A stretch of 64,000 nucleotides of DNA, from NCBI RefSeq assembly GCF_027531815.1, contig NZ_JAPZSK010000014.1:62001-126000 (forward strand). Direction: 5' to 3'. Positions within the stretch are counted from its first letter, which is position 1; every line of letters starts with the position of its first letter. Both the position numbers and the translations under genes were made by a program. The notes below the pieces were generated by a model. It ran no database searches. It was not told the DNA's origin and saw only the letters and a program-made list of their open reading frames with translations. This DNA comes from Gemmatimonas sp. (GTDB lineage: Bacteria; Gemmatimonadota; Gemmatimonadetes; Gemmatimonadales; Gemmatimonadaceae). Shown here piece by piece: positions 1 through 64,000 of the stretch.

Positions 1-361
1 CCACGACATAGCCCTTCCGCACGATCACGCCGGCGGCCGCGCCGCGCGGCGGCAGCGGCCCGATCGCGTCACCCAGCGGCTCGCGCCCGAACGACTGCAG
101 ATGATTGAGTTCGAGATCACGTGGCGTGCGGCTCTCCTTGCTCATCGCAAACGCCACCGCATCGGCCAGCTTCACCGAGTCCATCCCCACCGCCATCGGC
201 GCCCGCCGCTCCCACGAGCCGGCCGGCGGTACGTAGGGCGCGGCCGCCCCACGCGCCTTCTGCGCCTGTGCCACGGGAGCGACGAGCAGCAGCGCAACCG
301 CCGCGATACCCGCACCTGCGCGCCTCCCTCCCCACCGTGCCTCCTCTGCGCAGCAGCTCAT
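1..361 (-). CDS. Serine hydrolase, class C beta-lactamase-like (N-terminal part, cut by window edge)
   Basis: Only the first ~120 residues are in the window; the frame runs off the left edge. The N-terminus (MSCCAEEARWGGRR then a hydrophobic run AGAGIAAVALLLVAPVAQAQ) looks like a secretion signal cut after AQA. The mature part includes RDLELNHLQSFGREPLGD and RGAAAGVIVRKGYVV. That resembles the start of class C beta-lactamase/penicillin-binding-like serine hydrolases, where an R-G-x-x-x-G-x-I-V-R-x-G strand precedes the catalytic SxxK. The catalytic motifs would lie outside the window, so the family call is an inference. The ATG (361-359) overlaps the TGA of the upstream Asp-box gene as ATGA, which fixes the start and implies translational coupling. 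Confidence 0.6.
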   Translation of the reverse strand, partial: MSCCAEEARWGGRRAGAGIAAVALLLVAPVAQAQKARGAAAPYVPPAGSWERRAPMAVGMDSVKLADAVAFAMSKESRTPRDLELNHLQSFGREPLGDAIGPLPPRGAAAGVIVRKGYVV

Positions 362-3300
362 GCGATCGGCCCCTTGCCCTTCACCTTGCTGATCACGCCG
401 GGCACGTTGTTGGCCTTGAGCAGCGCGTTGAAGGCGGGCACATCGACGGTTTCGATCGCCTCGACTTCGGCGCGAATGCCGGCCCACACCTTCTCCAGCT
501 CGGCCAGCCGCTCCTTCACCGGCTGCGTGAGGCGCGTGTTCCCCTCCACCTGCCCCAACAGGAAGCCGTACTGCCCATTGATGCCGTTGGCGTAGTTGAT
601 GATGTCCTGGCCGTTGGCCGCCTTGGTGGTGAGGCGCGGATCCATCTTGTCCAGCTTCCCCGTAAGCGCGCGCCCCGCCTTGCCGATGGTGTCGGCGGCC
701 GTCGTTTCGCGCGCGCGCGTCACGTAACCCTGCACCTGCGTCTTCACATCGCGCAGCCGCAGCACCGACTCGTGAATCTCGTTGATGCGCGTCGCGAGCA
801 GGTTGGCCACGCTGTCCCGCTCGGCGATCACCGCCGTTGGGGCGTCAATGCGGGGGTCCTGCTTCACGGTGAGCGGCTGTGACAGCACCGTCGAGCCCAC
901 CGTGAGGCGCACGGTGTAGTTCCCCGGCGAGACGCGCGCGCCGCCATCACCCGGCGCACCGAACAGCATGACGTTCCCGATGCGGGCCGGCATCGCGCGC
1001 CGCAGGTTCCACGTAAGCGTATTGAGGCCCGGCTTCACCGCCAGACGGCTCGTCGAGTCGCGCGTGGCGAAGCTGCGCACCACCATCCCCCTGGCATCGA
1101 GGAACTCGAGCGTGACGGCCGTGGCGCTGTCGGGCGCCGAGGCCAGACGGAAATGCACCGTGGCGCCATTGGGCGGATTCTTGCCGGCGTTGGCCGGGAT
1201 ACCGAAGCCCCCGCCGCCGGCAAAGAGCACCGCCTCGCGCGGCGCGTACAGATGCGCCTTGGCCTGTTCGAGGCTGTCGGCATGCTGCCGAAGGACCGAC
1301 AGGTCGTCGAGAATCCAGAAGGCGCGTCCCTCGGTGGCGGCAATGAGATCGCCGTGCTTGACCTGCAGGTCGGTCACCGGCACCACGGGGAAGTTGCTGC
1401 GCAGCGGCAGCCACTGGGCGCCGGCGTTGTACGAGAGGTACACCCCCGTTTCGGTGCCCGCGTAGAGCAGCCCCTTGCGCACCGGGTCCTCGCGCACGAC
1501 ACGCACCGGCTCCCCGTCACGCAGTCCGTTCACGATGCGCGTGAAGGTGGCGCCGTAATCACGCGACACGAAGATGTGCGGCGTCGGGTCGCCCAGGCGA
1601 TCCTTGCGGAACGACACATACAGCGTGCCCGCGTCGTGCGGCGAGATGGCGATTTCGTTCACGAGGCCGTCGCCCCATGCGGCGGGGGTGATGTTCGTCC
1701 ACGTCTTGCCGCCATCGCGCGTACGCTGAATGAGTCCGTCGTCGGTGCCCACGTACATCGTGCCCACGTCGTGCGGCGACTCCTCGATCACCACGATGGT
1801 GCCGTACACCTCGCCACCAGCCCCCTCGTTGGTGATGGGGCCACCGCCCCATCCCTGACGGCTCTTGTCGTTCCGCGTGAGATCGCCCGAGATGGGCGTC
1901 CAGCTCTGGCCGCGATCGGTGGTCCGGAACAGCACGTTGCCACCATGATACACGACCTTGTCGTCGTGCTGGCTCACCTCGATGGGCGCGGTCCAGTTGA
2001 AACGGTACTTGGTCTTGTCCGTGGGCTCGGTGAGGTTCATCTCCGGCCACGGCATGATGGTGCGCAGCAACCCCGTCTGCGCATCCTGCTCGTCGATCAG
2101 TCCCTGATAGCAGCCGCCGTACACGTAGCGCGGATTCTTCGCGCTCACGCCCATGTTCGCGCTCTCGCAGCCCGGCCCCTCGGTCCAGTCCCGAATGCCG
2201 ATGGCCCCGCCGTCGCTGCGCGACGTGATGATCACGCTTGTGTTGTCCTGCTGCCCACCGTACAGCTTGTACGGGAAGCCATCATCCACCGCCACGTGAT
2301 AGAACTGCGAGGTGGGCTGGTTGTCCTGCGTGCTCCAGCTCTTACCGCCGTTGAGCGAGATGGAGGCACCGCCGTCGTTGGCGTTGATCACGTAGCGCGC
2401 ATCGCGCGGGTTCACCCAGATGCCGTGATTGTCACCGTGCGTGGCCGGGACCACGGCAAAGGTGCGCCCGCCGTCGGTGCTGCGCAGCAGCGGCGCATTG
2501 CTCACCCACACGGCGTCGGCGTTCTGCGGATCGGCGGTGATGTGCATGTAGTACCACGACCGCGTTTGGATGAGCCGGTCGCCGTTCACCAGACGCCAGC
2601 TCTTGCCCGCATCATCGCTCCGGTAGAGGCCACCGTTTTCCGCCTCCACGATCGCGTACACGCGGTCGGGATTGGCCGGGGACACCGACACGCCGATCTT
2701 GCCCATCAGCTTCGGCAGCCCGTCGCTGAGGCGGGTCCACGTATCACCGCCATCGGTGCTCTTCCAGAGGCCGCTCCCCGCGCCGCCCGAGCGCACCATC
2801 CACGGTGTGCGCTGATGGTCCCAGAAGGCCGCGTAGAGGATGCGCGGATTGGTGGCATCCATGCTGAGGTCACTCGCGCCGCTCGTGGCGTTGGCACCCT
2901 TGAGCAGCTGCGTCCAGGTGCGCCCGCCGTCGGTGCTGCGGTAAATGCCGCGTTCGGCACTGCCCTGCCAGCGATCGCCCTGCACGGCGACATACACCAC
3001 ATCGGGGTTCCCCGGGTGCACACGCACCGCCGAGATCTGGCGCGAGGCCGCCAGCCCGATCTTCGCCCATGTGCGCCCCTGGTCGGTGCTGCGGTACATG
3101 CCGTCACCGTAGGTGCTCGATTGCCCGCGAATCGCGTGCTCCCCGGTGCCCACGTAGATCACGTTCTCGTCGCTCGGCGCCACGGCGATCGCGCCAATGC
3201 TGCTCGACGTGAAGAAGCCGTCGGAGATGTTGCGCCAGTTGGTGCCGGCATCATCGGTGCGCCACAGGCCACCCCCGGTGTAGCCGGCAAAGTAGGTCAT

Positions 3301-3549
3301 CGGGTTCGACGGCAGCCCGGCCACCGCGACCGACCGCCCACCGCGCCAAGGGCCCACATTGCGCCACGGAAGGGCGGCGAAGGTCGCCGAATCGAACGCC
3401 GAGGGACCGCTGCGGACACTGGCGACCGGACGGGCACCGCGCGGCTGCGCGTCGAGGCGCACGGGAAGCGTGGCGGGGAGCGCGAGGGGAAGCGTCAGCG
3501 CCAGCAAGGCGACACCCGGTCGCTGCGGGAAGGGGGAACGACGAGCCAT
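358..3549 (-). CDS. Secreted Asp-box beta-propeller (sortilin/VPS10-like) protein
   Basis: A 1063-residue exported protein. The N-terminus MARRSPFPQRPGVALLALTLPLALPA is a signal peptide. From about residue 60 there are many Asp-box units of the S-T-D-G-G-x-T-W type, such as YRSTDQGRTW, YRSTDGGRTW, WKSTDGGDTW, LRSTDGGRTF and QRTRDGGKTW, which build two VPS10/sialidase-like beta-propellers to about residue 750. The remainder is a beta-rich region followed by a helical C-terminal segment. Proteins of this type are often annotated as glycosyl hydrolase or sortilin-like, but the Asp-box is structural and no substrate can be named. An AGGAG ribosome site precedes the ATG. The gene is coupled (ATGA) to the downstream serine hydrolase. 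Confidence 0.85.
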   Translation of the reverse strand: MARRSPFPQRPGVALLALTLPLALPATLPVRLDAQPRGARPVASVRSGPSAFDSATFAALPWRNVGPWRGGRSVAVAGLPSNPMTYFAGYTGGGLWRTDDAGTNWRNISDGFFTSSSIGAIAVAPSDENVIYVGTGEHAIRGQSSTYGDGMYRSTDQGRTWAKIGLAASRQISAVRVHPGNPDVVYVAVQGDRWQGSAERGIYRSTDGGRTWTQLLKGANATSGASDLSMDATNPRILYAAFWDHQRTPWMVRSGGAGSGLWKSTDGGDTWTRLSDGLPKLMGKIGVSVSPANPDRVYAIVEAENGGLYRSDDAGKSWRLVNGDRLIQTRSWYYMHITADPQNADAVWVSNAPLLRSTDGGRTFAVVPATHGDNHGIWVNPRDARYVINANDGGASISLNGGKSWSTQDNQPTSQFYHVAVDDGFPYKLYGGQQDNTSVIITSRSDGGAIGIRDWTEGPGCESANMGVSAKNPRYVYGGCYQGLIDEQDAQTGLLRTIMPWPEMNLTEPTDKTKYRFNWTAPIEVSQHDDKVVYHGGNVLFRTTDRGQSWTPISGDLTRNDKSRQGWGGGPITNEGAGGEVYGTIVVIEESPHDVGTMYVGTDDGLIQRTRDGGKTWTNITPAAWGDGLVNEIAISPHDAGTLYVSFRKDRLGDPTPHIFVSRDYGATFTRIVNGLRDGEPVRVVREDPVRKGLLYAGTETGVYLSYNAGAQWLPLRSNFPVVPVTDLQVKHGDLIAATEGRAFWILDDLSVLRQHADSLEQAKAHLYAPREAVLFAGGGGFGIPANAGKNPPNGATVHFRLASAPDSATAVTLEFLDARGMVVRSFATRDSTSRLAVKPGLNTLTWNLRRAMPARIGNVMLFGAPGDGGARVSPGNYTVRLTVGSTVLSQPLTVKQDPRIDAPTAVIAERDSVANLLATRINEIHESVLRLRDVKTQVQGYVTRARETTAADTIGKAGRALTGKLDKMDPRLTTKAANGQDIINYANGINGQYGFLLGQVEGNTRLTQPVKERLAELEKVWAGIRAEVEAIETVDVPAFNALLKANNVPGVISKVKGKGPIA

Positions 3550-3696
3550 CGGGGCGAGCTCCTGAGGTGAGGGGTCGGGCGATGCTCAAAGATAGCGGGA
3601 CTTCAAGCCGCCGTTCCTTGCGGCCGATACCCCTAAGGCGGTCCGGGACGCCCGTCCCGCACGCCGGCATCGGGCTTTGGCGCTTCATCACGGGAC

Positions 3697-5010
3697 ATGC
3701 AGGCAGGCAACGCGGCAGGAATCGGGTCGGAACCGGGCGTCACGCGCGACGCGATGTCTGCGGTCATCGAACGCATCGCGACCCCATCGGCGGCGACGTC
3801 GCGGTCACGGCGCCGGTTCCGGCGAGCCGCCGATGTCACCGCGTTGCGCCTCGGCCGCGCCGTGCTGGCGTACCTCGGCATCATGGTGGGCATCATCACG
3901 CTCGCGCCGTTCCGGTTCGCGAGCGCGCCGGTGCACGGCCTGTCGTTCGTCTGGACCTGGTCGGATCTCGTGCTCAATGTGCTGATGTTTGCCCCCGTGG
4001 GCTTCGTCCATCAGCTCACCCGGCCGCGGGGCGCCGCCCCCGACCTGTCGCGGGTCTTTCTTCTGGGCCTCGCCGCCAGCGGCATCATCGAGGTCGCACA
4101 GCTCTTTTCGCCGCTGCGCTACCCATCGCTCTTCGATCTCGCCACCAACTCCGGCGGTGCTGTGCTGGGAGCCGTGGCGTATTCCCGTCTCTCGGAGCGC
4201 GTCCCCGGACGAGCGGCCGTGCAGCGGCTGGCACTCGAACTGCCACTCATGGGCCTGGTCTATCTCCTCGTCCCCCTCTGCTGGCTCATCGGCTTGGGGA
4301 GCGAGGACGAGAGTCGCCGGGTGCTGGTGCTGGGCCCGGCGCTCATGGCGGGGGTCATTCTTGGCACGGTCCACGCGGCGGTAGTTCACCCCGCGGGCCC
4401 GCGGGGGTGGCTGGTGGGCACCACGCTCGGGTGGTCGTTCGTCGCCCTCGTCCCGGGCGGGCGTGGCGACCTGCCCTTCGTCGCACTGGCGTCGGCCGTG
4501 GTCGTGGCCGCAGCGCTGTGCTGTCACGTCGCCACCCGCCGCATGCGGCAGGGAGCGCCCGACGATGGCAGCCGCCGGTTCGAGGTACCCACGTTGCGGC
4601 GGGTCCTGCCCGTCTACGCCGCCTATCTCGCCCTGTCCGCCCTCTGGCCATTGGGTGACGTAGACAGTCACTGGCGCGGCACGCTGGCGCTCACCCTCAC
4701 CGACGCGACCCTCACGCAGGCCACCGTCTTTCGCGCCCTCGAACAGGTCGCGGCCTTCACCCTCGTGGGGTACATGGCCGCCGAACTCCGCGGGCGCGAC
4801 CGGCGCGCCGAGCGTACGGCCGTGCTGCGCGTCCTGACGTGGAGCGCCGTCGTGTCGGCACTGCTGCAAGGGGCGCGCGGGTTCCAGCCAGCCACGGGTG
4901 CCAGCCTCGTGCTCTTCCTGCTCTGTCAGGTGGCGTCTGTGGCCGGCTGCCACCTGTATACGCTGCAACGTGACCACGTGCGGGCGCTGCTCAAGCGGCA
5001 GCGAACCTAG
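3697..5010 (+). CDS. VanZ-like family multi-pass membrane protein
   Basis: A 437-residue integral membrane protein. Residues ~45-165 hold the VanZ-like domain: a first membrane span, then WSDLVLNVLMFAPVGF, and GIIEVAQLFSPLRYPSLFDL with the downstream N-x-x-G (NSGGAVLGA). The C-terminal half has further hydrophobic segments, so it is longer than simple VanZ proteins (~160 residues). VanZ of enterococci gives low-level teicoplanin resistance by an unknown mechanism; for this long form the role is unknown. A later ATG at 3754 (MSAVIERIATP) is an alternative start, as neither has a clear ribosome site. Its stop lies only 4 bp from the stop of the convergent AKR-RidA gene. Confidence 0.75.
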   Translation: MQAGNAAGIGSEPGVTRDAMSAVIERIATPSAATSRSRRRFRRAADVTALRLGRAVLAYLGIMVGIITLAPFRFASAPVHGLSFVWTWSDLVLNVLMFAPVGFVHQLTRPRGAAPDLSRVFLLGLAASGIIEVAQLFSPLRYPSLFDLATNSGGAVLGAVAYSRLSERVPGRAAVQRLALELPLMGLVYLLVPLCWLIGLGSEDESRRVLVLGPALMAGVILGTVHAAVVHPAGPRGWLVGTTLGWSFVALVPGGRGDLPFVALASAVVVAAALCCHVATRRMRQGAPDDGSRRFEVPTLRRVLPVYAAYLALSALWPLGDVDSHWRGTLALTLTDATLTQATVFRALEQVAAFTLVGYMAAELRGRDRRAERTAVLRVLTWSAVVSALLQGARGFQPATGASLVLFLLCQVASVAGCHLYTLQRDHVRALLKRQRT

Positions 5011-5014
5011 GGCG

Positions 5015-6475
5015 CTACGGCGCCCCCAGGTCTGCCTCCGCCTCGATTTCCACGAGGTACTCGTCGCCGATGAGCGGCGCCTGCACCATGGTGTTGGCCG
5101 GCAGGATGTGGCCGAAGCGTTCGCCGTGCGCGCGAGCCACCGCCTCCCAGTCGCGCTCCACATTGGCCACGAACACGCGCGTGCGCACCACGTCTTCGAG
5201 CGTCCCGCCCAGCGACTGCAGCGCCCCGGCGATCTTGTCGATGCAGAAGTGCGTCTGTGCGGCGGCATCGTTGCCGCCGATGGCGCGGCTGCCGTGCGTG
5301 GCCGTAGTCCCCGAGACATGAATGCGCGACCCCTTGCGCACGGCCCGGCTGTAGCCGGCCATGGGTTCCCACACGGTGCCACTCAGGGCCAGGGTGCTGC
5401 CGTTCACACCGGGCTGCGTGGTGAAGGGCGCCGGAAAGCTGGCCAGATGATGTGACAGGTCGCCACTGGCGGTGAGGTACGGCGGCGTGCGGTACTCGTC
5501 GCCGCAATCCCCCGGAATGGGCCACAACGCGGCCTGTGCCTCCGCCAGCATCGTGCGATCGGCGTCGTCGAGCGCAAACGAGAACAACCGCGCGGTATCG
5601 GCAACATGCTGCGAATGGCTCAAGCGTGCCCCCACGATCACCCCGGCCACGCCCGGCTGCTCGAGCACCCAGCGGCTGGCAACGGTGGCAATCGAGACGC
5701 CGTGCCTGGTGGCCACCTGCTGCGCCGCGCGAAGCACCTGCTGGAAGGGCGCCCAGCCTCCTGCGGCCCGAATGAACCGCCCGTACTTCATCTGCGACCA
5801 CGTCTCCAGCTGTGCCCAGTCCGGTTCCGGCGCATCCACCCAGCGTTCACTGAGAAAGCCGCCGAGCACCGTGCCGTAACACAGCAGCCCCACGCCGTGC
5901 TGCTGGGCGAACGCCGACAGCTTGCCGGTGAATCGCCGGTCGATGAGGCTGCCGCTCACCTGGTTGCTCACCAGGCGAATGCCCGACGCCATGGCCACAC
6001 GCAAGTGCGCCGTGTCGAAGTTGGTTACCCCCACGGCGCGAAGCCGCCCTGCCTCGCGCTCCCCTTCCAGGAGCCACAACGCATCGAGCCACCGCGGATC
6101 GGCGAAGGTCCAGGCGTGGAACTGCAGCAGGTCGATGGTGTCGGTTTGCAGCCGCTGACAGGCCTTGTCCACGGCGGCGCGCACGTCGGCCGCCGTCACG
6201 GGGCCGGGTTCGGGCACCCACTTCGTGAGGCACTGCACCGTGGCGGCGTCGCCCACCACAGCGCGGCGGAAGCGCCCCGCCACGATCTCCGCCGACCCAT
6301 AGTGATCGGCCATGTCGAACGTGGTGAGCCCCGCCTGGTGGTAGGGCGCCATGGCCCGCGCGGCGGCATCGAGATCGAGCGTGCGACCATCACGCTCCAT
6401 GTCGGCGATCTGCCAGAGACCGGTGAGCGCGCGCGAGATGGTGAGGCTGGGGGCCAGGGCAATGCGGTCGATCAT
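5015..6475 (-). CDS. Fusion protein: aldo/keto reductase + RidA-like (YjgF) domain
   Basis: 486 residues. Residues 1-~330 are an aldo/keto reductase barrel: the NAD(P)H reductase tetrad is visible as D54 and Y59 (FDMADHYG), K85 (LTKW) and H120 (LLQFH). Residues ~360-486 are a RidA/YjgF/UK114 domain with SGTTATHG, LGGTLEDVVRTRVFV and VEIEAEA. In E. coli RidA the imine-hydrolysing Arg105 lies in the segment ARSCVEVA; the aligned segment here is ANTMVQAP, so that arginine is replaced by Asn. Start chosen at MIDRIALAPS (6475), because AKR homology begins there and the upstream extension is not protein-like. It follows the amino-acid permease by 40 bp, so both are probably cotranscribed, suggesting amino-acid-derived carbonyl/imine chemistry (inference). 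Confidence 0.85.
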   Translation of the reverse strand: MIDRIALAPSLTISRALTGLWQIADMERDGRTLDLDAAARAMAPYHQAGLTTFDMADHYGSAEIVAGRFRRAVVGDAATVQCLTKWVPEPGPVTAADVRAAVDKACQRLQTDTIDLLQFHAWTFADPRWLDALWLLEGEREAGRLRAVGVTNFDTAHLRVAMASGIRLVSNQVSGSLIDRRFTGKLSAFAQQHGVGLLCYGTVLGGFLSERWVDAPEPDWAQLETWSQMKYGRFIRAAGGWAPFQQVLRAAQQVATRHGVSIATVASRWVLEQPGVAGVIVGARLSHSQHVADTARLFSFALDDADRTMLAEAQAALWPIPGDCGDEYRTPPYLTASGDLSHHLASFPAPFTTQPGVNGSTLALSGTVWEPMAGYSRAVRKGSRIHVSGTTATHGSRAIGGNDAAAQTHFCIDKIAGALQSLGGTLEDVVRTRVFVANVERDWEAVARAHGERFGHILPANTMVQAPLIGDEYLVEIEAEADLGAP

Positions 6476-6515
6476 GAGTGGGCGGAGAAGTGTGACAGAA
6501 GAGAGAACACGGCGT

Positions 6516-8012
6516 TCATTCCGCCGGGAGCACGTACGTGATGGCCCGGAGATCACCACCACGCGCTGCCAGCGCGCGGGTTTCGCGCCAGTACACCAGC
6601 GTCCCGATGGCCATGACGGCCAGCCAGACGAGCGTACTGCGCGCATACCACCCCGGCACATCGGCCGTGAGGTCGCGATAGCTGTGCACCCACAGCAGGG
6701 CACTCAGTGTCACCAGCGCCACGATGGCCACCAGCACCTGTGCCCAGCGCGCCCGCAGCACGCGCACCTCGCCCGCCAGTGCCGGATTGTGCGCCGGCAG
6801 GCGCAGCACCGAGCAGGCCATGATGATGAAGTTCACCAGCATCGCCGTCACCAGAATGTCGACGCCCAGGAAGAAATCACCGGCGAAGTGCCCGCCAAGA
6901 ATGCCCAGCGTCGAGAGAATCGCCGAGACGAACAGGGCCGTGCGTGGCGTACCGTTCGTGGCGTCCACCACGGCCATGGCACGCGGAAACACGCCATCCT
7001 CGGCCCAGGCGAAGCAGAGGCGTGACACGCCAAGCAGCATACCGGGGAGATCCTTGATGAGCGCCAGCGCGGCGCCCGACATCATGAGCACCCCGACCGC
7101 CGGAGACACGAGCGGGGTGAGGAGCCCGGGGGCGGTGACGTCCCCCGTAGCACTCGCCGCCGCCACGTACTGCCAGGGAACGGCGCGATACACGGCACCC
7201 GTGAACGCAAAGTAGAAGATGCCGACCGTACCGATGGCGAGACCAATGGCCAGCGGCAGCGTGCGCGACGGATTGCGGGCCTCGCCGCCAGCCTGCGCGA
7301 TGACGTCGAAGCCGATGAAGCTGGAGAACAGCACGGCGGCCGCGGGCGGCACCACCGTCCAGAAGTCGCCCGACTGACCGGCCAGCATGGCCCCTTCGCC
7401 GCGCGCGGTCACCAGAGCGCGGTATTCGTCGGCCCCGTGGCTGAACCCCGTCACGATGACCAGACCGCTGCACACGAACACCAACCCCACCAAGGGGACC
7501 AGGGTACGGGTCACGGCCCGGACGCCGCGCAGGTTCACGAGCACGAACAGCCACAGGAAGCCCAGGGCCAGCGCGAGGCGCACCCCGCGCTGGTCGAGCG
7601 CCGCCGCGAGCTCCATCCACTGGGCCGCGCGTGCCGTATCGCGGAGAAAGGGGGGGATGACATACGACACCACCCCGATCGCGATGCACAGCCCGAACCA
7701 TTGGGAAAACGACGCCAGAAAGCCCGTGTAGGGGCCGATCGCGCGGCTCGCGTACACGTACGACCCGCCAGCGCGGGGCATCGCGCTGCCGAGCATGGCG
7801 TAACAGAGCGCGGCCAGCACGGCCGGCACCGCAGCCATGAAGTACGCGGGCAGCACATACTCGCCAATCCCCGGCACCGACCGCTGGAGCGCGAAGGGCA
7901 CGATGTTGATCCCTGCCCCGACCATCGACCCGATACCGGCGGCCGCAAGCCCCACGAGCCCCAGATCGCGTCGTAACCGGCCCCCTGACGGTCCACCCTG
8001 CGGGTCACTCAC
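6516..8012 (-). CDS. APC-superfamily amino-acid permease
   Basis: About 498 residues with roughly 12 hydrophobic spans. The first carries the APC signature GLVGLAAAGIGSMVGAGINI, and TM3 has YVYASRAIGPYTGFLASF, typical of cationic/neutral amino-acid permeases. Substrate cannot be read from sequence. Start set at GTG 8012-8010 because a strong GGAGGG ribosome site sits just upstream; an earlier in-frame ATG at 8063 would add 17 low-complexity residues. The gene precedes the AKR-RidA fusion by 40 bp and is divergent from the DUF885 gene. Confidence 0.85.
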   Translation of the reverse strand: MSDPQGGPSGGRLRRDLGLVGLAAAGIGSMVGAGINIVPFALQRSVPGIGEYVLPAYFMAAVPAVLAALCYAMLGSAMPRAGGSYVYASRAIGPYTGFLASFSQWFGLCIAIGVVSYVIPPFLRDTARAAQWMELAAALDQRGVRLALALGFLWLFVLVNLRGVRAVTRTLVPLVGLVFVCSGLVIVTGFSHGADEYRALVTARGEGAMLAGQSGDFWTVVPPAAAVLFSSFIGFDVIAQAGGEARNPSRTLPLAIGLAIGTVGIFYFAFTGAVYRAVPWQYVAAASATGDVTAPGLLTPLVSPAVGVLMMSGAALALIKDLPGMLLGVSRLCFAWAEDGVFPRAMAVVDATNGTPRTALFVSAILSTLGILGGHFAGDFFLGVDILVTAMLVNFIIMACSVLRLPAHNPALAGEVRVLRARWAQVLVAIVALVTLSALLWVHSYRDLTADVPGWYARSTLVWLAVMAIGTLVYWRETRALAARGGDLRAITYVLPAE

Positions 8013-8266
8013 GATCCCTCCGCGGTGACGAGCGGGGGCACTGGCGCAGGGGCGTCTCGTCACTCATCGTTTCCAAACTCCGGATAAACGGGGGGGGGGC
8101 GGTCAGCGCGGTGATGACCACCGGGGCGCGACGTCGGAAAGCTGCAGTGCGGCACATGCCAGCGAAACACCCTGACCCGGAGATCCGCCGCCCGCGACCG
8201 CTGGACCGGCGCACCGGTGACGGGAGGCAACTGGCGCCGCGGCGCATTGCTCCGCAGCTTCGTCAC
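8013..8266. promoter_or_regulatory. Divergent intergenic region with a G-tract
   Basis: 254 bp separate the permease (minus) and the DUF885 gene (plus), so promoters for both must lie here. The visible oddity is an uninterrupted run of about ten G at 8090-8099. No convincing -35/-10 pair stands out. Confidence 0.35.
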
Positions 8267-9943
8267 ATGTCTCTCCTTCGACCCCTGCTCATCGCGGCCA
8301 TGCCGCTCCTGGTCGCGCAGCCACCTGCCGACCGCTATGCCGAACTGCAGCAGCTCTTCCAGCGGTGGCGAACCTTCGAGGAAGCCCCGCAGGTGAACGG
8401 CGCCCCCGACTACACCCCGGCGACGAACGCCAGGCGCCTCGGCGAGCTGCGCGCCATGCAACAGCAGCTCACGGCCATCGACACCACCGGCTGGAGCGTG
8501 CCGCAACAGGTCGACTGGCATCTGGTCCGTGCGGAGATGAACGGCATGCTGTATCACCTCACGGTGCTGCAGCCCTTCGCGCGCGACCCGGCCTACTACG
8601 CCTCCGTGCGCACCGACGAAAGCGATACCCCCGCCGAAGAGGGTCCCACGATTCACGGGGCCATTCGGCTGTGGCAGTATGGCATCTGGCCGCGCACGGT
8701 CCTCGATACCGTGCGTGCGCTGACCCCCGACGAGCGGGTGCGCCTCACCGCCGCCCTGCGCGGCATTCCGCCACTGCTCGAGCAGGCCCGCAACAACCTC
8801 GCCGATGCCACCGCCAAGGATATCTGGGTGGGCGGCGTGCGCGCGTTCGAGGAGCAGCATGAGGCCCTCGGGCTGCTCGCCATGCGTGTCCGTGAGCGTC
8901 ATCCGAAGGATGGGGCGCTGGCCAAGGCCATTGCCGACGCCCGCACGGCCACCGACCGCTTTGCGACATGGCTACGCGCCGAAGCCCCCAAGCGCACCGG
9001 GCCGTCCGGGATCGGCAAGGCGCAGTACACGTGGTATTTGCGCAATGTGCTGCTGATGCCCCTGACCTGGGAGGAGGAGGTCACGATTACGCGGCGCGAA
9101 CTCGCGCGCTCCCACGCGTCGCTGCGCCTCGAGGAAGCGCGCAATGCGGCGCTGCCCCCCATGCCGGTGGCGGCGAACCCGGCGGAGTTCGCGGCACTGC
9201 AGGACACCATGCTGCCGCGCTACCTCGCATTCTGGCGCGACAAGCAGCTCATCACCATGGAGCCGTGGATGGAGCGGGCGCTGCGCGAGCGCTTCATGGG
9301 CTTCTCCCCCGAGCCCACGCGCAACTTCTTCGCCCAGGCCACGCATCGCGATCCGCGCACGCTCTGGACGCATCTGTGGCACTGGTGGGACAACATGCGC
9401 ATCCGCGTGGCGCCCCACGCCAACCCCATTCGCCGTGAGCCGCTCCGCTACAACGTGTGGATGAGCCGCGCCGAAGGGATGGCCACGGTCATGGAAGAAT
9501 GGGCCATGCACGCCGGGCTCTACGACGACAGCCCGCGCTCGCGGGAGATCGTGTGGACCATGCTGGCCGCCCGCGCCGCCCGTGGCCTGGGCAACCTGTA
9601 CGCCCACGCCAACGAGCTCGACATGGCGGGCGCCGGTGACCTGCACGTGTCGTGGACTCCGCGCGGCTGGATGCGTCGCGATCCGCTGCTCGGCTTCGAG
9701 CAGCACCTGTACCTGCGCCAGCCTGGATACGGCGCGTCGTACGTCACGGGAGGGCGGCTGATGGAAGAAACCATTGCCGAGCGCGCGCGACAGCTCGGTC
9801 CCGCCTTCACCATGAAGCGGTTGTTCGACGAAGTGAACGCGGCCGGCATGATTCCCGTCTCACTGATCTACTGGGAACTCACGGGAGACGACCGCATGAT
9901 TCGCGAACTCAAGGACGGACAGGGGCCGCTGCCGTTCCGCTGA
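8267..9943 (+). CDS. Secreted DUF885 family protein
   Basis: 558 residues from the ATG at 8267, where a short signal peptide begins (MSLLRPLLIAAMPLLVAQ). Upstream in-frame codons encode Arg/Pro-rich, non-protein-like sequence, so earlier ATGs (8111, 8156) are rejected. DUF885 proteins are distant relatives of gluzincin-type peptidases. Here the region around residues 415-445 has SRAEGMATVMEEWAMHAGLY, a His/Glu-containing helix in the family's conserved C-terminal half, followed by an E-E-T-I-A-E-R block. I do not see a clean HExxH, so peptidase activity is unproven. The protein probably acts in the periplasm or outside the cell. Confidence 0.75.
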   Translation: MSLLRPLLIAAMPLLVAQPPADRYAELQQLFQRWRTFEEAPQVNGAPDYTPATNARRLGELRAMQQQLTAIDTTGWSVPQQVDWHLVRAEMNGMLYHLTVLQPFARDPAYYASVRTDESDTPAEEGPTIHGAIRLWQYGIWPRTVLDTVRALTPDERVRLTAALRGIPPLLEQARNNLADATAKDIWVGGVRAFEEQHEALGLLAMRVRERHPKDGALAKAIADARTATDRFATWLRAEAPKRTGPSGIGKAQYTWYLRNVLLMPLTWEEEVTITRRELARSHASLRLEEARNAALPPMPVAANPAEFAALQDTMLPRYLAFWRDKQLITMEPWMERALRERFMGFSPEPTRNFFAQATHRDPRTLWTHLWHWWDNMRIRVAPHANPIRREPLRYNVWMSRAEGMATVMEEWAMHAGLYDDSPRSREIVWTMLAARAARGLGNLYAHANELDMAGAGDLHVSWTPRGWMRRDPLLGFEQHLYLRQPGYGASYVTGGRLMEETIAERARQLGPAFTMKRLFDEVNAAGMIPVSLIYWELTGDDRMIRELKDGQGPLPFR

Positions 9944-10290
9944 CCGGTGGAACGGTGTAGTGCAGCTGCACGAAGGCGGTGCCCATCTGGCGCACCGCCT
10001 TCAGCGTAGGCGGCGGTGTCACCAGACGGCGCGGGAAGAGGGGCATGCCGCGCCCGGAGGGGCGTCGCATGCCCGATGGGCGAACACCCAGGTCGGCGGT
10101 GCATACGGCCAGGGAGCGGGTGGGTCTCGTGGCCAAGAAGCCGTCGAGGGTCGCCGCCGTGTCGTTGATGGTCGCCAGGCACGTGCGGGGTGGGGCGAGT
10201 CGATGACGGAACATGAATAGCCGCGCCAGTCGGGGACAGAACGAACGGCACCGGGACGAGCATGCGACGCAGGAAACGCACGTTCAGCAC
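9909..10290 (-). pseudogene. Possible degraded or frameshifted small secreted protein
   Basis: The 466 bp between the DUF885 gene and the next small gene hold no confident intact gene. On the minus strand an ATG at 10290 starts MLNVRFLRRMLVPVPFVLSP, which resembles a signal peptide. Around 10180-10220 the coding-like pattern (C/G at third positions) seems to move to the neighbouring frame, which reads ATINDTAATLDGFLA and ends QMGTAFVQLHYTV before a stop at 9909. Joining the two needs one frameshift. It could equally be a short intact gene starting at 10214, or noise. The 3' end overlaps the DUF885 gene by 35 bp in convergent orientation. Confidence 0.25.
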
Positions 10291-10409
10291 GGGAAGGGTC
10301 GGCTCGACGGAGCGGAGTGGGAACCAGGACTGCAGGTCTACGGTACAGCAGCCGATATTTGAGTGAATCGCTCTTCATTCACCGACCTTCCCGTTCGAGT
10401 ACCGTCGAC

Positions 10410-10610
10410 ATGTTCAACGATCTTTGCGACGATGCGCACGAAGCGCATTCGCTGAAGCTTATCAATCGTGCCGTGATGGTGATCGCCGTGGTGTTCTTCG
10501 GCTTTGGCGGTCTGGCCATCAGCACGCGTCTTGGCGCCGTCGAGCCGCCGGCCTCTGCCGCGTATGGCACGAAGGACGCCGCCCCCGACGCCGCCGTGTT
10601 CGGCGACTGA
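10410..10610 (+). CDS. Small single-pass membrane protein, unknown function
   Basis: A 66-residue frame, MFNDLCDDAHEAHSLKLINR followed by one hydrophobic span (AVMVIAVVFFGFGGLAIS) and a short Ala/Asp-rich tail. I do not recognise a family. Support for it being real: charged-hydrophobic-polar organisation typical of small membrane proteins, an unusually AT-richer stretch just upstream (~10350-10390) suitable for a promoter, and a perfect terminator hairpin starting 16 bp after the stop. An in-frame ATG at 10317 is less likely because the extra residues are not protein-like. Confidence 0.55.
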   Translation: MFNDLCDDAHEAHSLKLINRAVMVIAVVFFGFGGLAISTRLGAVEPPASAAYGTKDAAPDAAVFGD

Positions 10611-10625
10611 GCCAGCACCTCCCTG

Positions 10626-10663
10626 CACGAGGGCGCGATACCAACGGGTATCGCGCCCTCGTG
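10626..10663 (+). terminator. Strong hairpin terminator
   Basis: Perfect 17-bp inverted repeat (10626-10642 with 10647-10663) around a 4-nt loop, followed by TCGTTTG. It lies directly after the small membrane-protein gene and before phoD. Confidence 0.75.
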
Positions 10664-10733
10664 TCGTTTGCTCCCACGCCGTCGTGGCGACGTGCAGATT
10701 TGCGGGATCCCCCACACCCCTGGAGCACGGCGC

Positions 10734-12344
10734 ATGTCCGACAGTTCGCTGCCCCGTCGCGCGTTTCTCGCCCGTGCCCTCGTCGCCGGCACGACCGCGG
10801 CGCTCGCTCCCCGTGATATCTGGGCAGCAGCCGGTCGCGGGCTGCCGGCCGCCCCTGCCCTCATCACCAGCGAACGGCTTCGGCCCCAGTGGCCCAGCGG
10901 GGTGCAAACGGGGGACCCGTGGGCCACACGGGCCATCCTCTGGGGCCGCACCGACCGCGCGGCGCAGCTGCAGGTGGAGTGGTCCACCACCGAGGCGTTT
11001 CGCGACGTGCGCCGGGTGCGCGGACCGGTGGCCCAGACGGCCAATGCCTTCACCACCCATCTCGACCTGCGCGATCTCCCCCCGGGACAAACCATCTTCT
11101 TCCGCGCGCGCTACGAAAGCCTCGCGTCACCGGGCGCCTTCAGCGAGCCGGTCGTCGGGCACTTCCGGACACCAGTACGCGCGACCGCGCGCGCCACGCG
11201 CCCGGTGCGCATCGCCTGGTCTGGCGACATGGTCGGTCAGGGATGGGGCATTGATGAGGCACGCGGCGGCATCCGCATGTACGAAGCCCTGCGGCGTGCC
11301 GAGCCGGACGTGTTCGTGCATTCGGGTGACAACATCTACGCCGATGGGCCGCTGCAGGCCGAAGTCCCGCTCGGCGATGGCACCGTGTGGCGCAATCTCG
11401 TCACGGAAGCCAAGAGCAAGGTGTGCGAGACGCTGGACGACTTCCGCGGCGCGTTTGCCTACAATCTCCTCGACGCCAACGCGCAGCGATTCGGTGCCAG
11501 TGTCCCCGTCATCGCCCAGTGGGATGATCACGAAGTGGTCAACAACTGGTTTCCTGAGCTCGTCCTGACCGACGATGCGCGCTACACGGAGAAGCGCGTA
11601 GAGGTGCTGGCCACGCGTGCGCGGCAGGCGCTGTTCGAGTTCCTCCCCATTCGGCGTCACGCCATCGATCGCGAGCGGGTCTATCGGGCGTTCAGCCTGG
11701 GCCCCCTGGCCGACCTCTTCGTGGTCGACCTGCGCAGCTATCGCGGCGCCAACTCCGCGAACCTGCAGGCCGAGCCGTCTCCGGCCACGGCCATCCTGGG
11801 CGAGTCGCAGCTGGCGTGGCTGGAGCGATCGCTCACGGCCAGTCGCGCCACGTGGAAGGTGGTGGCGTGCGACATGCCCATTGGCCTCGTGGTGAACGAT
11901 CCCGTGCGCGACGGTGTGCGGAACTACGAGGCCATTGCCAACGGCAACGATGGCGCGCCGCGTGGCCGAGAGCACGAGATCGCCCGTCTGCTGCAGCGAT
12001 TGCAGCAGGCGGGGGTGCGCAACGTGGTCTGGGTCACGGCCGACGTTCACTACTGCGCGGCGCATCACTATGCCCCCGAGCGGGCCGTCTTCACCCGCTT
12101 CGATCCCTTCTGGGAATTCGTGGCGGGCCCCATGCACGCCGGCACCTTCGGCCCCAACGCACTCGACGGCACCTTCGGGCCGGCGGTGCGCTTCGCCAGT
12201 GCGGCGCCGTCGCCCAACCGGCCACCCAGCGACAACCTGCAGTTCTATGGCACATTGGACATCGACCCCGGAACGCGGGCGCTCACGGCCGCGCTGTGGG
12301 ATGTGACGGGCAAGAAGCTGTGGTCAACCGAGCTCGCGCCCTAG
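10734..12344 (+). CDS. phoD: PhoD-like alkaline phosphatase (Tat-exported)
   Basis: 536 residues. The N-terminus carries a twin-arginine signal (LPRRAFLARALVAGTTAAL), so it is exported folded to the periplasm. An N-terminal PhoD domain of beta type (~35-150) precedes the metallophosphoesterase domain, with metal-binding motifs SGDNIYADG, WDDHEVVNNW and VTADVHYC. PhoD enzymes hydrolyse phosphomonoesters and diesters using Ca2+ and Fe3+. Start at 10734 rests on the Tat signal and a GGAG ribosome site; the in-frame codon at 10668 is upstream of both. moeB follows 60 bp downstream on the same strand. Confidence 0.88.
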   Translation: MSDSSLPRRAFLARALVAGTTAALAPRDIWAAAGRGLPAAPALITSERLRPQWPSGVQTGDPWATRAILWGRTDRAAQLQVEWSTTEAFRDVRRVRGPVAQTANAFTTHLDLRDLPPGQTIFFRARYESLASPGAFSEPVVGHFRTPVRATARATRPVRIAWSGDMVGQGWGIDEARGGIRMYEALRRAEPDVFVHSGDNIYADGPLQAEVPLGDGTVWRNLVTEAKSKVCETLDDFRGAFAYNLLDANAQRFGASVPVIAQWDDHEVVNNWFPELVLTDDARYTEKRVEVLATRARQALFEFLPIRRHAIDRERVYRAFSLGPLADLFVVDLRSYRGANSANLQAEPSPATAILGESQLAWLERSLTASRATWKVVACDMPIGLVVNDPVRDGVRNYEAIANGNDGAPRGREHEIARLLQRLQQAGVRNVVWVTADVHYCAAHHYAPERAVFTRFDPFWEFVAGPMHAGTFGPNALDGTFGPAVRFASAAPSPNRPPSDNLQFYGTLDIDPGTRALTAALWDVTGKKLWSTELAP

Positions 12345-12404
12345 CCGACGCCACGAAGTTCACGTCAGACGCGCGCACCGATCCCGACTTCATCCGCCAG
12401 GCCC

Positions 12405-13547
12405 ATGGCTTCCGATCACGACCACGAAGTGCCCGCGCTCTCCGCTTCCGAGCGCGACCGCTATCGGCGACACCTCATTCTCCCGGGCGTGGGGCCGGAG
12501 GGGCAGCAACGCCTCAAGGCCGCCCGCGTGCTGATCGTGGGTGCCGGCGGCCTCGGCTCGCCGGTGGCCCTGTACCTCGCTGCCGCCGGTGTGGGCACGC
12601 TGGGGCTCGTCGACCATGATGTGGTAGACCTCACCAACCTGCAGCGCCAGCTGCTGCACGGCACACGCGATGTGGGACGCAGCAAGCTCGAATCGGCCCG
12701 CGACCGCCTGCACGAGGTGAATCCGCACGTGCAGGTTGTCCCGCACGACCGCTGGCTTACATCGGCCAATGCGCTGGAGATCATGCGCGGGTACGACGTC
12801 GTGGTGGACGGCACCGACAATTTCGCCACCCGCTACCTGGTGAACGATGCCTGCGTGCTGCTGGGCATCCCCAACGTGCACGGCTCGGTGTTCCGCTTCG
12901 ACGGACAGGCGTCGGTGTTCGCCACCCCCGACGGGCCATGCTACCGCTGCCTCCATCCCGAACCCCCGCCCCCCGACATGGTGCCCAACTGCGCGGAAGG
13001 CGGCGTGCTGGGGGTGCTGCCGGGGCTCGTCGGCACCGTTCAGGCCACCGAGACCCTCAAGCTGCTGCTGGGCGTGGGCGACACGCTGGCCGGCCGACTC
13101 CTCATGATCGACGCCTTCGGCATGGAGTTCCGCACGGTGCGTCTCACCCGGGATCCCTCGTGCCCCGCGTGCGGCACGCGAACGCTCACGCACCTCATCG
13201 ACTACGACCAGTTTTGCGGGACACCGGGGCTGCACGCCAAGGCCGACGCGCGAGTCGACGAGGTGACTCCCGCGACGCTGCGCGTCTGGCTCGCCAGCGG
13301 AGAGCCGCTGCAGCTCATCGACGTGCGGGAGCCCACCGAAACGGTGGCCGGGATCATCGAGGGCGCCCGCTGTCTTCCGCTCGGCACACTGGCAGAGGCG
13401 CTCCACACCGTGCCGCGCGAGGTGCGCACGGTTCTCGTGTGCCAGAGCGGCGTGCGCAGCGCGCGGGCCGCTCGTCAGCTCATGGCCGCCGGCTTTCCGG
13501 CGGTGCACTCACTCGCCGGCGGCATGCTGCGCTGGCCCGAAGGCTGA
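12405..13547 (+). CDS. moeB: MoeB/ThiF-type adenylyltransferase fused to a rhodanese domain
   Basis: 380 residues. Residues ~15-250 are an E1-like adenylyltransferase with the nucleotide loop GAGGLGSP (46-53), LVDHDVVDLTNLQRQ, DGTDNFATRY and two zinc CxxC pairs (CYRC, CPAC). Residues ~275-380 are a rhodanese domain with active-site loop CQSGVRSA. This MOCS3/Uba4-like architecture activates the C-terminal glycine of MoaD- or ThiS-type sulfur carriers and supplies sulfur, for molybdopterin or thiamine. A molybdenum oxidoreductase is encoded at ~31 kb, consistent with cofactor use. Its 3' end overlaps the convergent RuBisCO-like gene by 39 bp. Confidence 0.88.
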   Translation: MASDHDHEVPALSASERDRYRRHLILPGVGPEGQQRLKAARVLIVGAGGLGSPVALYLAAAGVGTLGLVDHDVVDLTNLQRQLLHGTRDVGRSKLESARDRLHEVNPHVQVVPHDRWLTSANALEIMRGYDVVVDGTDNFATRYLVNDACVLLGIPNVHGSVFRFDGQASVFATPDGPCYRCLHPEPPPPDMVPNCAEGGVLGVLPGLVGTVQATETLKLLLGVGDTLAGRLLMIDAFGMEFRTVRLTRDPSCPACGTRTLTHLIDYDQFCGTPGLHAKADARVDEVTPATLRVWLASGEPLQLIDVREPTETVAGIIEGARCLPLGTLAEALHTVPREVRTVLVCQSGVRSARAARQLMAAGFPAVHSLAGGMLRWPEG

Positions 13548-14822
13548 GAGCGCGGCGCGAAGCTCGGGGTGCTGACGGGCATGGACCTCCACCGGCACCC
13601 CCGCGGCAATGGCTGCCCACGCCTGCTGCAGGCTGGCCGCCCCCGCCCGCGGGCCCATGGGGTGGGCGAAGACGCCCCGCCCGGGTACAAACCCGAAGTC
13701 CACGGTCCCCACACGGCGATACACCGCCTCCAGCGTGGCCGCGGAATCGCTGCCCCCCGGCACCGGGAGACTGGGCTTGAGTGGCCCCATGGGTTCCAGG
13801 CAGGCCCGCACGTTCTCCAGCACCTCGCTGGGCGGCGTCATCATGCGATCGCCGAACCCCGGCATGATGACGATGTCCGCGCCGGCCAGCCGCTGCAGCC
13901 GCGTGAACACCCGCGAGTGCGCACCGTGCGATGGCAGTCGGCCGAAGGCGGCGATGAACGGGAAGTGCGTCACGATGGGCACGCGCGCCACCCGGCGCAG
14001 CGCCCGCACGCCACTGACACCCACCGGCATGGCGTTCACCATCACGAGGTTGGCGCCGGCGGCCACCGCGGTATCGTGCAGGGCCGCAATGCGGTCCACC
14101 TCGTCGGTGATGTTGCAGAGGAACCCCTTGGGCACCCCCGTCTCCTGCTCGGCACGCGCCCGCAGGGCGCCCAGCAGCGCGGCCCGCTCGGCCAGTGGCG
14201 AGTAGGGGGCGTCAGCCAGCATTTCATCGTCCTTCGCGATGTCGAGCCCTCCCATCCACCCTTCGTAGCCCAGGGGGGCGAAGTCGGTCGGCGCCAGTCC
14301 GATGTTGGGCTTGATGACCCCGAAGAAGAGCGGCCGACCGTGTACCTGCAGTCGCTCACGCACCCCCGCCACCCCGAACTGCGGGCCATCGAAGTGCGCG
14401 AGATAGGACGCCGGGAATCCGATGTCCTCGAGGCGGATGAGCGGGATCCCCGGGGCGAAGTAGACGCCCTCCCCCAGCACCGCGGAAATGAGGTTGGGCA
14501 GGCGCGCACCGAAGTTGCCGTGCGGGTGTGCGATGACCACACGGCATCGATGCACGGGGCCCGGGGGAATCACGCGCAGCGGGACGGAGAACGCCGGCTG
14601 CGGCATCGCGTCGAGTTCGAGCACCTTCGCCGCGTGCTGCGGGCGGAAGTCCTCGTGCACGCCGACGCGACGCCACTGTGCGGTGGACTGCTCGCTGGCC
14701 AGATGCGCCGCCGCCGCACGCGGATCGCCGGCGCACTCGAAGGTAAAGGTCAGCTCGAGGTAGGCCTCCATGTCGAGCGAAGCCCGAGGAGCGAAGAACG
14801 CGTCGATGTCGTGTGGCTGCAT
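13509..14822 (-). CDS. RuBisCO-like protein (form IV type)
   Basis: 437 residues with the RuBisCO large-subunit fold. The barrel carries GVIKPNIGL (K171 aligns with RuBisCO K175; the second lysine K177 is Asn173) and GGLDIAKDDE, so the carbamylated Lys and the Mg ligands (K197, D199, E200) are kept. H286 in THFPF matches H294, but the following Arg295 is Phe. The loop-6 segment with the essential Lys334 is replaced by PGFGDRMM, and His327 is lost. The C-terminal GRGVFAHPMG block is conserved. It should therefore enolise a sugar- or methionine-salvage-like substrate, not fix CO2. Known form IV roles include the methionine salvage enolase and oxo-isoapionate enzymes; I cannot choose. It lies 11 bp downstream of yjbQ in one operon. 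Confidence 0.88.
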   Translation of the reverse strand: MQPHDIDAFFAPRASLDMEAYLELTFTFECAGDPRAAAAHLASEQSTAQWRRVGVHEDFRPQHAAKVLELDAMPQPAFSVPLRVIPPGPVHRCRVVIAHPHGNFGARLPNLISAVLGEGVYFAPGIPLIRLEDIGFPASYLAHFDGPQFGVAGVRERLQVHGRPLFFGVIKPNIGLAPTDFAPLGYEGWMGGLDIAKDDEMLADAPYSPLAERAALLGALRARAEQETGVPKGFLCNITDEVDRIAALHDTAVAAGANLVMVNAMPVGVSGVRALRRVARVPIVTHFPFIAAFGRLPSHGAHSRVFTRLQRLAGADIVIMPGFGDRMMTPPSEVLENVRACLEPMGPLKPSLPVPGGSDSAATLEAVYRRVGTVDFGFVPGRGVFAHPMGPRAGAASLQQAWAAIAAGVPVEVHARQHPELRAALSAFGPAQHAAGE

Positions 14823-14833
14823 GGGATCTCCGG

Positions 14834-15268
14834 TCAGTCCAGCGCCAGCAGGTGCATCTGCACTTCACGCAACGGGCGCGGGCCGTCGAGTTCAATGAGG
14901 AAGAGTGACTGCCAGCTGCCGAGGACGAGTTCACCCGACACCACCGGCACGCTCTCCGTGGCGTTCAGAAAGAGCCCCAGCAGGTGCGCGTGCGCATTGG
15001 CCCGGTCATCCACCGGCGCGCGATTGTGACCGTACGGCCGGTCCGCCGGCGCCAGCTGCTCAAGCCACGCCACCATGTCCTGCTGCAGCGCCACCTCGCG
15101 TTCGTTGATGGTGATGCGGGCGGTGGTGTGCGGCGACATGACGGTGAGGAGCCCCTGGCGGACCCCCGTCTCCCGCACCCAGTGGCGCACCATCGCGGTG
15201 AGGTCGAGGATCTCAATGGCTCGTGTCGTCCCCAGCGTAAGCCGGTGCGTATGCAGGCGCGCAGTCAT
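14834..15268 (-). CDS. yjbQ: YjbQ family protein (UPF0047)
   Basis: 144 residues, full length for YjbQ. Family hallmarks are all visible: SPHTTARITINE near residues 45-56, HNRAPVDDRANAHAHLLG (~82-100), ELVLGSWQSLFLIELDGPR near the C-terminus. YjbQ of E. coli has weak thiamine-phosphate synthase activity and the true substrate is uncertain. It is the first gene of a two-gene unit with the RuBisCO-like protein (11-bp gap), which suggests that the two act on related phosphorylated or enolisable metabolites (inference). Confidence 0.9.
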   Translation of the reverse strand: MTARLHTHRLTLGTTRAIEILDLTAMVRHWVRETGVRQGLLTVMSPHTTARITINEREVALQQDMVAWLEQLAPADRPYGHNRAPVDDRANAHAHLLGLFLNATESVPVVSGELVLGSWQSLFLIELDGPRPLREVQMHLLALD

Positions 15269-15391
15269 GGGGCCATCCTCTCGCGCCGACGGGGGCGCCG
15301 CAAGGGGTGGCGCTCCGTTTTCCCACGCCCCATGCTCCGGGAGCCGGACAACTGGCCCTGCCTCTCACGCTCCCTTCCGCCTGCTCCGATC

Positions 15392-16432
15392 ATGCGCGCC
15401 TTTCCCGTCCTGCGCCTGGCTTGCGTCGCCGGTTTGCTGCTGCTGGCGTCTGTTCCCACCCTGCGCGCGCAGCCACAGGTCGCGCCGGCGGCGCCCCCGG
15501 CGCCCCCGGTGGCCCCGGTCGACAGCGCGCTGCAGAGCGAAATGCTGCGGCTGCTCGACGCCCTGCCCGCACAAAGCAGCATGCACGCGCTGCACGTGCC
15601 CAGCGGCCGCACGGTGGCTGTGCGCGCCGATCAGCTCATGAGCACCATGAGCGTCATCAAGATTCCGATCATGGTGCAGGCCTACCGCGATGCCGAAGCG
15701 GGGCGGCTGCGACTGGACGAACGGCACACCATTCGCGAAGAGGATCTGCGCGGCGGCTCCGGCCTGCTGCAGCGGTTCGCAGTGGGGCTCGCGCCCACCA
15801 TGCGGGATCTCATCGACCAGATGATCATCACCAGCGACAACACGGCCACCGACATGATTCTGGCGCGCGTGGGCAAGGATCGGGTGAATGCCTCGCTTCA
15901 GGCCCTGGGCTTTCGCGACACTCGCGTCATCCACACCATCGGCGATTTCTTCCGCCTGCTGCAGGCGGCGTACGACCCGCAGCGCGCCAGCTGGTCGGAT
16001 GTGCAGGTGTTCCGGGCGCGTCCGCCCGCCGACATATCGGTGGCGACCATGACGGAGACCCGCTACCGCTTCACCGCCGACGCGGCCATGTGGCTGGGCA
16101 GTACGACGGCGCGCGAGATGAATGCCATGCTGCGCGGCATCATGACGGCCAGCTACGCCAACCGCGAGCACAGCGATGCGATGCTGCGCCATCTGCGTGG
16201 GCAGTTCTACAATTCGCGGCTCCCCGCCACCCTGCGCTACGCCAGCGGGGTGACCGTGTCGCACAAGACCGGCGATTTCCCGCCCATCAGCGGCAGCGAT
16301 GTGGGCATCATCGACTATCCCGGCGGCCCGATCGTGATCAGCGTCTTCACGAACAGCAACCGTGGTGACTTCGCGGTGCTCGAGGCGACGATTGGCAGGA
16401 TCGCGGCGCGGCTGGTCGAGGTGTGGAAGTAG
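15392..16432 (+). CDS. Secreted class A beta-lactamase-like serine hydrolase
   Basis: 346 residues from ATG 15392, where a signal peptide begins (MRAFPVLRLACVAGLLLLAS). Three of the four active-site elements are present: S87-x-x-K90 (MSVIK), S148-D-N (TSDNTATD) and K292-T-G (HKTGD). The omega-loop Glu of true class A enzymes (ExxLN) is not visible in the expected region ~170-200. The protein may therefore be a PBP-like or esterase-type relative, not a deacylation-competent lactamase. Divergent from yjbQ across 123 bp. Confidence 0.82.
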   Translation: MRAFPVLRLACVAGLLLLASVPTLRAQPQVAPAAPPAPPVAPVDSALQSEMLRLLDALPAQSSMHALHVPSGRTVAVRADQLMSTMSVIKIPIMVQAYRDAEAGRLRLDERHTIREEDLRGGSGLLQRFAVGLAPTMRDLIDQMIITSDNTATDMILARVGKDRVNASLQALGFRDTRVIHTIGDFFRLLQAAYDPQRASWSDVQVFRARPPADISVATMTETRYRFTADAAMWLGSTTAREMNAMLRGIMTASYANREHSDAMLRHLRGQFYNSRLPATLRYASGVTVSHKTGDFPPISGSDVGIIDYPGGPIVISVFTNSNRGDFAVLEATIGRIAARLVEVWK

Positions 16433-16514
16433 CGACCCATGCCGCGCGCACGCGCGGTCAAGTGCACCCGGCGACCACGCGTTACTGTCACCGGAACGTT
16501 TACTCCCGCGAATC

Positions 16515-16976
16515 ATGCCAACCTACCCCGATCTCTTCCATCCCGACGGCGTGGCCGCCATGCGCCGTCGCATCGATGCCCTTACCCCCACCTCACGACC
16601 GCAGTGGGGGACGATGTCGGTCAGCGCAATGCTCGCGCACGTCAACGTGGCGTACGAGATGGTGTACACCACCAAGCATCCACGGCCGAATCCGATCATG
16701 CGCTGGGTACTCAAAACGATCGCGAAGCAAGGCGTCGTGGGACCCGCGGCCTACCCCCACAACACGCCTACCGCGCCGGCGTTCCGCATCACCGACGCGC
16801 GTGACTTCACGGTCGAGCGTGATCGTCTGCTGCGCTACCTGGAGCAGGTGGCTGGCGAGGGGCGCCCTCGGTTCGAAGGACGGGAATCCCTCTCCTTCGG
16901 CCCCCTGACGGCCGACGAGTGGAACACGCTCTTCGCCAAGCACCTCGATCACCACCTGCAGCAGTTCGGCGTGTAG
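16515..16976 (+). CDS. DUF1569 / DinB-like protein
   Basis: 153 residues, MPTYPDLFHPDGVAAMRRRI at the start. The helical sequence has SVSAMLAHVNVAYEM in the first bundle helix and ends KHLDHHLQQFGV. Spaced histidines (LAHVN, KHLDHH) are the putative metal ligands of the DinB/YfiT four-helix fold, to which DUF1569 belongs. Function is unknown; related folds include thiol-dependent S-transferases. It follows the beta-lactamase-like gene by 82 bp on the same strand. Start at 16515 chosen because homology-like sequence begins there. Confidence 0.7.
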   Translation: MPTYPDLFHPDGVAAMRRRIDALTPTSRPQWGTMSVSAMLAHVNVAYEMVYTTKHPRPNPIMRWVLKTIAKQGVVGPAAYPHNTPTAPAFRITDARDFTVERDRLLRYLEQVAGEGRPRFEGRESLSFGPLTADEWNTLFAKHLDHHLQQFGV

Positions 16977-16994
16977 TCACGCCGAACACGGCAT

Positions 16995-17825
16995 TCACGC
17001 GAATGCCGTGCGATAGTCGTGCGCATACGTTGTGAAGCGCCGAGGCGCCGCACCCGTGATGTCGCGTACGGCCGACGTGACACGCTCGGCGTAGCCCAGC
17101 TTGAAGAAGTGCAGGATGGTCAGCAGGAAGTCGGCGTAATCCGCCGGCAGTCCGGCGGCGAGCAGTCCCGGCCGCATGGTCTCCGGTGTGATGTCCTCGT
17201 ACCGGATGGTGCGACCCAGCGCCTGCGACAGCAGCACCGCGACCTGGTCGTGATCGAGCGCTTCGTCGCCCGTGAGGTCGAACGCGCGGTTGGCATGGGT
17301 ATCACCCTGCAGCAGCACGGCGGCCACGGCGGCTACGTCACGCGCATCAATGAAGCTGCCCTTCGCCGTGCCGGTCGGCAGCTGAATGACCCCGGCCGTC
17401 TTGATGCCATGCAGCCAGAACGTATGGAAGTTCTGCATGAACCAGTTGGGGCGAATCACGTTCCACATGAGCCCCGACTGCTCGAGATGCCGCTCGGCCT
17501 TCCACATGGCGCCGTTGGGGTCGGCATCGGCCCCCATGGCGGTTAGGAGGACGACTTTGTGCACACCCAGTGCCTTGGCGGCATCCACGACCGGGCCGAG
17601 CAGCTGGTCCTGATTGGTGTGGCCCGGCGGTGACAGCAGGAACACGCCGTCCGCCCCGGCCACAGCGTCGCGCAGCCCTTCGCCCGTCACCAGGTTGACG
17701 GGCACCTGGCCAGGACCGGGCTGGCGGCTGGTGGCGCGGCGTACGGTGTGACCAGCGGCTTCGAGAAGGCGGGACACTTCACTGCCGACATTACCGCCGG
17801 CTCCGATGACAAGAAACGTGGACAT
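16995..17825 (-). CDS. NmrA/QOR2-like NAD(P)-binding reductase (atypical SDR)
   Basis: 276 residues. The N-terminus MSTFLVIGAGGNVGSEVSRL gives the Rossmann motif GxxGxxG, followed by GADGVFLLSPP and VVLLTAMGADADPNG, typical of NmrA-like redox-sensing or quinone-reductase-like SDRs. The IRPNWFMQNF block is the usual active-site neighbourhood, and it lacks a YxxxK pair. The gene is divergent from an AraC regulator with a shared 123-bp AT-rich region, the standard layout for a regulator controlling its neighbour. Start at 17825 is the only ATG giving an N-terminal Rossmann strand. Confidence 0.82.
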   Translation of the reverse strand: MSTFLVIGAGGNVGSEVSRLLEAAGHTVRRATSRQPGPGQVPVNLVTGEGLRDAVAGADGVFLLSPPGHTNQDQLLGPVVDAAKALGVHKVVLLTAMGADADPNGAMWKAERHLEQSGLMWNVIRPNWFMQNFHTFWLHGIKTAGVIQLPTGTAKGSFIDARDVAAVAAVLLQGDTHANRAFDLTGDEALDHDQVAVLLSQALGRTIRYEDITPETMRPGLLAAGLPADYADFLLTILHFFKLGYAERVTSAVRDITGAAPRRFTTYAHDYRTAFA

Positions 17826-17948
17826 GCAGCCTGCTCCTGTATGGTGAGGGGAGTTGTTGCACGTACAATGCCGCGTATTCACCATACCAAAAATGGCAGA
17901 AAATCCTGATTCTTTGTTTTTCCGTCCTGTCGATTTAGTATTCAAGAC
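17826..17948. promoter_or_regulatory. AT-rich divergent promoter region between reductase and AraC genes
   Basis: This spacer is strikingly AT-rich for the window, with runs such as CCAAAAATGG and TTCTTTGTTTTTCC at 17885-17925. It must carry promoters for the NmrA-like gene and the araC-like gene and probably the AraC operator. I cannot assign exact half-sites. Confidence 0.45.
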
Positions 17949-18917
17949 ATGGATATCCTGAGCGATCTGCTGCGTGAGGCTGGGCTGCGGCGCCGGCTGC
18001 TCGATCTGCGAGAGGTGCCCGAGCACATGGCGCTGCGCTTCCCCTGTGAGCGCAGCGTGGGCTTTCATGTGGTGCTCGAAGGCACGCTGTACGTGCACAC
18101 CGACAGCGATCCACATCCCCTTCGCCTCGAGGCGGGCGATGTGGCCGTCATGGCTCGCGGGTGCACCCACCTGCTGACCACCAGCGAGCGCGCCGTCGGA
18201 CTCCCGGTGTGCACGCTCACCGCCCATGCCGCGAAGAGGCCCGGCACCGGCGGCACGACCGGCACCGCCGGCACGCGCGTCGTGAGTGGCGCCTACCAAC
18301 TCTGGAACGCGCCGCTGCATCCATTCTTCGCCGAGTGGCCGGCATGGCACCTGGTACGCGCCAGCCGCACGGCGACGCTCGAACCGCTGCAGCTGTGCGT
18401 GGCGATGCTCGCGGCAGAGATACACGGCGAGCAGTTGGGACGCGACACGGTGGTGTACAGCCTGCTCGACGTGATGTTCACGCACCTGTTGCGCGACATC
18501 GCCGCCGCGCGCGCCGCGCAGGGCGCCTCGTTCAGTCTCGCCGTGCGCGACCCGCTCGTGCGTCGTGCCGTCGCGCTCATGCACGAGGATTGTGCTCACG
18601 ACTGGACCCTCGACACACTCGCCCGGGCCGTGGGGATGTCGCGGAGCGTGCTGGCCGAGCGGTTCCGCGACGCGATGAACGACACACCGTTGTCGTATCT
18701 GCGCACCGTGCGGTTGCAGCGAGCCATGCGCCTGCTCGCCGAAAGCGACGACACCCTCGAGCGCATCGCCATGCAGGTGGGCTACACCGACGCGTTCAGC
18801 TTCTCGAAGGCGTTCAAGCGCGCCGTGGGACGCTCACCGGGCGAGTACCGGCGCGAACGCGCGGAAGACCAGTGGGCCAGCATGCGCTTCCCCCCCGCCG
18901 CGGCCATCGGCGGCTGA
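17949..18917 (+). CDS. AraC-family transcriptional regulator with cupin sensor domain
   Basis: 322 residues. Residues ~5-190 form an AraC-type cupin (Cupin_6-like: RFPCERSVGFHVVLEGTLYV, LRLEAGDVAVMARGCTHLL). Residues ~215-310 are a double HTH: LDTLARAVGMSRSVLAERF then LERIAMQVGYTDAFSFSKAF and the closing FKRAVGRSPGEYRRER. It is divergent from the NmrA-like reductase and probably controls it in response to a small molecule (inference from layout). The ATG at 17949 starts the first helix, close behind the AT-rich spacer. Confidence 0.88.
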   Translation: MDILSDLLREAGLRRRLLDLREVPEHMALRFPCERSVGFHVVLEGTLYVHTDSDPHPLRLEAGDVAVMARGCTHLLTTSERAVGLPVCTLTAHAAKRPGTGGTTGTAGTRVVSGAYQLWNAPLHPFFAEWPAWHLVRASRTATLEPLQLCVAMLAAEIHGEQLGRDTVVYSLLDVMFTHLLRDIAAARAAQGASFSLAVRDPLVRRAVALMHEDCAHDWTLDTLARAVGMSRSVLAERFRDAMNDTPLSYLRTVRLQRAMRLLAESDDTLERIAMQVGYTDAFSFSKAFKRAVGRSPGEYRRERAEDQWASMRFPPAAAIGG

Positions 18918-19001
18918 GACGTGAGACGGAAGCGGTGAGGGAATTGAGAGGCTGAACGCTGAGCCTCTGCCCGCTTCCCCTCGCCCCTCACATCGCCATG
19001 C

Positions 19002-19664
19002 TCAACGGGCGATGTAGAGCGTGTGCCAGGGGCCCGACGTCACGTGCGCCCGCACTTTCATCGCCTTCACGTCGAGCCCGGCGTTCTGGAGTGAACGCTC
19101 GAAGTCGGGATCGTCGCCCACCGACCAGTAGGCGATCGTGCCCCCGGGCTTGAGCGCTGCCATGGTGTTGGCAATGCCGCGGGTGGCGTACAGCCGCGAG
19201 TTCTCCTTCATGATCATCCCTTCCGGCCCGTTGTCGGTATCGAGCATGATCGCGTGGAACCCGCCGCTGTTCTTGCGCAGCACATTCGACACGTCGTCGT
19301 GCACGATCCGCACCCGTGGATCGGCCATGGCTTCCGCCGAGAGCGCGTACGCCGGGTTGGCGTTCCACTCGATCACATCGGCCACGAGTTCGGCCACCAC
19401 CACCTCGGCGTCTGGGCCGAGGTGCCGCAGCGCCTCGCGCAGGGTGAACCCCAGCCCCAGGCCACCAATCAGCACCCGGGCGCCACGTGTGGCGGCGAGT
19501 GGGGCACACGCCACCTCGGCCAGCTTGTCCTCGGAATGATGCCGCCGCGTGGACATGAGCTCCACGCCGTCGGCCCGAATGAGATAGGCGCCGTCGTGAC
19601 GGTAGAGCTGCAGCAGCGTGCCGTCGGGGGTGTGCGCCTCGCCAAGTCGTTCGAGGGGTTTCAT
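19002..19664 (-). CDS. Spermidine synthase-like / SAM-dependent methyltransferase-fold protein
   Basis: 220 residues. RVLIGGLGLGFTLREALRHL is the nucleotide loop of class I methyltransferase/spermidine-synthase folds, followed by the acidic strand end VVVAELVADVIEW and VRIVHDDVSNVL, then HAIMLDTDNGPEG. The order matches spermidine-synthase-like proteins, but the catalytic DxYD pattern of true spermidine synthases is not seen, and no polyamine genes are nearby. Function is therefore left open. It stands alone between unrelated genes. Confidence 0.72.
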   Translation of the reverse strand: MKPLERLGEAHTPDGTLLQLYRHDGAYLIRADGVELMSTRRHHSEDKLAEVACAPLAATRGARVLIGGLGLGFTLREALRHLGPDAEVVVAELVADVIEWNANPAYALSAEAMADPRVRIVHDDVSNVLRKNSGGFHAIMLDTDNGPEGMIMKENSRLYATRGIANTMAALKPGGTIAYWSVGDDPDFERSLQNAGLDVKAMKVRAHVTSGPWHTLYIAR

Positions 19665-19861
19665 CCCCGCAAGCTAGCCCCGTCCGATGCGGGCACACCA
19701 CCGGCGGCCAGACGGCATGGATGGGGAGCCCCCCGTACCCTCACCGGTGTGCCCGAATGCCCAGAAACACCGGAACCGCCATGAGCTCCGCGTAGTGCCG
19801 CGGGTCTGTCGCGCGCATGGCCTCGGTGGGCCGGGGCATGGCTCGCTGGCTGGGGAAGACC

Positions 19862-19948
19862 GCTCGTCGGAGCACACGGAGCCGTGGAGGCACGGAGCAC
19901 CGCGGGATGTACTCTCCGTGTCTCCGCCGCTCCGTGCCGCCGACGAGC
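19862..19948. repeat. Long imperfect palindrome (REP-like hairpin)
   Basis: Outer arms GCTCGTCGG (19862-19870) and CCGACGAGC (19940-19948) are perfect complements. Inside, CACGGAG-N9-CACGGAG on the left is matched by its complement on the right, giving arms of about 36 bp. It lies in a 294-bp gene-free stretch, 10 bp past the stop of the Dabb gene, so it may also serve as its terminator. Confidence 0.6.
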
Positions 19949-19958
19949 AGTCACGACA

Positions 19959-20258
19959 TCACTCGGAATCGTAGATCTGGACGCGACTCCACCGGGATTT
20001 GTTTTCCGCCACGAACTGCTGGTGCGCGGGATGCACCTGATAGGCATCATGCTCGGCCATGTCGCGGAACAGCAGGACCAGCGCCCACGTGTACGTGCGG
20101 TCGATCACGGGGCGGTCGGTGGACGCCGGCGTGCCGATGTAGCACCCCTGGGAGGGGATGGCGGACAGCGCCTGGAGGTTGCGCTCGAAGCTGGCGCGCT
20201 CGTCTTCGGACAGATCCGGGCGCAACCAGAAGTACACGGCGTGAACGAGCATGGGCAT
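19959..20258 (-). CDS. Dabb-family (stress-responsive A/B barrel) protein
   Basis: 99 residues from ATG 20258 (or 97 from 20252). The core MLVHAVYFWLRPDLSEDERA with F-x-x-x-L-x-x-L spacing, then YTWALVLLFRDMAEHDAY and HPAHQQFV, is the dimeric alpha/beta barrel Dabb domain. These small proteins bind or process hydrophobic or heme-like ligands; no specific role can be assigned. Residues upstream in the frame are Arg/Gly-rich and not protein-like, so the longer start is rejected. Confidence 0.78.
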   Translation of the reverse strand: MPMLVHAVYFWLRPDLSEDERASFERNLQALSAIPSQGCYIGTPASTDRPVIDRTYTWALVLLFRDMAEHDAYQVHPAHQQFVAENKSRWSRVQIYDSE

Positions 20259-20326
20259 GGGGCTGGAGAGAGTGACAACGGACCTCCCAAGCTCACCGGC
20301 ACGCCCCTCCCCCCGCAACCGCCACC

Positions 20327-21214
20327 CTACCAGCCGCGCACCACGTCCCGCACCGCATCGACGAACGCCCGCGCCTCGGTCGAGGGTACGGCGCCGCGCC
20401 GCCACACGGCGACCACCTCGCGCTGCAAGTCATGATCGACGAGCGGGACATATACGCACTGCGGCGTGTTGTGCCGGGTGGCTGCCATGGCCGGCACGAT
20501 GGAGACCCCAACATCGGCGCCCACGAGTTCGAGCACCGTGGCCAACTGCGCGCTTCGGCAGACCACCGACGGCCTGACCTGCCGGCTCGAACAGAAGCCG
20601 GCCACCTGTTCGCCCAGGCAGTGCGCCGGGTCGAGCGTCACCGCCGGCGCATCGTGCAGCTGGGCCAGGGTGATCCGGCCGGCGCGGGCCGCTGGATGCG
20701 ACGCCGGCACCGCCACCACCAGAGCGTCGGAGCCCAACGACTCGGTGTCGAGATGGTCGAACGCGTACGGGAGCGCCGCGATCACCAGATCCAGCGTGCC
20801 CTCGAGCAGCAGGCGCGCCAGGACCGCGCTGTAGTCCTCACGCAGCTCCACGGTGGTGGTGGCGTGATGGGCATGGAAGCGGCGCAGGGCGCCCGGCAGC
20901 ACATAGGGGGCGACCGTGGGAATGGCCCCCACGTACAGCATCCCGCCCCCACTGGCACCTTCCCGCCGCACCGCTTCGGCGGTGGCCCGCATCTCGTCGA
21001 GCAGCCGTCGGGCGCGTGGATACAACGTGCGGCCGGCGTCGGTCATGTTCACCCCCCGACCATGGCGGGCAAACAGGACCGCCCCGAGCTGCGCTTCCAG
21101 CCGCTGGATCTGCCCGGTGAGCGACGGCTGCGAAACGCCCAGCACCCCGGCCGCCCGACTGAGGCTCCCGGCATCGGCCGTCTCCACGAACGCCCGCAAG
21201 AGATCGATGTCCAT
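20327..21214 (-). CDS. oxyR: OxyR, LysR-family peroxide-sensing regulator
   Basis: 295 residues. The N-terminal winged helix (MDIDLLRAFVETADAGSLSR, SQPSLTGQIQRLE) is LysR type. The effector domain contains DPAHCLGEQVAGFC: the two cysteines are residues 199 and 208, the same numbers and spacing as the redox pair C199/C208 of E. coli OxyR, so peroxide sensing by disulfide formation is well supported. It is divergent from katG across a 160-bp region carrying an OxyR-type operator, the classic arrangement for peroxide-induced catalase. Confidence 0.93.
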   Translation of the reverse strand: MDIDLLRAFVETADAGSLSRAAGVLGVSQPSLTGQIQRLEAQLGAVLFARHGRGVNMTDAGRTLYPRARRLLDEMRATAEAVRREGASGGGMLYVGAIPTVAPYVLPGALRRFHAHHATTTVELREDYSAVLARLLLEGTLDLVIAALPYAFDHLDTESLGSDALVVAVPASHPAARAGRITLAQLHDAPAVTLDPAHCLGEQVAGFCSSRQVRPSVVCRSAQLATVLELVGADVGVSIVPAMAATRHNTPQCVYVPLVDHDLQREVVAVWRRGAVPSTEARAFVDAVRDVVRGW

Positions 21215-21222
21215 GAAGAGCT

Positions 21223-21259
21223 ATCATACTTGGCTATGGGAATTATAGGAATACTCCCA
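21223..21259 (+). promoter_or_regulatory. Candidate OxyR operator between oxyR and katG
   Basis: Four quarter-sites occur with the exact 11-bp periodicity of OxyR (ATAG-N7-CTAT-N7-ATAG-N7-CTAT): ATCA at 21223, CTAT at 21234, ATAG at 21245 and CCCA at 21256. The two inner ones are perfect and the outer ones degenerate. The site ends just upstream of a katG -10 box, where OxyR would contact RNA polymerase. Confidence 0.65.
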
Positions 21260-21267
21260 TTGCTGCC

Positions 21268-23606
<2,339 letters not shown>

Positions 23607-23627
23607 GGGGCCGGGCACGGGCACAAC

Positions 23628-23662
23628 GCAGCGGGGCACGCCGGATCGGCGTGCCCCGCTGC
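23628..23662. terminator. Bidirectional hairpin terminator after katG
   Basis: Perfect 16-bp stem (23628-23643 with 23647-23662), 3-nt loop, lying between the convergent ends of katG and the creatininase-like gene. GC-rich with no U-tract on either side. Confidence 0.7.
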
Positions 23663-23692
23663 ATATCCGCCTCCTGCGACGTTCGACCGGCG

Positions 23693-24529
23693 CTACGGCT
23701 GCCCGCCGCGAAACTGCTTCACCGCCGCGTTCACCTTGAAGTCGATCGCGATCTTGCCGATCTCCGCACTGGCCTTGGTGGGGTCACCCTGCACACCGGC
23801 GTCGGGGCTGCCACCGTTGAGCGCCAGCTTGTCCTTACGAATGCCCTGCGCGAACACGTACAGCAGCTGCGACGTGTCGCTGGTACCGGCGTGCGAGCCC
23901 ACCACCTGCTCGCTCCAGCCGTACGTCTTGTTGAGGTAGTCGCGAATGAGCAGGCGCCCCTGCTCGTAGTAATCGGTGAGGGCGTGCACCCGCACACCGC
24001 TCCCCGCCCATTCGGCATTGAGCGCCTTCGCGATGTTCGTCATGCCGCGCTGATTGGGGCCGCTGTCGCCAATGAGAATGATGTCGGTGAAGCCGTGCTC
24101 CTTGAGCGAGCGCACCGCGGCATCGAGCACCTTTTCGTAGGCAGGGTCGGGCAGCGAGATCACGCCGGGCTTGTCACCCCAGTTGGGGCGGTTGTAGTCG
24201 CCCTCGGGTACGTACTGCAGCGTAGGGGCGATCAGCGCGTTGCCCAACCGCTGCGCGAGCACGCCCGCCGCGAAGGTCACGATGTAATTGTGCTTCCCCA
24301 TCACCATGTGCGGGCCGTTCTGCTCGGTGCCGCCGGTGGGGATGATCGCCACCTTCTTGCCACCGGCAATCGCGTCGCGGATTTCCGTCCACGTCATGGA
24401 TTCCATGTACGGCGCGGCGTACGGATCGGGGCGATCCTGTGCGGGCAGGGGCGTCCCCACGAGCGGCGCAGCGAGTGCCAGTGCCGCCGTCGCGGCCGTG
24501 CGCACCGCGCGATGCACGATCGACCTCAT
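23693..24529 (-). CDS. Secreted creatininase-fold protein (second of tandem pair)
   Basis: 278 residues with a signal peptide (MRSIVHRAVRTAATAALALAAPLVG). The fold is recognised from VAIIPTGGTEQNGPHMVMGK, a PEGDYN / PGVISLPD region, TDIILIGDSGPNQRGM and VGSHAGTSDTSQLL. Against Pseudomonas creatininase (EQHGHH, later D, NGHYEN, EHGGVFETS) the first Glu is kept, but His36 is Asn, Asp45 is His, and His120/Glu122 (GHYE) become SGP. The usual two-metal site is therefore not conserved and the substrate is unknown. Its ATG overlaps the stop of the upstream paralogue (TGATG), so the two are translated together, possibly as partners. Confidence 0.82.
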   Translation of the reverse strand: MRSIVHRAVRTAATAALALAAPLVGTPLPAQDRPDPYAAPYMESMTWTEIRDAIAGGKKVAIIPTGGTEQNGPHMVMGKHNYIVTFAAGVLAQRLGNALIAPTLQYVPEGDYNRPNWGDKPGVISLPDPAYEKVLDAAVRSLKEHGFTDIILIGDSGPNQRGMTNIAKALNAEWAGSGVRVHALTDYYEQGRLLIRDYLNKTYGWSEQVVGSHAGTSDTSQLLYVFAQGIRKDKLALNGGSPDAGVQGDPTKASAEIGKIAIDFKVNAAVKQFRGGQP

Positions 24530-25368
24530 CACTTGCTTCCTCCCGCCCGCAGCGTGCGGATCTGATTGAGTGCGTTGTCGATCTTGATCTTGAGCAGTTC
24601 GGCGCCGAGTTCGGCGCTCGCCTTGGTGGGATCGCCGTTCACCCCGCTGTCGGGTGCACCGCCGTTGCGCGCGAAGCGCTCCGTGCGCACCAGTTTGGGA
24701 TTCACGTACAGCAACTCCGACGTGTCGAGCATCCCGGCGTGGCTGCCGATGTCCTCGTCGGTATAGCCCTTGGCGCGCAGCATCACACGCATGTCTTCGC
24801 CGGCCTTCGTGTAGTAGTCGCCGATGGCCATCGCACGCGCACTGCCGCCCCACTCGGCGTTCAGCTGATCGGCGGCCTTTTGCATGCCGCGCTGATTGCC
24901 GCCGCTGTCACCGATGTAGATGATCTGCGCGAAGCCACCGTTCTTGAGCGAGCGCCCGGCGTGCACGAGCAGCTCCACGAATCGGTCTTCGGGGAGCGTG
25001 ATGGTGCCGGGCTTGGTCATGTGCCCGCGCGGCGGATCCCAGCTGCCTTCGGGCACATACGTGACGATGGGTGCAACCAGGGCATCGCCGAGCGCGCGGG
25101 CGATGCGCTCGGTGGTGTGCGTGAGCACCCACTTGTGCTCACCATCCACCATGTGCGGCCCCTTCTGCTCCTGGCCCGCCGTGCCGATGATGACCGAACG
25201 GGTACCGGCCTGGATGCGGTCGCGGATTTCGGTCCAGGTGAGTTCGTCGATGAAGACGGGGGGCGCCGGCTTCATGGAGGCGGCCTGCGCCACGAGGGCA
25301 TCGGGCGTCGCCACGAATAGCGCAGTGGCGGCCGCCAGCAGCAGCGGAGAGTATCGAACGGGGCGCAT
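24529..25368 (-). CDS. Secreted creatininase-fold protein (first of tandem pair)
   Basis: 279 residues with a signal peptide (MRPVRYSPLLLAAATALFVA). It parallels its downstream paralogue closely: SVIIGTAGQEQKGPHMVDGE, YVPEGSWDPPRGHM, IIYIGDSGGNQRGM, IGSHAGMLDTSELL and the shared NGDPTKASAELG tail. The canonical creatininase metal ligands are again altered (His36 to Lys, Asp45 to His, GHYE to DSGG). Both therefore belong to one exported subfamily defined by GDSGxNQRGM. The gene starts 222 bp from the uppS stop, beyond a large hairpin, so it probably has its own promoter. Confidence 0.82.
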   Translation of the reverse strand: MRPVRYSPLLLAAATALFVATPDALVAQAASMKPAPPVFIDELTWTEIRDRIQAGTRSVIIGTAGQEQKGPHMVDGEHKWVLTHTTERIARALGDALVAPIVTYVPEGSWDPPRGHMTKPGTITLPEDRFVELLVHAGRSLKNGGFAQIIYIGDSGGNQRGMQKAADQLNAEWGGSARAMAIGDYYTKAGEDMRVMLRAKGYTDEDIGSHAGMLDTSELLYVNPKLVRTERFARNGGAPDSGVNGDPTKASAELGAELLKIKIDNALNQIRTLRAGGSK

Positions 25369-25479
25369 TAGGCTCGGGAGGGAGGAGCGTGGCGGCAGCT
25401 TCGACGGACGATCGCCGACGAACTTCGCGTGCGGGCGCGCCGTCGGCAACCCAGCGCCATAGCGCGTGTCGCCACGGCC

Positions 25480-25557
25480 GAACTGACCATGGGAGAACAC
25501 GAGAAAGGGAGAAGGGGAGGATGTGCTCCCGTTCTCCCTTTCTCCTGTTGTCAGTTC
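25480..25557. terminator. Large hairpin downstream of uppS operon
   Basis: GAGAAAGGGAGAAGGGGAG (25501-25519) pairs with 25526-25544 with one mismatch; an outer GAACTGAC / GTCAGTTC pair (25480-25487, 25550-25557) extends it. It sits between the uppS stop and the start of the creatininase-like gene, in a 221-bp gene-free stretch, and probably ends the uppS transcript. Confidence 0.6.
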
Positions 25558-25589
25558 AACCCGGACCCCGACCCAACCCGACCCGCCGC

Positions 25590-26291
25590 CTACGCGCTGC
25601 CTACGGGAACCGGGACCGAGTTGAGGCCGCCAAAGCGCCGGTCGCGCTTCACGAAATCGGCAAAGACCGCATCGAGATCCGACGTGGTGAGGTCGGGGAA
25701 CAGCGCATCGATGAAGGCGAGCTCCGCGTACGCGCACTCCCACAGCAGAAAGTCGGACAGACGCCGTTCACCACCGGTGCGCAGCAGCAGATCCACATTG
25801 GGGAGCAGCGGGTCGGCCGGCCATTCCTGCCCTTCGGCCTGCGCCCGTGCGAATGCTTCCTGGAGCGCCGCCTTGCTGGAGTAGTCGATGGCCACACGCA
25901 GGTGCATGCGCGTACACTGGGCAGTGCGTGCCTCGACATCCTCCATCTTGGCCACGAGCGCCGTCGGCAGCCGGTCACGACGCCCAATGATGGAGAGACG
26001 AATGCCGTTCGCCCGCAGCTCGGCGAGCTGCCGGTCGAGGTGCGATGCGAACAGGTCCATGAGGAAGCCCACTTCCTCGCGCGGACGCTTCCAGTTGTCG
26101 CTCGAGAAGGCGTACAGCGTGAGATGCTGCACGCCGGCGCGGGCGCAGTGCGCCACGATCTCGCGTGCCGTCTGCGCGCCGCGGGCATGCCCCATCCACC
26201 GGGGACGCCCGCGTTTGGCAGCCCATCGCCCATTGCCGTCCATGATGACGGCGAGGTGCCCGGGCGCACCGGCATGGGGAGCAAGGCTCAC
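25590..26291 (-). CDS. uppS: Undecaprenyl diphosphate synthase (cis-prenyltransferase)
   Basis: 233 residues. Signature AVIMDGNGRWAAKRG (catalytic D18, N20), then LTLYAFSSDNWKRP, and near the C-terminus LLLRTGGERRLSDFLLWECA with the substrate-binding Arg and Glu residues. It condenses isopentenyl diphosphate units onto farnesyl diphosphate to make the C55 lipid carrier for peptidoglycan and other envelope polymers. The GTG start overlaps the stop of the winged-helix gene as GTGA, so it is the third gene of a coupled operon. I cannot tell whether it is the only uppS in the genome; no cdsA or other envelope genes are adjacent. Confidence 0.92.
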   Translation of the reverse strand: MSLAPHAGAPGHLAVIMDGNGRWAAKRGRPRWMGHARGAQTAREIVAHCARAGVQHLTLYAFSSDNWKRPREEVGFLMDLFASHLDRQLAELRANGIRLSIIGRRDRLPTALVAKMEDVEARTAQCTRMHLRVAIDYSSKAALQEAFARAQAEGQEWPADPLLPNVDLLLRTGGERRLSDFLLWECAYAELAFIDALFPDLTTSDLDAVFADFVKRDRRFGGLNSVPVPVGSA

Positions 26292-26689
26292 GCGCCCCCC
26301 ACGCGCCGGATCAGCGCTTCCATGTGAGCGAGGTAGCGCTCCAGCGCCTGGCGCCCTTCGCCGGTGAGTCGATACTCGGTACGCGGCACACGGCCGTCGA
26401 AGCTCTTGGTACAGGTCACGTAGCCGGCGTCCTCGAGTTTGCGGGCATGCACCGACACGTTGCCATCGGACGTGTCGAGCAGGGTGCGCAGATCAGTGAA
26501 AGTGAGCGAATCATGCACCGCCAGCGCGCTGACGATGGCGAGACGAATGCGCTCGTGAATCAGTCGGTCGAGCGCCATCGGCAAGGCAGGGTCCCCTGTC
26601 ACGGCCGTCAAGGTAGGCCGTGCCTCGGAAAGACGATCACCAGCCGGTGACGTTTCGGCCCTGAACGCGTTGCCATGTCGTTTACCCAC
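26288..26689 (-). CDS. Winged-helix transcriptional regulator (MarR/HTH_34-like)
   Basis: 133 residues if started at GTG 26689, which overlaps the end of the membrane-protein gene by 8 bp; an ATG at 26578 (MALDRLIHER) would give a 96-residue core. Core features are LIHERIRLAIVSALAVHDSL, FTDLRTLLDTSDGNVSVHAR as the recognition helix region, a wing (GRVPRTEYRLTGEGRQ), and a final helix for dimerisation. This matches HTH_34-type regulators that commonly sit next to small membrane proteins. Both flanking genes overlap it, so the three are translated as a unit. Confidence 0.8.
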   Translation of the reverse strand: MGKRHGNAFRAETSPAGDRLSEARPTLTAVTGDPALPMALDRLIHERIRLAIVSALAVHDSLTFTDLRTLLDTSDGNVSVHARKLEDAGYVTCTKSFDGRVPRTEYRLTGEGRQALERYLAHMEALIRRVGGA

Positions 26690-27314
26690 CGTAGTGCCTC
26701 GCGATGCGCATACCGAACCCGATCTGCAGCAGGCCGAAGCCCAGGGCCATCATGAGATTGCCATTGGCCATGGGGAGCAGCAGCGCGATGACGCCGAGGA
26801 CGAGGAACCCCACGCCCATGAGCGGCACCGCCCGAATGGAGTGCGCGCCTGCGGTCGTGACGCCCACGCCGTAGAGCAGCAGCCAGAGCCCCGGCAATAC
26901 ACGCGACGCCAGTCGCAGGTCGAGTCCGGGGAGAAAGGGATTCACCAGCGCGAAGGTGAGCACCGCGCCGGCGAAGATGGCCGGCCAGAAGCCGAGCAGG
27001 AACTTCCGGGCGGGGAGGCTGAGCGTGAACGCGCCCTCGCCCGACACACGCCGGCGCATCTTCTGCCACATCGCCCAGCCGCCCCCAGCCGTGGCCAACG
27101 GCGCCGTGAGCATCCACACCGCCAGCCACCGCTCCACACTGGGCTGCATGGCCGCCACCGGGGTCGCGGCCAGCGCCGTAAGGCCCATCCCCACCAGTCC
27201 CCACCCCGGTACGTCGGTAAATGCCGCCGCCCCCTCCATGGTCCGCCGGATGAAGGACAGCTCCTGAAGGGCGCGGTCGTGCAGCGCGGGAGAGGGATGA
27301 ACGGGGGGAGCCAT
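26682..27314 (-). CDS. Multi-pass membrane protein, partner of winged-helix regulator
   Basis: 210 residues from ATG 27314 (MAPPVHPSPALHDRALQELS). After an amphipathic N-terminal helix there are about five or six hydrophobic spans (GWGLVGMGLTALAATPVAAM, WPAIFAGAVLTFALVN, VLPGLWLLLYGVGVTTAGAH, LMGVGFLVLGVIALLLPM and more). No enzymatic motif is visible. Membrane proteins with this look are often found directly upstream of HTH_34 regulators and may act as a sensor or as the target of the regulator. An upstream in-frame ATG at 27476 adds sequence that is not protein-like. Confidence 0.72.
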   Translation of the reverse strand: MAPPVHPSPALHDRALQELSFIRRTMEGAAAFTDVPGWGLVGMGLTALAATPVAAMQPSVERWLAVWMLTAPLATAGGGWAMWQKMRRRVSGEGAFTLSLPARKFLLGFWPAIFAGAVLTFALVNPFLPGLDLRLASRVLPGLWLLLYGVGVTTAGAHSIRAVPLMGVGFLVLGVIALLLPMANGNLMMALGFGLLQIGFGMRIARHYGG

Positions 27315-27403
27315 TGCGGGAAGTATCGATGGGCAGCAACCATGCGTCAAGTACTTTATCCTACAAAGTCGAACACTCTGAGGTTCCGCGATGGACTCGT
27401 GTA

Positions 27404-27706
27404 ATGGAGAACACGTCAGGCGTTCCTGGCGCAGCCAAACGCGCGCAGTGACGTTACCTGCTCGACCTGTCGCCACGCCGGGTCGGCCTCTGGGGCGCGG
27501 CAGCCGGTGTCGCCGCAGGCGCCCTGCCCTTCTTCATCGGCGATCCGGCTGGGAGCATCTCTGTCCCCGTGCTCGCAGCGGTCGTGATGACGACGACAGG
27601 CAGCCTGAGCACGCTTTCCGCCGTCGGCAGCCTGCTGCTGGCCCAGCGCGCTGAGCGACGCGCGCTGAAGCGACTCGAACAGCAATTGCTGGCCGCCAAC
27701 TTCTGA
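27404..27706 (+). pseudogene. Small two-span membrane protein frame interrupted by in-frame TGA
   Basis: From ATG 27404 the frame reads MENTSGVPGAAKRAQ, then TGA at 27449-27451, then continues in the same frame RYLLDLSPRRVGLW for about 85 codons to a TGA at 27704. The downstream part has two clear membrane spans (LWGAAAGVAAGALPFF and VPVLAAVVMTTTGSLSTL), then a basic tail ending QQLLAANF, so it looks like genuine protein. There is no good start codon just after the TGA. Options: nonsense mutation of CGA or TGG, sequencing error, readthrough (the stop is TGA followed by C), or an internal non-ATG start. The family is not recognised. Confidence 0.45.
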
Positions 27707-27754
27707 TGCTCGCCGTGGGGTGACCACCTGCTGGCCACCCCACTTGCGAGCGCC

Positions 27755-29497
27755 TCAGCGCATGCGATCGCGCCGCACCTGCACGCGCAGCCCCTTGATC
27801 TTGGTGTTCTTGAGCGCCGAAATCACCTCGTCGGCCATCGCTTCGGGCACTTCGACGGTGCTGAAGTTGTCGGCGATCTGAATCGACCCGATATGCGCCG
27901 AGTCGAGGCCGGCCTCGTTCGCGATGGCGCCCACGAGATCGCCCGGACGCATCTTGAGCTTGCGTCCGGCCCCGATCCAGAGGGTGGCCGCCGTCCACGG
28001 GGTGTCGCGCTTGGCCTTCTTTCCCTTGGCGCCGCCCTCCGGGCGACGCTCGCGCGCGTCACCGCGCGATGACGTGTCCCGTTCCCGACCGAACGGACGA
28101 TCGCCACGCCCCTCGAAGCGCTCCCGCGGCTCGCGCGGCGTGACCGCCGGGATCTCCGCCTCTTCGCCACCGTCACGCGCCGCTACCAGCTTCACCGCGG
28201 CCGCGGCGAGATCCATGAGATCAAGCTCGCCCGCCAGCGCCTCCACGATGCCGCGATACGAATCGAGCCCGCCTTCGAGGACCGCCTCCCGCAGCGTGGC
28301 CTTCACCAGCTCCTGACGGTGGGCGCGCAGGTCCGCCACCGTGGGCACCTGCGCCACGTCGATCTTCTGGCTGGTCTGCCGTTCGATGTTGCGCAGCAGC
28401 CGGTGCTCACGCGGCTCGGCGAGCGTGATGGCCACCCCTTCGCGTCCGGCGCGACCGGTGCGTCCGATGCGATGCACATAGGTCTCGGCATCCGCCGGCA
28501 CATCGAAGTTCACCACGTGACTCACATGCTTCACGTCCAACCCGCGCGCGGCCACGTCGGTGGCGATGAGCAGGTCCACCTTCTTCGCGCGGAACTTCTG
28601 CATGACCCGATCGCGCTGATCCTGCGAGAGCCCACCGTGCAGCGATTCGGCCCGCAACCCGCGCGCGGTGAGGGTTTCGCTCAGTTCGTCCACCTCGGTG
28701 CGCGTGCGGCAGAAGACGATGGCACTGGTGGGCTGTTCGATGTCGAGGACCCGCGCGAGCGCGGGCATCTTGTGCGCACGCGACACGATGTAGGCCATCT
28801 GCCGCACCCGCGCCGACTCCCCTTCGGCCACCACTTCCCGCTCCACGGTGACCTGCTGCGGGTTGCGCAGATACTTGCGCGTGAGTCCCGCAATGCGCGG
28901 CGGCAGGGTGGCGCTGAACAGCGCCGTCTGCTTCTCGGTCGGCGTGGCGTCGAGAATCGCCTCCAGTTCGTCGGCGAAGCCCATATCGAGCATTTCGTCG
29001 GCTTCATCGAGCACCACCGCCCGCAGCGTGCCCAGCTTGAGCGTATGGCGCTTGATGTGGTCGAGCGCGCGACCGGGGGTGGCGATGACCACGTCCACCC
29101 CGCGCTTGAGGGCGCGGATCTGCAATTCCATGCTGGCACCGCCATACACGGCCAGGGCGTGCAGCCCCAGCGGCTTACCGTAGCGATGCACCGCTTCGGC
29201 CACCTGCATGGCCAGTTCGCGTGTGGGGACCAGAATGAGGACCGACGGGCCGCCATCGGTGGCGCGGTGGCCGGCGCCGACGCGCGTGAGCAGCGGCAGC
29301 GCGAACGCCGCGGTCTTGCCGGTGCCGGTGGCCGCCTGCGCCAGCACGTCGCGCCCCTCCAGCAGGGGAGGAATGGACGCCCGCTGGACCGGCGTGGGTT
29401 CTTCGTAGCCGAGGGCGGAAAGCGCGTCGGCAATACGCGGGTCTACCCCGAGGGTTGCGAAGCCGTTGGTGGCGTCGCCCGCGTTGATGTTCGTCAT
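27755..29497 (-). CDS. deaD: DEAD-box RNA helicase with C-terminal DbpA-type RNA-binding domain
   Basis: 580 residues. Helicase core (1-~370): Q motif YEEPTPVQRASI, Walker A ATGTGKT, VATPGR-type Ib, DEAD in VLDEADEMLDMG, SAT, and motif VI HRIGRTGRAGR. A charged Arg/Gly/Glu linker (~440-500) leads to a C-terminal domain, WIGAGRKLKMRPGDLVGAIA to the end, of the DbpA/CsdA RNA-binding type. It unwinds structured RNA in ribosome assembly, cold adaptation or mRNA turnover. A perfect AGGAG ribosome site precedes the ATG. Divergent from the SET-domain gene with a 60-bp gap. Confidence 0.93.
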   Translation of the reverse strand: MTNINAGDATNGFATLGVDPRIADALSALGYEEPTPVQRASIPPLLEGRDVLAQAATGTGKTAAFALPLLTRVGAGHRATDGGPSVLILVPTRELAMQVAEAVHRYGKPLGLHALAVYGGASMELQIRALKRGVDVVIATPGRALDHIKRHTLKLGTLRAVVLDEADEMLDMGFADELEAILDATPTEKQTALFSATLPPRIAGLTRKYLRNPQQVTVEREVVAEGESARVRQMAYIVSRAHKMPALARVLDIEQPTSAIVFCRTRTEVDELSETLTARGLRAESLHGGLSQDQRDRVMQKFRAKKVDLLIATDVAARGLDVKHVSHVVNFDVPADAETYVHRIGRTGRAGREGVAITLAEPREHRLLRNIERQTSQKIDVAQVPTVADLRAHRQELVKATLREAVLEGGLDSYRGIVEALAGELDLMDLAAAAVKLVAARDGGEEAEIPAVTPREPRERFEGRGDRPFGRERDTSSRGDARERRPEGGAKGKKAKRDTPWTAATLWIGAGRKLKMRPGDLVGAIANEAGLDSAHIGSIQIADNFSTVEVPEAMADEVISALKNTKIKGLRVQVRRDRMR

Positions 29498-29557
29498 GGG
29501 ATTCTCCTGTAATCGTCAAAGGTAGCACATTGGGCCCTCGGGCGGAGAAATTCCGGC

Positions 29558-30019
29558 ATGTCGCCCCCCGAACCGCTCCCGTTCGATGTCCGTCCCAGTC
29601 CCATTCAAGGGCTGGGCGCCTTCGCCATCAGGCCCATGCCGGCCGGGACGCGCATCATCGAGTACGCGGGGGAGCGGCTCACGCCCGCGCAGGCGGACGC
29701 GCGCTACCCCGACGTGGCCGGCGCGCGGCATCACACGTTTCTGTTCGCCATTGACGACGACGTGGTGGTGGACGCCTCGGTGAATGGCAACGAGGCACGT
29801 TTCCTCAACCACTCGTGTGCCCCCAACTGCGACGTCGTCGTGGACGAGAAGCGCCTCTGGATCGAGGCGCTGCACGATATCGAGGTGGGGGAAGAGCTCG
29901 TGTACGACTATGCCTTCGTGCTCGAGGAGCGTCACACCCCGGCCGCCAAGCGACGCTATCCCTGTGCGTGCGGCGCCATCACTTGCCGGGGCACCATACT
30001 CGCCCGCAAGCGCGGCTGA
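29558..30019 (+). CDS. SET-domain protein-lysine methyltransferase
   Basis: 153 residues, essentially a stand-alone SET domain: GLGAFAIRPMPAGTRIIEYA at the start, the pseudoknot motif NHSCAPNC (residues ~84-91), GEELVYDYAF, and a post-SET-like tail CACGAITCRGTIL whose cysteines can bind zinc with the NHSC cysteine. All catalytic elements of SET lysine methyltransferases are therefore present. Bacterial examples methylate host or self proteins; with only a DEAD-box helicase as neighbour, the target cannot be inferred. Transcribed divergently from the helicase. Confidence 0.88.
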   Translation: MSPPEPLPFDVRPSPIQGLGAFAIRPMPAGTRIIEYAGERLTPAQADARYPDVAGARHHTFLFAIDDDVVVDASVNGNEARFLNHSCAPNCDVVVDEKRLWIEALHDIEVGEELVYDYAFVLEERHTPAAKRRYPCACGAITCRGTILARKRG

Positions 30020-30039
30020 GCCAACGGCGCACAGCGCGC

Positions 30040-30570
30040 CTACAACTCCCTCCGCATCACCGCGTCGCGCTGGGGATCGGAGCCGAGCAGGAAGGTCTGC
30101 GTGCCGACGGTGACAAAGCCCCACCGGGCGTAGAAGCGCATGGCGCGCGCGTTACGCTCCCAGACACCGAGCCACAGCGCGTCGCCACCGCCTTCGCCAC
30201 CGGCGAGCAGCACCGCCTGCATGAGCGCGGTGGCGACGCCGCGACCGTGCCAGGCGTGATCCACATAGAATCGTTCAAGCTCCGCCGGATGCGCGGCCGC
30301 CACGGCCTCGTGCGCTGTGCCCTGCATGAGGTACGCATACCCCACCAGCACGTCGTCCAGCTCGGCCAGCAGACAAATGCGCCGAGGCTCCGCCAGTTCG
30401 CGATGCTGCTTGGCGGGACTGAACGCCGATGCCAGGTACGCCGCCATGTCGGCGGGATCGTTGTCGGCCGCGAACGTGTGGGAGAAGGTGCGCCGCGCGA
30501 AGCGACTCAGCGCGTCCGCGTCGTCGATCCCGGCCCGGCGAAGGCGTGGCATCGCCGGATCCGTGTCCAT
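30040..30570 (-). CDS. GNAT family N-acetyltransferase
   Basis: 176 residues. GNAT features: MPRLRRAGIDDADALSRFAR at the start, a central beta strand CLLAELDDVLVGYAYLMQG, the acetyl-CoA loop VDHAWHGRGVATALM (R/Q-x-x-G-x-G/A), and the terminal block NARAMRFYARWGFVTVG. The substrate is unknown. Its ATG overlaps the stop of the molybdenum oxidoreductase gene as TGATG, fixing the start and indicating coupling within a three-gene unit. The frame extends far upstream, but that part is antisense-frame noise inside the neighbour. Confidence 0.88.
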   Translation of the reverse strand: MDTDPAMPRLRRAGIDDADALSRFARRTFSHTFAADNDPADMAAYLASAFSPAKQHRELAEPRRICLLAELDDVLVGYAYLMQGTAHEAVAAAHPAELERFYVDHAWHGRGVATALMQAVLLAGGEGGGDALWLGVWERNARAMRFYARWGFVTVGTQTFLLGSDPQRDAVMRREL

Positions 30571-31607
30571 CACGGCCGCACCAGCACCGAAATCGCGCGC
30601 ACGGCGTTGTTGCCATAACCGAGCCGATTCCACACGATCGCCTCGGGCTGGATGGCCCCGGTGGCGTCGGTGGCGCGACTGCGCAGCATCACGTCGCCCG
30701 TGGGGAGCTCGGCCTCCAGGGAGAACGGGGTCCAGGCGTAGGGGGACGCCGGGGCCGCCACCGTGGCACGAGACCAGCGCTCGTTCACGGCCACCTCCAC
30801 CAGCGTGATGGGCCCCGACCCCGACCAGGCCCAGCCGCGTACGGTGCAGTGGCGCGTCGTGATCTGCTGCGGCAGGGGCGAGACGATCATGCTTTTCACC
30901 AACGCGCGTGTCACGGGACGCACGTCGCCGTCCATCTCGTACACGTAGCGCTGCTGCTGGAAGTACCCGGTGTAGGGCGCGCTCAGCAGCTGCACCCCGG
31001 CGAGCCACTTCACACTCGCCATGCCGTACCAGTTGGGGACCACGAGTCGCACGGGCGCGCCGTGTTCGGCGGTGAGTGGGTCCCCGTTCATGTGCGTGGC
31101 CACCAGCGTGTCGGGGTGCATGGCCACCTCGAGGGGCAGCGCCCGCTCGAAGCGCACCACGCCGGCGGCGTCGTCGCGCGGTCCCGAATCGGCACCGCAC
31201 GCCAGCACCTCCACCGCTGTGCTGGCCGGCATCGCCTGGGCGAGTACCGTCGCCAGGGACACCCCGCGCCACCGAGTGGTACTGACGGCCCCGTACTGCC
31301 ACGGTTCGCCGGCAGGCACCGGGTCCATCCCCAGCCGCCAATTCCCGGCGCATTCCATGGTCATCAGCACCTCATGCTGCGGCATGGCGGCCAGCGCGTC
31401 GAGCGAGACCCGGGTGACCTGCGCCACGTCGCCCGAGACGAGAATGGACCAGTCGGCGTGCGCGGTGGGCGTCTCGAAGTTGCTGCGCACGTACACACTT
31501 GGCGCCGGGGTGATCGCCTGCTGCAGCAGGGGCAGGGGGGTTTCGGCGCACAGTGGGTGGGCCCGCACCACGTCGAGCACCGAGGCGCGATCAGGCACGT
31601 CGAGCAC
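30570..31607 (-). CDS. Molybdopterin-dependent oxidoreductase, sulfite oxidase family
   Basis: About 345 residues from a GTG start at 31607. The Moco domain has the ligand cysteine in LMTMECAGNWR, then RWRGVSLATVL, HGAPVRLVVPNWYGMASVKW and GYFQQQRYVY. The C-terminal part (~230-345) is the Ig-like dimerisation domain (VRGWAWSGSGPITLVEVAVN). No Tat signal is visible, so this form is probably cytoplasmic, unlike many family members. The substrate is unknown. The start is set by TAGTG, where the GTG shares its first base with the tfoX-like stop. Requires molybdenum cofactor; moeB is in the same window. Confidence 0.85.
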   Translation of the reverse strand: MLDVPDRASVLDVVRAHPLCAETPLPLLQQAITPAPSVYVRSNFETPTAHADWSILVSGDVAQVTRVSLDALAAMPQHEVLMTMECAGNWRLGMDPVPAGEPWQYGAVSTTRWRGVSLATVLAQAMPASTAVEVLACGADSGPRDDAAGVVRFERALPLEVAMHPDTLVATHMNGDPLTAEHGAPVRLVVPNWYGMASVKWLAGVQLLSAPYTGYFQQQRYVYEMDGDVRPVTRALVKSMIVSPLPQQITTRHCTVRGWAWSGSGPITLVEVAVNERWSRATVAAPASPYAWTPFSLEAELPTGDVMLRSRATDATGAIQPEAIVWNRLGYGNNAVRAISVLVRP

Positions 31608-31960
31608 TACGCCGACCGCTTGGCCTTTCGCTGCTTCGACTTGCGCCCCACGGACACCGCCACCGCCGCCCACTCGCGCAGCGCGTCCGTATCCTCGATC
31701 ACATCCACCGGCACCTCGTAGTACTGCATCACCTCGCCACCCTCGCCGAAGGGACGAAAGGCGCGCATACCGCGCGCCTCGAACTCGCCGCGGGTGTGCT
31801 CATCCACCTTGAAGTACAGCACATCGTTGCCAATGAGCGCAAAGAAGGTGGTCCCGGCGTAGAGGCCCACCCCGCCGAACATGTCACGGGCCCGCACGTC
31901 CGGCAGGGCGCGCTGCAGCCGTTCGAGGACGAAGGCGCGGTAGGTGGCGGTGACCGACAT
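31607..31960 (-). CDS. TfoX N-terminal domain protein
   Basis: 117 residues matching the TfoX/Sxy N-terminal domain alone: RDMFGGVGLYAGTTFFALIG, DVLYFKVDE and the C-terminal YYEVPVDVIEDTDALREW, ending in a basic tail RKSKQRKAKRSA. In gammaproteobacteria TfoX/Sxy promotes competence gene expression with CRP; stand-alone TfoX-N proteins are widespread and mostly uncharacterised. First gene of a unit whose stop codons overlap the next starts (TAGTG, then TGATG). Confidence 0.85.
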   Translation of the reverse strand: MSVTATYRAFVLERLQRALPDVRARDMFGGVGLYAGTTFFALIGNDVLYFKVDEHTRGEFEARGMRAFRPFGEGGEVMQYYEVPVDVIEDTDALREWAAVAVSVGRKSKQRKAKRSA

Positions 31961-32070
31961 CCCTCAACCTCAGGCCGCAGCGGCCATCCGTCAATCCGGG
32001 CGCTTCGGACCCAGGCGTCCGACCGCGATCACGACCCCGGCAGGGGCCCGCCGCCTGGTGCCCCCGTGGC

Positions 32071-32613
32071 TCACACGCTCAGCGGTACTCGCTCCGTCGT
32101 GCCCGTCAGCGTGGTGTTCCCCACGTTCACGAAAAGCGTCCCATCGGTGACCGACAGGTCGAGCGACAGGCGGCGATCGAGCCGGTCGACGAGGGCATCG
32201 ACCAGAGCGCGATCAAGCACATGGCAGACAATCTGCTCGACCTTGTGAATGCGCGTTCCCTGAAGCTGCCGGCGCCACACGGTGGGATCCTTGTGTGTGT
32301 AGACGGCCACGTGCGGCGCCGCCTTGCTGGCCTTGTGCAGCCGTGCCGCGTCGGGAAGCCCGATCTCGATCCAGTGGGTGATCGTACCCGTCAGGTCGCG
32401 TACGCTCACGGTGGGATCATCGGGATCGGACACCCCCTTGGAGAAGGCGATCCCTTCGCGATACTCGAGGCAGTACGCGAGGAGGCGCGCGACGAAATAC
32501 TCCGGCGCCTCCGACGGATGCATGGCCATGCGGAACTCGAGCGACTCGTACACGCCGCGGTCCACGTGGGCGAGCTGCACCTGCAGCGCGTACATGGTGG
32601 AGGTCAGTGCCAT
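32071..32613 (-). CDS. yaeQ: YaeQ family protein
   Basis: 180 residues, full length for YaeQ. Family features include MALTSTMYALQVQLAHVDRG at the N-terminus, EFRMAMHPSEAPEYFVARLL, YCLEYREGIAFSKGVSDPDD and IEIGLPDAARLHKASKAA. The fold is related to PD-(D/E)XK nucleases, and E and D residues of that type occur here, but the biochemical role is unresolved; early claims of an RfaH-like function were not upheld. Monocistronic, with a weak 6-bp-stem hairpin at 32005-32022 beyond its stop. Confidence 0.88.
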   Translation of the reverse strand: MALTSTMYALQVQLAHVDRGVYESLEFRMAMHPSEAPEYFVARLLAYCLEYREGIAFSKGVSDPDDPTVSVRDLTGTITHWIEIGLPDAARLHKASKAAPHVAVYTHKDPTVWRRQLQGTRIHKVEQIVCHVLDRALVDALVDRLDRRLSLDLSVTDGTLFVNVGNTTLTGTTERVPLSV

Positions 32614-32673
32614 CGTCGTAAGGAGGCCGTTGGGCGAAGGGGGAGAGGATTCGGAGACCGGATGATCGGAGTG

Positions 32674-32855
32674 GTCGGATGCCCGGACGTGGGATGAATG
32701 CCCGAAATCGGAGCCGGGAAACCGCGTTCGGAGGTCCGAGGCCGGACGCACCGCGCGCGCGCATCAACAGGCCGCACACACCTCCGACCGCCGATTTCCG
32801 AACGCCGTTTCCCGCCTCGGACCTCCGGCATTCACCCGACCTCCGGGCATCCGAC
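32674..32855. repeat. Large imperfect inverted repeat element
   Basis: The left arm (32674-32745) begins GTCGGATGCCCGGA and the right arm (32790-32855) ends TCCGGGCATCCGAC. Over ~65 bp the arms share, as reverse complements, GGATGCCCGGA, TGAATGCC, GGTCCGAGG, CGGGAAAC and GCGTTCGGA. The 44-bp spacer includes an alternating CGCGCGCG tract. It fills most of the 285 bp between yaeQ and ilvE and encodes no credible protein. Confidence 0.75.
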
Positions 32856-32898
32856 CAATTCGACCGATCGGAACACTCCGTTCAGTCCGACCGTCCCC

Positions 32899-33825
32899 TC
32901 ACCGGCAGTGCGTCAGCCAGCCGTGCCGGTCTTCGATCTGACCCTTGACGATGCCCAGATACTCCTGCTGCAGCCGCTTGGTGATGGGCCCCACCTTGCC
33001 GGCACCGATCGTGATCTTGTCGATGCTGCGCACGGGGGTGAGCTCGGCAGCCGTGCCGGTAAAGAACACCTCGTCGGCCATGTACAGCATTTCGCGGGGA
33101 ATGTGCAGCTCACGCACCGGGATGCCCGCGTCCTGCGCCAGCTGCATGATGGTGGCGCGGGTAATGCCGCCCAGGATGCTGCCGTCGAGCGGCGTGGTGA
33201 TGAGCGTGCCCTTGGACACGACGAACACATTCTGCCCCGACCCTTCGCTGACCACCCCACTCGGGGAGAGCGCGATGCCCTCGGCGTACCCGTTGGCGAG
33301 CGCCTCCATCTTGATGAGCTGCCCGCTGAGGTAGTTGCCGGCGATCTTGGCCATGGCCGGAATGGTGTTGGGCTGCACGCGATGCCAGCTCGAGATGCAG
33401 GCATCCACCCCGGCATCGAGCGCCTCGTCGCCCAGATAGGCTCCCCACGGCCAGCAGGGGAGGTAGGTCTCCACCGGCGCGCCAATGGGCACCATCCCGG
33501 CCGTGCCGTAGCCGCGCACGACCATGGGGCGCAGGTAACAGGCGTCGAGCCCGTTGCGCACCACGAGTTCGCGCGAGGCCTCCACCAGCTGCTCCATCGT
33601 GTACGGCACTTCCATGCGGTAGATCTTGCACGAATGAAAGAGCCGCTCGAGATGCTCGCGCAGCCGGAAGATCGCCGGACCGCGGGGCGTGCTGTAGGCA
33701 CGAATGCCCTCGAAGGCGGACGATCCGAACTGCACGGAGTGACTGAGCACGTGAATCGTGGCGTCGGCCCACGGAATGAAATGGCCATCGCGCCAGATCC
33801 ACTGCGTCTCGGTGATGCGGCTCAT
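32899..33825 (-). CDS. ilvE: Branched-chain amino-acid aminotransferase
   Basis: 308 residues, normal length for class IV aminotransferases. Visible features: WRDGHFIPWADATIHVLSHS at the N-terminus, FGSSAFEGIRAY, the PLP lysine in PAMAKIAGNYLSG, and cofactor-binding EGIALSPSGVVSEGSGQNVF and GITRATIM. It interconverts Val, Leu and Ile with their 2-oxoacids. Last gene of a likely four-gene operon (NmrA-like, cupin, SDR, ilvE), 40 bp after the SDR stop. Start at MSRITETQWI; an upstream extension to 33891 is Ser/Pro-rich and overlaps the SDR gene. Confidence 0.93.
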   Translation of the reverse strand: MSRITETQWIWRDGHFIPWADATIHVLSHSVQFGSSAFEGIRAYSTPRGPAIFRLREHLERLFHSCKIYRMEVPYTMEQLVEASRELVVRNGLDACYLRPMVVRGYGTAGMVPIGAPVETYLPCWPWGAYLGDEALDAGVDACISSWHRVQPNTIPAMAKIAGNYLSGQLIKMEALANGYAEGIALSPSGVVSEGSGQNVFVVSKGTLITTPLDGSILGGITRATIMQLAQDAGIPVRELHIPREMLYMADEVFFTGTAAELTPVRSIDKITIGAGKVGPITKRLQQEYLGIVKGQIEDRHGWLTHCR

Positions 33826-33865
33826 GTGTGGTGGTGCTGAGGGAGCGGAGGTGACGGAGCGGTGA

Positions 33866-34657
33866 TCAGACGAGCGACTTGACGGCACCACCGTCCACCA
33901 GGACGGCCTGCCCCGTCATGAAACCGGACCGCGCAGAACAGAGGAAAGCTATCACCGACGCCAGCTCCTCGGGGCGCCCCACCCGCCCCAGCGGTGACTC
34001 GCTCGCCCAGCCGGCGAAGATCGCCTCCTGCGACTGCCCGGTGCGGCGCGAGGTAGCCAGCGCCAGATCGTCGAGGCGCTCCGTGGCCGTGAACCCCGGC
34101 AACACCGTATTCACCGTCACACCGTCCTTGCCCACGTCATCGGCCAGCGTGCGCAGGAAGCCGGTCACCGCCGCGCGCAGGGCATTGCTCAACACGAGGG
34201 ACCCCTGCGGGCGCCGGACGGCCAACGACGTGATCGCGATGACGCGCCCCCACTTCTTCTGCTGCATGGCCGGCACGAAGGCGCGCGTGAGCTCCACCAC
34301 GCTGCGCAGCAGCAGGTCGCTGGCTGCGCTCCAGGCCGACCAGTCGTGCGACAGCGGCGCACCCGTTGGTGGGCCACCTGTGTTGCAGACGAGAATGTCC
34401 ACCCCCGTGGGATACGCGGCGCGCGTGCGCTGCACCACATGCTCGATGCCGGCCATGGTGGACAGGTCGGCCTCGAGCGCAATGACGGTCACCCCGAGGG
34501 CGCTCAACCGAGTGCGTGCCTCGCGAATGGCGGCGCCGTCACGGGAACAGATGACGAGGTCCACGCCCTCTCGCGCCAGCTCCTCGGCCGTGGCGTAGGC
34601 AATGCCACGACTGGCGCCGCACACGAGCGCCACCTTTCCCTGGATACCGAGATCCAT
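33866..34657 (-). CDS. SDR oxidoreductase lacking the catalytic Tyr (BKR-like SDR)
   Basis: 263 residues, FabG-like. The cofactor motif is GASRGIAYATA, where classical SDRs have GxxxGIG. NTGGPP replaces the usual NNAG, and the catalytic YxxxK is absent: after AITSLAVRRPQG the sequence reads LVLSNALRAAVTG. The end (PEELASVIAFLCSARSGFMTGQAVLVDGG) is typical. This matches the known SDR subgroup resembling ketoacyl reductases with imperfect NAD and active-site motifs, so the catalytic role is uncertain. Start and upstream cupin stop overlap by one base. Confidence 0.85.
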   Translation of the reverse strand: MDLGIQGKVALVCGASRGIAYATAEELAREGVDLVICSRDGAAIREARTRLSALGVTVIALEADLSTMAGIEHVVQRTRAAYPTGVDILVCNTGGPPTGAPLSHDWSAWSAASDLLLRSVVELTRAFVPAMQQKKWGRVIAITSLAVRRPQGSLVLSNALRAAVTGFLRTLADDVGKDGVTVNTVLPGFTATERLDDLALATSRRTGQSQEAIFAGWASESPLGRVGRPEELASVIAFLCSARSGFMTGQAVLVDGGAVKSLV

Positions 34658-35328
34658 CAGCCCTGCCCGCCGTTGCTCATGGGCACGCCCGTGCGCAGGT
34701 AACCGTCGCTCTTGTCGATCCAGTCCTGCCGCGGCGGGTTGAAGATGTCCACGTCGAGGGTGTCCTCGAGCGCCTCGGCGCGATGCCGCACCATGCTGGG
34801 AATCACCAGCACTTCACCCGCACGCACATCCGTGAACGTCGCACCCGGGTTGTCGGCGTGCTCACCGATCCAGAAGCGCAGGGCCCCGCTCAGAATGTAG
34901 GTGATCTGCTCGTTCACGTGATCGTGCGCGGGTACAATGGCGCCCTGCTTGAGATACACGTGGGCCAGCATCTGCCGGTCCGTGTAGATCAGGCGCCGGC
35001 CGATCAGCGGCGTGAGCTCCTCGACGGCCAGGTCGTCCCAGGAGAGCTTGCGAACGTCGGTCATGTGCAGGGATGAAGGCAGGGTGGGCAGGTGGGGCGC
35101 GCCGCCCGAGGGGCGGGGCGGACGAACAACAGCGGGGGATACCGAAGGGGGGCGAGGGGGCGCGGCCACCCGCAGGAGCGGCGCCGGCGGGCCAAAGCTG
35201 GCGGCGGCGGCGAGTGCCGCCTGTTTGCGTGCTGCCGCCTTCTTGTTCTCTTTGCGGAGGTCCCAGAACATCCAACCGCAGAAGAGCATCCCGGCGCCGA
35301 ATGTCAGCAGCGTATCGTACGGCAGCAT
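34657..35328 (-). CDS. Membrane-anchored cupin-domain protein
   Basis: 223 residues as one frame. Residues 1-~25 (MLPYDTLLTFGAGMLFCGWMF) form a membrane span followed by a Lys/Ala stretch and a Pro-rich linker to ~residue 88. Residues ~89-215 are a cupin with metal-ligand pattern VPAHDHVNEQITYILSG (H-x-H-x-x-x-E) and a later His in VIPSMVRHRAE. An alternative start at MTDVRKLSWDDL (35064) would give a soluble cupin only. Cupins of this kind bind a metal and small ligand; the role is unknown. Followed immediately by the SDR gene (1-bp overlap). Confidence 0.75.
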   Translation of the reverse strand: MLPYDTLLTFGAGMLFCGWMFWDLRKENKKAAARKQAALAAAASFGPPAPLLRVAAPPRPPSVSPAVVRPPRPSGGAPHLPTLPSSLHMTDVRKLSWDDLAVEELTPLIGRRLIYTDRQMLAHVYLKQGAIVPAHDHVNEQITYILSGALRFWIGEHADNPGATFTDVRAGEVLVIPSMVRHRAEALEDTLDVDIFNPPRQDWIDKSDGYLRTGVPMSNGGQG

Positions 35329-35347
35329 CAGGAAGCGGCCCCGACCC

Positions 35348-35986
35348 TCAGCGCTCGGCCACGTAGACCGCCTGCTGCGTGAATCGCGGCTGCTCGATTT
35401 CCTGAAGGAGCACCCGCGCCAGCGTGGCGCGCGACACCTGGCTGCCGGCGCCCATGGACAGGGTGCTGTCGACCTGCACCTTGTCGGTCGCCGACGTGTC
35501 GGTCAGCGTGCCTGGCTTCACGACCGTCCATCCGTCGAGTCGGCTGGCGCGTATCAGTCGCTCCTGTTCGTCCCGGTCTTCCATCATGCCGTCGTGCGCC
35601 GACCGACGGGCGAACAGGTTCTTGAGCTTCATGGTGAGCCCCATGTTGCCGGCGCTCTCCCCCACCATCGCCCCGGTCACCACCAGCAGGCGTGACTGCT
35701 CGAGTGTCTTCATGGTGCTCACCACCAGCTTCGTGGCGGCGGCAAGGTACGGCACGCGGGCGTCATGCTTGTGCCCCAGCAGCACCACCGCCACATCGGC
35801 GCCGCGCAACACTTCGCGCACGGCGGTGGGGTCGGCCAGCGATCCGACGATGACCGTGGCATTTTCCGGCACCTGTTCGGCCGGCTTCGCCCGGTAGTGC
35901 AGGCGCAGGGCATGCCCGGCCGCCGCCGCGACGCCAATGAACTGGTGCCCAAGCCGACTCGAGGCTCCGTACACCCCAATGATCAT
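35348..35986 (-). CDS. NAD(P)H-binding NmrA-like protein
   Basis: 212 residues. MIIGVYGASSRLGHQFIGVA is an atypical SDR Rossmann start (GxxxxxG), followed by VIVGSLADPTAVREVLRGAD, VVLLGHK and LLVVTGAMVG, then a short C-terminal part with VKPGTLTD. It resembles YwnB/NmrA-like reductases or redox sensors. No catalytic Tyr-Lys pair is evident. First gene of the NmrA-cupin-SDR-ilvE cluster (19 bp before the cupin) and divergent from fhs. Confidence 0.82.
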   Translation of the reverse strand: MIIGVYGASSRLGHQFIGVAAAAGHALRLHYRAKPAEQVPENATVIVGSLADPTAVREVLRGADVAVVLLGHKHDARVPYLAAATKLVVSTMKTLEQSRLLVVTGAMVGESAGNMGLTMKLKNLFARRSAHDGMMEDRDEQERLIRASRLDGWTVVKPGTLTDTSATDKVQVDSTLSMGAGSQVSRATLARVLLQEIEQPRFTQQAVYVAER

Positions 35987-36052
35987 CGCGACGCCTCGGT
36001 GTGACAGGCAGGCGGTCGGGCGCAGGGCGCTCGGCGAGTCCCGGCGTTCTGT

Positions 36053-36060
36053 GCTAGTAT
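36053..36060 (+). promoter_or_regulatory. Candidate extended -10 promoter for fhs
   Basis: GCTAGTAT preceded by GT gives TG-N-TAGTAT, an extended -10 element, with no clear -35. The -10 covers the first in-frame ATG (36059), which argues that the real fhs start is the ATG at 36110. Confidence 0.4.
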
Positions 36061-36109
36061 GGAAAAAAGCGCCATCCCACAACATGCACCCGCAACCCGC
36101 CGGACCGCC

Positions 36110-37795
36110 ATGACAGTGCAACCTGCCGCCGTCCCCACCGACATCGAGATCGCCCAGCAGGCGGTCATACGCCCGATTCGCGACGTGGCCGCCGATCTGG
36201 GGCTGGAGGAGGACGACATTGACCTGTACGGAAAGTACAAGGCCAAGCTGCCGCTCTCCCTGGCGGCCGCCCCGGCCAAGGGACGACTGGTGCTCGTCAC
36301 TGCCATCAACCCCACGCCGGCGGGCGAGGGCAAGAGCACCGTGAGCGTGGGGCTCTCCCAGGCGTTCCGGCGCCTCGGGCACAACGCCATCCTCTGCATG
36401 CGCGAGCCGAGCCTCGGCCCGGTATTCGGCGTCAAGGGGGGCGCAGCGGGGGGCGGGTATTCGCAGGTGCTGCCCATGGACGACATCAATCTGCACTTCA
36501 CCGGCGACTTCCACGCCATCGCCAGTGCCCATGCGCTGTTGTCGGCGATGATCGACAATCACCTCTACCACGGCAACGCGTTGGGGATCAACCCCAAGGG
36601 CATCACGTGGCCGCGCACGATCGACATGAACGACCGCGCCCTGCGCACCGCCATCATTGGCGTGGGCACCGGCAACGGGACCATGCGCGAGGAGCGGTGG
36701 GTGATCATTCCCGCCAGCGAAATCATGGCCATTGTGGCACTGGCCGCCGACGCGGACGACCTCGAGCAGCGGCTCGGCAACATCATCGTCGGCACCACGT
36801 TGGGCAAGGACAAGAAGCCGGTGTACGCGCGGGATCTCGGCGCCACCGGCGCCATGACGCTGCTGCTCAAGGATGCGCTGCGCCCCAATCTCGTGCAGAC
36901 GCTCGAAGGGGGGCCCGCCATCCTGCACGCGGGCCCGTTCGGCAACATTGCGCACGGCTGCAACTCGCTCGTGGCCACACGGGCGGGGCTGGCGCTCGGC
37001 GACATCGTGGTCACCGAGGCAGGGTTCGGCAGCGATCTGGGCGCCGAGAAGTTCTTCGACATCAAGTGCCGGGCCGGGGGACTCACCCCCGAAGCCGCAG
37101 TGCTCGTGGCCACGGTGCGCTCACTCAAGATGCAGGGTGGTGTCCCCAAGCCCGAACTCGATCGCGAGAATGTGGGCGCCCTCGAGCGTGGGCTGCCCCA
37201 TGTGGCGCACCATGTGCGCAATGTGCAGCAGTTCGGCGTGCCGGTGGTGGTGGCCATCAACCGGCGCACCAGCGACAGTGCGGCGGAGCTCGAGCTGGTG
37301 CGCACTTTCGTGGAGCAGCTCGGGGTGCCGGTGGCGCTTTGCAATGTGTGGGCCGAGGGCGGGGCGGGCGGCGAAGCGCTCGCGCGCGAAGTGCTCACGC
37401 TGCTGGAAAGCCGACGCGCGGCGTTCCGTCCGCTGTACGACACCAGCCGCCCCATTCGCGAGAAGATCCGCACGGTGGCCCAACAGGTCTACGGCGCCGA
37501 CGGGGTGGACTTTTCCAGTGCCGCGGAAAAGAGCATCGACTGGCTCGAGGCCAATGGACTGGGCCACACGCCGGTGTGCATGGCGAAAACGCAGTACTCA
37601 CTCACCGATGACGCCTCGCGCCTGAACGTGCCCACCGGGTTCCGCATCACGGTGAACGAAGTGTACGGCAGCGCCGGCGCCGGATTCGTGGTGGCCAAGT
37701 GCGGCGACATCATGACCATGCCCGGCCTGGCCAAGAAGCCCGCGGCCGAAGGCATGCGCCTGCGCCCCGACGGGACGATCGAGGGGCTCAGCTGA
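36110..37795 (+). CDS. fhs: Formate-tetrahydrofolate ligase
   Basis: 561 residues from ATG 36110, the normal family length (~555-560). ATP-binding loop NPTPAGEGKSTVSVGL, then REPSLGPVFGVKGGAAGGGY and HFTGDFHAI, both diagnostic. It makes 10-formyl-THF from formate, THF and ATP, feeding purine and formyl-Met synthesis or one-carbon salvage. An ATG at 36059 would add 17 residues but overlaps a likely -10 box. Convergent with yigZ, leaving 15 bp between stops. Confidence 0.95.
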   Translation: MTVQPAAVPTDIEIAQQAVIRPIRDVAADLGLEEDDIDLYGKYKAKLPLSLAAAPAKGRLVLVTAINPTPAGEGKSTVSVGLSQAFRRLGHNAILCMREPSLGPVFGVKGGAAGGGYSQVLPMDDINLHFTGDFHAIASAHALLSAMIDNHLYHGNALGINPKGITWPRTIDMNDRALRTAIIGVGTGNGTMREERWVIIPASEIMAIVALAADADDLEQRLGNIIVGTTLGKDKKPVYARDLGATGAMTLLLKDALRPNLVQTLEGGPAILHAGPFGNIAHGCNSLVATRAGLALGDIVVTEAGFGSDLGAEKFFDIKCRAGGLTPEAAVLVATVRSLKMQGGVPKPELDRENVGALERGLPHVAHHVRNVQQFGVPVVVAINRRTSDSAAELELVRTFVEQLGVPVALCNVWAEGGAGGEALAREVLTLLESRRAAFRPLYDTSRPIREKIRTVAQQVYGADGVDFSSAAEKSIDWLEANGLGHTPVCMAKTQYSLTDDASRLNVPTGFRITVNEVYGSAGAGFVVAKCGDIMTMPGLAKKPAAEGMRLRPDGTIEGLS

Positions 37796-37810
37796 GCGAC
37801 GCCGCCAACC

Positions 37811-38428
37811 TCAATCCAGCAGCTGCACGGCGCCACTGCCGCGGGTGAGATTGGCCACCGTCGTGGCGAGTGCCGCCACCGACGCGCGGGGCAGCTTCAC
37901 CGTGAAGCCAGCCTGTTCGCGGAAGTCCTGCGACAGGACCTCCGCGTCGAGGGTGGGCAACAGCTGCTGGATGGCGCCGATGTGGGCGTAGCCCACGGCG
38001 AACCGTACGCGCACCGTGTCGACATGCACGACCGTAGGGAGCGACGCCAGCGCCTCCTGCACCGCCCCGCCGTAGGCCTTCACCAGCCCGCCGGTGCCCA
38101 GCTTCGTGCCACCGTAGTAGCGGGTGACCACCGCCGCGATGTCCCCGAGGCCGCTGTGCTGCAGCACCGTGAGCATCGGCCGACCGGCGGTGCCGTGCGG
38201 CTCGCCGTCGTCGCTGAGGCCGATGCGATCGGTGCTGCCGGGGGCGCCGATCAGATACGCCCAGCAGTTGTGCGTGGCGTCCGCGAACTCGGCCCCCATG
38301 GCCTTGATGAACGCCTGCGCCTCGTCGATGCGGGTGGTCGGCGCGACGGTGCAGATGAAGCGACTGCGGTCGATCACCTGCTCCACACGGTGGGGGCCGC
38401 GGGGCATGGGGTACCGCACGTCATCCAT
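37811..38428 (-). CDS. yigZ: YigZ/IMPACT family protein
   Basis: 205 residues. UPF0029 N-terminal domain with RSRFICTVAPTTRIDEAQAF, ATHNCWAYLIG, SDDGEPHGTAGRPML and VTRYYGGTKLGTGGLVKAYG, all characteristic; the C-terminal ~70 residues form the DUF1949 ferredoxin-like domain. The eukaryotic relative IMPACT modulates GCN2; the bacterial function is unknown. It begins 15 bp after the rhlE stop on the same strand, so the two are probably cotranscribed. Confidence 0.92.
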   Translation of the reverse strand: MDDVRYPMPRGPHRVEQVIDRSRFICTVAPTTRIDEAQAFIKAMGAEFADATHNCWAYLIGAPGSTDRIGLSDDGEPHGTAGRPMLTVLQHSGLGDIAAVVTRYYGGTKLGTGGLVKAYGGAVQEALASLPTVVHVDTVRVRFAVGYAHIGAIQQLLPTLDAEVLSQDFREQAGFTVKLPRASVAALATTVANLTRGSGAVQLLD

Positions 38429-38442
38429 GCGGCGGCAGTGGC

Positions 38443-39897
38443 TTACTTGTAGGGGCTGTCGTTCCGGGCGCCACCGCCGCCGCCACCGCCACCGGGACGG
38501 CGCGGACCACGACGACGACGGGCGCCGCCCTTGGGCGCCTCGCCGGCCACGGGCGTCGAGCGATTGCCGGCGGCCGGCGCAGAACGCGGCCCCCGCTCGG
38601 TCTTCGCCGGCTTGGCCGTGCGCCGCGCCGCCTCGGCGTCCTGCGCTGCCGTTCGGCGCGCCGCCTTCTCCGCCGCGCGCGCGCGATCCTCCGCCTTCTT
38701 CTTGCGAATTTCGGCGATGCGCTCGGCGATGGGCACCTCGAGCTTCGCCTGCGGCTTGGCCGTGTAGTCGAAGTCCGGCACGGTGACCCGTGGCAGCTGC
38801 TTCTTGATGGCGCGCTCGATGAGCTTGAGTTCGCCCTCTTCTTCCGGGCTGACGAAGGTGAAGGCCTCACCGGTCGCTTCGGCGCGCGCGGTGCGCCCCA
38901 CGCGGTGGATGTAGTCCTCCGCCGCCACCGGCACATCGAAGTTCACCACATGGCCCAGTGCCTCCACATCAATGCCGCGCGCGGCAATGTCGGTGGCAAC
39001 GAGCACCTGATACGTGCCGTCCTTGAAGCCGGCGAGTGCCTGTGTGCGCTGGCTCTGCGAGCGGTTGCCGTGAATGCGCTCGGCCTTGATGCCGGCCGTG
39101 ACGAGTTGGCTGGCCAACCGGTTCGCGCGGTGCTTGGTGCGGGTGAACACCAAGGCCTGCGGCATGTCGCCACGCTTGAGCAACGCCACCAGCAGGGCGC
39201 TCTTGAGGTCCTGCGACACCGGGTACACCGCCTGCGTGATCCCCTTGGCCGGGGCGGCCTGACGCTGAAGGTTGAGGGTGGCCGGCTTGTTGAGCATCTC
39301 CTGCGCGAGCGCCGCAATTGGCGGCGGCATGGTCGCGCTGAAGAACAATGTTTGCCGCTTGGTCGCCGGCAGGTGCCGCAGGATCTTCTTGATTTCGGGG
39401 AGGAAGCCCATGTCGAGCATGCGATCGGCCTCGTCGAGCACGAGGAACTCGAGGGCGTCCAGCTTGGCGTACGACTGCCGGAAGTGATCGAGCAAGCGGC
39501 CTGGCGTGGCCACCATGACATCCACGCCACTGCGGAAGGCGTGCTCCTGCGGCCCCATGCCCACCCCGCCGAACACGGCGGCCCCGGTGAGCGGAGTATG
39601 TGTGGCCACATCGTTGAAGCTCTGCACGATCTGGGCGGCCAGTTCACGCGTGGGCGTGAGCACCAGGGCGCGTGTCTTGCCACGCGGCCGCGTCATGAGA
39701 TGATGCAGGATGGGAAGCAGGAAGGCGTACGTCTTGCCGCTGCCGGTCATGGCGCAGGCCAGCAGGTCGCGCCCCTCGAGTGCCGGCGGGATACTCTCGC
39801 CCTGAATGGGCGTGGGCCGGGCGAAGCCGAGGTCCTTGAGGCCTTGCAGAAGACTCGGGTGCAGCTGAAGCGAAGTAAACGTGTGTGAAGCAGTCAC
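38443..39897 (-). CDS. rhlE: RhlE-type DEAD-box RNA helicase
   Basis: 484 residues. Core: ARPTPIQGESIPPAL (Q motif), MTGSGKT (Walker A), LTPTRELAAQI, VATPGRLLDHF, LDEADRMLDMGFLPEIKK, SATMPPPIA, and HRVGRTARAEATG (motif VI). The C-terminal ~110 residues are Lys/Arg/Ala-rich and end in a glycine tract, RRRRGPRRPGGGG, an unstructured RNA-binding tail typical of RhlE. Likely roles are ribosome maturation and RNA decay. Divergent from the sulfatase gene. Confidence 0.93.
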   Translation of the reverse strand: MTASHTFTSLQLHPSLLQGLKDLGFARPTPIQGESIPPALEGRDLLACAMTGSGKTYAFLLPILHHLMTRPRGKTRALVLTPTRELAAQIVQSFNDVATHTPLTGAAVFGGVGMGPQEHAFRSGVDVMVATPGRLLDHFRQSYAKLDALEFLVLDEADRMLDMGFLPEIKKILRHLPATKRQTLFFSATMPPPIAALAQEMLNKPATLNLQRQAAPAKGITQAVYPVSQDLKSALLVALLKRGDMPQALVFTRTKHRANRLASQLVTAGIKAERIHGNRSQSQRTQALAGFKDGTYQVLVATDIAARGIDVEALGHVVNFDVPVAAEDYIHRVGRTARAEATGEAFTFVSPEEEGELKLIERAIKKQLPRVTVPDFDYTAKPQAKLEVPIAERIAEIRKKKAEDRARAAEKAARRTAAQDAEAARRTAKPAKTERGPRSAPAAGNRSTPVAGEAPKGGARRRRGPRRPGGGGGGGGARNDSPYK

Positions 39898-39980
39898 GAA
39901 GTCTGGTCTGGATAGTTTGTGTTCGTCAAAGCTCGCCGATTGCTCTAGCCGACGCCATGCCCGCGGCCGGATATTGGCGC

Positions 39981-41402
39981 ATGACCCGTTTCACTGTCCG
40001 TGCGTCGCGGTCTCACCGGTGGCGCGTAATCGCGTGCAGCATACTCGCTTGCGGCGTGTTGACCGCCGTGCCGCCGGCGGTGCCGGCGCAATCGCCACCG
40101 CCCGCCGCTCCCGCGGTGCGGCCCAATGTGGTCCTCATCATCACCGATGATCTGGGCTTCGCCGACATCGGGCCGTACGGCGCCACCGACGTGCGCACGC
40201 CGCATCTCGACCGTCTGGCGCGCGAGGGGACGCGCTTCACGCAGTTCTACGCCAACGGCGTGCTGTGCACCCCCACGCGCGCCGGCCTCATTACCGGACG
40301 CTATCAGCAGCGCTACGGCCTCGAGGTGCCACTTGGCGGGCCGGCCTCCGGTGAACGTGGTGGCCTGGTGCCGACGGGCACCTCGCTGCCGCAGCTGCTG
40401 CGGGCCAACGGGTACACCACCGCCCTCGTGGGCAAGTGGCACCTGGGCTACGCGCCAACGATGTCCCCGGGGGCGCATGGCTTCGACTGGTTCTGGGGGC
40501 TCAAGAGCGGATATCACGACTACTACCAGCACACGGACGGTGCCGGACTCCCCGACCTGTACGAAAACGACACCCCCATTCGGGCGGAGGGGTACAGCAC
40601 CGATCTCATTGCGCAGCAGGCCGTGGCCTTCGTTGAGCGGGAACGTCACCGCCCCTTCTTCATCGACGTCGCCTTCAACGCGCCGCACTGGCCCTTCCAG
40701 CCACCCGATCATCCCAGCGTGGCCCGCGCCAATGGCCGACTCCTGAGCCCCAGCGATTCGGCGGCGGGGACGCGTGCCGATTATGTGGCGATGGTGGAGC
40801 GTCTGGACCGCGGGGTGGGAACGATTCTGCGCGCGCTCGACCGGCTGGCGCTGCGCGAACGCACCATCGTGATCTTCACCAACGACAACGGCGGCGAGTG
40901 GCTCTCGAACAACGGCCCCTTCTTCAACCGCAAGTACACCGTGTGGGAAGGCGGCATTCGAGTGCCCACGATTGTGCGGTGGCCGGGGCGGGTCCCCGCC
41001 AATGCGCGCACGGCGCAGGTGGGCATCACCATGGATCTGACCGCGTCGGTGCTCGCGGCAACCGCGACCCCCGTGCCCGATTCCGCTCGCCTCGAGGGCA
41101 TCGATCTCTTCCCGGTGCTGCGCGGCGCACGGCCCATTGTGCCCCGCACGCTCTTCTGGCGGTCGACCTTCGAAGGCCGGACGCAACGCGCCGTGCGCGA
41201 CGGCCGCTGGAAGTATGTGCGCGATGCCAATCATGATTTCGTGTTCGACCTGAGTACCGACACCGGGGAGCGCCGCGATCTCACGCGCACGCACCCAGAA
41301 ATCGCCCGCCGGCTTCGGCAGCGCCTGCTCGCCTGGGAGCAGGAGGTCGATACCGAAGCCCATTCCCGCCGGGTCACGCACGGCGACCCGAAGGAGCCTT
41401 GA
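39981..41402 (+). CDS. Secreted sulfatase (arylsulfatase family, Cys-type)
   Basis: 473 residues from ATG 39981, which begins a signal peptide (MTRFTVRASRSHRWRVIACS, hydrophobic stretch, AVPAQ). The sulfatase signature CTPTRAGLITGR (C-x-P-x-R-x4-T-G) gives a cysteine to be converted to formylglycine, so a formylglycine-generating enzyme must be encoded elsewhere. Metal-binding residues occur in VVLIITDDLGFAD and FTNDNGGEW, and KWHLG supplies the usual active-site Lys/His. It would release sulfate from a sugar or aryl ester in the periplasm. The stop overlaps the next start (TGATG). Confidence 0.92.
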   Translation: MTRFTVRASRSHRWRVIACSILACGVLTAVPPAVPAQSPPPAAPAVRPNVVLIITDDLGFADIGPYGATDVRTPHLDRLAREGTRFTQFYANGVLCTPTRAGLITGRYQQRYGLEVPLGGPASGERGGLVPTGTSLPQLLRANGYTTALVGKWHLGYAPTMSPGAHGFDWFWGLKSGYHDYYQHTDGAGLPDLYENDTPIRAEGYSTDLIAQQAVAFVERERHRPFFIDVAFNAPHWPFQPPDHPSVARANGRLLSPSDSAAGTRADYVAMVERLDRGVGTILRALDRLALRERTIVIFTNDNGGEWLSNNGPFFNRKYTVWEGGIRVPTIVRWPGRVPANARTAQVGITMDLTASVLAATATPVPDSARLEGIDLFPVLRGARPIVPRTLFWRSTFEGRTQRAVRDGRWKYVRDANHDFVFDLSTDTGERRDLTRTHPEIARRLRQRLLAWEQEVDTEAHSRRVTHGDPKEP

Positions 41403-43531
41403 TGCACTGGCCGCTCTCCCCCCGCACGCCGGTGGCGCTGCTGGTCGCCCTGTTGGTGGCGACTGCTGCACCCGCCACGGCGCAAACGCCGCCCTCGGTG
41501 CGCGCCATCGAGGCCGCCCCGTTTCCGTCCGCCATGGTGGCCTCGCCACGGGGTGACCTCGTGGCCTGGGTACACAACACCGAAGGGGTACGCAGCATCT
41601 TCGTGGCCGCGGCGCCCGCGTACGCCGCCCGGCGCGTCGTGCATTTCGGGGCCGATGACGGACAGGAAGTAGCCCAGCTCGCCTTCTCCGCCGATGGACG
41701 GACGCTCTGGTTCGTTCGCGGCAGCGGTCCCAACCGTGCGGGAGAGAACCCCAACCCCACCAGCGATCCGACCGGCGCCGAGCAGGCGATCTGGCGGGTG
41801 CGACTCGACGCGAACGGGGCCGGAGCCGAACGCGTCACCGAGGGGAGCACCCCAACGCCCGCGCCATCGGGAGAGGGGCTGCTGTTCGCGCGCCGCGGCC
41901 AGGTCATGACATTGACCACCACGGGAAGCACGGGGGAAGCCGCACCACTCTTCCGCATGCGTGGGAGCGCGAGTGAATTCCGCTGGTCTCCCAACGGCGA
42001 CATGGTGGCTGTGGTGTCGAGCCGCGGGACGCACGCCTATGTGGGCGTGTACGACCTGCGGGCGAAGAGCCTGCGGTGGATGTCGCCCAGCACCGACACC
42101 GACGGTTCGCCGGTGTGGTCGCCCGACGGCACGCGGCTGGCTTTCCTGCGACAGCCCTACGAACGACGCCGCATGATCTTCCTGGCGGTGCGCACGGCCC
42201 AGCCGTGGAGCATTCAGGTGGCCAATGTCGCCACCGGCGTGGCCTCGCCGGTGTTTCGTGCGTCCCCCGGCACCGGCTCCGCCTTCTGGCCCATGCAGGC
42301 GGAAACGCAGCTGCTCTGGAGCGCCGACGACCGCCTCGTGTTTCCGTGGGAGCGCGACGGGTTCCTGCACCTGTACAGTGTGCCGGCAGCAGGTGGCGCC
42401 TATACCCAGCTCGATCGCGGCCCGCACGAGGTGGAATTCGTCACGCTCGACCGCACGCGCACCCAGCTGCTCTTCAACTCCAACCAGGGTGATCGTGATC
42501 GCCGGCACCTGTGGCGTGTGAGTCCTGCCGGCGGCAATGCGCCCACGCCCCTCACCGGCGGGGCCAGCATCGAGTGGATGCCCACGCCACTGGCCGACGG
42601 CAGTGTGGCCTTCCTGCGGAGCGATGCACGGCTGCCGGCGCATGCGTCCATCATCACGGCCACGGGCACCACGTTCGCCGCCGCCCGGTATCTCGCCCCC
42701 GAAACCATGCCGGCTGACTTCCCCAGCCGGGAGCTCGTGGTGCCGAGCGCCGTGGACATCACGGCGGCCGACGGCATCACGAGTCATGCGCAGCTGTTCC
42801 TGCCACCGGCCGGTCGGTTCAGTGGCAGGCGGCCGGCCATCATCTTCCTGCATGGCGGCTCGCGCCGGCAGATGCTGCTGGGATGGAACTACGGGGCGTA
42901 CTACCACCACGCGTACGCCTTCAACCAGGCACTCGCCCTGCGCGGATGGGTGGTGCTCTCGCTCAACTTCCGCAGCGGCATCGGCTACGGACGCGACTTC
43001 CGCGAAGCGCTCGACTACGGCGCCGGCGGCGCCAGTGAGTACCGCGATGTGGTGGCCGCCGCGCGGTGGCTGCGTGCGCGCGCCGACGTGGACACCGGCA
43101 AGGTCGCGCTGTGGGGAGGCAGTTACGGCGGCTATCTCACCGCCCAGGGGCTGTCACGCAACCCCGAACTCTTTGCGGCCGGCGTGGACGTGCACGGCGT
43201 GCACGATTGGAACGTGGGGATCCAGACGTTCCTCACCGACTACAACGCGCTCGAGGAGCCGGCCGCCTCCCGCCTGGCGTTCCTGTCGTCACCGCTCTCG
43301 CAGGTGCGCCAGTGGAAGGACCCGGTCCTGCTCATTCACGGGGACGACGATCGCAACGTGCGCTTCATCGAGACGCTCACGCTCATACAGCGGCTGCGCG
43401 CGCAGAATGTGCCCGTGGAACAGCTGGTGCTGCCCGACGAGATTCACGGCTTCCTGCGGCACGAGTCATGGATGCGCGTGTTCGAATCGGCCCTCGACTT
43501 CCTCGACCGGCGGGTGCTGCGGCAGAAGTGA
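41402..43531 (+). CDS. Secreted S9-family prolyl oligopeptidase-like peptidase
   Basis: 709 residues. Signal peptide MHWPLSPRTPVALLVALLVATAAPATA, then a beta-propeller/TolB-like region (~45-440) with repeated SPDG/SPNG turns (WSPNGDMVAVV, WSPDGTRLAFL). The alpha/beta hydrolase domain (~450-709) has nucleophile GGSYGGYL, Asp in LLIHGDDDRNVRF and His in DEIHGFLRHE, the DPP/acylaminoacyl-peptidase pattern. An AAGGAG ribosome site with 5-nt spacing selects ATG 41402 over the in-frame TTG at 41399. It is coupled to the sulfatase. Confidence 0.92.
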   Translation: MHWPLSPRTPVALLVALLVATAAPATAQTPPSVRAIEAAPFPSAMVASPRGDLVAWVHNTEGVRSIFVAAAPAYAARRVVHFGADDGQEVAQLAFSADGRTLWFVRGSGPNRAGENPNPTSDPTGAEQAIWRVRLDANGAGAERVTEGSTPTPAPSGEGLLFARRGQVMTLTTTGSTGEAAPLFRMRGSASEFRWSPNGDMVAVVSSRGTHAYVGVYDLRAKSLRWMSPSTDTDGSPVWSPDGTRLAFLRQPYERRRMIFLAVRTAQPWSIQVANVATGVASPVFRASPGTGSAFWPMQAETQLLWSADDRLVFPWERDGFLHLYSVPAAGGAYTQLDRGPHEVEFVTLDRTRTQLLFNSNQGDRDRRHLWRVSPAGGNAPTPLTGGASIEWMPTPLADGSVAFLRSDARLPAHASIITATGTTFAAARYLAPETMPADFPSRELVVPSAVDITAADGITSHAQLFLPPAGRFSGRRPAIIFLHGGSRRQMLLGWNYGAYYHHAYAFNQALALRGWVVLSLNFRSGIGYGRDFREALDYGAGGASEYRDVVAAARWLRARADVDTGKVALWGGSYGGYLTAQGLSRNPELFAAGVDVHGVHDWNVGIQTFLTDYNALEEPAASRLAFLSSPLSQVRQWKDPVLLIHGDDDRNVRFIETLTLIQRLRAQNVPVEQLVLPDEIHGFLRHESWMRVFESALDFLDRRVLRQK

Positions 43532-43598
43532 GCGGTGAGATGCGAGCGGTGCGTGGGCGAGTCGACCATGGAGCTGGAGCATTGAGCCCGGATCGCCG

Positions 43599-45413
43599 TC
43601 AGCCCGTGGCGGCGATCTCTTCGCCCGGATTGATGAACTGGTCCTGCTCGAGCTGGTACTGCCGGTTGTACAGATCGCGATAGCGTCCGCCCAGCGCGAG
43701 CAGTGCGGCGTGGGTGCCACGCTCCACGATGCGCCCCTTCTCCAGCACGAGAATCTGGTCGGCACTGGTGATCGTGCTGAGGCGGTGCGCAATCACGAAG
43801 GTCGTGCGTCCGGCGCGGAGACGGCGCAGCCCCTCTTGAATGAGGTGCTCACTCTCCGAATCAAGACTCGAGGTGGCTTCGTCGAGGATGAGCACCCGCG
43901 GGTCGGCCAGGATGGCGCGGGCGATCGCCACGCGCTGCCGCTGTCCGCCCGACAGTTTCACGCCGCGCTCGCCCACGATCGTGTCGTACTGCTGCGGGAA
44001 GCCCATGATGAAATCGTGGGCATTGGCGATCTTGGCCACGGCCATGATCTCCTCGTCGGTGGCGCCCGGCTTGGTGAAACCGATGTTGTCGCGCACGGTG
44101 CCGTCAAAGAGGAAGTTGTCCTGCATGACCACGCCCAGATGGCGGCGATAGTCGCGCAGCTTGAGCTCGCTGACCGGCGTACCATCCACACGGATGCGCC
44201 CCTGCTGCGGCTGCGCAAAGGCCATGATGAGCGAGATCATGGTGCTCTTGCCACTGCCACTCGAGCCCACCAGCGCCGTCGTGGTGCCCGCCGGTGCATC
44301 GAAACTCACATGCTGCAGCACGGGCACGTCCGGCTCGTACTCGAAGGTGACGTCCTCGAACTGCACGTGCCCCACCACGGCGGGGACCGCCTGCTTGGCC
44401 GCGTCCTCCTGGTCCTCGGTGGCCATGTCACGCAGTTCGCGAATGCGATCGAGGCCCGCGAAGGCTTCGGTGATCTGCGTGCCGATGCTGGCAATCGAAA
44501 TGAGCGGTGCCGTGACCATGCCGATGAACACCACGAACGTGATGAGGCTGCCCAGCGTCATGCGGCCGCGAATGACATCCCCACCGCCCACGTACATCAC
44601 GATCACGCCGATCACGCCCACCACCCCGAGTCCCAGCGTACCGGTGAGCGACGTGCCGGTGATCGTCTTCGCGATATTCTGGAAGAGACGCTGCACCCCC
44701 TGGCCAAACACCTGCTTTTCCCGTTCCTCGGCGGTGTACACCTTGATGAGACGGATGCCGCCCAGCGTTTCCGTGAGCCGGCCGGTCACTTCGGCCTGAA
44801 TGACACTGCGCTCACGAAAGATGGGACGGAGGCGCTTGAAGGCGATGCTCATGCCGGCGCCGAAGAGGGCCAACGGGAGCACCGTGGCGAGGGTGAGCTT
44901 CCAGTTGAGATAGAGGAGCACGCCCATGGCCCCGATGGCGCTGAGGATGCCGCCGGTGAGCTGGATGAGCCCCGTGCCGATGAGATTGCGGATCCCCTCG
45001 GGGTCGCTCATGACCCGGCTCACCAGAACGCCACTCTTGGTGCTGTCGAAGTAGCGTACCGGCAGGCGAATGAGGTGCCCCTGCACCTCCTCGCGCAGCT
45101 GGGCGATGGCCTGCTGCGCCGCCACGCTCACCACCTGCGACAGGGCGTAGCCGGTCACGGACTGCACAAGGGTCGCGGCGAGGCCGGCGAGCGCGACATA
45201 GCCGAGCAGCCGCAGGTCGCCCTGCGGCAGCGCCTCGTCGAGCACCCGCTTCGTGCTGTAGGGGAGCACGAAGCTCGAGGCGCGACTGATGAGCATGAGC
45301 ACGAGGCCGATGCCCACCGAGCGGCGATGCTGTATGATGAGCGCACGGGCTTCGCCCCAGGCTCGGCGGCTGTCGTACTTCGGCTTCTTGGGTGCGGCAG
45401 GGGGAGGAACCAT
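43599..45413 (-). CDS. ABC exporter half-transporter (MsbA-like, TM domain fused to ATPase)
   Basis: 604 residues. Six-span exporter domain (~30-330) including VRYFDSTKSGVLVSRVMSDP; ATPase domain (~360-590) with Walker A GSSGSGKST, Q-loop VMQDNFLFDG, signature LSGGQRQR, Walker B VLILDEATSSLD and the H-loop IAHRLST. It works as a homodimer that exports lipids, lipid-linked sugars or drugs; the substrate cannot be read. It is a single gene, divergent from the desaturase across 286 bp holding a tandem repeat. Confidence 0.9.
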   Translation of the reverse strand: MVPPPAAPKKPKYDSRRAWGEARALIIQHRRSVGIGLVLMLISRASSFVLPYSTKRVLDEALPQGDLRLLGYVALAGLAATLVQSVTGYALSQVVSVAAQQAIAQLREEVQGHLIRLPVRYFDSTKSGVLVSRVMSDPEGIRNLIGTGLIQLTGGILSAIGAMGVLLYLNWKLTLATVLPLALFGAGMSIAFKRLRPIFRERSVIQAEVTGRLTETLGGIRLIKVYTAEEREKQVFGQGVQRLFQNIAKTITGTSLTGTLGLGVVGVIGVIVMYVGGGDVIRGRMTLGSLITFVVFIGMVTAPLISIASIGTQITEAFAGLDRIRELRDMATEDQEDAAKQAVPAVVGHVQFEDVTFEYEPDVPVLQHVSFDAPAGTTTALVGSSGSGKSTMISLIMAFAQPQQGRIRVDGTPVSELKLRDYRRHLGVVMQDNFLFDGTVRDNIGFTKPGATDEEIMAVAKIANAHDFIMGFPQQYDTIVGERGVKLSGGQRQRVAIARAILADPRVLILDEATSSLDSESEHLIQEGLRRLRAGRTTFVIAHRLSTITSADQILVLEKGRIVERGTHAALLALGGRYRDLYNRQYQLEQDQFINPGEEIAATG

Positions 45414-45536
45414 CGTCGGAATTTAGTCGCGATGTCCCGCCCTCGTCGTGCGACAGAAAGATCATTATCACGTCAGTAACACGCCAGCATAAGCGTGTCA
45501 TTCATTCATCCTGAACCAGGTTCGGGGCTGCCGTTT

Positions 45537-45580
45537 CGCGGGCGAGGCGCGGGCGAGGCGCGGGCGAGGTGCGGGCGAAC
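45537..45580. repeat. Tandem repeat, 4 x 11 bp
   Basis: Three identical copies of CGCGGGCGAGG (45537, 45548, 45559) and a fourth diverged copy TGCGGGCGAAC (45570-45580). It lies in the 286-bp spacer between the ABC exporter and the desaturase; apart from the repeat I see no other structure there. Confidence 0.8.
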
Positions 45581-45699
45581 GGTTCCGCCCCCCGATACGT
45601 TCACGCCGGTAGGAGCACGTCGCGAGGCGCGCGTCTGGTTTGGTCCCCCGCGGCGACCTCCGGTAGTTTACGGAGTGACCCGCTCCCCATCGGAACTGC

Positions 45700-46668
45700 A
45701 TGTTCATACCAAATAAAGAAACGCTGGCCAAGGTCGAGGTGCTCGCCGACCTCGAGAAGGACGTGGACGAGTTGATGACGGCGCACGAAGCCAAGCGCGT
45801 GCTGTGGTTCCCGTCCGAACTGCTCGCCCCCGAGCCGGACACGGACCCCGATCTGCACGTGCGGCAGCTGCGCGAGCGGGCCCGTGGCATCAGCATGCCC
45901 GCCCGGGTGGCCCTGGCGCTGAATACCCTCACCGAAGAGGGGTTGCCGCATTTCCATCGCCTGCTCGCCACCTACCTGGGGGGCGACACCTTCTGGGCCA
46001 AGTGGAACAACCTCTGGACTGCCGAGGAAGACCGGCACGGGGCGGTGCTGCATGACTACGCGCACGACAGCCGCATCCTCGACAATCCCGTGCTCGAGCG
46101 CATGCAGTTCGAGTACCTGAAGGCGGGCTTCGAGCCGGAATGGGACAAGGACCCGTACCGGGTGTTCGTCTATACGTCGCTGCAGGAGCGCGCCACGCAG
46201 GTGAGCCACGCCAACACCGGCAAGCTCGCCGGTGAGTACGAGCCGCTCATCGGCGAAGTCCTGGCCAACGTGGCCAAGGAAGAAGCGCGGCACTACGTGT
46301 TCTACCGCGAGATCTTCAAGCGCGTGCTCGAGCGCGACGCCAGCAACGCCATGGTGTCGGCGTCGCTGATCATGCCCAGCATCGAGATGCCGGGGGTGAG
46401 CATGCCGCACTTCCGCGAGATGGCCGACGTGATCCGCCGCGCGGGCATCTACGGGCCGCGCGACTACATCCGGATCGTCGAGGATCTCATCAAGTTCTGG
46501 GCGCTCGACAAGGTCGAGGGGCTCAACGAAGCGGGGAAAAAGGCGCAGGAAAAGATCATGGCCATCACGGCGCGCCTCGAACGCGTGGCCGACATGATGG
46601 AGACGCGCAGCAAGGCCAAGACCTTCGCCTTCAACGTCGCCTTCGCGCGCGAATTCGCGATGGACTGA
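45700..46668 (+). CDS. Acyl-ACP desaturase (ferritin-like, DesA/stearoyl-ACP type)
   Basis: 322 residues. Two di-iron motifs are visible: WTAEEDRHGAVL (E-x-x-R-H) and AKEEARHYVFY (E-E-x-R-H), each in a four-helix bundle context as in plant stearoyl-ACP desaturase and mycobacterial DesA proteins. It introduces a double bond into acyl-ACP, adjusting membrane fluidity, and needs ferredoxin-type electrons. Length matches the bacterial family. The ATG follows a weak GGAA ribosome site. Ends in a convergent hairpin with ppc. Confidence 0.9.
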   Translation: MFIPNKETLAKVEVLADLEKDVDELMTAHEAKRVLWFPSELLAPEPDTDPDLHVRQLRERARGISMPARVALALNTLTEEGLPHFHRLLATYLGGDTFWAKWNNLWTAEEDRHGAVLHDYAHDSRILDNPVLERMQFEYLKAGFEPEWDKDPYRVFVYTSLQERATQVSHANTGKLAGEYEPLIGEVLANVAKEEARHYVFYREIFKRVLERDASNAMVSASLIMPSIEMPGVSMPHFREMADVIRRAGIYGPRDYIRIVEDLIKFWALDKVEGLNEAGKKAQEKIMAITARLERVADMMETRSKAKTFAFNVAFAREFAMD

Positions 46669-46696
46669 CACGCACGGCGCGAGCACCGGCCGCAAG

Positions 46697-46741
46697 GCGG
46701 GGGACGGTTGGCGCCGCACCGGCGCGAACGCCGTCCCCCGC
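46697..46741. terminator. Bidirectional hairpin terminator between desaturase and ppc
   Basis: Outer stem GCGGGGGACGG (46697-46707) pairs perfectly with CCGTCCCCCGC (46731-46741); an inner, bulged GGCGCC-type stem continues it. It lies between the two convergent stops. Confidence 0.75.
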
Positions 46742-46749
46742 GTTCGTCT

Positions 46750-49533
46750 TCAGCCGGAGTTCCTGAGCCCCGCCGCAATGCCGTTGATGGTGATGTGGAT
46801 GCCGCGTCGGACGAACTCGTCCACCGCCGCCCCCGCCTCGGCGGTTTCCCGATGCCGCTGCAGCAGCGCGATCTGCAGGTGATTGAGCGGGTCCATGTAG
46901 GGAAAGCGGTTCGCGATCGAGCGGGCCAGCAGGGGGTTGTCCACGAGCAGCCGGTCGGTGCCCGTGATCAGGCGCAGGGCGTCCCGGGTGCGCTGCCACT
47001 CCGCCTCGATGGCGCTGAAGATGCCGCGCCGCAACGCCTCGTCACGCACCAGCTCGGAATAACGCGACGCCACGCGCAGGTCACTCTTGGCCAGCACCAT
47101 GTCCACGTTGCTGAGCAGCGTGCGGAAGAACGGCCAGCTGCGCGCCATGCGCTGCAGCACCGCCAGGCCGTCGGGCTCCTCCGCCAGCCATTCGGTGACC
47201 GCCGTGCCCACGCCGTACCACCCCGGCAGCATGCACCGGCACTGCGCCCACGAAAACACCCACGGAATGGCGCGCAGGTCCTCGATGCGATCGCCCGGCT
47301 TCCGGCTCGCCGGCCGACTACCAATGTTGAGGGTCGCGATCTCGGCCAGCGGGGTACTCTCGCGGAAGTACTGCGTGAAGCCCGGCGTGTCGTACACGAG
47401 AGCGCGATAGGCGCGATAGGCCTTGGCCGACAGCTGCTCCATGACCGGATGAAAGGTGGCCGCGCGGTCGGCCTGGTTCTCGTGGTCGGTGAGCGTGGCC
47501 TCGATCGTGGCCGCCACGAGCAACTCGAGGTTGCGACGCCCCACGTCGGGGGCGGCATACTTGCTCGCGATCACCTCCCCCTGCTCGGTAAGGCGAATCT
47601 GCCCGGTCACGGCACCTGAGGGCTGCGCGAGAATGGCCTCGTAGCTGGGGCCACCGCCGCGCCCGACGCTGCCGCCGCGCCCATGGAAGAAGCGCAGGCG
47701 GACCCCCGCGTCGGTCGCCACGCGCATGAGATCGAGTTCGGCGCGGTACAGCTCCCAGCCGCTCGTGAGAAAACCGCCGTCCTTGTTGCTGTCGCTGTAG
47801 CCCAGCATCACTTCCTGCCGGTCGGCGCGCGAGCGCAGGAGCGCGCGGTAGGCCGGGAGCGCGAAGGCGGCCGCCATCGTGGCGCCGGCACGCTGCAGAT
47901 CGCTGATCGTCTCGAACAGCGGAATGATGTGCAAGCCCAGCGTGGGCGCCTCTCCGCTCGTGACCAAACCCGCCTCCTTGAGCAGGAGCGCCACTTCCAG
48001 CAGATCCGAGACCCCATCGCACTTCGAGATGATGTAATGGGGTAACGCCGCCGCGCCGTAGCGCGCCCGCCACTCGCGGAGCGCAAACACGATGGCCAGC
48101 TCGCCGCGGGCCTCGTCCGCGTAGGTGAGATGCGGAGAGTAGAGCGGGCGAGCACTCACCAGTTCGCCCGCCAGCAGCGCCACGCGCTCCGCCTCGGAGA
48201 GCGCGGCATAGCTGGCACACACACCGGCCCGCGCCAATAGCTCCGCCACCACCCGCTCGTGCACATCGGCGTTCTGTCGCACGTCGAGCGGTGCCAGATG
48301 GAAGCCGAATACATCGACGGCCGTCAGCAGGTGGCGCAGGCGTCCGCTCGCCAGCAATGGCAGGCCCGTGTGCACCAGGGCGTCGTGCACCACCTGCAGG
48401 TCGGCGCGCAGGGCGTCGGGTGCCTCGTATGGCGCCGCATCCCCCAGCGCAGCGCGCGTGGGCGGGGGCAGCTCCAGCCGCTGCATGGTGGCCACCAGTC
48501 GTGCGTACACGCCGCTCAAGGCACGCCGGTACGGCTCATCCAGTCGCTGCACCGACCGATCGGGCGAGGCGGCGGCAAGAGCAGCGAGCGACGGCGTGGG
48601 CGGATGCAGGGCACTGGAGATACTCAGGACCCCGCCCAACGCGTGCACCTCCTGCAAATAGAAGTCGAACGCCGCAGCCGCCTGCAGCCGCAGGGTGTCG
48701 CGCAGGATGTCGGCCGTGACGAAGGGATTGCCATCGCGGTCGCCGCCGATCCAGCTGCCCACCTGCAGGAAGGTGCCACAGTCGCCCGCGTCGTGCGGGA
48801 ACCGCTCCGCGAGGAGCGCCGCGGCGTGCGCGTACAGTCGCGGGACTTCGGTGAAGAAGGTGGCACGAAAGTAGGCGATACCGTTCTTCACCTCGTCGAG
48901 CACACGCAACCGCTCCCCGCGCACCAGACGTGTGTGCCAGAGGGTGAGCACCTGACGCTGCAAGGCCCGATCGTGCTCCGCCTGCTCTTCGGGGGTGAGC
49001 GCCAGCCGATCACGCGCCGTCAGCAGATCCGCAATGTGCTGCATGGCCACCTGCGTACTCTGCCGCTGCACTTCGGTGGGGTGGGCGGTGAGCACCGGCA
49101 TCACCAGACCGTGCGCGAAGAACTCACGCAGCCGGGCGAGCGCCACCGCGTCGTTGCCCAGGGCCTGGCGTACGGCATCGATCGCATACGCAAGCGAGCC
49201 CTGGCGGGGTGGCGATCCCTCGCGTTCGTGGGCACGGCGCCGGCGGGCGCGATGCGTATCTTCGGCGATGTTGGCCAGCTGCAGGAAATAGGCGAATGCC
49301 CGCACCACGCTGAGCGTGACCCGCGGCGGCAACCCGTCCAGCAGGGCGTGCAGCACCGCCCGGTCCTCGGCGCGGCCGTCACGCGCAAAGCGCACGGCCG
49401 CCTGCCGCGTCTGCTCCACCAGTCTGAAGGTGTCGTCTCCCTCCTGCTCGCGGATCGCGTCACCCAGCAGTCGGCCCAGCTCGCGAATGTCGTCGCGGAG
49501 CGGGCGATCCTTATCGTCGCGGTCGTCCGTCAT
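46750..49533 (-). CDS. ppc: Phosphoenolpyruvate carboxylase
   Basis: 927 residues, full length. Signatures: VLTAHPTEVQRQS with the catalytic His, GYSDSNKDGGFLTSGW, and the mobile loop FHGRGGSVGRGGGPSYEA. The C-terminus is AAGLRNSG, close to the near-invariant RNTG end. It carboxylates PEP to oxaloacetate, replenishing the TCA cycle. A Glu-rich N-terminal extension before the first domain is short and ordinary. Transcribed alone or with nothing recognisable upstream; the next gene on the strand begins after a 74-bp gap. Confidence 0.96.
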   Translation of the reverse strand: MTDDRDDKDRPLRDDIRELGRLLGDAIREQEGDDTFRLVEQTRQAAVRFARDGRAEDRAVLHALLDGLPPRVTLSVVRAFAYFLQLANIAEDTHRARRRRAHEREGSPPRQGSLAYAIDAVRQALGNDAVALARLREFFAHGLVMPVLTAHPTEVQRQSTQVAMQHIADLLTARDRLALTPEEQAEHDRALQRQVLTLWHTRLVRGERLRVLDEVKNGIAYFRATFFTEVPRLYAHAAALLAERFPHDAGDCGTFLQVGSWIGGDRDGNPFVTADILRDTLRLQAAAAFDFYLQEVHALGGVLSISSALHPPTPSLAALAAASPDRSVQRLDEPYRRALSGVYARLVATMQRLELPPPTRAALGDAAPYEAPDALRADLQVVHDALVHTGLPLLASGRLRHLLTAVDVFGFHLAPLDVRQNADVHERVVAELLARAGVCASYAALSEAERVALLAGELVSARPLYSPHLTYADEARGELAIVFALREWRARYGAAALPHYIISKCDGVSDLLEVALLLKEAGLVTSGEAPTLGLHIIPLFETISDLQRAGATMAAAFALPAYRALLRSRADRQEVMLGYSDSNKDGGFLTSGWELYRAELDLMRVATDAGVRLRFFHGRGGSVGRGGGPSYEAILAQPSGAVTGQIRLTEQGEVIASKYAAPDVGRRNLELLVAATIEATLTDHENQADRAATFHPVMEQLSAKAYRAYRALVYDTPGFTQYFRESTPLAEIATLNIGSRPASRKPGDRIEDLRAIPWVFSWAQCRCMLPGWYGVGTAVTEWLAEEPDGLAVLQRMARSWPFFRTLLSNVDMVLAKSDLRVASRYSELVRDEALRRGIFSAIEAEWQRTRDALRLITGTDRLLVDNPLLARSIANRFPYMDPLNHLQIALLQRHRETAEAGAAVDEFVRRGIHITINGIAAGLRNSG

Positions 49534-49607
49534 GCGCCCAAGCTGCGCTCGGGGCTTCGCGCCCGCAACGCGCGCCGCCGACGTTCAGCGCGACGTGGTC
49601 GCCATGC

Positions 49608-50654
49608 TCAACGCCGCGGGGGCGCCACGTCGAGCCCGCGCGCCACTACGTCGGGGAAGTCGCCGAAGATGCCGTCCACCCCGAGCCGCACCATTTCGCG
49701 CACCTCCGCGACCGGGTCACCACCGTACCGGGCGGCCAGGAAGACCGGCTCCGACCGCAGCGTCCACACGTGCACCTTAAGGCCGGCATCGTGTGCGTCG
49801 CGAATCACACGGGAGGGGACCGCCGCCGAGTCCGGTGCCACCACCAGTCGCTGGTTCACGCCCACCGCGTCGGCGAACGTGGCAATGTCCCGCAGGCGGG
49901 CCGGCGTGAGCGCCCGCTCACTCACGAGATATACCAGCCGCACACGCGTCTGGCCGCGCAGCGCCCGCAGGTTGCCGTCCTCGAAGCTCTGGATGTACAC
50001 CGGGGCATCGCGCCGGTCGAGCCCGCGCGCCCGCAACGAGGCCAGCAGCGCCGGCTCGAGCGGCAGCCCGATGGCGCGATGGTAGCTGGGGTGCTTGGTC
50101 TCGGGGTAGACCCCCACAACCCGCCCGTGAGCGCGCCCCAGCGAATCGGCCAGCGCCAGTACCTCGTCGAAGGTGGGAATGGGGAACTGCCCATCGTAGG
50201 CGTGCGACCGGAAGGACAGCCGTTCTCTGGCCCGCAGCGTACGCAGTTCGGCGAGCGTGAAGTCTTCGGTGAACCACCCGGTCACGCTGTCGCCGTCCAC
50301 CACCTTGCGGGTGCGCCGCTCGGGAAACTTCGAGGCGACATCGGTGGTGCCACCGATTTCGTTCTCATGACGCGCCACCAGCACCCCGTCCTTGGTGCTG
50401 ACGAGATCGGGTTCGATGAAATCTGCGCCCATCTCCACGGCCAGCGTGTACGCGGCCACCGTGTGTTCGGGACGGTGCCCGCTGGCGCCCCGGTGCGCGA
50501 CGATGATGGGGCGATCCGTCGGCACGGGCTGAAGCGCGGGACGCATGCATGCCGTGGCGGCAAGCAGGACGGCGAAGCACAGGGTGCGGCGTGGCGGTAT
50601 CACAGGCGGGAGACGAGAGGGACGCGGGACGATGAACCAACGGACGACCACCAC
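49608..50654 (-). CDS. Glycerophosphodiester phosphodiesterase (GlpQ-like, exported lipoprotein)
   Basis: About 348 residues. The catalytic domain has IIVAHRGASGHRPEHTVAAY, then GADFIEPDLVSTKDGVLVARHE (the H-R, E-x-D and H of GDPD metal and acid-base sites), a FPIPTFDEVLALAD strand and a late GVDGIFGDFPD. It hydrolyses deacylated phospholipid diesters to glycerol-3-phosphate. The N-terminus RRTLCFAVLLAATACMRP is a lipoprotein-like signal. Start placed at GTG 50654, 9 nt after a perfect AGGAGG; a GTG at 50603 is an alternative. Divergent from the ankyrin gene. Confidence 0.87.
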   Translation of the reverse strand: MVVVRWFIVPRPSRLPPVIPPRRTLCFAVLLAATACMRPALQPVPTDRPIIVAHRGASGHRPEHTVAAYTLAVEMGADFIEPDLVSTKDGVLVARHENEIGGTTDVASKFPERRTRKVVDGDSVTGWFTEDFTLAELRTLRARERLSFRSHAYDGQFPIPTFDEVLALADSLGRAHGRVVGVYPETKHPSYHRAIGLPLEPALLASLRARGLDRRDAPVYIQSFEDGNLRALRGQTRVRLVYLVSERALTPARLRDIATFADAVGVNQRLVVAPDSAAVPSRVIRDAHDAGLKVHVWTLRSEPVFLAARYGGDPVAEVREMVRLGVDGIFGDFPDVVARGLDVAPPRR

Positions 50655-50798
50655 CTCACGGTACCTCCTCGTGCGACGGGCTGCAGGAGCGTGCGCGAAT
50701 TGGTGGCCACTCTTTACCGGCTCGTCACGCATCCCCCTGCCTCGACGGATCGTTTGCCCGCCATTGACGCCGCCGCAGGCGCCTCGCAGGATAGTCCC

Positions 50799-51467
50799 AT
50801 GGTCTCCATCGCCCCCGAGTCGTTGCTTGCCGCCATCCGCACCAAGGACCAGCTGGCCGTCGTGCGCCTGCTGGACGAGGACGCCAGCCGGGCCGGCATG
50901 CGGGCCAGCGGCGGCGAGTCGCTGGTGCTGCATGCGGCGTATGTGGGTGCGTTCGACCTCGTGCCGCTGCTGCTGCGCGGGCGTGCGCTCGACGCGTGCG
51001 AGGCGGCGGCCATTGGGGATGTGGAGGCGCTACGGGCCGCCATCGAGAACGACGATGATGCCCGGGTGCGCCGCAGCAGCGACGGGTGGACGCCGCTGCA
51101 CCTCGCGGCATTCTTCGGTCGCGACGACGCCGTGGCGCTGCTCATCGACCACGGCGCGCCGCTCGACGCGCACGCCACGAACGCGACGCGCAATACGCCG
51201 CTCCATGCGGCGCTGGCCGGCGCCACGAGGCCCGGCATCGTGCGCCGGCTCATCCTGGCCGGCGCCGATGTCGAGGCGCGTGGCGCCGGCAACAGCACCC
51301 CGCTCCACCTGGCGGCGTCGCGGGGCGATGAGGCCCTCTGCGATCTCCTGCTGGCCCGTGGCGCCGACCCACTGGCCATCATGGAAGACGGTACGACCCC
51401 CGGTGCTCTGGCCACGGCGCGTGGCTTCGGCGCCCTGGGCGACCGCCTCGCCATGATCGCCGAGTGA
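50799..51467 (+). CDS. Ankyrin-repeat protein
   Basis: 222 residues. An N-terminal capping region (MVSIAPESLLAAIRTKDQLA) is followed by about five ankyrin repeats; consensus-like ones are DGWTPLHLAAFFGRDDAVAL, NTPLHAALAGATRPGIVRRL and NSTPLHLAASRGDEALCDLL. There is no signal peptide or membrane span, so it is a cytosolic protein-binding scaffold; the partner is unknown. Start at ATG 50799 follows CAGGA. Some katG loci pair ankyrin proteins with catalase, but katG is 27 kb away here, so no link is claimed. Confidence 0.88.
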   Translation: MVSIAPESLLAAIRTKDQLAVVRLLDEDASRAGMRASGGESLVLHAAYVGAFDLVPLLLRGRALDACEAAAIGDVEALRAAIENDDDARVRRSSDGWTPLHLAAFFGRDDAVALLIDHGAPLDAHATNATRNTPLHAALAGATRPGIVRRLILAGADVEARGAGNSTPLHLAASRGDEALCDLLLARGADPLAIMEDGTTPGALATARGFGALGDRLAMIAE

Positions 51468-51475
51468 GCCGCCCA

Positions 51476-51504
51476 CCGCACGCGGCCGGCTAGGCCGCGT
51501 GCGG
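51476..51504. terminator. Perfect hairpin overlapping the stop codon of the RND gene
   Basis: A 12-bp perfect stem (51476-51487 with 51493-51504) with a GGCTA loop. The loop contains the RND gene stop (51490-51492), so one arm is coding for the last residues of that protein. It can serve both convergent transcripts. Confidence 0.7.
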
Positions 51505-54500
51505 ATCGGTCGTGGCAAACCGCGGGATCGACGCCGAGGCTGACGCCTCCGCATCGTCGAGCGCCGGCGCGAGCAGCTTGTACATGACGGGCGTCACCAG
51601 TCGGGCGATGAGCGTGCTGCTCACCAGCCCGCCAATGATGACCCAGGCCAGCGGCGAGTACAGGCCACTGCCCTGAAACGCCAACGGGAGCAGCCCACCG
51701 ATGGCCGTGAAGGTGGTCAGTACGATGGGCAGGAAGCGCACTTCACCGGCGCGCTGGATCGCCTCGTCCAGCGCCACGCCTTCGCGCCGCAGCTGGTCGG
51801 TGAAGTCCACGAGCAGGATACTTGTCTTGATCTCGATGCCCACCAGCGCCACGAAGCCGATCATGGCCGTGAAGCTCAGGGTGTACCCGCTGAACAGCAG
51901 GGCCACGATGCCACCGACGACGCCGAGTGGAATCACGCTCGCCACCACCAGCGTCGTACGGAAGTCGCGGAACTCCAACACGAGGATGGCGAGGATGGCG
52001 AACACCGCCACCACGACCGCCCCGCCGATCCCGCCAAAGCTCTCCTCCCGGCTTTCGATCTCGCCGGCCGGTACGAGCGTGTAGCCGGTGGGCAGCGGAA
52101 TCGCCTGGAGCCGCTCGATGATCTCGCGGGTCACCGCATCGGTGTTGTAGCCCGACTGGACGTAGCTCGTCACGGTGACCGCGCGCTGCCGGTCACGCCG
52201 GTCGATGGACGTGGGTGAGGAGGCGAAGCGCACCTGCGCGATCTGCGCGAGCGGCACCATGGCCCCGGTCACACTGCTCACGGAAATGCGCTCGAGCGCC
52301 TCGGGCGCTGGACGCCCCTCATGCGCCATGCGCACCACGATCGGATACTCGTCGCCATTGTCGGCGCGCATCTTCCCCGCCTCGAGACCGGCGATGCCGA
52401 GGCGCAGTGTGCGCTCCACTTCGGCACTCGGGACCCCCAGCAACCCCGCCTTCTGCTTGTCCACGACGAGGCGCAGATCCGACCGGCGCAGGCGCACGGG
52501 GTTGTTCACGTACTGGGTACCGGCCGTCTCCTTGAACACCGTCTCGTACTGTGCGGCGATGCGCGCCAGCGTGTCGAGGTCCGTGCCTTCCACCCGCATC
52601 GCGATGGGCGCATCGATGGGCGGACCATTCACGAATTCCTTGAGTTCGATGCGCGCGCCGGGATACAGCGCCAGCAGGGTGCGCAGCGAGTCGAGCGTGC
52701 GTGGCGTCCGCTCCTCGTGATAGGCCTTGAGCAGCACCAGCAGCTGGCCGCGGTTGGGCGCCTCGGCGCGCTGAAAGACGTTGTAGTACACCTCCGGATT
52801 GTCCTTGCCCACGTTGGCGAAGACACCGCGCGTATTGGCGTCCTGCATCACCACCTGTTCGGCGTACCGCACCGCGGCATCGGTCTCCGTGAGCGACGTG
52901 CCTTCCGGCATGGTGACGTCCACGTGGTACTGCGGCGTACCCGCCTTGGGGAAGAGCGAGAAGCCCACCAGCGGCACGAGCCCCATGGCCGCGACCACCA
53001 GCGCGAACGACGCCACCAGCGTGGCCCGCGGCCACGCCATCGCGCGGCGCAGCAGCGGGGCGTAGCTCCGCTTGATCCCACCGTCGAGCCACTGCAGGAC
53101 CGCGTTGCCATCGGCGTGCTCGTGCCGCGGCATGAGGCGGCTGGCGAGCCACGGAATGATGGTGAGCGACACCACGAGCGACGCAAGCACGGCATAGACC
53201 ACCGCCAGTGGCAGCGACCGGATGTAGCGCCCCGACAGCCCGGGGAGGAACAGGAGCGGCACGAAGGCGAAGATGAGGGTGCCGGTGGCCCCGAGGACCG
53301 CGACGCCGATCTGCTTCGTTGCCTCGATCGCCGCCTGCGTGCGCGAATACCCCTCGCGCAGGAACCGCGCGATGTTCTCGACGACCACGATGGAATCGTC
53401 CACAAGCAGACCGAGGGCGATCACGAAGCCTACGATCGACAGCTGGTTGATGGAATAGCCAGTCGCGTAGAGCAGCATCACCCCGATGGCGAGTGACGTG
53501 GGAATGGAGATCATCACGATGAGGCTGGCGCGAGTCCCCAGCGGCAGGAGCGTGAGCAGCACCAGGCCGATCGCGAGGGCGAAGTCCCAGCCGAGCCGCG
53601 ACAGGCGGGCATTGACGTTCTCGGATTGATCGAAGCCGCGGGCGAGCGACATGCCGGGCGGGAGCGTGGGTTCGAAGGCGTCGAGTACCTCCCACGCGCG
53701 GTCGCGCACCTCGGCGATGTTGCGCCCTTTCTGTACCGCGGCCGTCACGAACAGCGCCCGTTGGCCATTGTAGCGGCCCATGTGCACGGCGTCCCCGTCG
53801 TTCCACTGCACGGTGGCTACATCCTGCACCCGCACCACGGCACCATCACTGCCGCCCACAACGGTGCGCCCGACCTCATCGGTGGTGCGATAACGGCCGA
53901 GCGTGGACACGTTGTAGCGCCGGGTTCCCACATCCACCGAGCCACCGGGGATCTGTGTATTGTCGCTCCCCAGCGCCTGCAGCACCTGCGCGGGCGTGAG
54001 TCGCAGCTGCGCCAGCCGGCCGAGGTCGAGGGTCACCTGCATCTCGCGTGGGGGTGCCGCCCAGCGCGCCGCCTGCTTGACCCCCGGTACGCGCTCGAGC
54101 GCATCCTCGAGACGCTTGGCCACGTCGTCCATGCGCGCATACGGCACCGACGGGGCCACGAGCGCGAGCTGCAGCACGGCAAGATCGCTGTTTTCGTTGC
54201 GCTGCACCTCGAGTCGCTGCAACGCCGCCGGCAGCGCGGGGCGCAGCGCATTGACCTCGCGGATGACCTGATCGTACTTGCGGTCCGCATCGACTTCGGA
54301 TTCGAACTCCACGCGAATCACCGTCAGGCCATCAGAGCTGGTACTCTGGAGGTTCTTGAGATCCTCCAGCGTGCGGAGCTGCCGTTCGAGTGGCTCGGTA
54401 ACCAGCTGCTCCATGTCTTCCGGGCTTGCGCCAGGATAGACGGCCACCGCCGTGAAGATGGGAATGGGGAAATCGGGATCCTCGGCGCGGGCAATGTTCA

Positions 54501-54600
54501 TCCAGCTCACGGCGCCCAGGGCGGCGAACATGAGGAAGATGAGCACCGTGAACTGCCACCGCCGAACGGAGAACTCGGTGAGGGCGCTGAGCAGGTTCAC
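51490..54600 (-). CDS. RND-superfamily efflux transporter (AcrB/HAE1-like inner membrane pump)
   Basis: 1036 residues, full length. N-terminal TM1 RRWQFTVLIFLMFAALGAVS, two large periplasmic loops, and the proton-relay span IVGFVIALGLLVDDSIVVVE with the paired Asp. TM10 has VGIEIKTSILLVDF with the Lys equivalent to AcrB K940. It exports drugs, detergents or metabolites using proton influx, as a trimer with the adaptor and TolC encoded upstream. Its ATG overlaps the adaptor stop by 4 bp (ATGA). Ends at a hairpin shared with the ankyrin gene. Confidence 0.94.
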   Translation of the reverse strand: MNLLSALTEFSVRRWQFTVLIFLMFAALGAVSWMNIARAEDPDFPIPIFTAVAVYPGASPEDMEQLVTEPLERQLRTLEDLKNLQSTSSDGLTVIRVEFESEVDADRKYDQVIREVNALRPALPAALQRLEVQRNENSDLAVLQLALVAPSVPYARMDDVAKRLEDALERVPGVKQAARWAAPPREMQVTLDLGRLAQLRLTPAQVLQALGSDNTQIPGGSVDVGTRRYNVSTLGRYRTTDEVGRTVVGGSDGAVVRVQDVATVQWNDGDAVHMGRYNGQRALFVTAAVQKGRNIAEVRDRAWEVLDAFEPTLPPGMSLARGFDQSENVNARLSRLGWDFALAIGLVLLTLLPLGTRASLIVMISIPTSLAIGVMLLYATGYSINQLSIVGFVIALGLLVDDSIVVVENIARFLREGYSRTQAAIEATKQIGVAVLGATGTLIFAFVPLLFLPGLSGRYIRSLPLAVVYAVLASLVVSLTIIPWLASRLMPRHEHADGNAVLQWLDGGIKRSYAPLLRRAMAWPRATLVASFALVVAAMGLVPLVGFSLFPKAGTPQYHVDVTMPEGTSLTETDAAVRYAEQVVMQDANTRGVFANVGKDNPEVYYNVFQRAEAPNRGQLLVLLKAYHEERTPRTLDSLRTLLALYPGARIELKEFVNGPPIDAPIAMRVEGTDLDTLARIAAQYETVFKETAGTQYVNNPVRLRRSDLRLVVDKQKAGLLGVPSAEVERTLRLGIAGLEAGKMRADNGDEYPIVVRMAHEGRPAPEALERISVSSVTGAMVPLAQIAQVRFASSPTSIDRRDRQRAVTVTSYVQSGYNTDAVTREIIERLQAIPLPTGYTLVPAGEIESREESFGGIGGAVVVAVFAILAILVLEFRDFRTTLVVASVIPLGVVGGIVALLFSGYTLSFTAMIGFVALVGIEIKTSILLVDFTDQLRREGVALDEAIQRAGEVRFLPIVLTTFTAIGGLLPLAFQGSGLYSPLAWVIIGGLVSSTLIARLVTPVMYKLLAPALDDAEASASASIPRFATTDPHAA

Positions 54601-55745
54601 GGAGTGCGCCTCCCGGTGGCTGCGGCAAGCAAGGCGGCGCGGGCCGTCGTCGAGGCCGTCACGCTGTCGAGGAACGGCGTGGTGATGATGCGCACCGGTG
54701 CCCCGGCGGTGACATACGTGGCGCCGCGGGTGATGACGCGTGCTTCGGGGGCGAGACCGTTGATGTGGACCTGATCACCGGAGAGCGCACCCACCGCGAC
54801 TCGCTGCGGCGCGGCAACGGGCGCACCGGCACTGTCGACGCGAATGGTGTACACGGTGGCGGAGTCGCGATCGGCCTCAAGCAAGGCATCCACGGGGATG
54901 CGCATGGCCACCGGCTTCCCCTTCACGGCAATGCGGAGCTGGCCCACGAGGCCGCTCGGCAGGGCATCGGTGCCGGTGAGTGACACCTCCACCGCGTAGG
55001 TGCCGGTGCGGGGGTCGGCGGAGCGTCCCACCAAGATCACCTTGCCCTCGAAGCGGGCCTTCGGCATGGCATCGAAGTGCACGGTGGCGGCGTCGCCGAC
55101 GCGGATGCGCAGCGCATCGCGGTCGGGCACACCGGCCCGGAGCACGCGACCGCGGCGCGTGCCGCCCATGGTCAGCACCGTGGTTCCGGGGCCGACGGTG
55201 CTGCCGGGAGCGACCTGACGTCGCAACACGATACCGGCCTCGGGTGCGGTGATGACGGCGTAATCCCGGTTCACGCGGGCCGCCGCCAGATCGGCGCGCG
55301 CGGCGTCGAGTGCCGAGGTGGCATCCTGCAGCTGGGCCAGCGTGGCGACGCTGTCGGCCGCCAGACGCTGCACCCGTGCCTGATCGCGCTGGGCCTTGTC
55401 GGTGGCCACCTCCGCCTTGGCCACGGCGGCGTCGATCTCACGCAAGTCGAGGGCGGCGAGGATCTGGCCACGCTGCACAGTGGCGCCTTCGTCCACGAGC
55501 ACGCGGGTAATGACCCCACCGATCTTGAAGGCCAGCGGAATCTCGTCGCGCGATTCGAAGGTGCCGGTGGCGGTCACGACCGCCATGGAGTCTCCCGGGT
55601 CGAGCGTGGCAACGGTCACCGGCACGGGGGCGGCGCGCAGCGTCGGGGCGTCAGCGGCCGCCGTGTCGGTGCTGGTGCCACAAGCGGCGAGCAGGGGGGC
55701 GACGAGCAGGAGCGGGGTCCGGGGGAAGCGGGCGGGCGACGCCAT
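54597..55745 (-). CDS. RND efflux periplasmic adaptor (membrane fusion lipoprotein)
   Basis: 382 residues. Lipoprotein signal MASPARFPRTPLLLVAPLLAACG with lipobox LAAC. The biotinyl-lipoyl half-motifs flank a short alpha-helical hairpin: GGVITRVLVDEGATVQRGQI and later NRDYAVITAPEAGIVLRRQV. Then come beta-barrel and membrane-proximal domains. It bridges the RND pump to TolC. An upstream ATG at 55781 (14 bp after the tolC-like stop) would lengthen the n-region by 12 residues and is possible. Confidence 0.92.
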   Translation of the reverse strand: MASPARFPRTPLLLVAPLLAACGTSTDTAAADAPTLRAAPVPVTVATLDPGDSMAVVTATGTFESRDEIPLAFKIGGVITRVLVDEGATVQRGQILAALDLREIDAAVAKAEVATDKAQRDQARVQRLAADSVATLAQLQDATSALDAARADLAAARVNRDYAVITAPEAGIVLRRQVAPGSTVGPGTTVLTMGGTRRGRVLRAGVPDRDALRIRVGDAATVHFDAMPKARFEGKVILVGRSADPRTGTYAVEVSLTGTDALPSGLVGQLRIAVKGKPVAMRIPVDALLEADRDSATVYTIRVDSAGAPVAAPQRVAVGALSGDQVHINGLAPEARVITRGATYVTAGAPVRIITTPFLDSVTASTTARAALLAAATGRRTP

Positions 55746-55794
55746 GGCGGGGGTCCGGGGGGTCGGGGTTGAAGGGCGCATGGTCGGTATTGGT

Positions 55795-57198
55795 TCAGTT
55801 GGGAAGCGCACGCAGGGCGGCGGCGCGTTCGAGTTCCACCACCCGGGAGGCGTAGGCGAAGCGGCTGATGACGCGATTGAGCGCGGCGGCGGTGGCACTG
55901 GAGCGCGCGCCGAAGAACTCCACCTGCGTGGCCAGCCCTTCCGCGAAGCGACGCTGCACAAGGGCGAAGGCGCGTTCCGCCGAGGCGGCACGGTCATCGG
56001 CCGAAGCCAGCATGGCGCGGGCGGCGTGTACCGCGTCCACGGCATTGCGCACTTGCACGCTCACCGCGCGGACCGCTTCGCGCTGCCGGTATTGCGCCTC
56101 CACGCGCGTGGCCTGGGCCTGCTCCCGCCGTGCCGCGTCCTGGGTGCCGTTGAAGAGGTTCCACGAGAGCACGAGCGAGGCGATGCCCACGTCGTTATCG
56201 CGGTCGAACCGGTAGCGGTTGCCCTGCACGCCATAACTGGCGGCGAGGCCGACATTCGGCAGAAACGCCGCCGCCGCGGCGCGTTCCTGCGCACGGGCGA
56301 TGGTGATGCCACTCGCACTTTGCGCAAGTTCCTCGCGGCGTTGGAGCGCCGCCGCCACGAGCACGTCCCCATCGGTGAGGCGGGCGGCGAGCATGGTGCT
56401 GTCGTCAACGAGGGCGATGGGCGCCTCGTCGGGCGCATTGCGCAGCAGGTTGAAACCACGTCGGGCGGCGTCACGCTGCCGCCGGGTGTCTTCCAGCTGC
56501 TGCTGCAGTTCGCTGCGCTCGGCGCGGGCGCGCAGGAGCACGTCGGGCGTGGCCTGTCCGTTGGCGATCAGGCGCTCGCTCACCCGCAGGTTCTCGTCGA
56601 GCACCGGCACGGTGGCCTCGAGCGTTTCGACGGCGCGGACGGCGGTCGCGTACCCCAGCCACGCCTGCTGCACATCGGCGGCGAGTTGCCGCATGGCGGC
56701 GCGCCGCGCACTCCCCACCAGATCCCGCTGGGCCCGCGCCGCGGCGCGGGCGGCGAAGAGCGCGTCGTTGAAGACCGGCAATTGCAGCTCGAGCCTGGTC
56801 TCCTGCCGAAACGGCAACGTCGCGGCGACATCGGTGGGGAAACGCTGCTGACCCAGCAGCTGATTGAGGGCGCCGTAGGCCGGATTGATGAAGTCGCCGA
56901 TGTTCACGACGCCGCTGAACTCCGAGTAGCGGGCGTTCACCCCCAGCGACGGCAGCAGGCGGCCGTTGGCTTCGCGCATCCCGGCGTCGGCGCGGCGGAG
57001 CGCTTCCCGCTGCTGCGCCAGCGAAAGGTTCTCGCGGAGCGCCTCATTGACGTAGCCGTCGAGCAGTTCACGCGCGGTGCCCGGCTGCTGGGCGGCCACC
57101 GGCGTGGCGGCGAGCGCGGCCAACAGGGCGGCGGCGAGCAGCGCCACGACGGTTGCGGTAACCCACGGACGACAAGGCGTCGGTTTGGTGTTGAACAT
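55795..57198 (-). CDS. TolC-family outer membrane efflux channel
   Basis: 467 residues. Signal peptide ending TPVAAQQ, then two TolC repeats of long coiled-coil helices with beta segments: NLSLAQQREALRRADAGMRE and LPSLGVNARY in the first, LAQSASGITIARAQERAAAA with FLPNVGLAASYG in the second, and NLFNGTQDAARREQAQA. It is the outer-membrane duct of the tripartite pump. An operator-like box lies 12-26 bp before the ATG, so expression is probably controlled by the upstream TetR regulator. Confidence 0.92.
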   Translation of the reverse strand: MFNTKPTPCRPWVTATVVALLAAALLAALAATPVAAQQPGTARELLDGYVNEALRENLSLAQQREALRRADAGMREANGRLLPSLGVNARYSEFSGVVNIGDFINPAYGALNQLLGQQRFPTDVAATLPFRQETRLELQLPVFNDALFAARAAARAQRDLVGSARRAAMRQLAADVQQAWLGYATAVRAVETLEATVPVLDENLRVSERLIANGQATPDVLLRARAERSELQQQLEDTRRQRDAARRGFNLLRNAPDEAPIALVDDSTMLAARLTDGDVLVAAALQRREELAQSASGITIARAQERAAAAAFLPNVGLAASYGVQGNRYRFDRDNDVGIASLVLSWNLFNGTQDAARREQAQATRVEAQYRQREAVRAVSVQVRNAVDAVHAARAMLASADDRAASAERAFALVQRRFAEGLATQVEFFGARSSATAAALNRVISRFAYASRVVELERAAALRALPN

Positions 57199-57209
57199 CG
57201 CTATTTGGA

Positions 57210-57224
57210 CTAACAGTGTTAAGT
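57210..57224. promoter_or_regulatory. TetR operator-like box upstream of tolC-adaptor-RND genes
   Basis: CTAACAGTGTTAAGT, containing the perfect palindrome TAACA-G-TGTTA. The same 15-mer framework (CTAAC-NN-TGT-N-AAGT) recurs upstream of tetR at 57956. Lies directly before the tolC-like start. Confidence 0.65.
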
Positions 57225-57240
57225 AAACGGGCCGAAAGAA

Positions 57241-57256
57241 GGGCGCCTGAGCGCCC
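57241..57256 (-). terminator. Intrinsic terminator after tetR
   Basis: Read on the minus strand: GGGCGC-TCAG-GCGCCC followed by TTCTTTC. It stands 24 bp past the tetR stop and separates tetR from the pump operon promoter. Confidence 0.65.
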
Positions 57257-57279
57257 GGTGAGCAGCGAGCGCGGGGCGG

Positions 57280-57933
57280 TCAGCGCGGGTGGCGAATGGC
57301 GCCTCGAATGAGCGTATCGCACATGGTGCGCACGGTGAGCCGCGGGTCGTTGAGCACGATGTGCGGCACCTGACAGTGCGTGTACCAGAGCGCGATCACA
57401 CCGTGGATGCCGCCCCAGAACATCTGGGCGAGCTCGACGGGGTCGGTGAGCTCCGGCCGGTACAGGCCTTTGGCGATGCCTTCCTGAACCGTCGCGTACA
57501 GGAACTGGTAGGCGTCTTCGTCGGGCGTCTTGAAGCCGTTGCCGTGGGCATCGATGCGCTCATGATCTAATGGTGTCATAAACATGAATCGATACTGGCT
57601 GGGATTTGCCATGGCGAAATCCGTATAGGCCAAGCCCATGGCCCGGAGCCGGTCTACCGGATTCTCGATGCGCCCGATGCTGAACATCGCCTGGCCGAGC
57701 GCCGAAAAGTCGGCCATGCACAGCTCGACGATGAGCGCGTCCTTGTCGCGGAAATGATGGTAGATGGCCGTGGGGGTGTAGCCGATCTTCGCCGCGATGG
57801 CCCGCATGGTGGTGGCTTCGACCCCCTCAGTAACGAACAGCTCGCGCGCCGCGTCCAGGATGGCCTGGCGCGTTTCGGCCTTCTGCCGTTCCCGGCGGGC
57901 CAGCGATGCGGTGCGGATGACGGAGGTGGTCAC
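57280..57933 (-). CDS. TetR-family transcriptional regulator of the efflux operon
   Basis: 217 residues. The HTH (~17-62) reads RQAILDAARELFVTEGVEAT then TMRAIAAKIGYTPTAIYHHF, with YHHFRDKDALIVEL closing it. The remaining helical domain includes the TetR_C WHG-type segment AQMFWGGIHGVIALWYTHCQ. It probably represses itself and the tolC-adaptor-RND genes and is released by a pump substrate; the support is the pair of matching boxes at 57210 and 57956. Shares orientation with the pump genes but is separated from them by a terminator. Confidence 0.92.
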   Translation of the reverse strand: MTTSVIRTASLARRERQKAETRQAILDAARELFVTEGVEATTMRAIAAKIGYTPTAIYHHFRDKDALIVELCMADFSALGQAMFSIGRIENPVDRLRAMGLAYTDFAMANPSQYRFMFMTPLDHERIDAHGNGFKTPDEDAYQFLYATVQEGIAKGLYRPELTDPVELAQMFWGGIHGVIALWYTHCQVPHIVLNDPRLTVRTMCDTLIRGAIRHPR

Positions 57934-57939
57934 AACGGA

Positions 57940-57970
57940 AGGGTACGTCGTTCACCTAACGCTGTCAAGT
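57940..57970 (-). promoter_or_regulatory. tetR promoter overlapped by operator-like box
   Basis: On the minus strand a perfect -35 TTGACA (57968-57963) is followed after 17 bp by TACCCT (57945-57940). The box CTAACGCTGTCAAGT (57956-57970, plus strand) covers the -35, the position expected for autorepression. Confidence 0.65.
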
Positions 57971-58021
57971 CAATTGGATGGACGGCGGACTGCCGAGTGG
58001 CGGATGCACGGAACTCGCCGT

Positions 58022-59284
58022 TCAGCCCTTTTCCATCCGGACGTTTCGCCGCCCCAGCCAGTACGCCACGCCCAGCCAGAGGAAACTCATGGGCGCCGCC
58101 ATCAGGGAGATCGTCCCCGCCGCCAGTCCAGCCGCCGACAGCCCCGCATACGACCACGCCCCGATCTGATCGCCGCCGCGGTACACGAACGTATCGATGA
58201 AGTTCTTGGCCTTGTAGCGGTCTTCCGGCGGCACCACGGTAAACAGCACCTCCCGCGCCGGTCGGCCGAAGGCGTACTCCCCGGCCCGCCGCAGCACCTG
58301 GAAGAGCACGAACACCGTGAGCGTGCCCCACGTCCCCAGGGCGGTGAAGCCCACCAGGCTGAGTACGGGCATGATCGCCAGCGTCGCCCCCACCCCCACC
58401 CACTTGATCACGCGCCCCGTAACGAACAGCTGCGCCAGGATGGTGAGGCTCTGCACCACCGTATCGATGGTGGCGAGAAAGGCCGTGCGGGCCTCGCGAT
58501 CGGCGTAGCGCGCGCCCACGATCTCCGCCTGCTGGAAGTACAGCACCGTGGAGCCGATGGTGAACAGCAGCATGTACGCGCAGATGCCCAACAGATACGG
58601 GCTCGTGAGGACGTGCGTGATCCCTGCCAACGACGAGCCACCCACCGACTTGTCGGCCGCATCGCGGGCACGCGTGTCGTCGCGGAAGCTGGGCGGGAAG
58701 CGCTTCGCCGCCTGCACGGCACACTCGAGCAGCACCACACTCATGACCATGAGCACCGGCGTACCGACCACCTGTGCCAGACGCGAGGTGAGAAACGCAC
58801 CGGCGAGTGCGCCCAGAGTACCGCCCACGCTGATGAAGCCGAACAGCCGCTTCCCCTGATCGGGGCGGAAACTGTCGGCCATGAACCCCCAGAACACCGA
58901 GGGGATGAACAGCGAGTAGATGCTGGTGAGGATCCAGAACGCCGGGCCCAGGTAGGGCTCCCACGCCGGCGGGCCGTACTTGATGATGGCCGCGAACCCC
59001 AACAGCAGCGCAATGAAGATGCGATAGACGACGGGGATGAAGCGCCGCACCGGCAGCCGCGCCACGATGGCCGAATACACGGGATTCATGGCCAGCGTGG
59101 TGAGCAGCGTGCCGGTGAACAGCCACGGCAGCTTGTCGGTCCCCGCCGCCACGCCGGCCGCATCGCGCACTGCCCGCAGAATGAAATAGCTGGCGAGCGC
59201 GAAGAAGAAGTACGTGGCGGCGAGCAGGGTGGACCGCTCTTCGCCCGGCTCGACCGTGCCGAGCCGAGAGAGAAGGCGCTTCAC
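58022..59284 (-). CDS. NTP/NDP exchange-like or MFS-type transporter
   Basis: 420 residues with about 12 spans. N-terminal EERSTLLAATYFFFALASYF then ILRAVRDAAGVA, DKLPWLFTGTLL and RLFGFISVGGTLGALAGAFL, ending RPAREVLFTVVPPEDRYKAKNF. This matches the Tlc (ADP/ATP carrier)-like branch of MFS found in free-living bacteria, where nucleotide exchange has not been shown. The GTG start lies immediately after the preceding TGA (TGAGTG), so it is translationally coupled as the last gene of a five-gene run. Confidence 0.8.
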   Translation of the reverse strand: MKRLLSRLGTVEPGEERSTLLAATYFFFALASYFILRAVRDAAGVAAGTDKLPWLFTGTLLTTLAMNPVYSAIVARLPVRRFIPVVYRIFIALLLGFAAIIKYGPPAWEPYLGPAFWILTSIYSLFIPSVFWGFMADSFRPDQGKRLFGFISVGGTLGALAGAFLTSRLAQVVGTPVLMVMSVVLLECAVQAAKRFPPSFRDDTRARDAADKSVGGSSLAGITHVLTSPYLLGICAYMLLFTIGSTVLYFQQAEIVGARYADREARTAFLATIDTVVQSLTILAQLFVTGRVIKWVGVGATLAIMPVLSLVGFTALGTWGTLTVFVLFQVLRRAGEYAFGRPAREVLFTVVPPEDRYKAKNFIDTFVYRGGDQIGAWSYAGLSAAGLAAGTISLMAAPMSFLWLGVAYWLGRRNVRMEKG

Positions 59285-60334
59285 TCAGCGACCAGCTCTG
59301 GCGCGCCACTCCGCCAGCACCTGCTGCTCCTTCTCCGGGGCAAGGCCGGCCTTGAGCTGCGCCTGTCGTTCGGGGGACTGCTGGTGGAAGTAGGTCAGTG
59401 TGTCGCGCGCCGTGACCGCGAGCGGGCGGAAGGTGAGCCCCGCCTTCACCGCCTTGCTGATGTCCATGCGGGCCCAGCCAGCGCTGTTGCCGCGCGGCGG
59501 CATCCACACGGGCAGGTCGGCGTAGGGGCGCAGCTTGCGCTCGAGCAGGAAGTCGGCGTCCACCCAGGTGAAGCGGGTATCGCTGGTCGTGACCGCCTTG
59601 CAGCCGTACAGCATCTCGCTCATGGTGAGGCCGTACTGCGGGCCCACCACGTTGTAGGTCCCGGTGGCATCGGCTTCGCACAGCCGGATGATGAACTCGG
59701 TGAGGTCGCGCTGATCAATGAAGGCCACCGGATCATCGGGAGTGCCGGGCGCCAGCATCTCACCACCCTGCTCCACGCGAATGGGCCAGTACGAGAAGCG
59801 ATCCGTGAGATCGCCCGGGCCCACGATGAGCCCCGGGCGCACGATGAGCGCCTTGCGCTCGCCGAAGGTGGCCTTCGCGTCCATCTCGCCGCGCACCTTC
59901 CGCTCGCCGTAGCTGGCATCCTTCTCGGTGGCATCGGGGGCGGCCGGCGGGTTGAGCTGGTCGACATCGGCTTCACTGATGCCGATCTTCGCCCGGTTCT
60001 TGTACGTGCTGAGGGTGCTCACGAACACGTACTTGCCCACGTTCGGCGCCAGAACGGCGCCGGCCTCACGCACCCAGCGCGGCACCTGCACCGGGTTGTC
60101 GATCACCACGTCCCAGGTGCGACCTTCCAGCGCCTTGTAGCCACCCGGCGCATTGCGATCGCCGATGAGCTTCTCGACGGTTGGGAACAGCCCCGGATTG
60201 GTACGGCCGCGATTGAACAGGGTGACCGTGTGGCCGCGCGCGAGCGCGTACTCCACCTGATGCGGCCCGATGAATCCGGTGCCGCCGAGAATGAGAATGC
60301 GCAGCGGCTTGATTGGCGTGTTGTGGGTAGCCAT
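59285..60334 (-). CDS. NAD-dependent epimerase/dehydratase-family protein (cytoplasmic paralogue)
   Basis: 349 residues from ATG 60334, with no signal peptide (MATHNTPIKPLRILILGGTG). Extended/atypical SDR: Rossmann motif GGTGFIGPHQVEYALARGH, WDVVIDNP strand end, KYVFVSTLSTY, active-site Y-x-x-x-K in DASYGERKVRGE and VRPGLIVGPGDLTDRFSYW. The substrate is unknown. It starts 2 bp after the stop of a close paralogue and shares blocks such as LTFRPLA, TSD-x-RFTWV and the AP-EKE tail with it. Confidence 0.88.
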   Translation of the reverse strand: MATHNTPIKPLRILILGGTGFIGPHQVEYALARGHTVTLFNRGRTNPGLFPTVEKLIGDRNAPGGYKALEGRTWDVVIDNPVQVPRWVREAGAVLAPNVGKYVFVSTLSTYKNRAKIGISEADVDQLNPPAAPDATEKDASYGERKVRGEMDAKATFGERKALIVRPGLIVGPGDLTDRFSYWPIRVEQGGEMLAPGTPDDPVAFIDQRDLTEFIIRLCEADATGTYNVVGPQYGLTMSEMLYGCKAVTTSDTRFTWVDADFLLERKLRPYADLPVWMPPRGNSAGWARMDISKAVKAGLTFRPLAVTARDTLTYFHQQSPERQAQLKAGLAPEKEQQVLAEWRARAGR

Positions 60335-60336
60335 GG

Positions 60337-61509
60337 TCAGTTTCCCGTCTTCGCGTGCCACGCGGCCAGTACCGCCTTTTCCTTCTCGGGTGCGATGCCG
60401 GCCCGCGCCTTCTCCTGCTCCACCGCCGGACGGGTCTTGTACCAGTCGAGCGTGCTCCGGGCCGTATCCGCGAGCGGGCGGAAGGTGAGTCCCGCGGCGT
60501 AGGCCTTCTGGCAATTCACCTGCATGAAGCCGAGGGTGGGGCCCATGGCGGGTTGCCACACCGGCATCTCGCTCCAGGCGCGCACCTTCTGCTCGGCGAG
60601 GAACTCCGCCGGCACCCACGTGAATCGGGCGTCGCTCGTGGTGACGCTCTTGATACCGAGCAGCATCTCGGCGATGGTCGTCGGCCCCTTGGGGCCCGTG
60701 GCATTGAACGTACCCAGCGTGTGGTTCTCACCGGTCCGCACGATCCACTCGCTCAGGTCGTGCACGTCCACATACTGTACGGGATCGTTCGGCGTGCCGG
60801 GCGCGAGAATTTCCCCACCCTTGTCGATACGCACCGGCCAGTAGCTGAAGCGGTCGCTCAAGTCTCCGGGGCCCACGATGAGCCCCGGGCGCACGATCGT
60901 CAGCTTGTTCTCGCCAAACTGCGCCTTCGCTTCGAGTTCGCAGCGCACCTTGTTGGGACCGTAGGCAGCGCCGTCGTTGCTGGCCCAGATGGCTTCCGCG
61001 CCAGGTGTGTGCAGTGGGCCGTTCTCGTCCATCCCCGGCTTCGAATAGTCGCTGAACACCGAGATCGTCGACACGAACACGTACTGCCCCACCCGCCCCT
61101 TGAGCGCCACGCCCGCATCGCGCACCCACGCTGGATTGCGCGTGGGGTTGTCGATCACGACGTCCCAGGTACCCTGCTTGAGACCATCATGACCGCCGGC
61201 CACGTTGCGATCGCCGATGATGCGCGGGACCGTGGGGAAGAGCCCCGCGTTGGTCTTGCCGCGATTGAACAGCGTGAGCTTGTGCTGGCGCGCGAGCGCG
61301 TACTCCACCTGCTGCGGCCCAATGAAGCCGGTGCCACCCAGAATGAGAATGCGCAGCGGCTTGGGCTGTGCGTCGCCTGTTTCGGGGCGATACGCGAGTG
61401 GGCGCACCCCGTCGGCGGTGAAGGCCTCGGCCACGGCGGGGAGGCCGAGCCCCACCGCGCCACCGAGCACGGCGGACGTCTTGAGAAACTGCCGACGGTC
61501 GAGCGTCAT
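60337..61509 (-). CDS. Tat-exported NAD-dependent epimerase/dehydratase-family protein
   Basis: 390 residues. N-terminal twin-arginine signal MTLDRRQFLKTSAVLGGAVG then GLPAVAEA, so the folded protein should be exported. The rest parallels the downstream paralogue: LRILILGGTGFIGPQQVEYA, WDVVIDNPTRNP, YVFVSTISVFSD, YGPNKVRCE (Y-x-x-x-K kept) and VRPGLIVGPGDLSDRFSYW. Export with bound NAD(P) is the usual reason for Tat use by SDR-type enzymes. An AGGGAG ribosome site supports ATG 61509. It lies 10 bp after the dipeptidase stop. Confidence 0.88.
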   Translation of the reverse strand: MTLDRRQFLKTSAVLGGAVGLGLPAVAEAFTADGVRPLAYRPETGDAQPKPLRILILGGTGFIGPQQVEYALARQHKLTLFNRGKTNAGLFPTVPRIIGDRNVAGGHDGLKQGTWDVVIDNPTRNPAWVRDAGVALKGRVGQYVFVSTISVFSDYSKPGMDENGPLHTPGAEAIWASNDGAAYGPNKVRCELEAKAQFGENKLTIVRPGLIVGPGDLSDRFSYWPVRIDKGGEILAPGTPNDPVQYVDVHDLSEWIVRTGENHTLGTFNATGPKGPTTIAEMLLGIKSVTTSDARFTWVPAEFLAEQKVRAWSEMPVWQPAMGPTLGFMQVNCQKAYAAGLTFRPLADTARSTLDWYKTRPAVEQEKARAGIAPEKEKAVLAAWHAKTGN

Positions 61510-61519
61510 GGGACTCCCT

Positions 61520-62899
61520 TCAGGGCGTGATCTTCCGGTCGAGCTGCTGGATGGTCTTCGTGGACGCCGGGCGCTCCTTGCGGAGGCGCGCGGATACTGC
61601 TTCAGCCCGGGCGAGGGCGCGCAACACATTCTCCCCGGCGAGGCCGCGGAGTTCCGCTTCGGTCCAGCCGCGCTTCACGAGCTCGGCCAGCAGGTACGGA
61701 TACTTCGACACGTCCTCGAGCCCCTGCACCGTTTCGGTGATGCCATCGTAGTCGCCACCCATGCCCACGTGCGCGGCACCGGCGACCTGCTTGATGTGAT
61801 CGAGATGGTCGGCGACATCGCTGATGGTGGCGATGGGCGTGGGGTTGCGTTCGCGCCAGGCGGCGGCCGCCTTGAACTGCGCGTCGTTGTCCCCCGGATA
61901 CCGCTTCGCGATGGAGTCGCGCACAGCCGTGAGCGCCGCCCCGTGATTGGCCACCGTCTGCGATACGAAACCGGGCACGAAGGTCACCATCACCACGCCG
62001 CCATTTTTCGGCAGGCGCGCCAGAATGCTGTCGGGCACGTTGCGCGGCACGTTGGTAATGGCGCGTGCACTCGAGTGGGAGAAGATCACTGGCGCTTCGG
62101 TGGTGGTAAGCGCATCGCTCATCACGCCGGGCGACACGTGCGAGAGGTCCACGAGCATCCCCAGCCGGTTCATCTCGCGCACCACTTCGCGCCCGAAGTT
62201 GGTGAGGCCACCGTGCCGCTGGCGGTCGTTGGCCGCGTCAGCCCAGTCGAGGGTGACGTTGTGCGTGAGCGTCATGTAGCGCACGCCCAGATCGTAGTAC
62301 GCGCGCAGCGCTCCGAGTGAATTCTCGATGGCGTGCCCCCCTTCCATGCCCAACAGCGACCCGATCTTCCCCTGGGCGTACGCCTTGCGCACCTCGGTGG
62401 CCGTGAGCGCGGGCGTGAACACATCGGGATAGCGGGCAATGACGCGACGGGCGATGTCGATCTGTTCGAGCTGCACGCGCGCGTAGCCGCTGTCGCGGAT
62501 GTCGCCGGGGATGTACACCGACCAGAACTGCCCGCCCACCTGCCCCTGCCGCAGCCGGGCAATGTCGGTCATGCCTCTCGTCGTGCGGCGCAGGTTGTAC
62601 GCCTCCACGTCGAGCGGCTTCTCCTTCTCCTCGCGCATGGCCCACGGCAGGTCATTGTGCCCATCCACGAGCGGCGAGAGGCGCAGCAGCCGGCGCACGT
62701 ACGCCAGACGCACCTCGAGCGAGGCATTGCGGAGGTCCTGCGTGGCCTTGCTGGTGGCGGCGGGCTTGCGGGCGGGGGCCTGTGCCGCGAGCGGGGCGGT
62801 GGCGATCGCGGCCGAGAGCGCCAGGGTGACGGCGGTGAGCAGCGCAGTCGTGAGTTTGGGGTTTGTGTCATGGGTTACGGGTTTGCGCCCACGACCCAT
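61520..62899 (-). CDS. Secreted M19 membrane dipeptidase (renal dipeptidase family)
   Basis: 459 residues with a signal peptide (TTALLTAVTLALSAAIATAP then LAAQA). Metal-site motifs of the family are present: VDGHNDLPWAM (H-x-D), GMEGGHAIEN (bridging Glu), VDLSHVS and IFSHSSARAI (two His), and MGGDYDG near the end. These zinc enzymes cleave dipeptides, including L-D and D-D types from cell-wall turnover. Start at 62899 is the ATG nearest the signal peptide; the frame continues upstream to 63037. Confidence 0.92.
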   Translation of the reverse strand: MGRGRKPVTHDTNPKLTTALLTAVTLALSAAIATAPLAAQAPARKPAATSKATQDLRNASLEVRLAYVRRLLRLSPLVDGHNDLPWAMREEKEKPLDVEAYNLRRTTRGMTDIARLRQGQVGGQFWSVYIPGDIRDSGYARVQLEQIDIARRVIARYPDVFTPALTATEVRKAYAQGKIGSLLGMEGGHAIENSLGALRAYYDLGVRYMTLTHNVTLDWADAANDRQRHGGLTNFGREVVREMNRLGMLVDLSHVSPGVMSDALTTTEAPVIFSHSSARAITNVPRNVPDSILARLPKNGGVVMVTFVPGFVSQTVANHGAALTAVRDSIAKRYPGDNDAQFKAAAAWRERNPTPIATISDVADHLDHIKQVAGAAHVGMGGDYDGITETVQGLEDVSKYPYLLAELVKRGWTEAELRGLAGENVLRALARAEAVSARLRKERPASTKTIQQLDRKITP

Positions 62900-62958
62900 G
62901 CACGCGAACTCACACCCCGAAACGGATCGGTCCAAAGCCGGCTCGTTCGTGATCTCCG

Positions 62959-63723
62959 TCAGCATCCCAGTCGCTCCAGATAATGCGGGAGCATCTTGCG
63001 CCACCACGGCCAGTCGTGGTTCACGTCGTGCCCCCACAGGTCGAAGATGTGGCCGATTCCCTTGCGGTCGAGCAGATCATGGAAGTCGCGGGAGTAATCG
63101 GGACGCTCATAGGCGCCCTGACCACTCACGATGGCGATACGCGAATGGTGCCGCAGCTGATCGAGCGCCCACCCTTCCACATTCGCCACGAACCACATGG
63201 GATTGTTGAAGTAGCAGTTGTCGTCGGAGTAGCCGTGGAAGTAGCTGGGCGACAGGTCGAAGAACCCGCTCATGCCAATGGTGCCGCCAAACAGGTCAGG
63301 ACGACGGAAGAACGCATTGGCGGCGTGGAAGCAGCCGAAGCTGGCCCCGGTGGTGAGGGCGCGGGCGCCACTGTCGCCGCAGATGTGGCGAATGAACGGC
63401 GCCACTTCCTCTTCCACGTAGTGTGAATAGAGTGCCTGACGCCGTGCGCGTTCCGGCACGGGCAAGCCACGATCCATCCACGCGAGGCGGTTGATGCTAT
63501 CGATCGAGAAGACGCGGATCCGCCCCTGCTGCAGCAGCGGCTCGACGGCCTTGATGAGCCAGAACCGCTCGTTCTCGAGAAAGTCGGCGGCGGCGGTTGG
63601 GAAGAGCAACACCGGCTGACCGCGCCAGCCGTAGCTCACAATGGGCATCTCGAGACCGAGTGCCGGACTGCGCCACCGGTCGATGCGCCGGGGCAGATGC
63701 GGATCCACGAACTGAGGAGACAT
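62959..63723 (-). CDS. Esterase-family alpha/beta hydrolase (putative esterase D type)
   Basis: 254 residues, no signal peptide. Recognisable parts: VLLFPTAAADFLENERFW, VFSIDSINRLAWMDRG, the nucleophile elbow TTGASFGCFHAANAF (G-x-S-x-G), MSGFFDLSPSYFHG, a strand with SGQGAYE, and the final His in LWGHDVNHDWPWW. This matches the putative-esterase (esterase D/antigen 85-like) family seen in Gram-negatives. Substrate unknown. First gene of a five-gene run on this strand, 59 bp upstream of the dipeptidase. Confidence 0.88.
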   Translation of the reverse strand: MSPQFVDPHLPRRIDRWRSPALGLEMPIVSYGWRGQPVLLFPTAAADFLENERFWLIKAVEPLLQQGRIRVFSIDSINRLAWMDRGLPVPERARRQALYSHYVEEEVAPFIRHICGDSGARALTTGASFGCFHAANAFFRRPDLFGGTIGMSGFFDLSPSYFHGYSDDNCYFNNPMWFVANVEGWALDQLRHHSRIAIVSGQGAYERPDYSRDFHDLLDRKGIGHIFDLWGHDVNHDWPWWRKMLPHYLERLGC

Positions 63724-63745
63724 CCCGGTAAGCTCACCCCCGGGT

Positions 63746-63789
63746 GCTCCCCCGGCCAGTACTGGCGCGCGCCGGTCTTCGGGGGCTCC
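63746..63789 (-). terminator. Imperfect hairpin in esterase/acetyltransferase gap
   Basis: GCTCCCCCGGCC (63746-63757) can pair imperfectly with GGTCTTCGGGGGCTCC (63774-63789); a self-complementary CCAGTACTGG sits within. Plausible terminator for the truncated acetyltransferase gene. Confidence 0.35.
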
Positions 63790-63807
63790 GCCGGCGTCAG
63801 TTGCCGA

Positions 63808-64000
63808 TCAGAGGGCCTTGGTGAAGCAGAACTTGCGACCGATCGACAGCTCGGAGCGCGAGATCGACCGATACCGGGCGATCTTCTCCGGGTAGATCTC
63901 GATGCTGGTGAGCGTGTAGCCCATGCGGAGGAACAGCGCTTCGGCGAGGGAGATGGCGAAGATCTCCCGGTGCCCCCGCTCGCGGGCCAGATGCTCGGCG
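63808..64000 (-). CDS. Acetyltransferase-like protein, C-terminal part (cut by window edge)
   Basis: Only the last ~63 residues are present: EHLARERGHREIFAISLAEA, then LFLRMGYTLTSIEIYPEKIA and RYRSISRSELSIGRKFCFTK, ending AL and TGA. A G-H/Y-R-x-I followed by a helix ending FLRMGY is the usual last part of GNAT acetyltransferases of the N-acetylglutamate synthase-like type. With the acetyl-CoA-binding core outside the window this remains a tentative family call. Confidence 0.5.
   Translation of the reverse strand, partial: AEHLARERGHREIFAISLAEALFLRMGYTLTSIEIYPEKIARYRSISRSELSIGRKFCFTKAL

Follow-up and report, generated by a model that had tools for sequence, protein, structure and literature searches.

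Paired creatininase-fold proteins with a remodelled metal site in Gemmatimonas and the genomic link of their clade to a DUF1592-DUF1552-ankyrin cassette

Two adjacent genes of a Gemmatimonas sp. encode related creatininase-fold proteins, here called A and B, which belong to a clean subfamily of a known superfamily that has no name in the libraries searched. The genes lie in a stretch of 64,000 nucleotides, here called the window. Sequence comparisons and a structure model give good support to A and B as predicted subunits of one heteromeric unit. The reading held here, with slightly better than even confidence, is that they form a heteromeric hydrolase, periplasmic or secreted, whose site would hold one metal or none and which would act in a DUF1592-DUF1552-ankyrin pathway.

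Proteins of the Pfam family PF02633 are catalogued as creatininase-like hydrolases, although A and B have lost four of the five creatininase ligands; several plasmid relatives of the altered clade are annotated “creatininase”. A clean clade with fixed replacements, a possible intermediate (His120) and natural heteromer fusions makes a good case of metal-site rebuilding. The link of the wider family with an unexplained cassette provides a first handle on that gene set.

The gene pair and its surroundings

The preliminary description of this DNA proposed a tandem pair of creatininase-fold genes, and the proposal is borne out: both open reading frames are found where it placed them, they overlap by one base, and both products score above the Pfam cut-off (Table 1). 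A and B are 46% identical over 272 columns. Two plus-strand open reading frames over the pair (23651-24565 and 24439-25320) are taken as antisense open frames in GC-rich DNA. PF02633 matches in the host genome number four: A, B, a third gene of the altered kind (L024) and a canonical gene that lacks a signal-like start (L021).

Table 1. Positions in the window of the A and B genes, their overlap and the aligned active-site residues (creatininase numbering in brackets)
Feature	Position	Strand	Basis
B gene (P0002), upstream of A, 279 aa, secreted creatininase-fold protein	24529..25368	-	PF02633 116.3 bits
B gene motifs: GTAGQEQKGPHMVDGEHK, GDSGGNQRGM, GSHAGMLDTS			
B Glu67 (E34), kept	25168..25170	-	alignment, codon confirmed
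B His78 (D45 position), ligand replaced	25135..25137	-	alignment, codon confirmed
B Asp154-Ser155 (positions 119-120)	24904..24909	-	alignment, codons confirmed
TGATG overlap, 1 base common to TGA of B and ATG of A	24527..24531	-	
A gene (P0001), downstream of B, 278 aa, secreted creatininase-fold protein	23693..24529	-	PF02633 114.7 bits; AlphaFold2 pLDDT 95.6; Z 23.8 to creatininase
A Glu69 (E34), kept	24323..24325	-	alignment, codon confirmed
A His80 (D45 position), ligand replaced	24290..24292	-	alignment, codon confirmed
A Asp155-Ser156 (positions 119-120)	24062..24067	-	alignment, codons confirmed
A His213 (H178), kept	23891..23893	-	alignment, codon confirmed

By Pfam matches, a UppS-like gene lies upstream of the pair on the same strand, and genes for a KatG-like peroxidase and a LysR protein lie downstream. 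The LysR-type regulator and KatG-like peroxidase genes adjoin the pair (window 20327-23606), an arrangement also seen in L002 and L177. As functional partners they were rejected: they recur in only these two of the 23 further loci compared, as local synteny. Genes for DUF1028, prolyl oligopeptidase, phosphodiesterase and NHL-propeller proteins recur as neighbours in some loci. In four loci (L017, L018, L170 and L171), DUF1028-like genes are no more than about 6 kb from a pair or fusion, the calls being Pfam-tested in L017 and L018; L178 duplicates L017.

Family membership and fold

A and B are members of the Pfam Creatininase family (PF02633), which has a cut-off of 31.3 bits. The structure models comprise A of the window and, representing B, the B half of a B-A fusion protein (L019) described below. 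The AlphaFold2 model of A, made from an alignment of 77 chosen rows, has the creatininase fold: it superposes on creatininase 1q3k with an rmsd of 2.8 over 226 aligned residues, and Foldseek gives an E-value of 2.1e-14.

Among the NCBIfam equivalogs listed, A and B reach no cut-off. Creatininase identity is rejected, with TIGR04448 scores of 57.5 (A) and 58.6 bits (B) against a cut-off of 235 and only E34 kept of the five ligands. Identity with MftE (TIGR03964, 57.5 and 69.8 bits, far under the cut-off of 172) and with IolN (NF041098, 40.7 and 50 bits against 245) is likewise rejected. A search of PDB sequences with a clade profile returned eight matches, namely creatininase and its mutants, 3lub and 3no4; creatininase and 3lub have the canonical ligands in the printed alignments. 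The search for a known enzyme of this exact subfamily, which the preliminary description had named as counter-evidence, found none: no NCBIfam equivalog cut-off is reached, and the PDB matches are canonical where aligned. The open-access papers searched yielded nothing on the clade with His at position 45 and Asp at position 119, and none of them treated creatininase together with gemmatimonads.

Outside creatininase, the Foldseek matches of the A model begin with three esterases, two acting on carbohydrate and one on polyvinyl alcohol (E 3.5e-4 to 6.9e-3). Their TM scores are 0.24-0.30, and a de novo design follows directly (E 9.5e-3). Such esterases are SGNH-like. The likeness to SGNH/GDSL hydrolases consists of weak Foldseek and VIA rows, the VIA matches (Z < 8) being within noise, and kinship with that group is doubtful.

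The remodelled metal site

The dinuclear ligands of creatininase, which we take to be E34, H36, D45, H120 and E122, can be followed in an alignment of A and B to the solved creatininase. E34 is kept in both. H36 is replaced by Asn in A and Lys in B, D45 by His in both, H120 by Ser in both, and E122 by Pro in A and Gly in B. The earlier claim that the ligands are replaced in nearly the same way in the two proteins is therefore confirmed. The part of it that concerns E122 holds for A and B and says little: as 21 of the 26 canonical rows carry Gly there, E122 does not serve as a ligand across the family at large, and losing it is nothing special. Of the shared block GDSGxNQRGM, the conserved form is GDSGxNQxG, and the R and M of its “RGM” vary among relatives.

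The wider pattern is drawn from 185 domains of the fetched loci, which were aligned and reduced to 133 rows by 90% identity and length filters. When these non-redundant rows are divided by the residue at position 45, 107 have His, 26 have Asp, and no third residue occurs. These sets lie on opposite sides of a single branch (support 100/99) in a tree that is midpoint-rooted and carries a long-branch warning, and A and B both belong to the H45/D119 clade. Asp or Glu stands at position 119 in 107/107 His45 rows versus 0/26 canonical rows. E34 and H178 are each present in 107/107 His45 rows, R231 is invariant there and Y188 occurs in 106/107; in the canonical rows, E34, H36, H120 and H178 are each present in 26/26. 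The 107 His45 rows carry N, K, R or G at position 36.

At position 120, 98 of the 99 rows with the GDS block have Ser and one has Asn, and all of them (99/99) keep E34; eight rows, the sister group of those 99, have His there. Lys36 marks B: it occurs in 24 of the 99 rows and, before filtering, in all 12 first halves of the fusions, while two B-clade rows (L014 and L123) have Asn at 36. At L123 (G701:C257) an A-clade gene has Asn for the Ser of GDS, and the genome also carries a fusion.

GDH-type single genes occur on plasmids of Burkholderia, Paraburkholderia and Rhizobium (P0005, P0006 and L201), annotated “creatininase family protein”; phyla beyond Gemmatimonadota and the phylum of L019 were covered only via plasmids. 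The plasmid rows have Ser at position 36, and in a FastTree tree three Burkholderia/Rhizobium rows with His120 fall inside the Ser (GDS) group. Because of the clade-wide residue counts and these plasmid rows with His, the fixed core is taken to be E34, H45, D/E119 and H178, with residue 120 switching between Ser and His.

Each of the three plasmid genes examined is followed by a gene for a YNCE-like beta-propeller (L200:13911-15961, L202:11914-13963 and L201:11908-13910). Heavy-metal or copper genes occur close to the two Burkholderia genes, whose surroundings carry no annotated DUF1552. Plasmids of Burkholderia contaminans (H21-H25) each match at two places, only in part at each, and no gene is annotated there.

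Pairing and fusion of A and B

Conservation of the pairing across relatives, another check that had been proposed, is complete in the loci found. Across 30 genomes of the same genus (the window's and 29 others), B is adjacent in 13 of 13 A hits, and the listing for the phylum Gemmatimonadota adds eight A loci, all with B, for a total of 21/21.

The two proteins also occur fused. Twelve B-A fusion open reading frames were found in 12 genomes, always with B first. Eleven of the 12 genomes are placed in a second phylum, that of L019 (in G321), which the labels of L019 and L020 call Acidobacteriota; the twelfth fusion (L089) is from the genome of L020 (G323), which is absent from the match list of the sample for that phylum. 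Unfused B and A stand side by side at one further locus (G701:C257). Two labels look wrong: L018 is labelled Cyanobacteria and grouped in the phylum of L019, and L010 is labelled Candidatus Kuenenia and grouped in the window's genus.

In the tree, A and B form separate clades of 23 and 26 rows, each with support 100/100 and each containing Gemmatimonadota genes together with the matching fusion halves. First halves of the fusions group with B and second halves with A, ten of the 12 fusions remaining after the identity filter. The B halves of the fusions are changed further, with GES in 11/12 and NR in 11/12. Of the two-domain open reading frames in the altered clade, 8/20 are not B-A; these join C-type with C-type or a single-gene type with C-type (L079-L083, L106, L107; L085).

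An AlphaFold2 model of the L019 fusion, folded with the 12 fusion rows, has a pLDDT of 82.8 and a pTM of 0.87 over 544 residues; a joint alignment with single genes split those between the halves. A pTM of this size would require the two halves to be placed in a defined way. Creatininase-fold proteins form oligomers, and the heteromer suggested earlier for A and B is now well supported by the presence of B beside every A locus found, the 12 B-A fusions, the matching clades and the fusion model.

Export

A and B both satisfy a simple signal-peptide rule of our own, and these signal-peptide-like starts lend support to the earlier assignment of signal peptides and an extracytoplasmic location. 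With the second halves of fusions excluded, the rule is satisfied by 22/24 B rows, 25/32 A-or-single rows, 6/8 GDH rows, 1/26 canonical rows and 4/26 C rows, the last having a longer spacer, so that the fixed window of the rule may overlook their signal.

Link to a DUF1592-DUF1552-ankyrin cassette

In the gene calls of 23 loci and the window, the same three genes lie near several members of the clade. In L175 they encode a DUF1592 protein (PSD/PSCyt3 domains), a DUF1552 protein (PF07586) and an ankyrin-repeat protein. Among 298 Gemmatimonadota genomes, 112 have a relative of P0001 (E <= 1e-20), 112 have DUF1552, 105 have both and 179 have neither. Presence calls in both phyla are lower bounds, scored on the first few candidates per genome (at most 8, 3, 7 and 5), so that DUF1552 occurs in at least 105/112 Gemmatimonadota genomes with a relative versus at least 7/186 without; the 112 include at least one canonical protein (G078, L167). 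Descent is allowed for at genus level only: of 119 Gemmatimonadota genera, 34 have a relative, 32 have DUF1552 and 29 have both (29/34 versus 3/85). The 396 genomes of the second phylum show the same association, with 28 relatives, 73 DUF1552 and 25 of both (25/28 versus 48/368).

Genomes with a relative and without DUF1552 number 7/112 and 3/28 in the two phyla; among the seven, three hold the GDH-type (L038, L042 and L086) and one a canonical gene (L167). DUF1552 is present under all 21 handles picked for a pair or fusion, which are 19 genomes, as G324 and G326 repeat G180 and G293.

Physical proximity differs between the types. Within 8 kb of DUF1552 lie 22/25 C-type places, 24 of the 25 being from one genus and thus not independent, and 2/13 same-genus A-B pairs, as against 0/14 testable GDH-type places (14 because G048 fell outside the searched genomes) and 0/30 canonical places; part of these places were checked by sequence and the rest classed by match pattern, and short contigs limit the test. 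Over the Gemmatimonadota listing, to which four DUF1552 places from the picked genomes were added, at least 22/128 places lie within this distance. Close linkage of A/B to DUF1552 rests on G010, G011, G195, G258, G312 and G469. The window's own A/B pair has no cassette or DUF1552 beside it, and because of this any role of the pair in the cassette pathway would be by descent only. Two GDH-type genes of the second phylum (L182 and L183) do adjoin the cassette.

The arrangement was read in 21 stretches, 19 of which were chosen for closeness and so speak to arrangement, not frequency. A relative was read as adjacent to the cassette in 18 of these 19, and in six of those the genes share a strand. 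In five, the relative immediately precedes DUF1592 on its strand (L182-L185 and L193). In ten it converges on the ankyrin end from a distance of 0 to about 4 kb (L180, L181, L186-L189, L191, L192, L196 and L198), in two it diverges from DUF1592 (L197 and L199) and in one it lies 3' of the ankyrin gene on the same strand (L179); in L190, DUF1552 alone was recognised. No relative lies within the stretches L194 and L195, which are DUF1552 loci of the window's genome. A cassette with an altered-clade creatininase-like gene on one side was noted in the window's own genome at G000:C11 (L179:7709-16000), in L180-L193 and in L196-L199, across two phyla and in several arrangements.

Mechanism and alternative explanations

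A and B are likely to be enzymes, as the whole clade holds E34, H45, D/E119 and H178 constant. New chemistry is possible, as is an alternative ligand set of E34, H45, H/S120, D119 and H178. In the proposed mechanism, A and B would be exported separately and then assemble, and the fusions suggest that the A-B contact is a useful one. The dinuclear ligand set is lost in both subunits: site two (H36, E122) has no conserved ligand, and site one keeps E34, gains H45, and has His or Ser at 120 and D/E at 119. This would give a smaller site built on E34, H45, D/E119 and H178 together with position 120, which is Ser here and His elsewhere. His120 rows could form a 2-His-1-carboxylate site; in Ser120 rows the site might use D119 or H178 to bind a single metal, or go without. 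The site would still hydrolyse a C-N or C-O bond, and Lys36 of B may give a fixed positive charge at the former second-metal place. From the genome linkage we infer a shared extracytoplasmic pathway, in which the clade would probably act on a breakdown product handled by the DUF1592 (PSD/PSCyt3), DUF1552 and ankyrin proteins. It is suggested only tentatively that a dinuclear metallo-amidohydrolase fold was exported and turned into an obligate hydrolase of two kinds of subunit, one-metal or metal-free and with a switchable Ser/His120, as the hydrolytic arm of a DUF1592-DUF1552-ankyrin periplasmic pathway.

Some observations weigh against a hydrolase in this pathway. The window's pair is not near DUF1552, and only two of the 13 same-genus pairs are by the 8-kb measure; some genomes have a relative and no DUF1552; the plasmid relatives are followed by a propeller gene, with no DUF1552 annotated near the two of Burkholderia; and the further-changed B half of the fusions also fits a decaying or structural subunit. 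The last observation, like the loss of four of five ligands, is what would be expected of pseudoenzymes, a secreted binding or scaffold pair in which catalysis went with the metal centre. Such a pair is nevertheless unlikely, for decayed sites do not show residues as constant as E34, D/E119, H178, R231 and Y188 in these diverse rows, and the replacement residues are as fixed as the original ones. A metal-free serine hydrolase, with E34, H45 and S120 as a Glu-His-Ser triad and the GDS block as nucleophile loop, would place its triad at E34, D45 and H120, presumably the positions of the ligands of one creatininase metal. It would also account for the near-constant Ser120 and E34 of the GDS rows and for the esterases at the head of the Foldseek matches outside creatininase. 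The Ser/His switch at 120 weakens any mechanism that requires Ser, with His in the eight sister rows and in the Burkholderia/Rhizobium rows inside the GDS group, and the esterase matches have low TM scores and are followed directly by a de novo design, with the VIA rows at noise level; a serine hydrolase is accordingly judged decidedly unlikely.

The proteins might instead remain dinuclear metallo-amidohydrolases that draw ligands from D119, H178 and residues of the partner subunit. D/E119 appears where D45 is lost, the site may be close to a subunit interface, and two GDH-type rows have Asp at 122. With N, K, R or G at 36 (S in the plasmid rows) and mostly Gly at 122, however, the second site has no conserved protein ligand in the alignment, which makes a dinuclear centre improbable. 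Least probable of all is that A and B are two independent homomeric paralogues merely kept in tandem after duplication: single-gene relatives outside A and B (e.g., L062-L078) indicate that a homomer is workable, yet B stands beside every A locus found, and the 12 fusions of another phylum always run B then A.

Comparison with known systems

Creatininase of Pseudomonas putida (1q3k, 1j2t; TIGR04448) shares the fold, E34 and H178 with A and B and gives their best PDB sequence matches. In contrast to it, A and B have H36, D45, H120 and E122 replaced, are predicted to be exported and are of two subunit kinds. The putative creatinine amidohydrolase 3lub of Bacteroides fragilis shares the fold, matching the A model with Z 21.7, and is a near relative of the canonical gene L021 of the host (E 1.6e-53); unlike A and B, it has the canonical residues in the L021 alignment (EPHN...TD, GHGGN). 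The mycofactocin peptidase MftE and the 3-dehydro-scyllo-inosose hydrolase IolN (NF041098) belong to the same superfamily, and A and B fall far under the cut-off of the one and miss that of the other. Two published accounts place MftE (PMC10885120) and a riboflavin-pathway formamidase (PMC9478397) in the creatininase superfamily.

Closer to A and B are the GDH-type plasmid genes, of which the three read are 39-43% identical and share His45, Asp119, H178 and, by eye, a signal-like start. They differ in having His at 120, and no second such gene is annotated beside the two Burkholderia ones. No paper linking creatininase-fold proteins with the DUF1592-DUF1552-ankyrin cassette was found in the open-access papers searched, and one published account describes PSCyt functions as unknown (PMC5615132). 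It is this cassette of PSCyt3/PSD genes that is the genomic partner of the altered clade.
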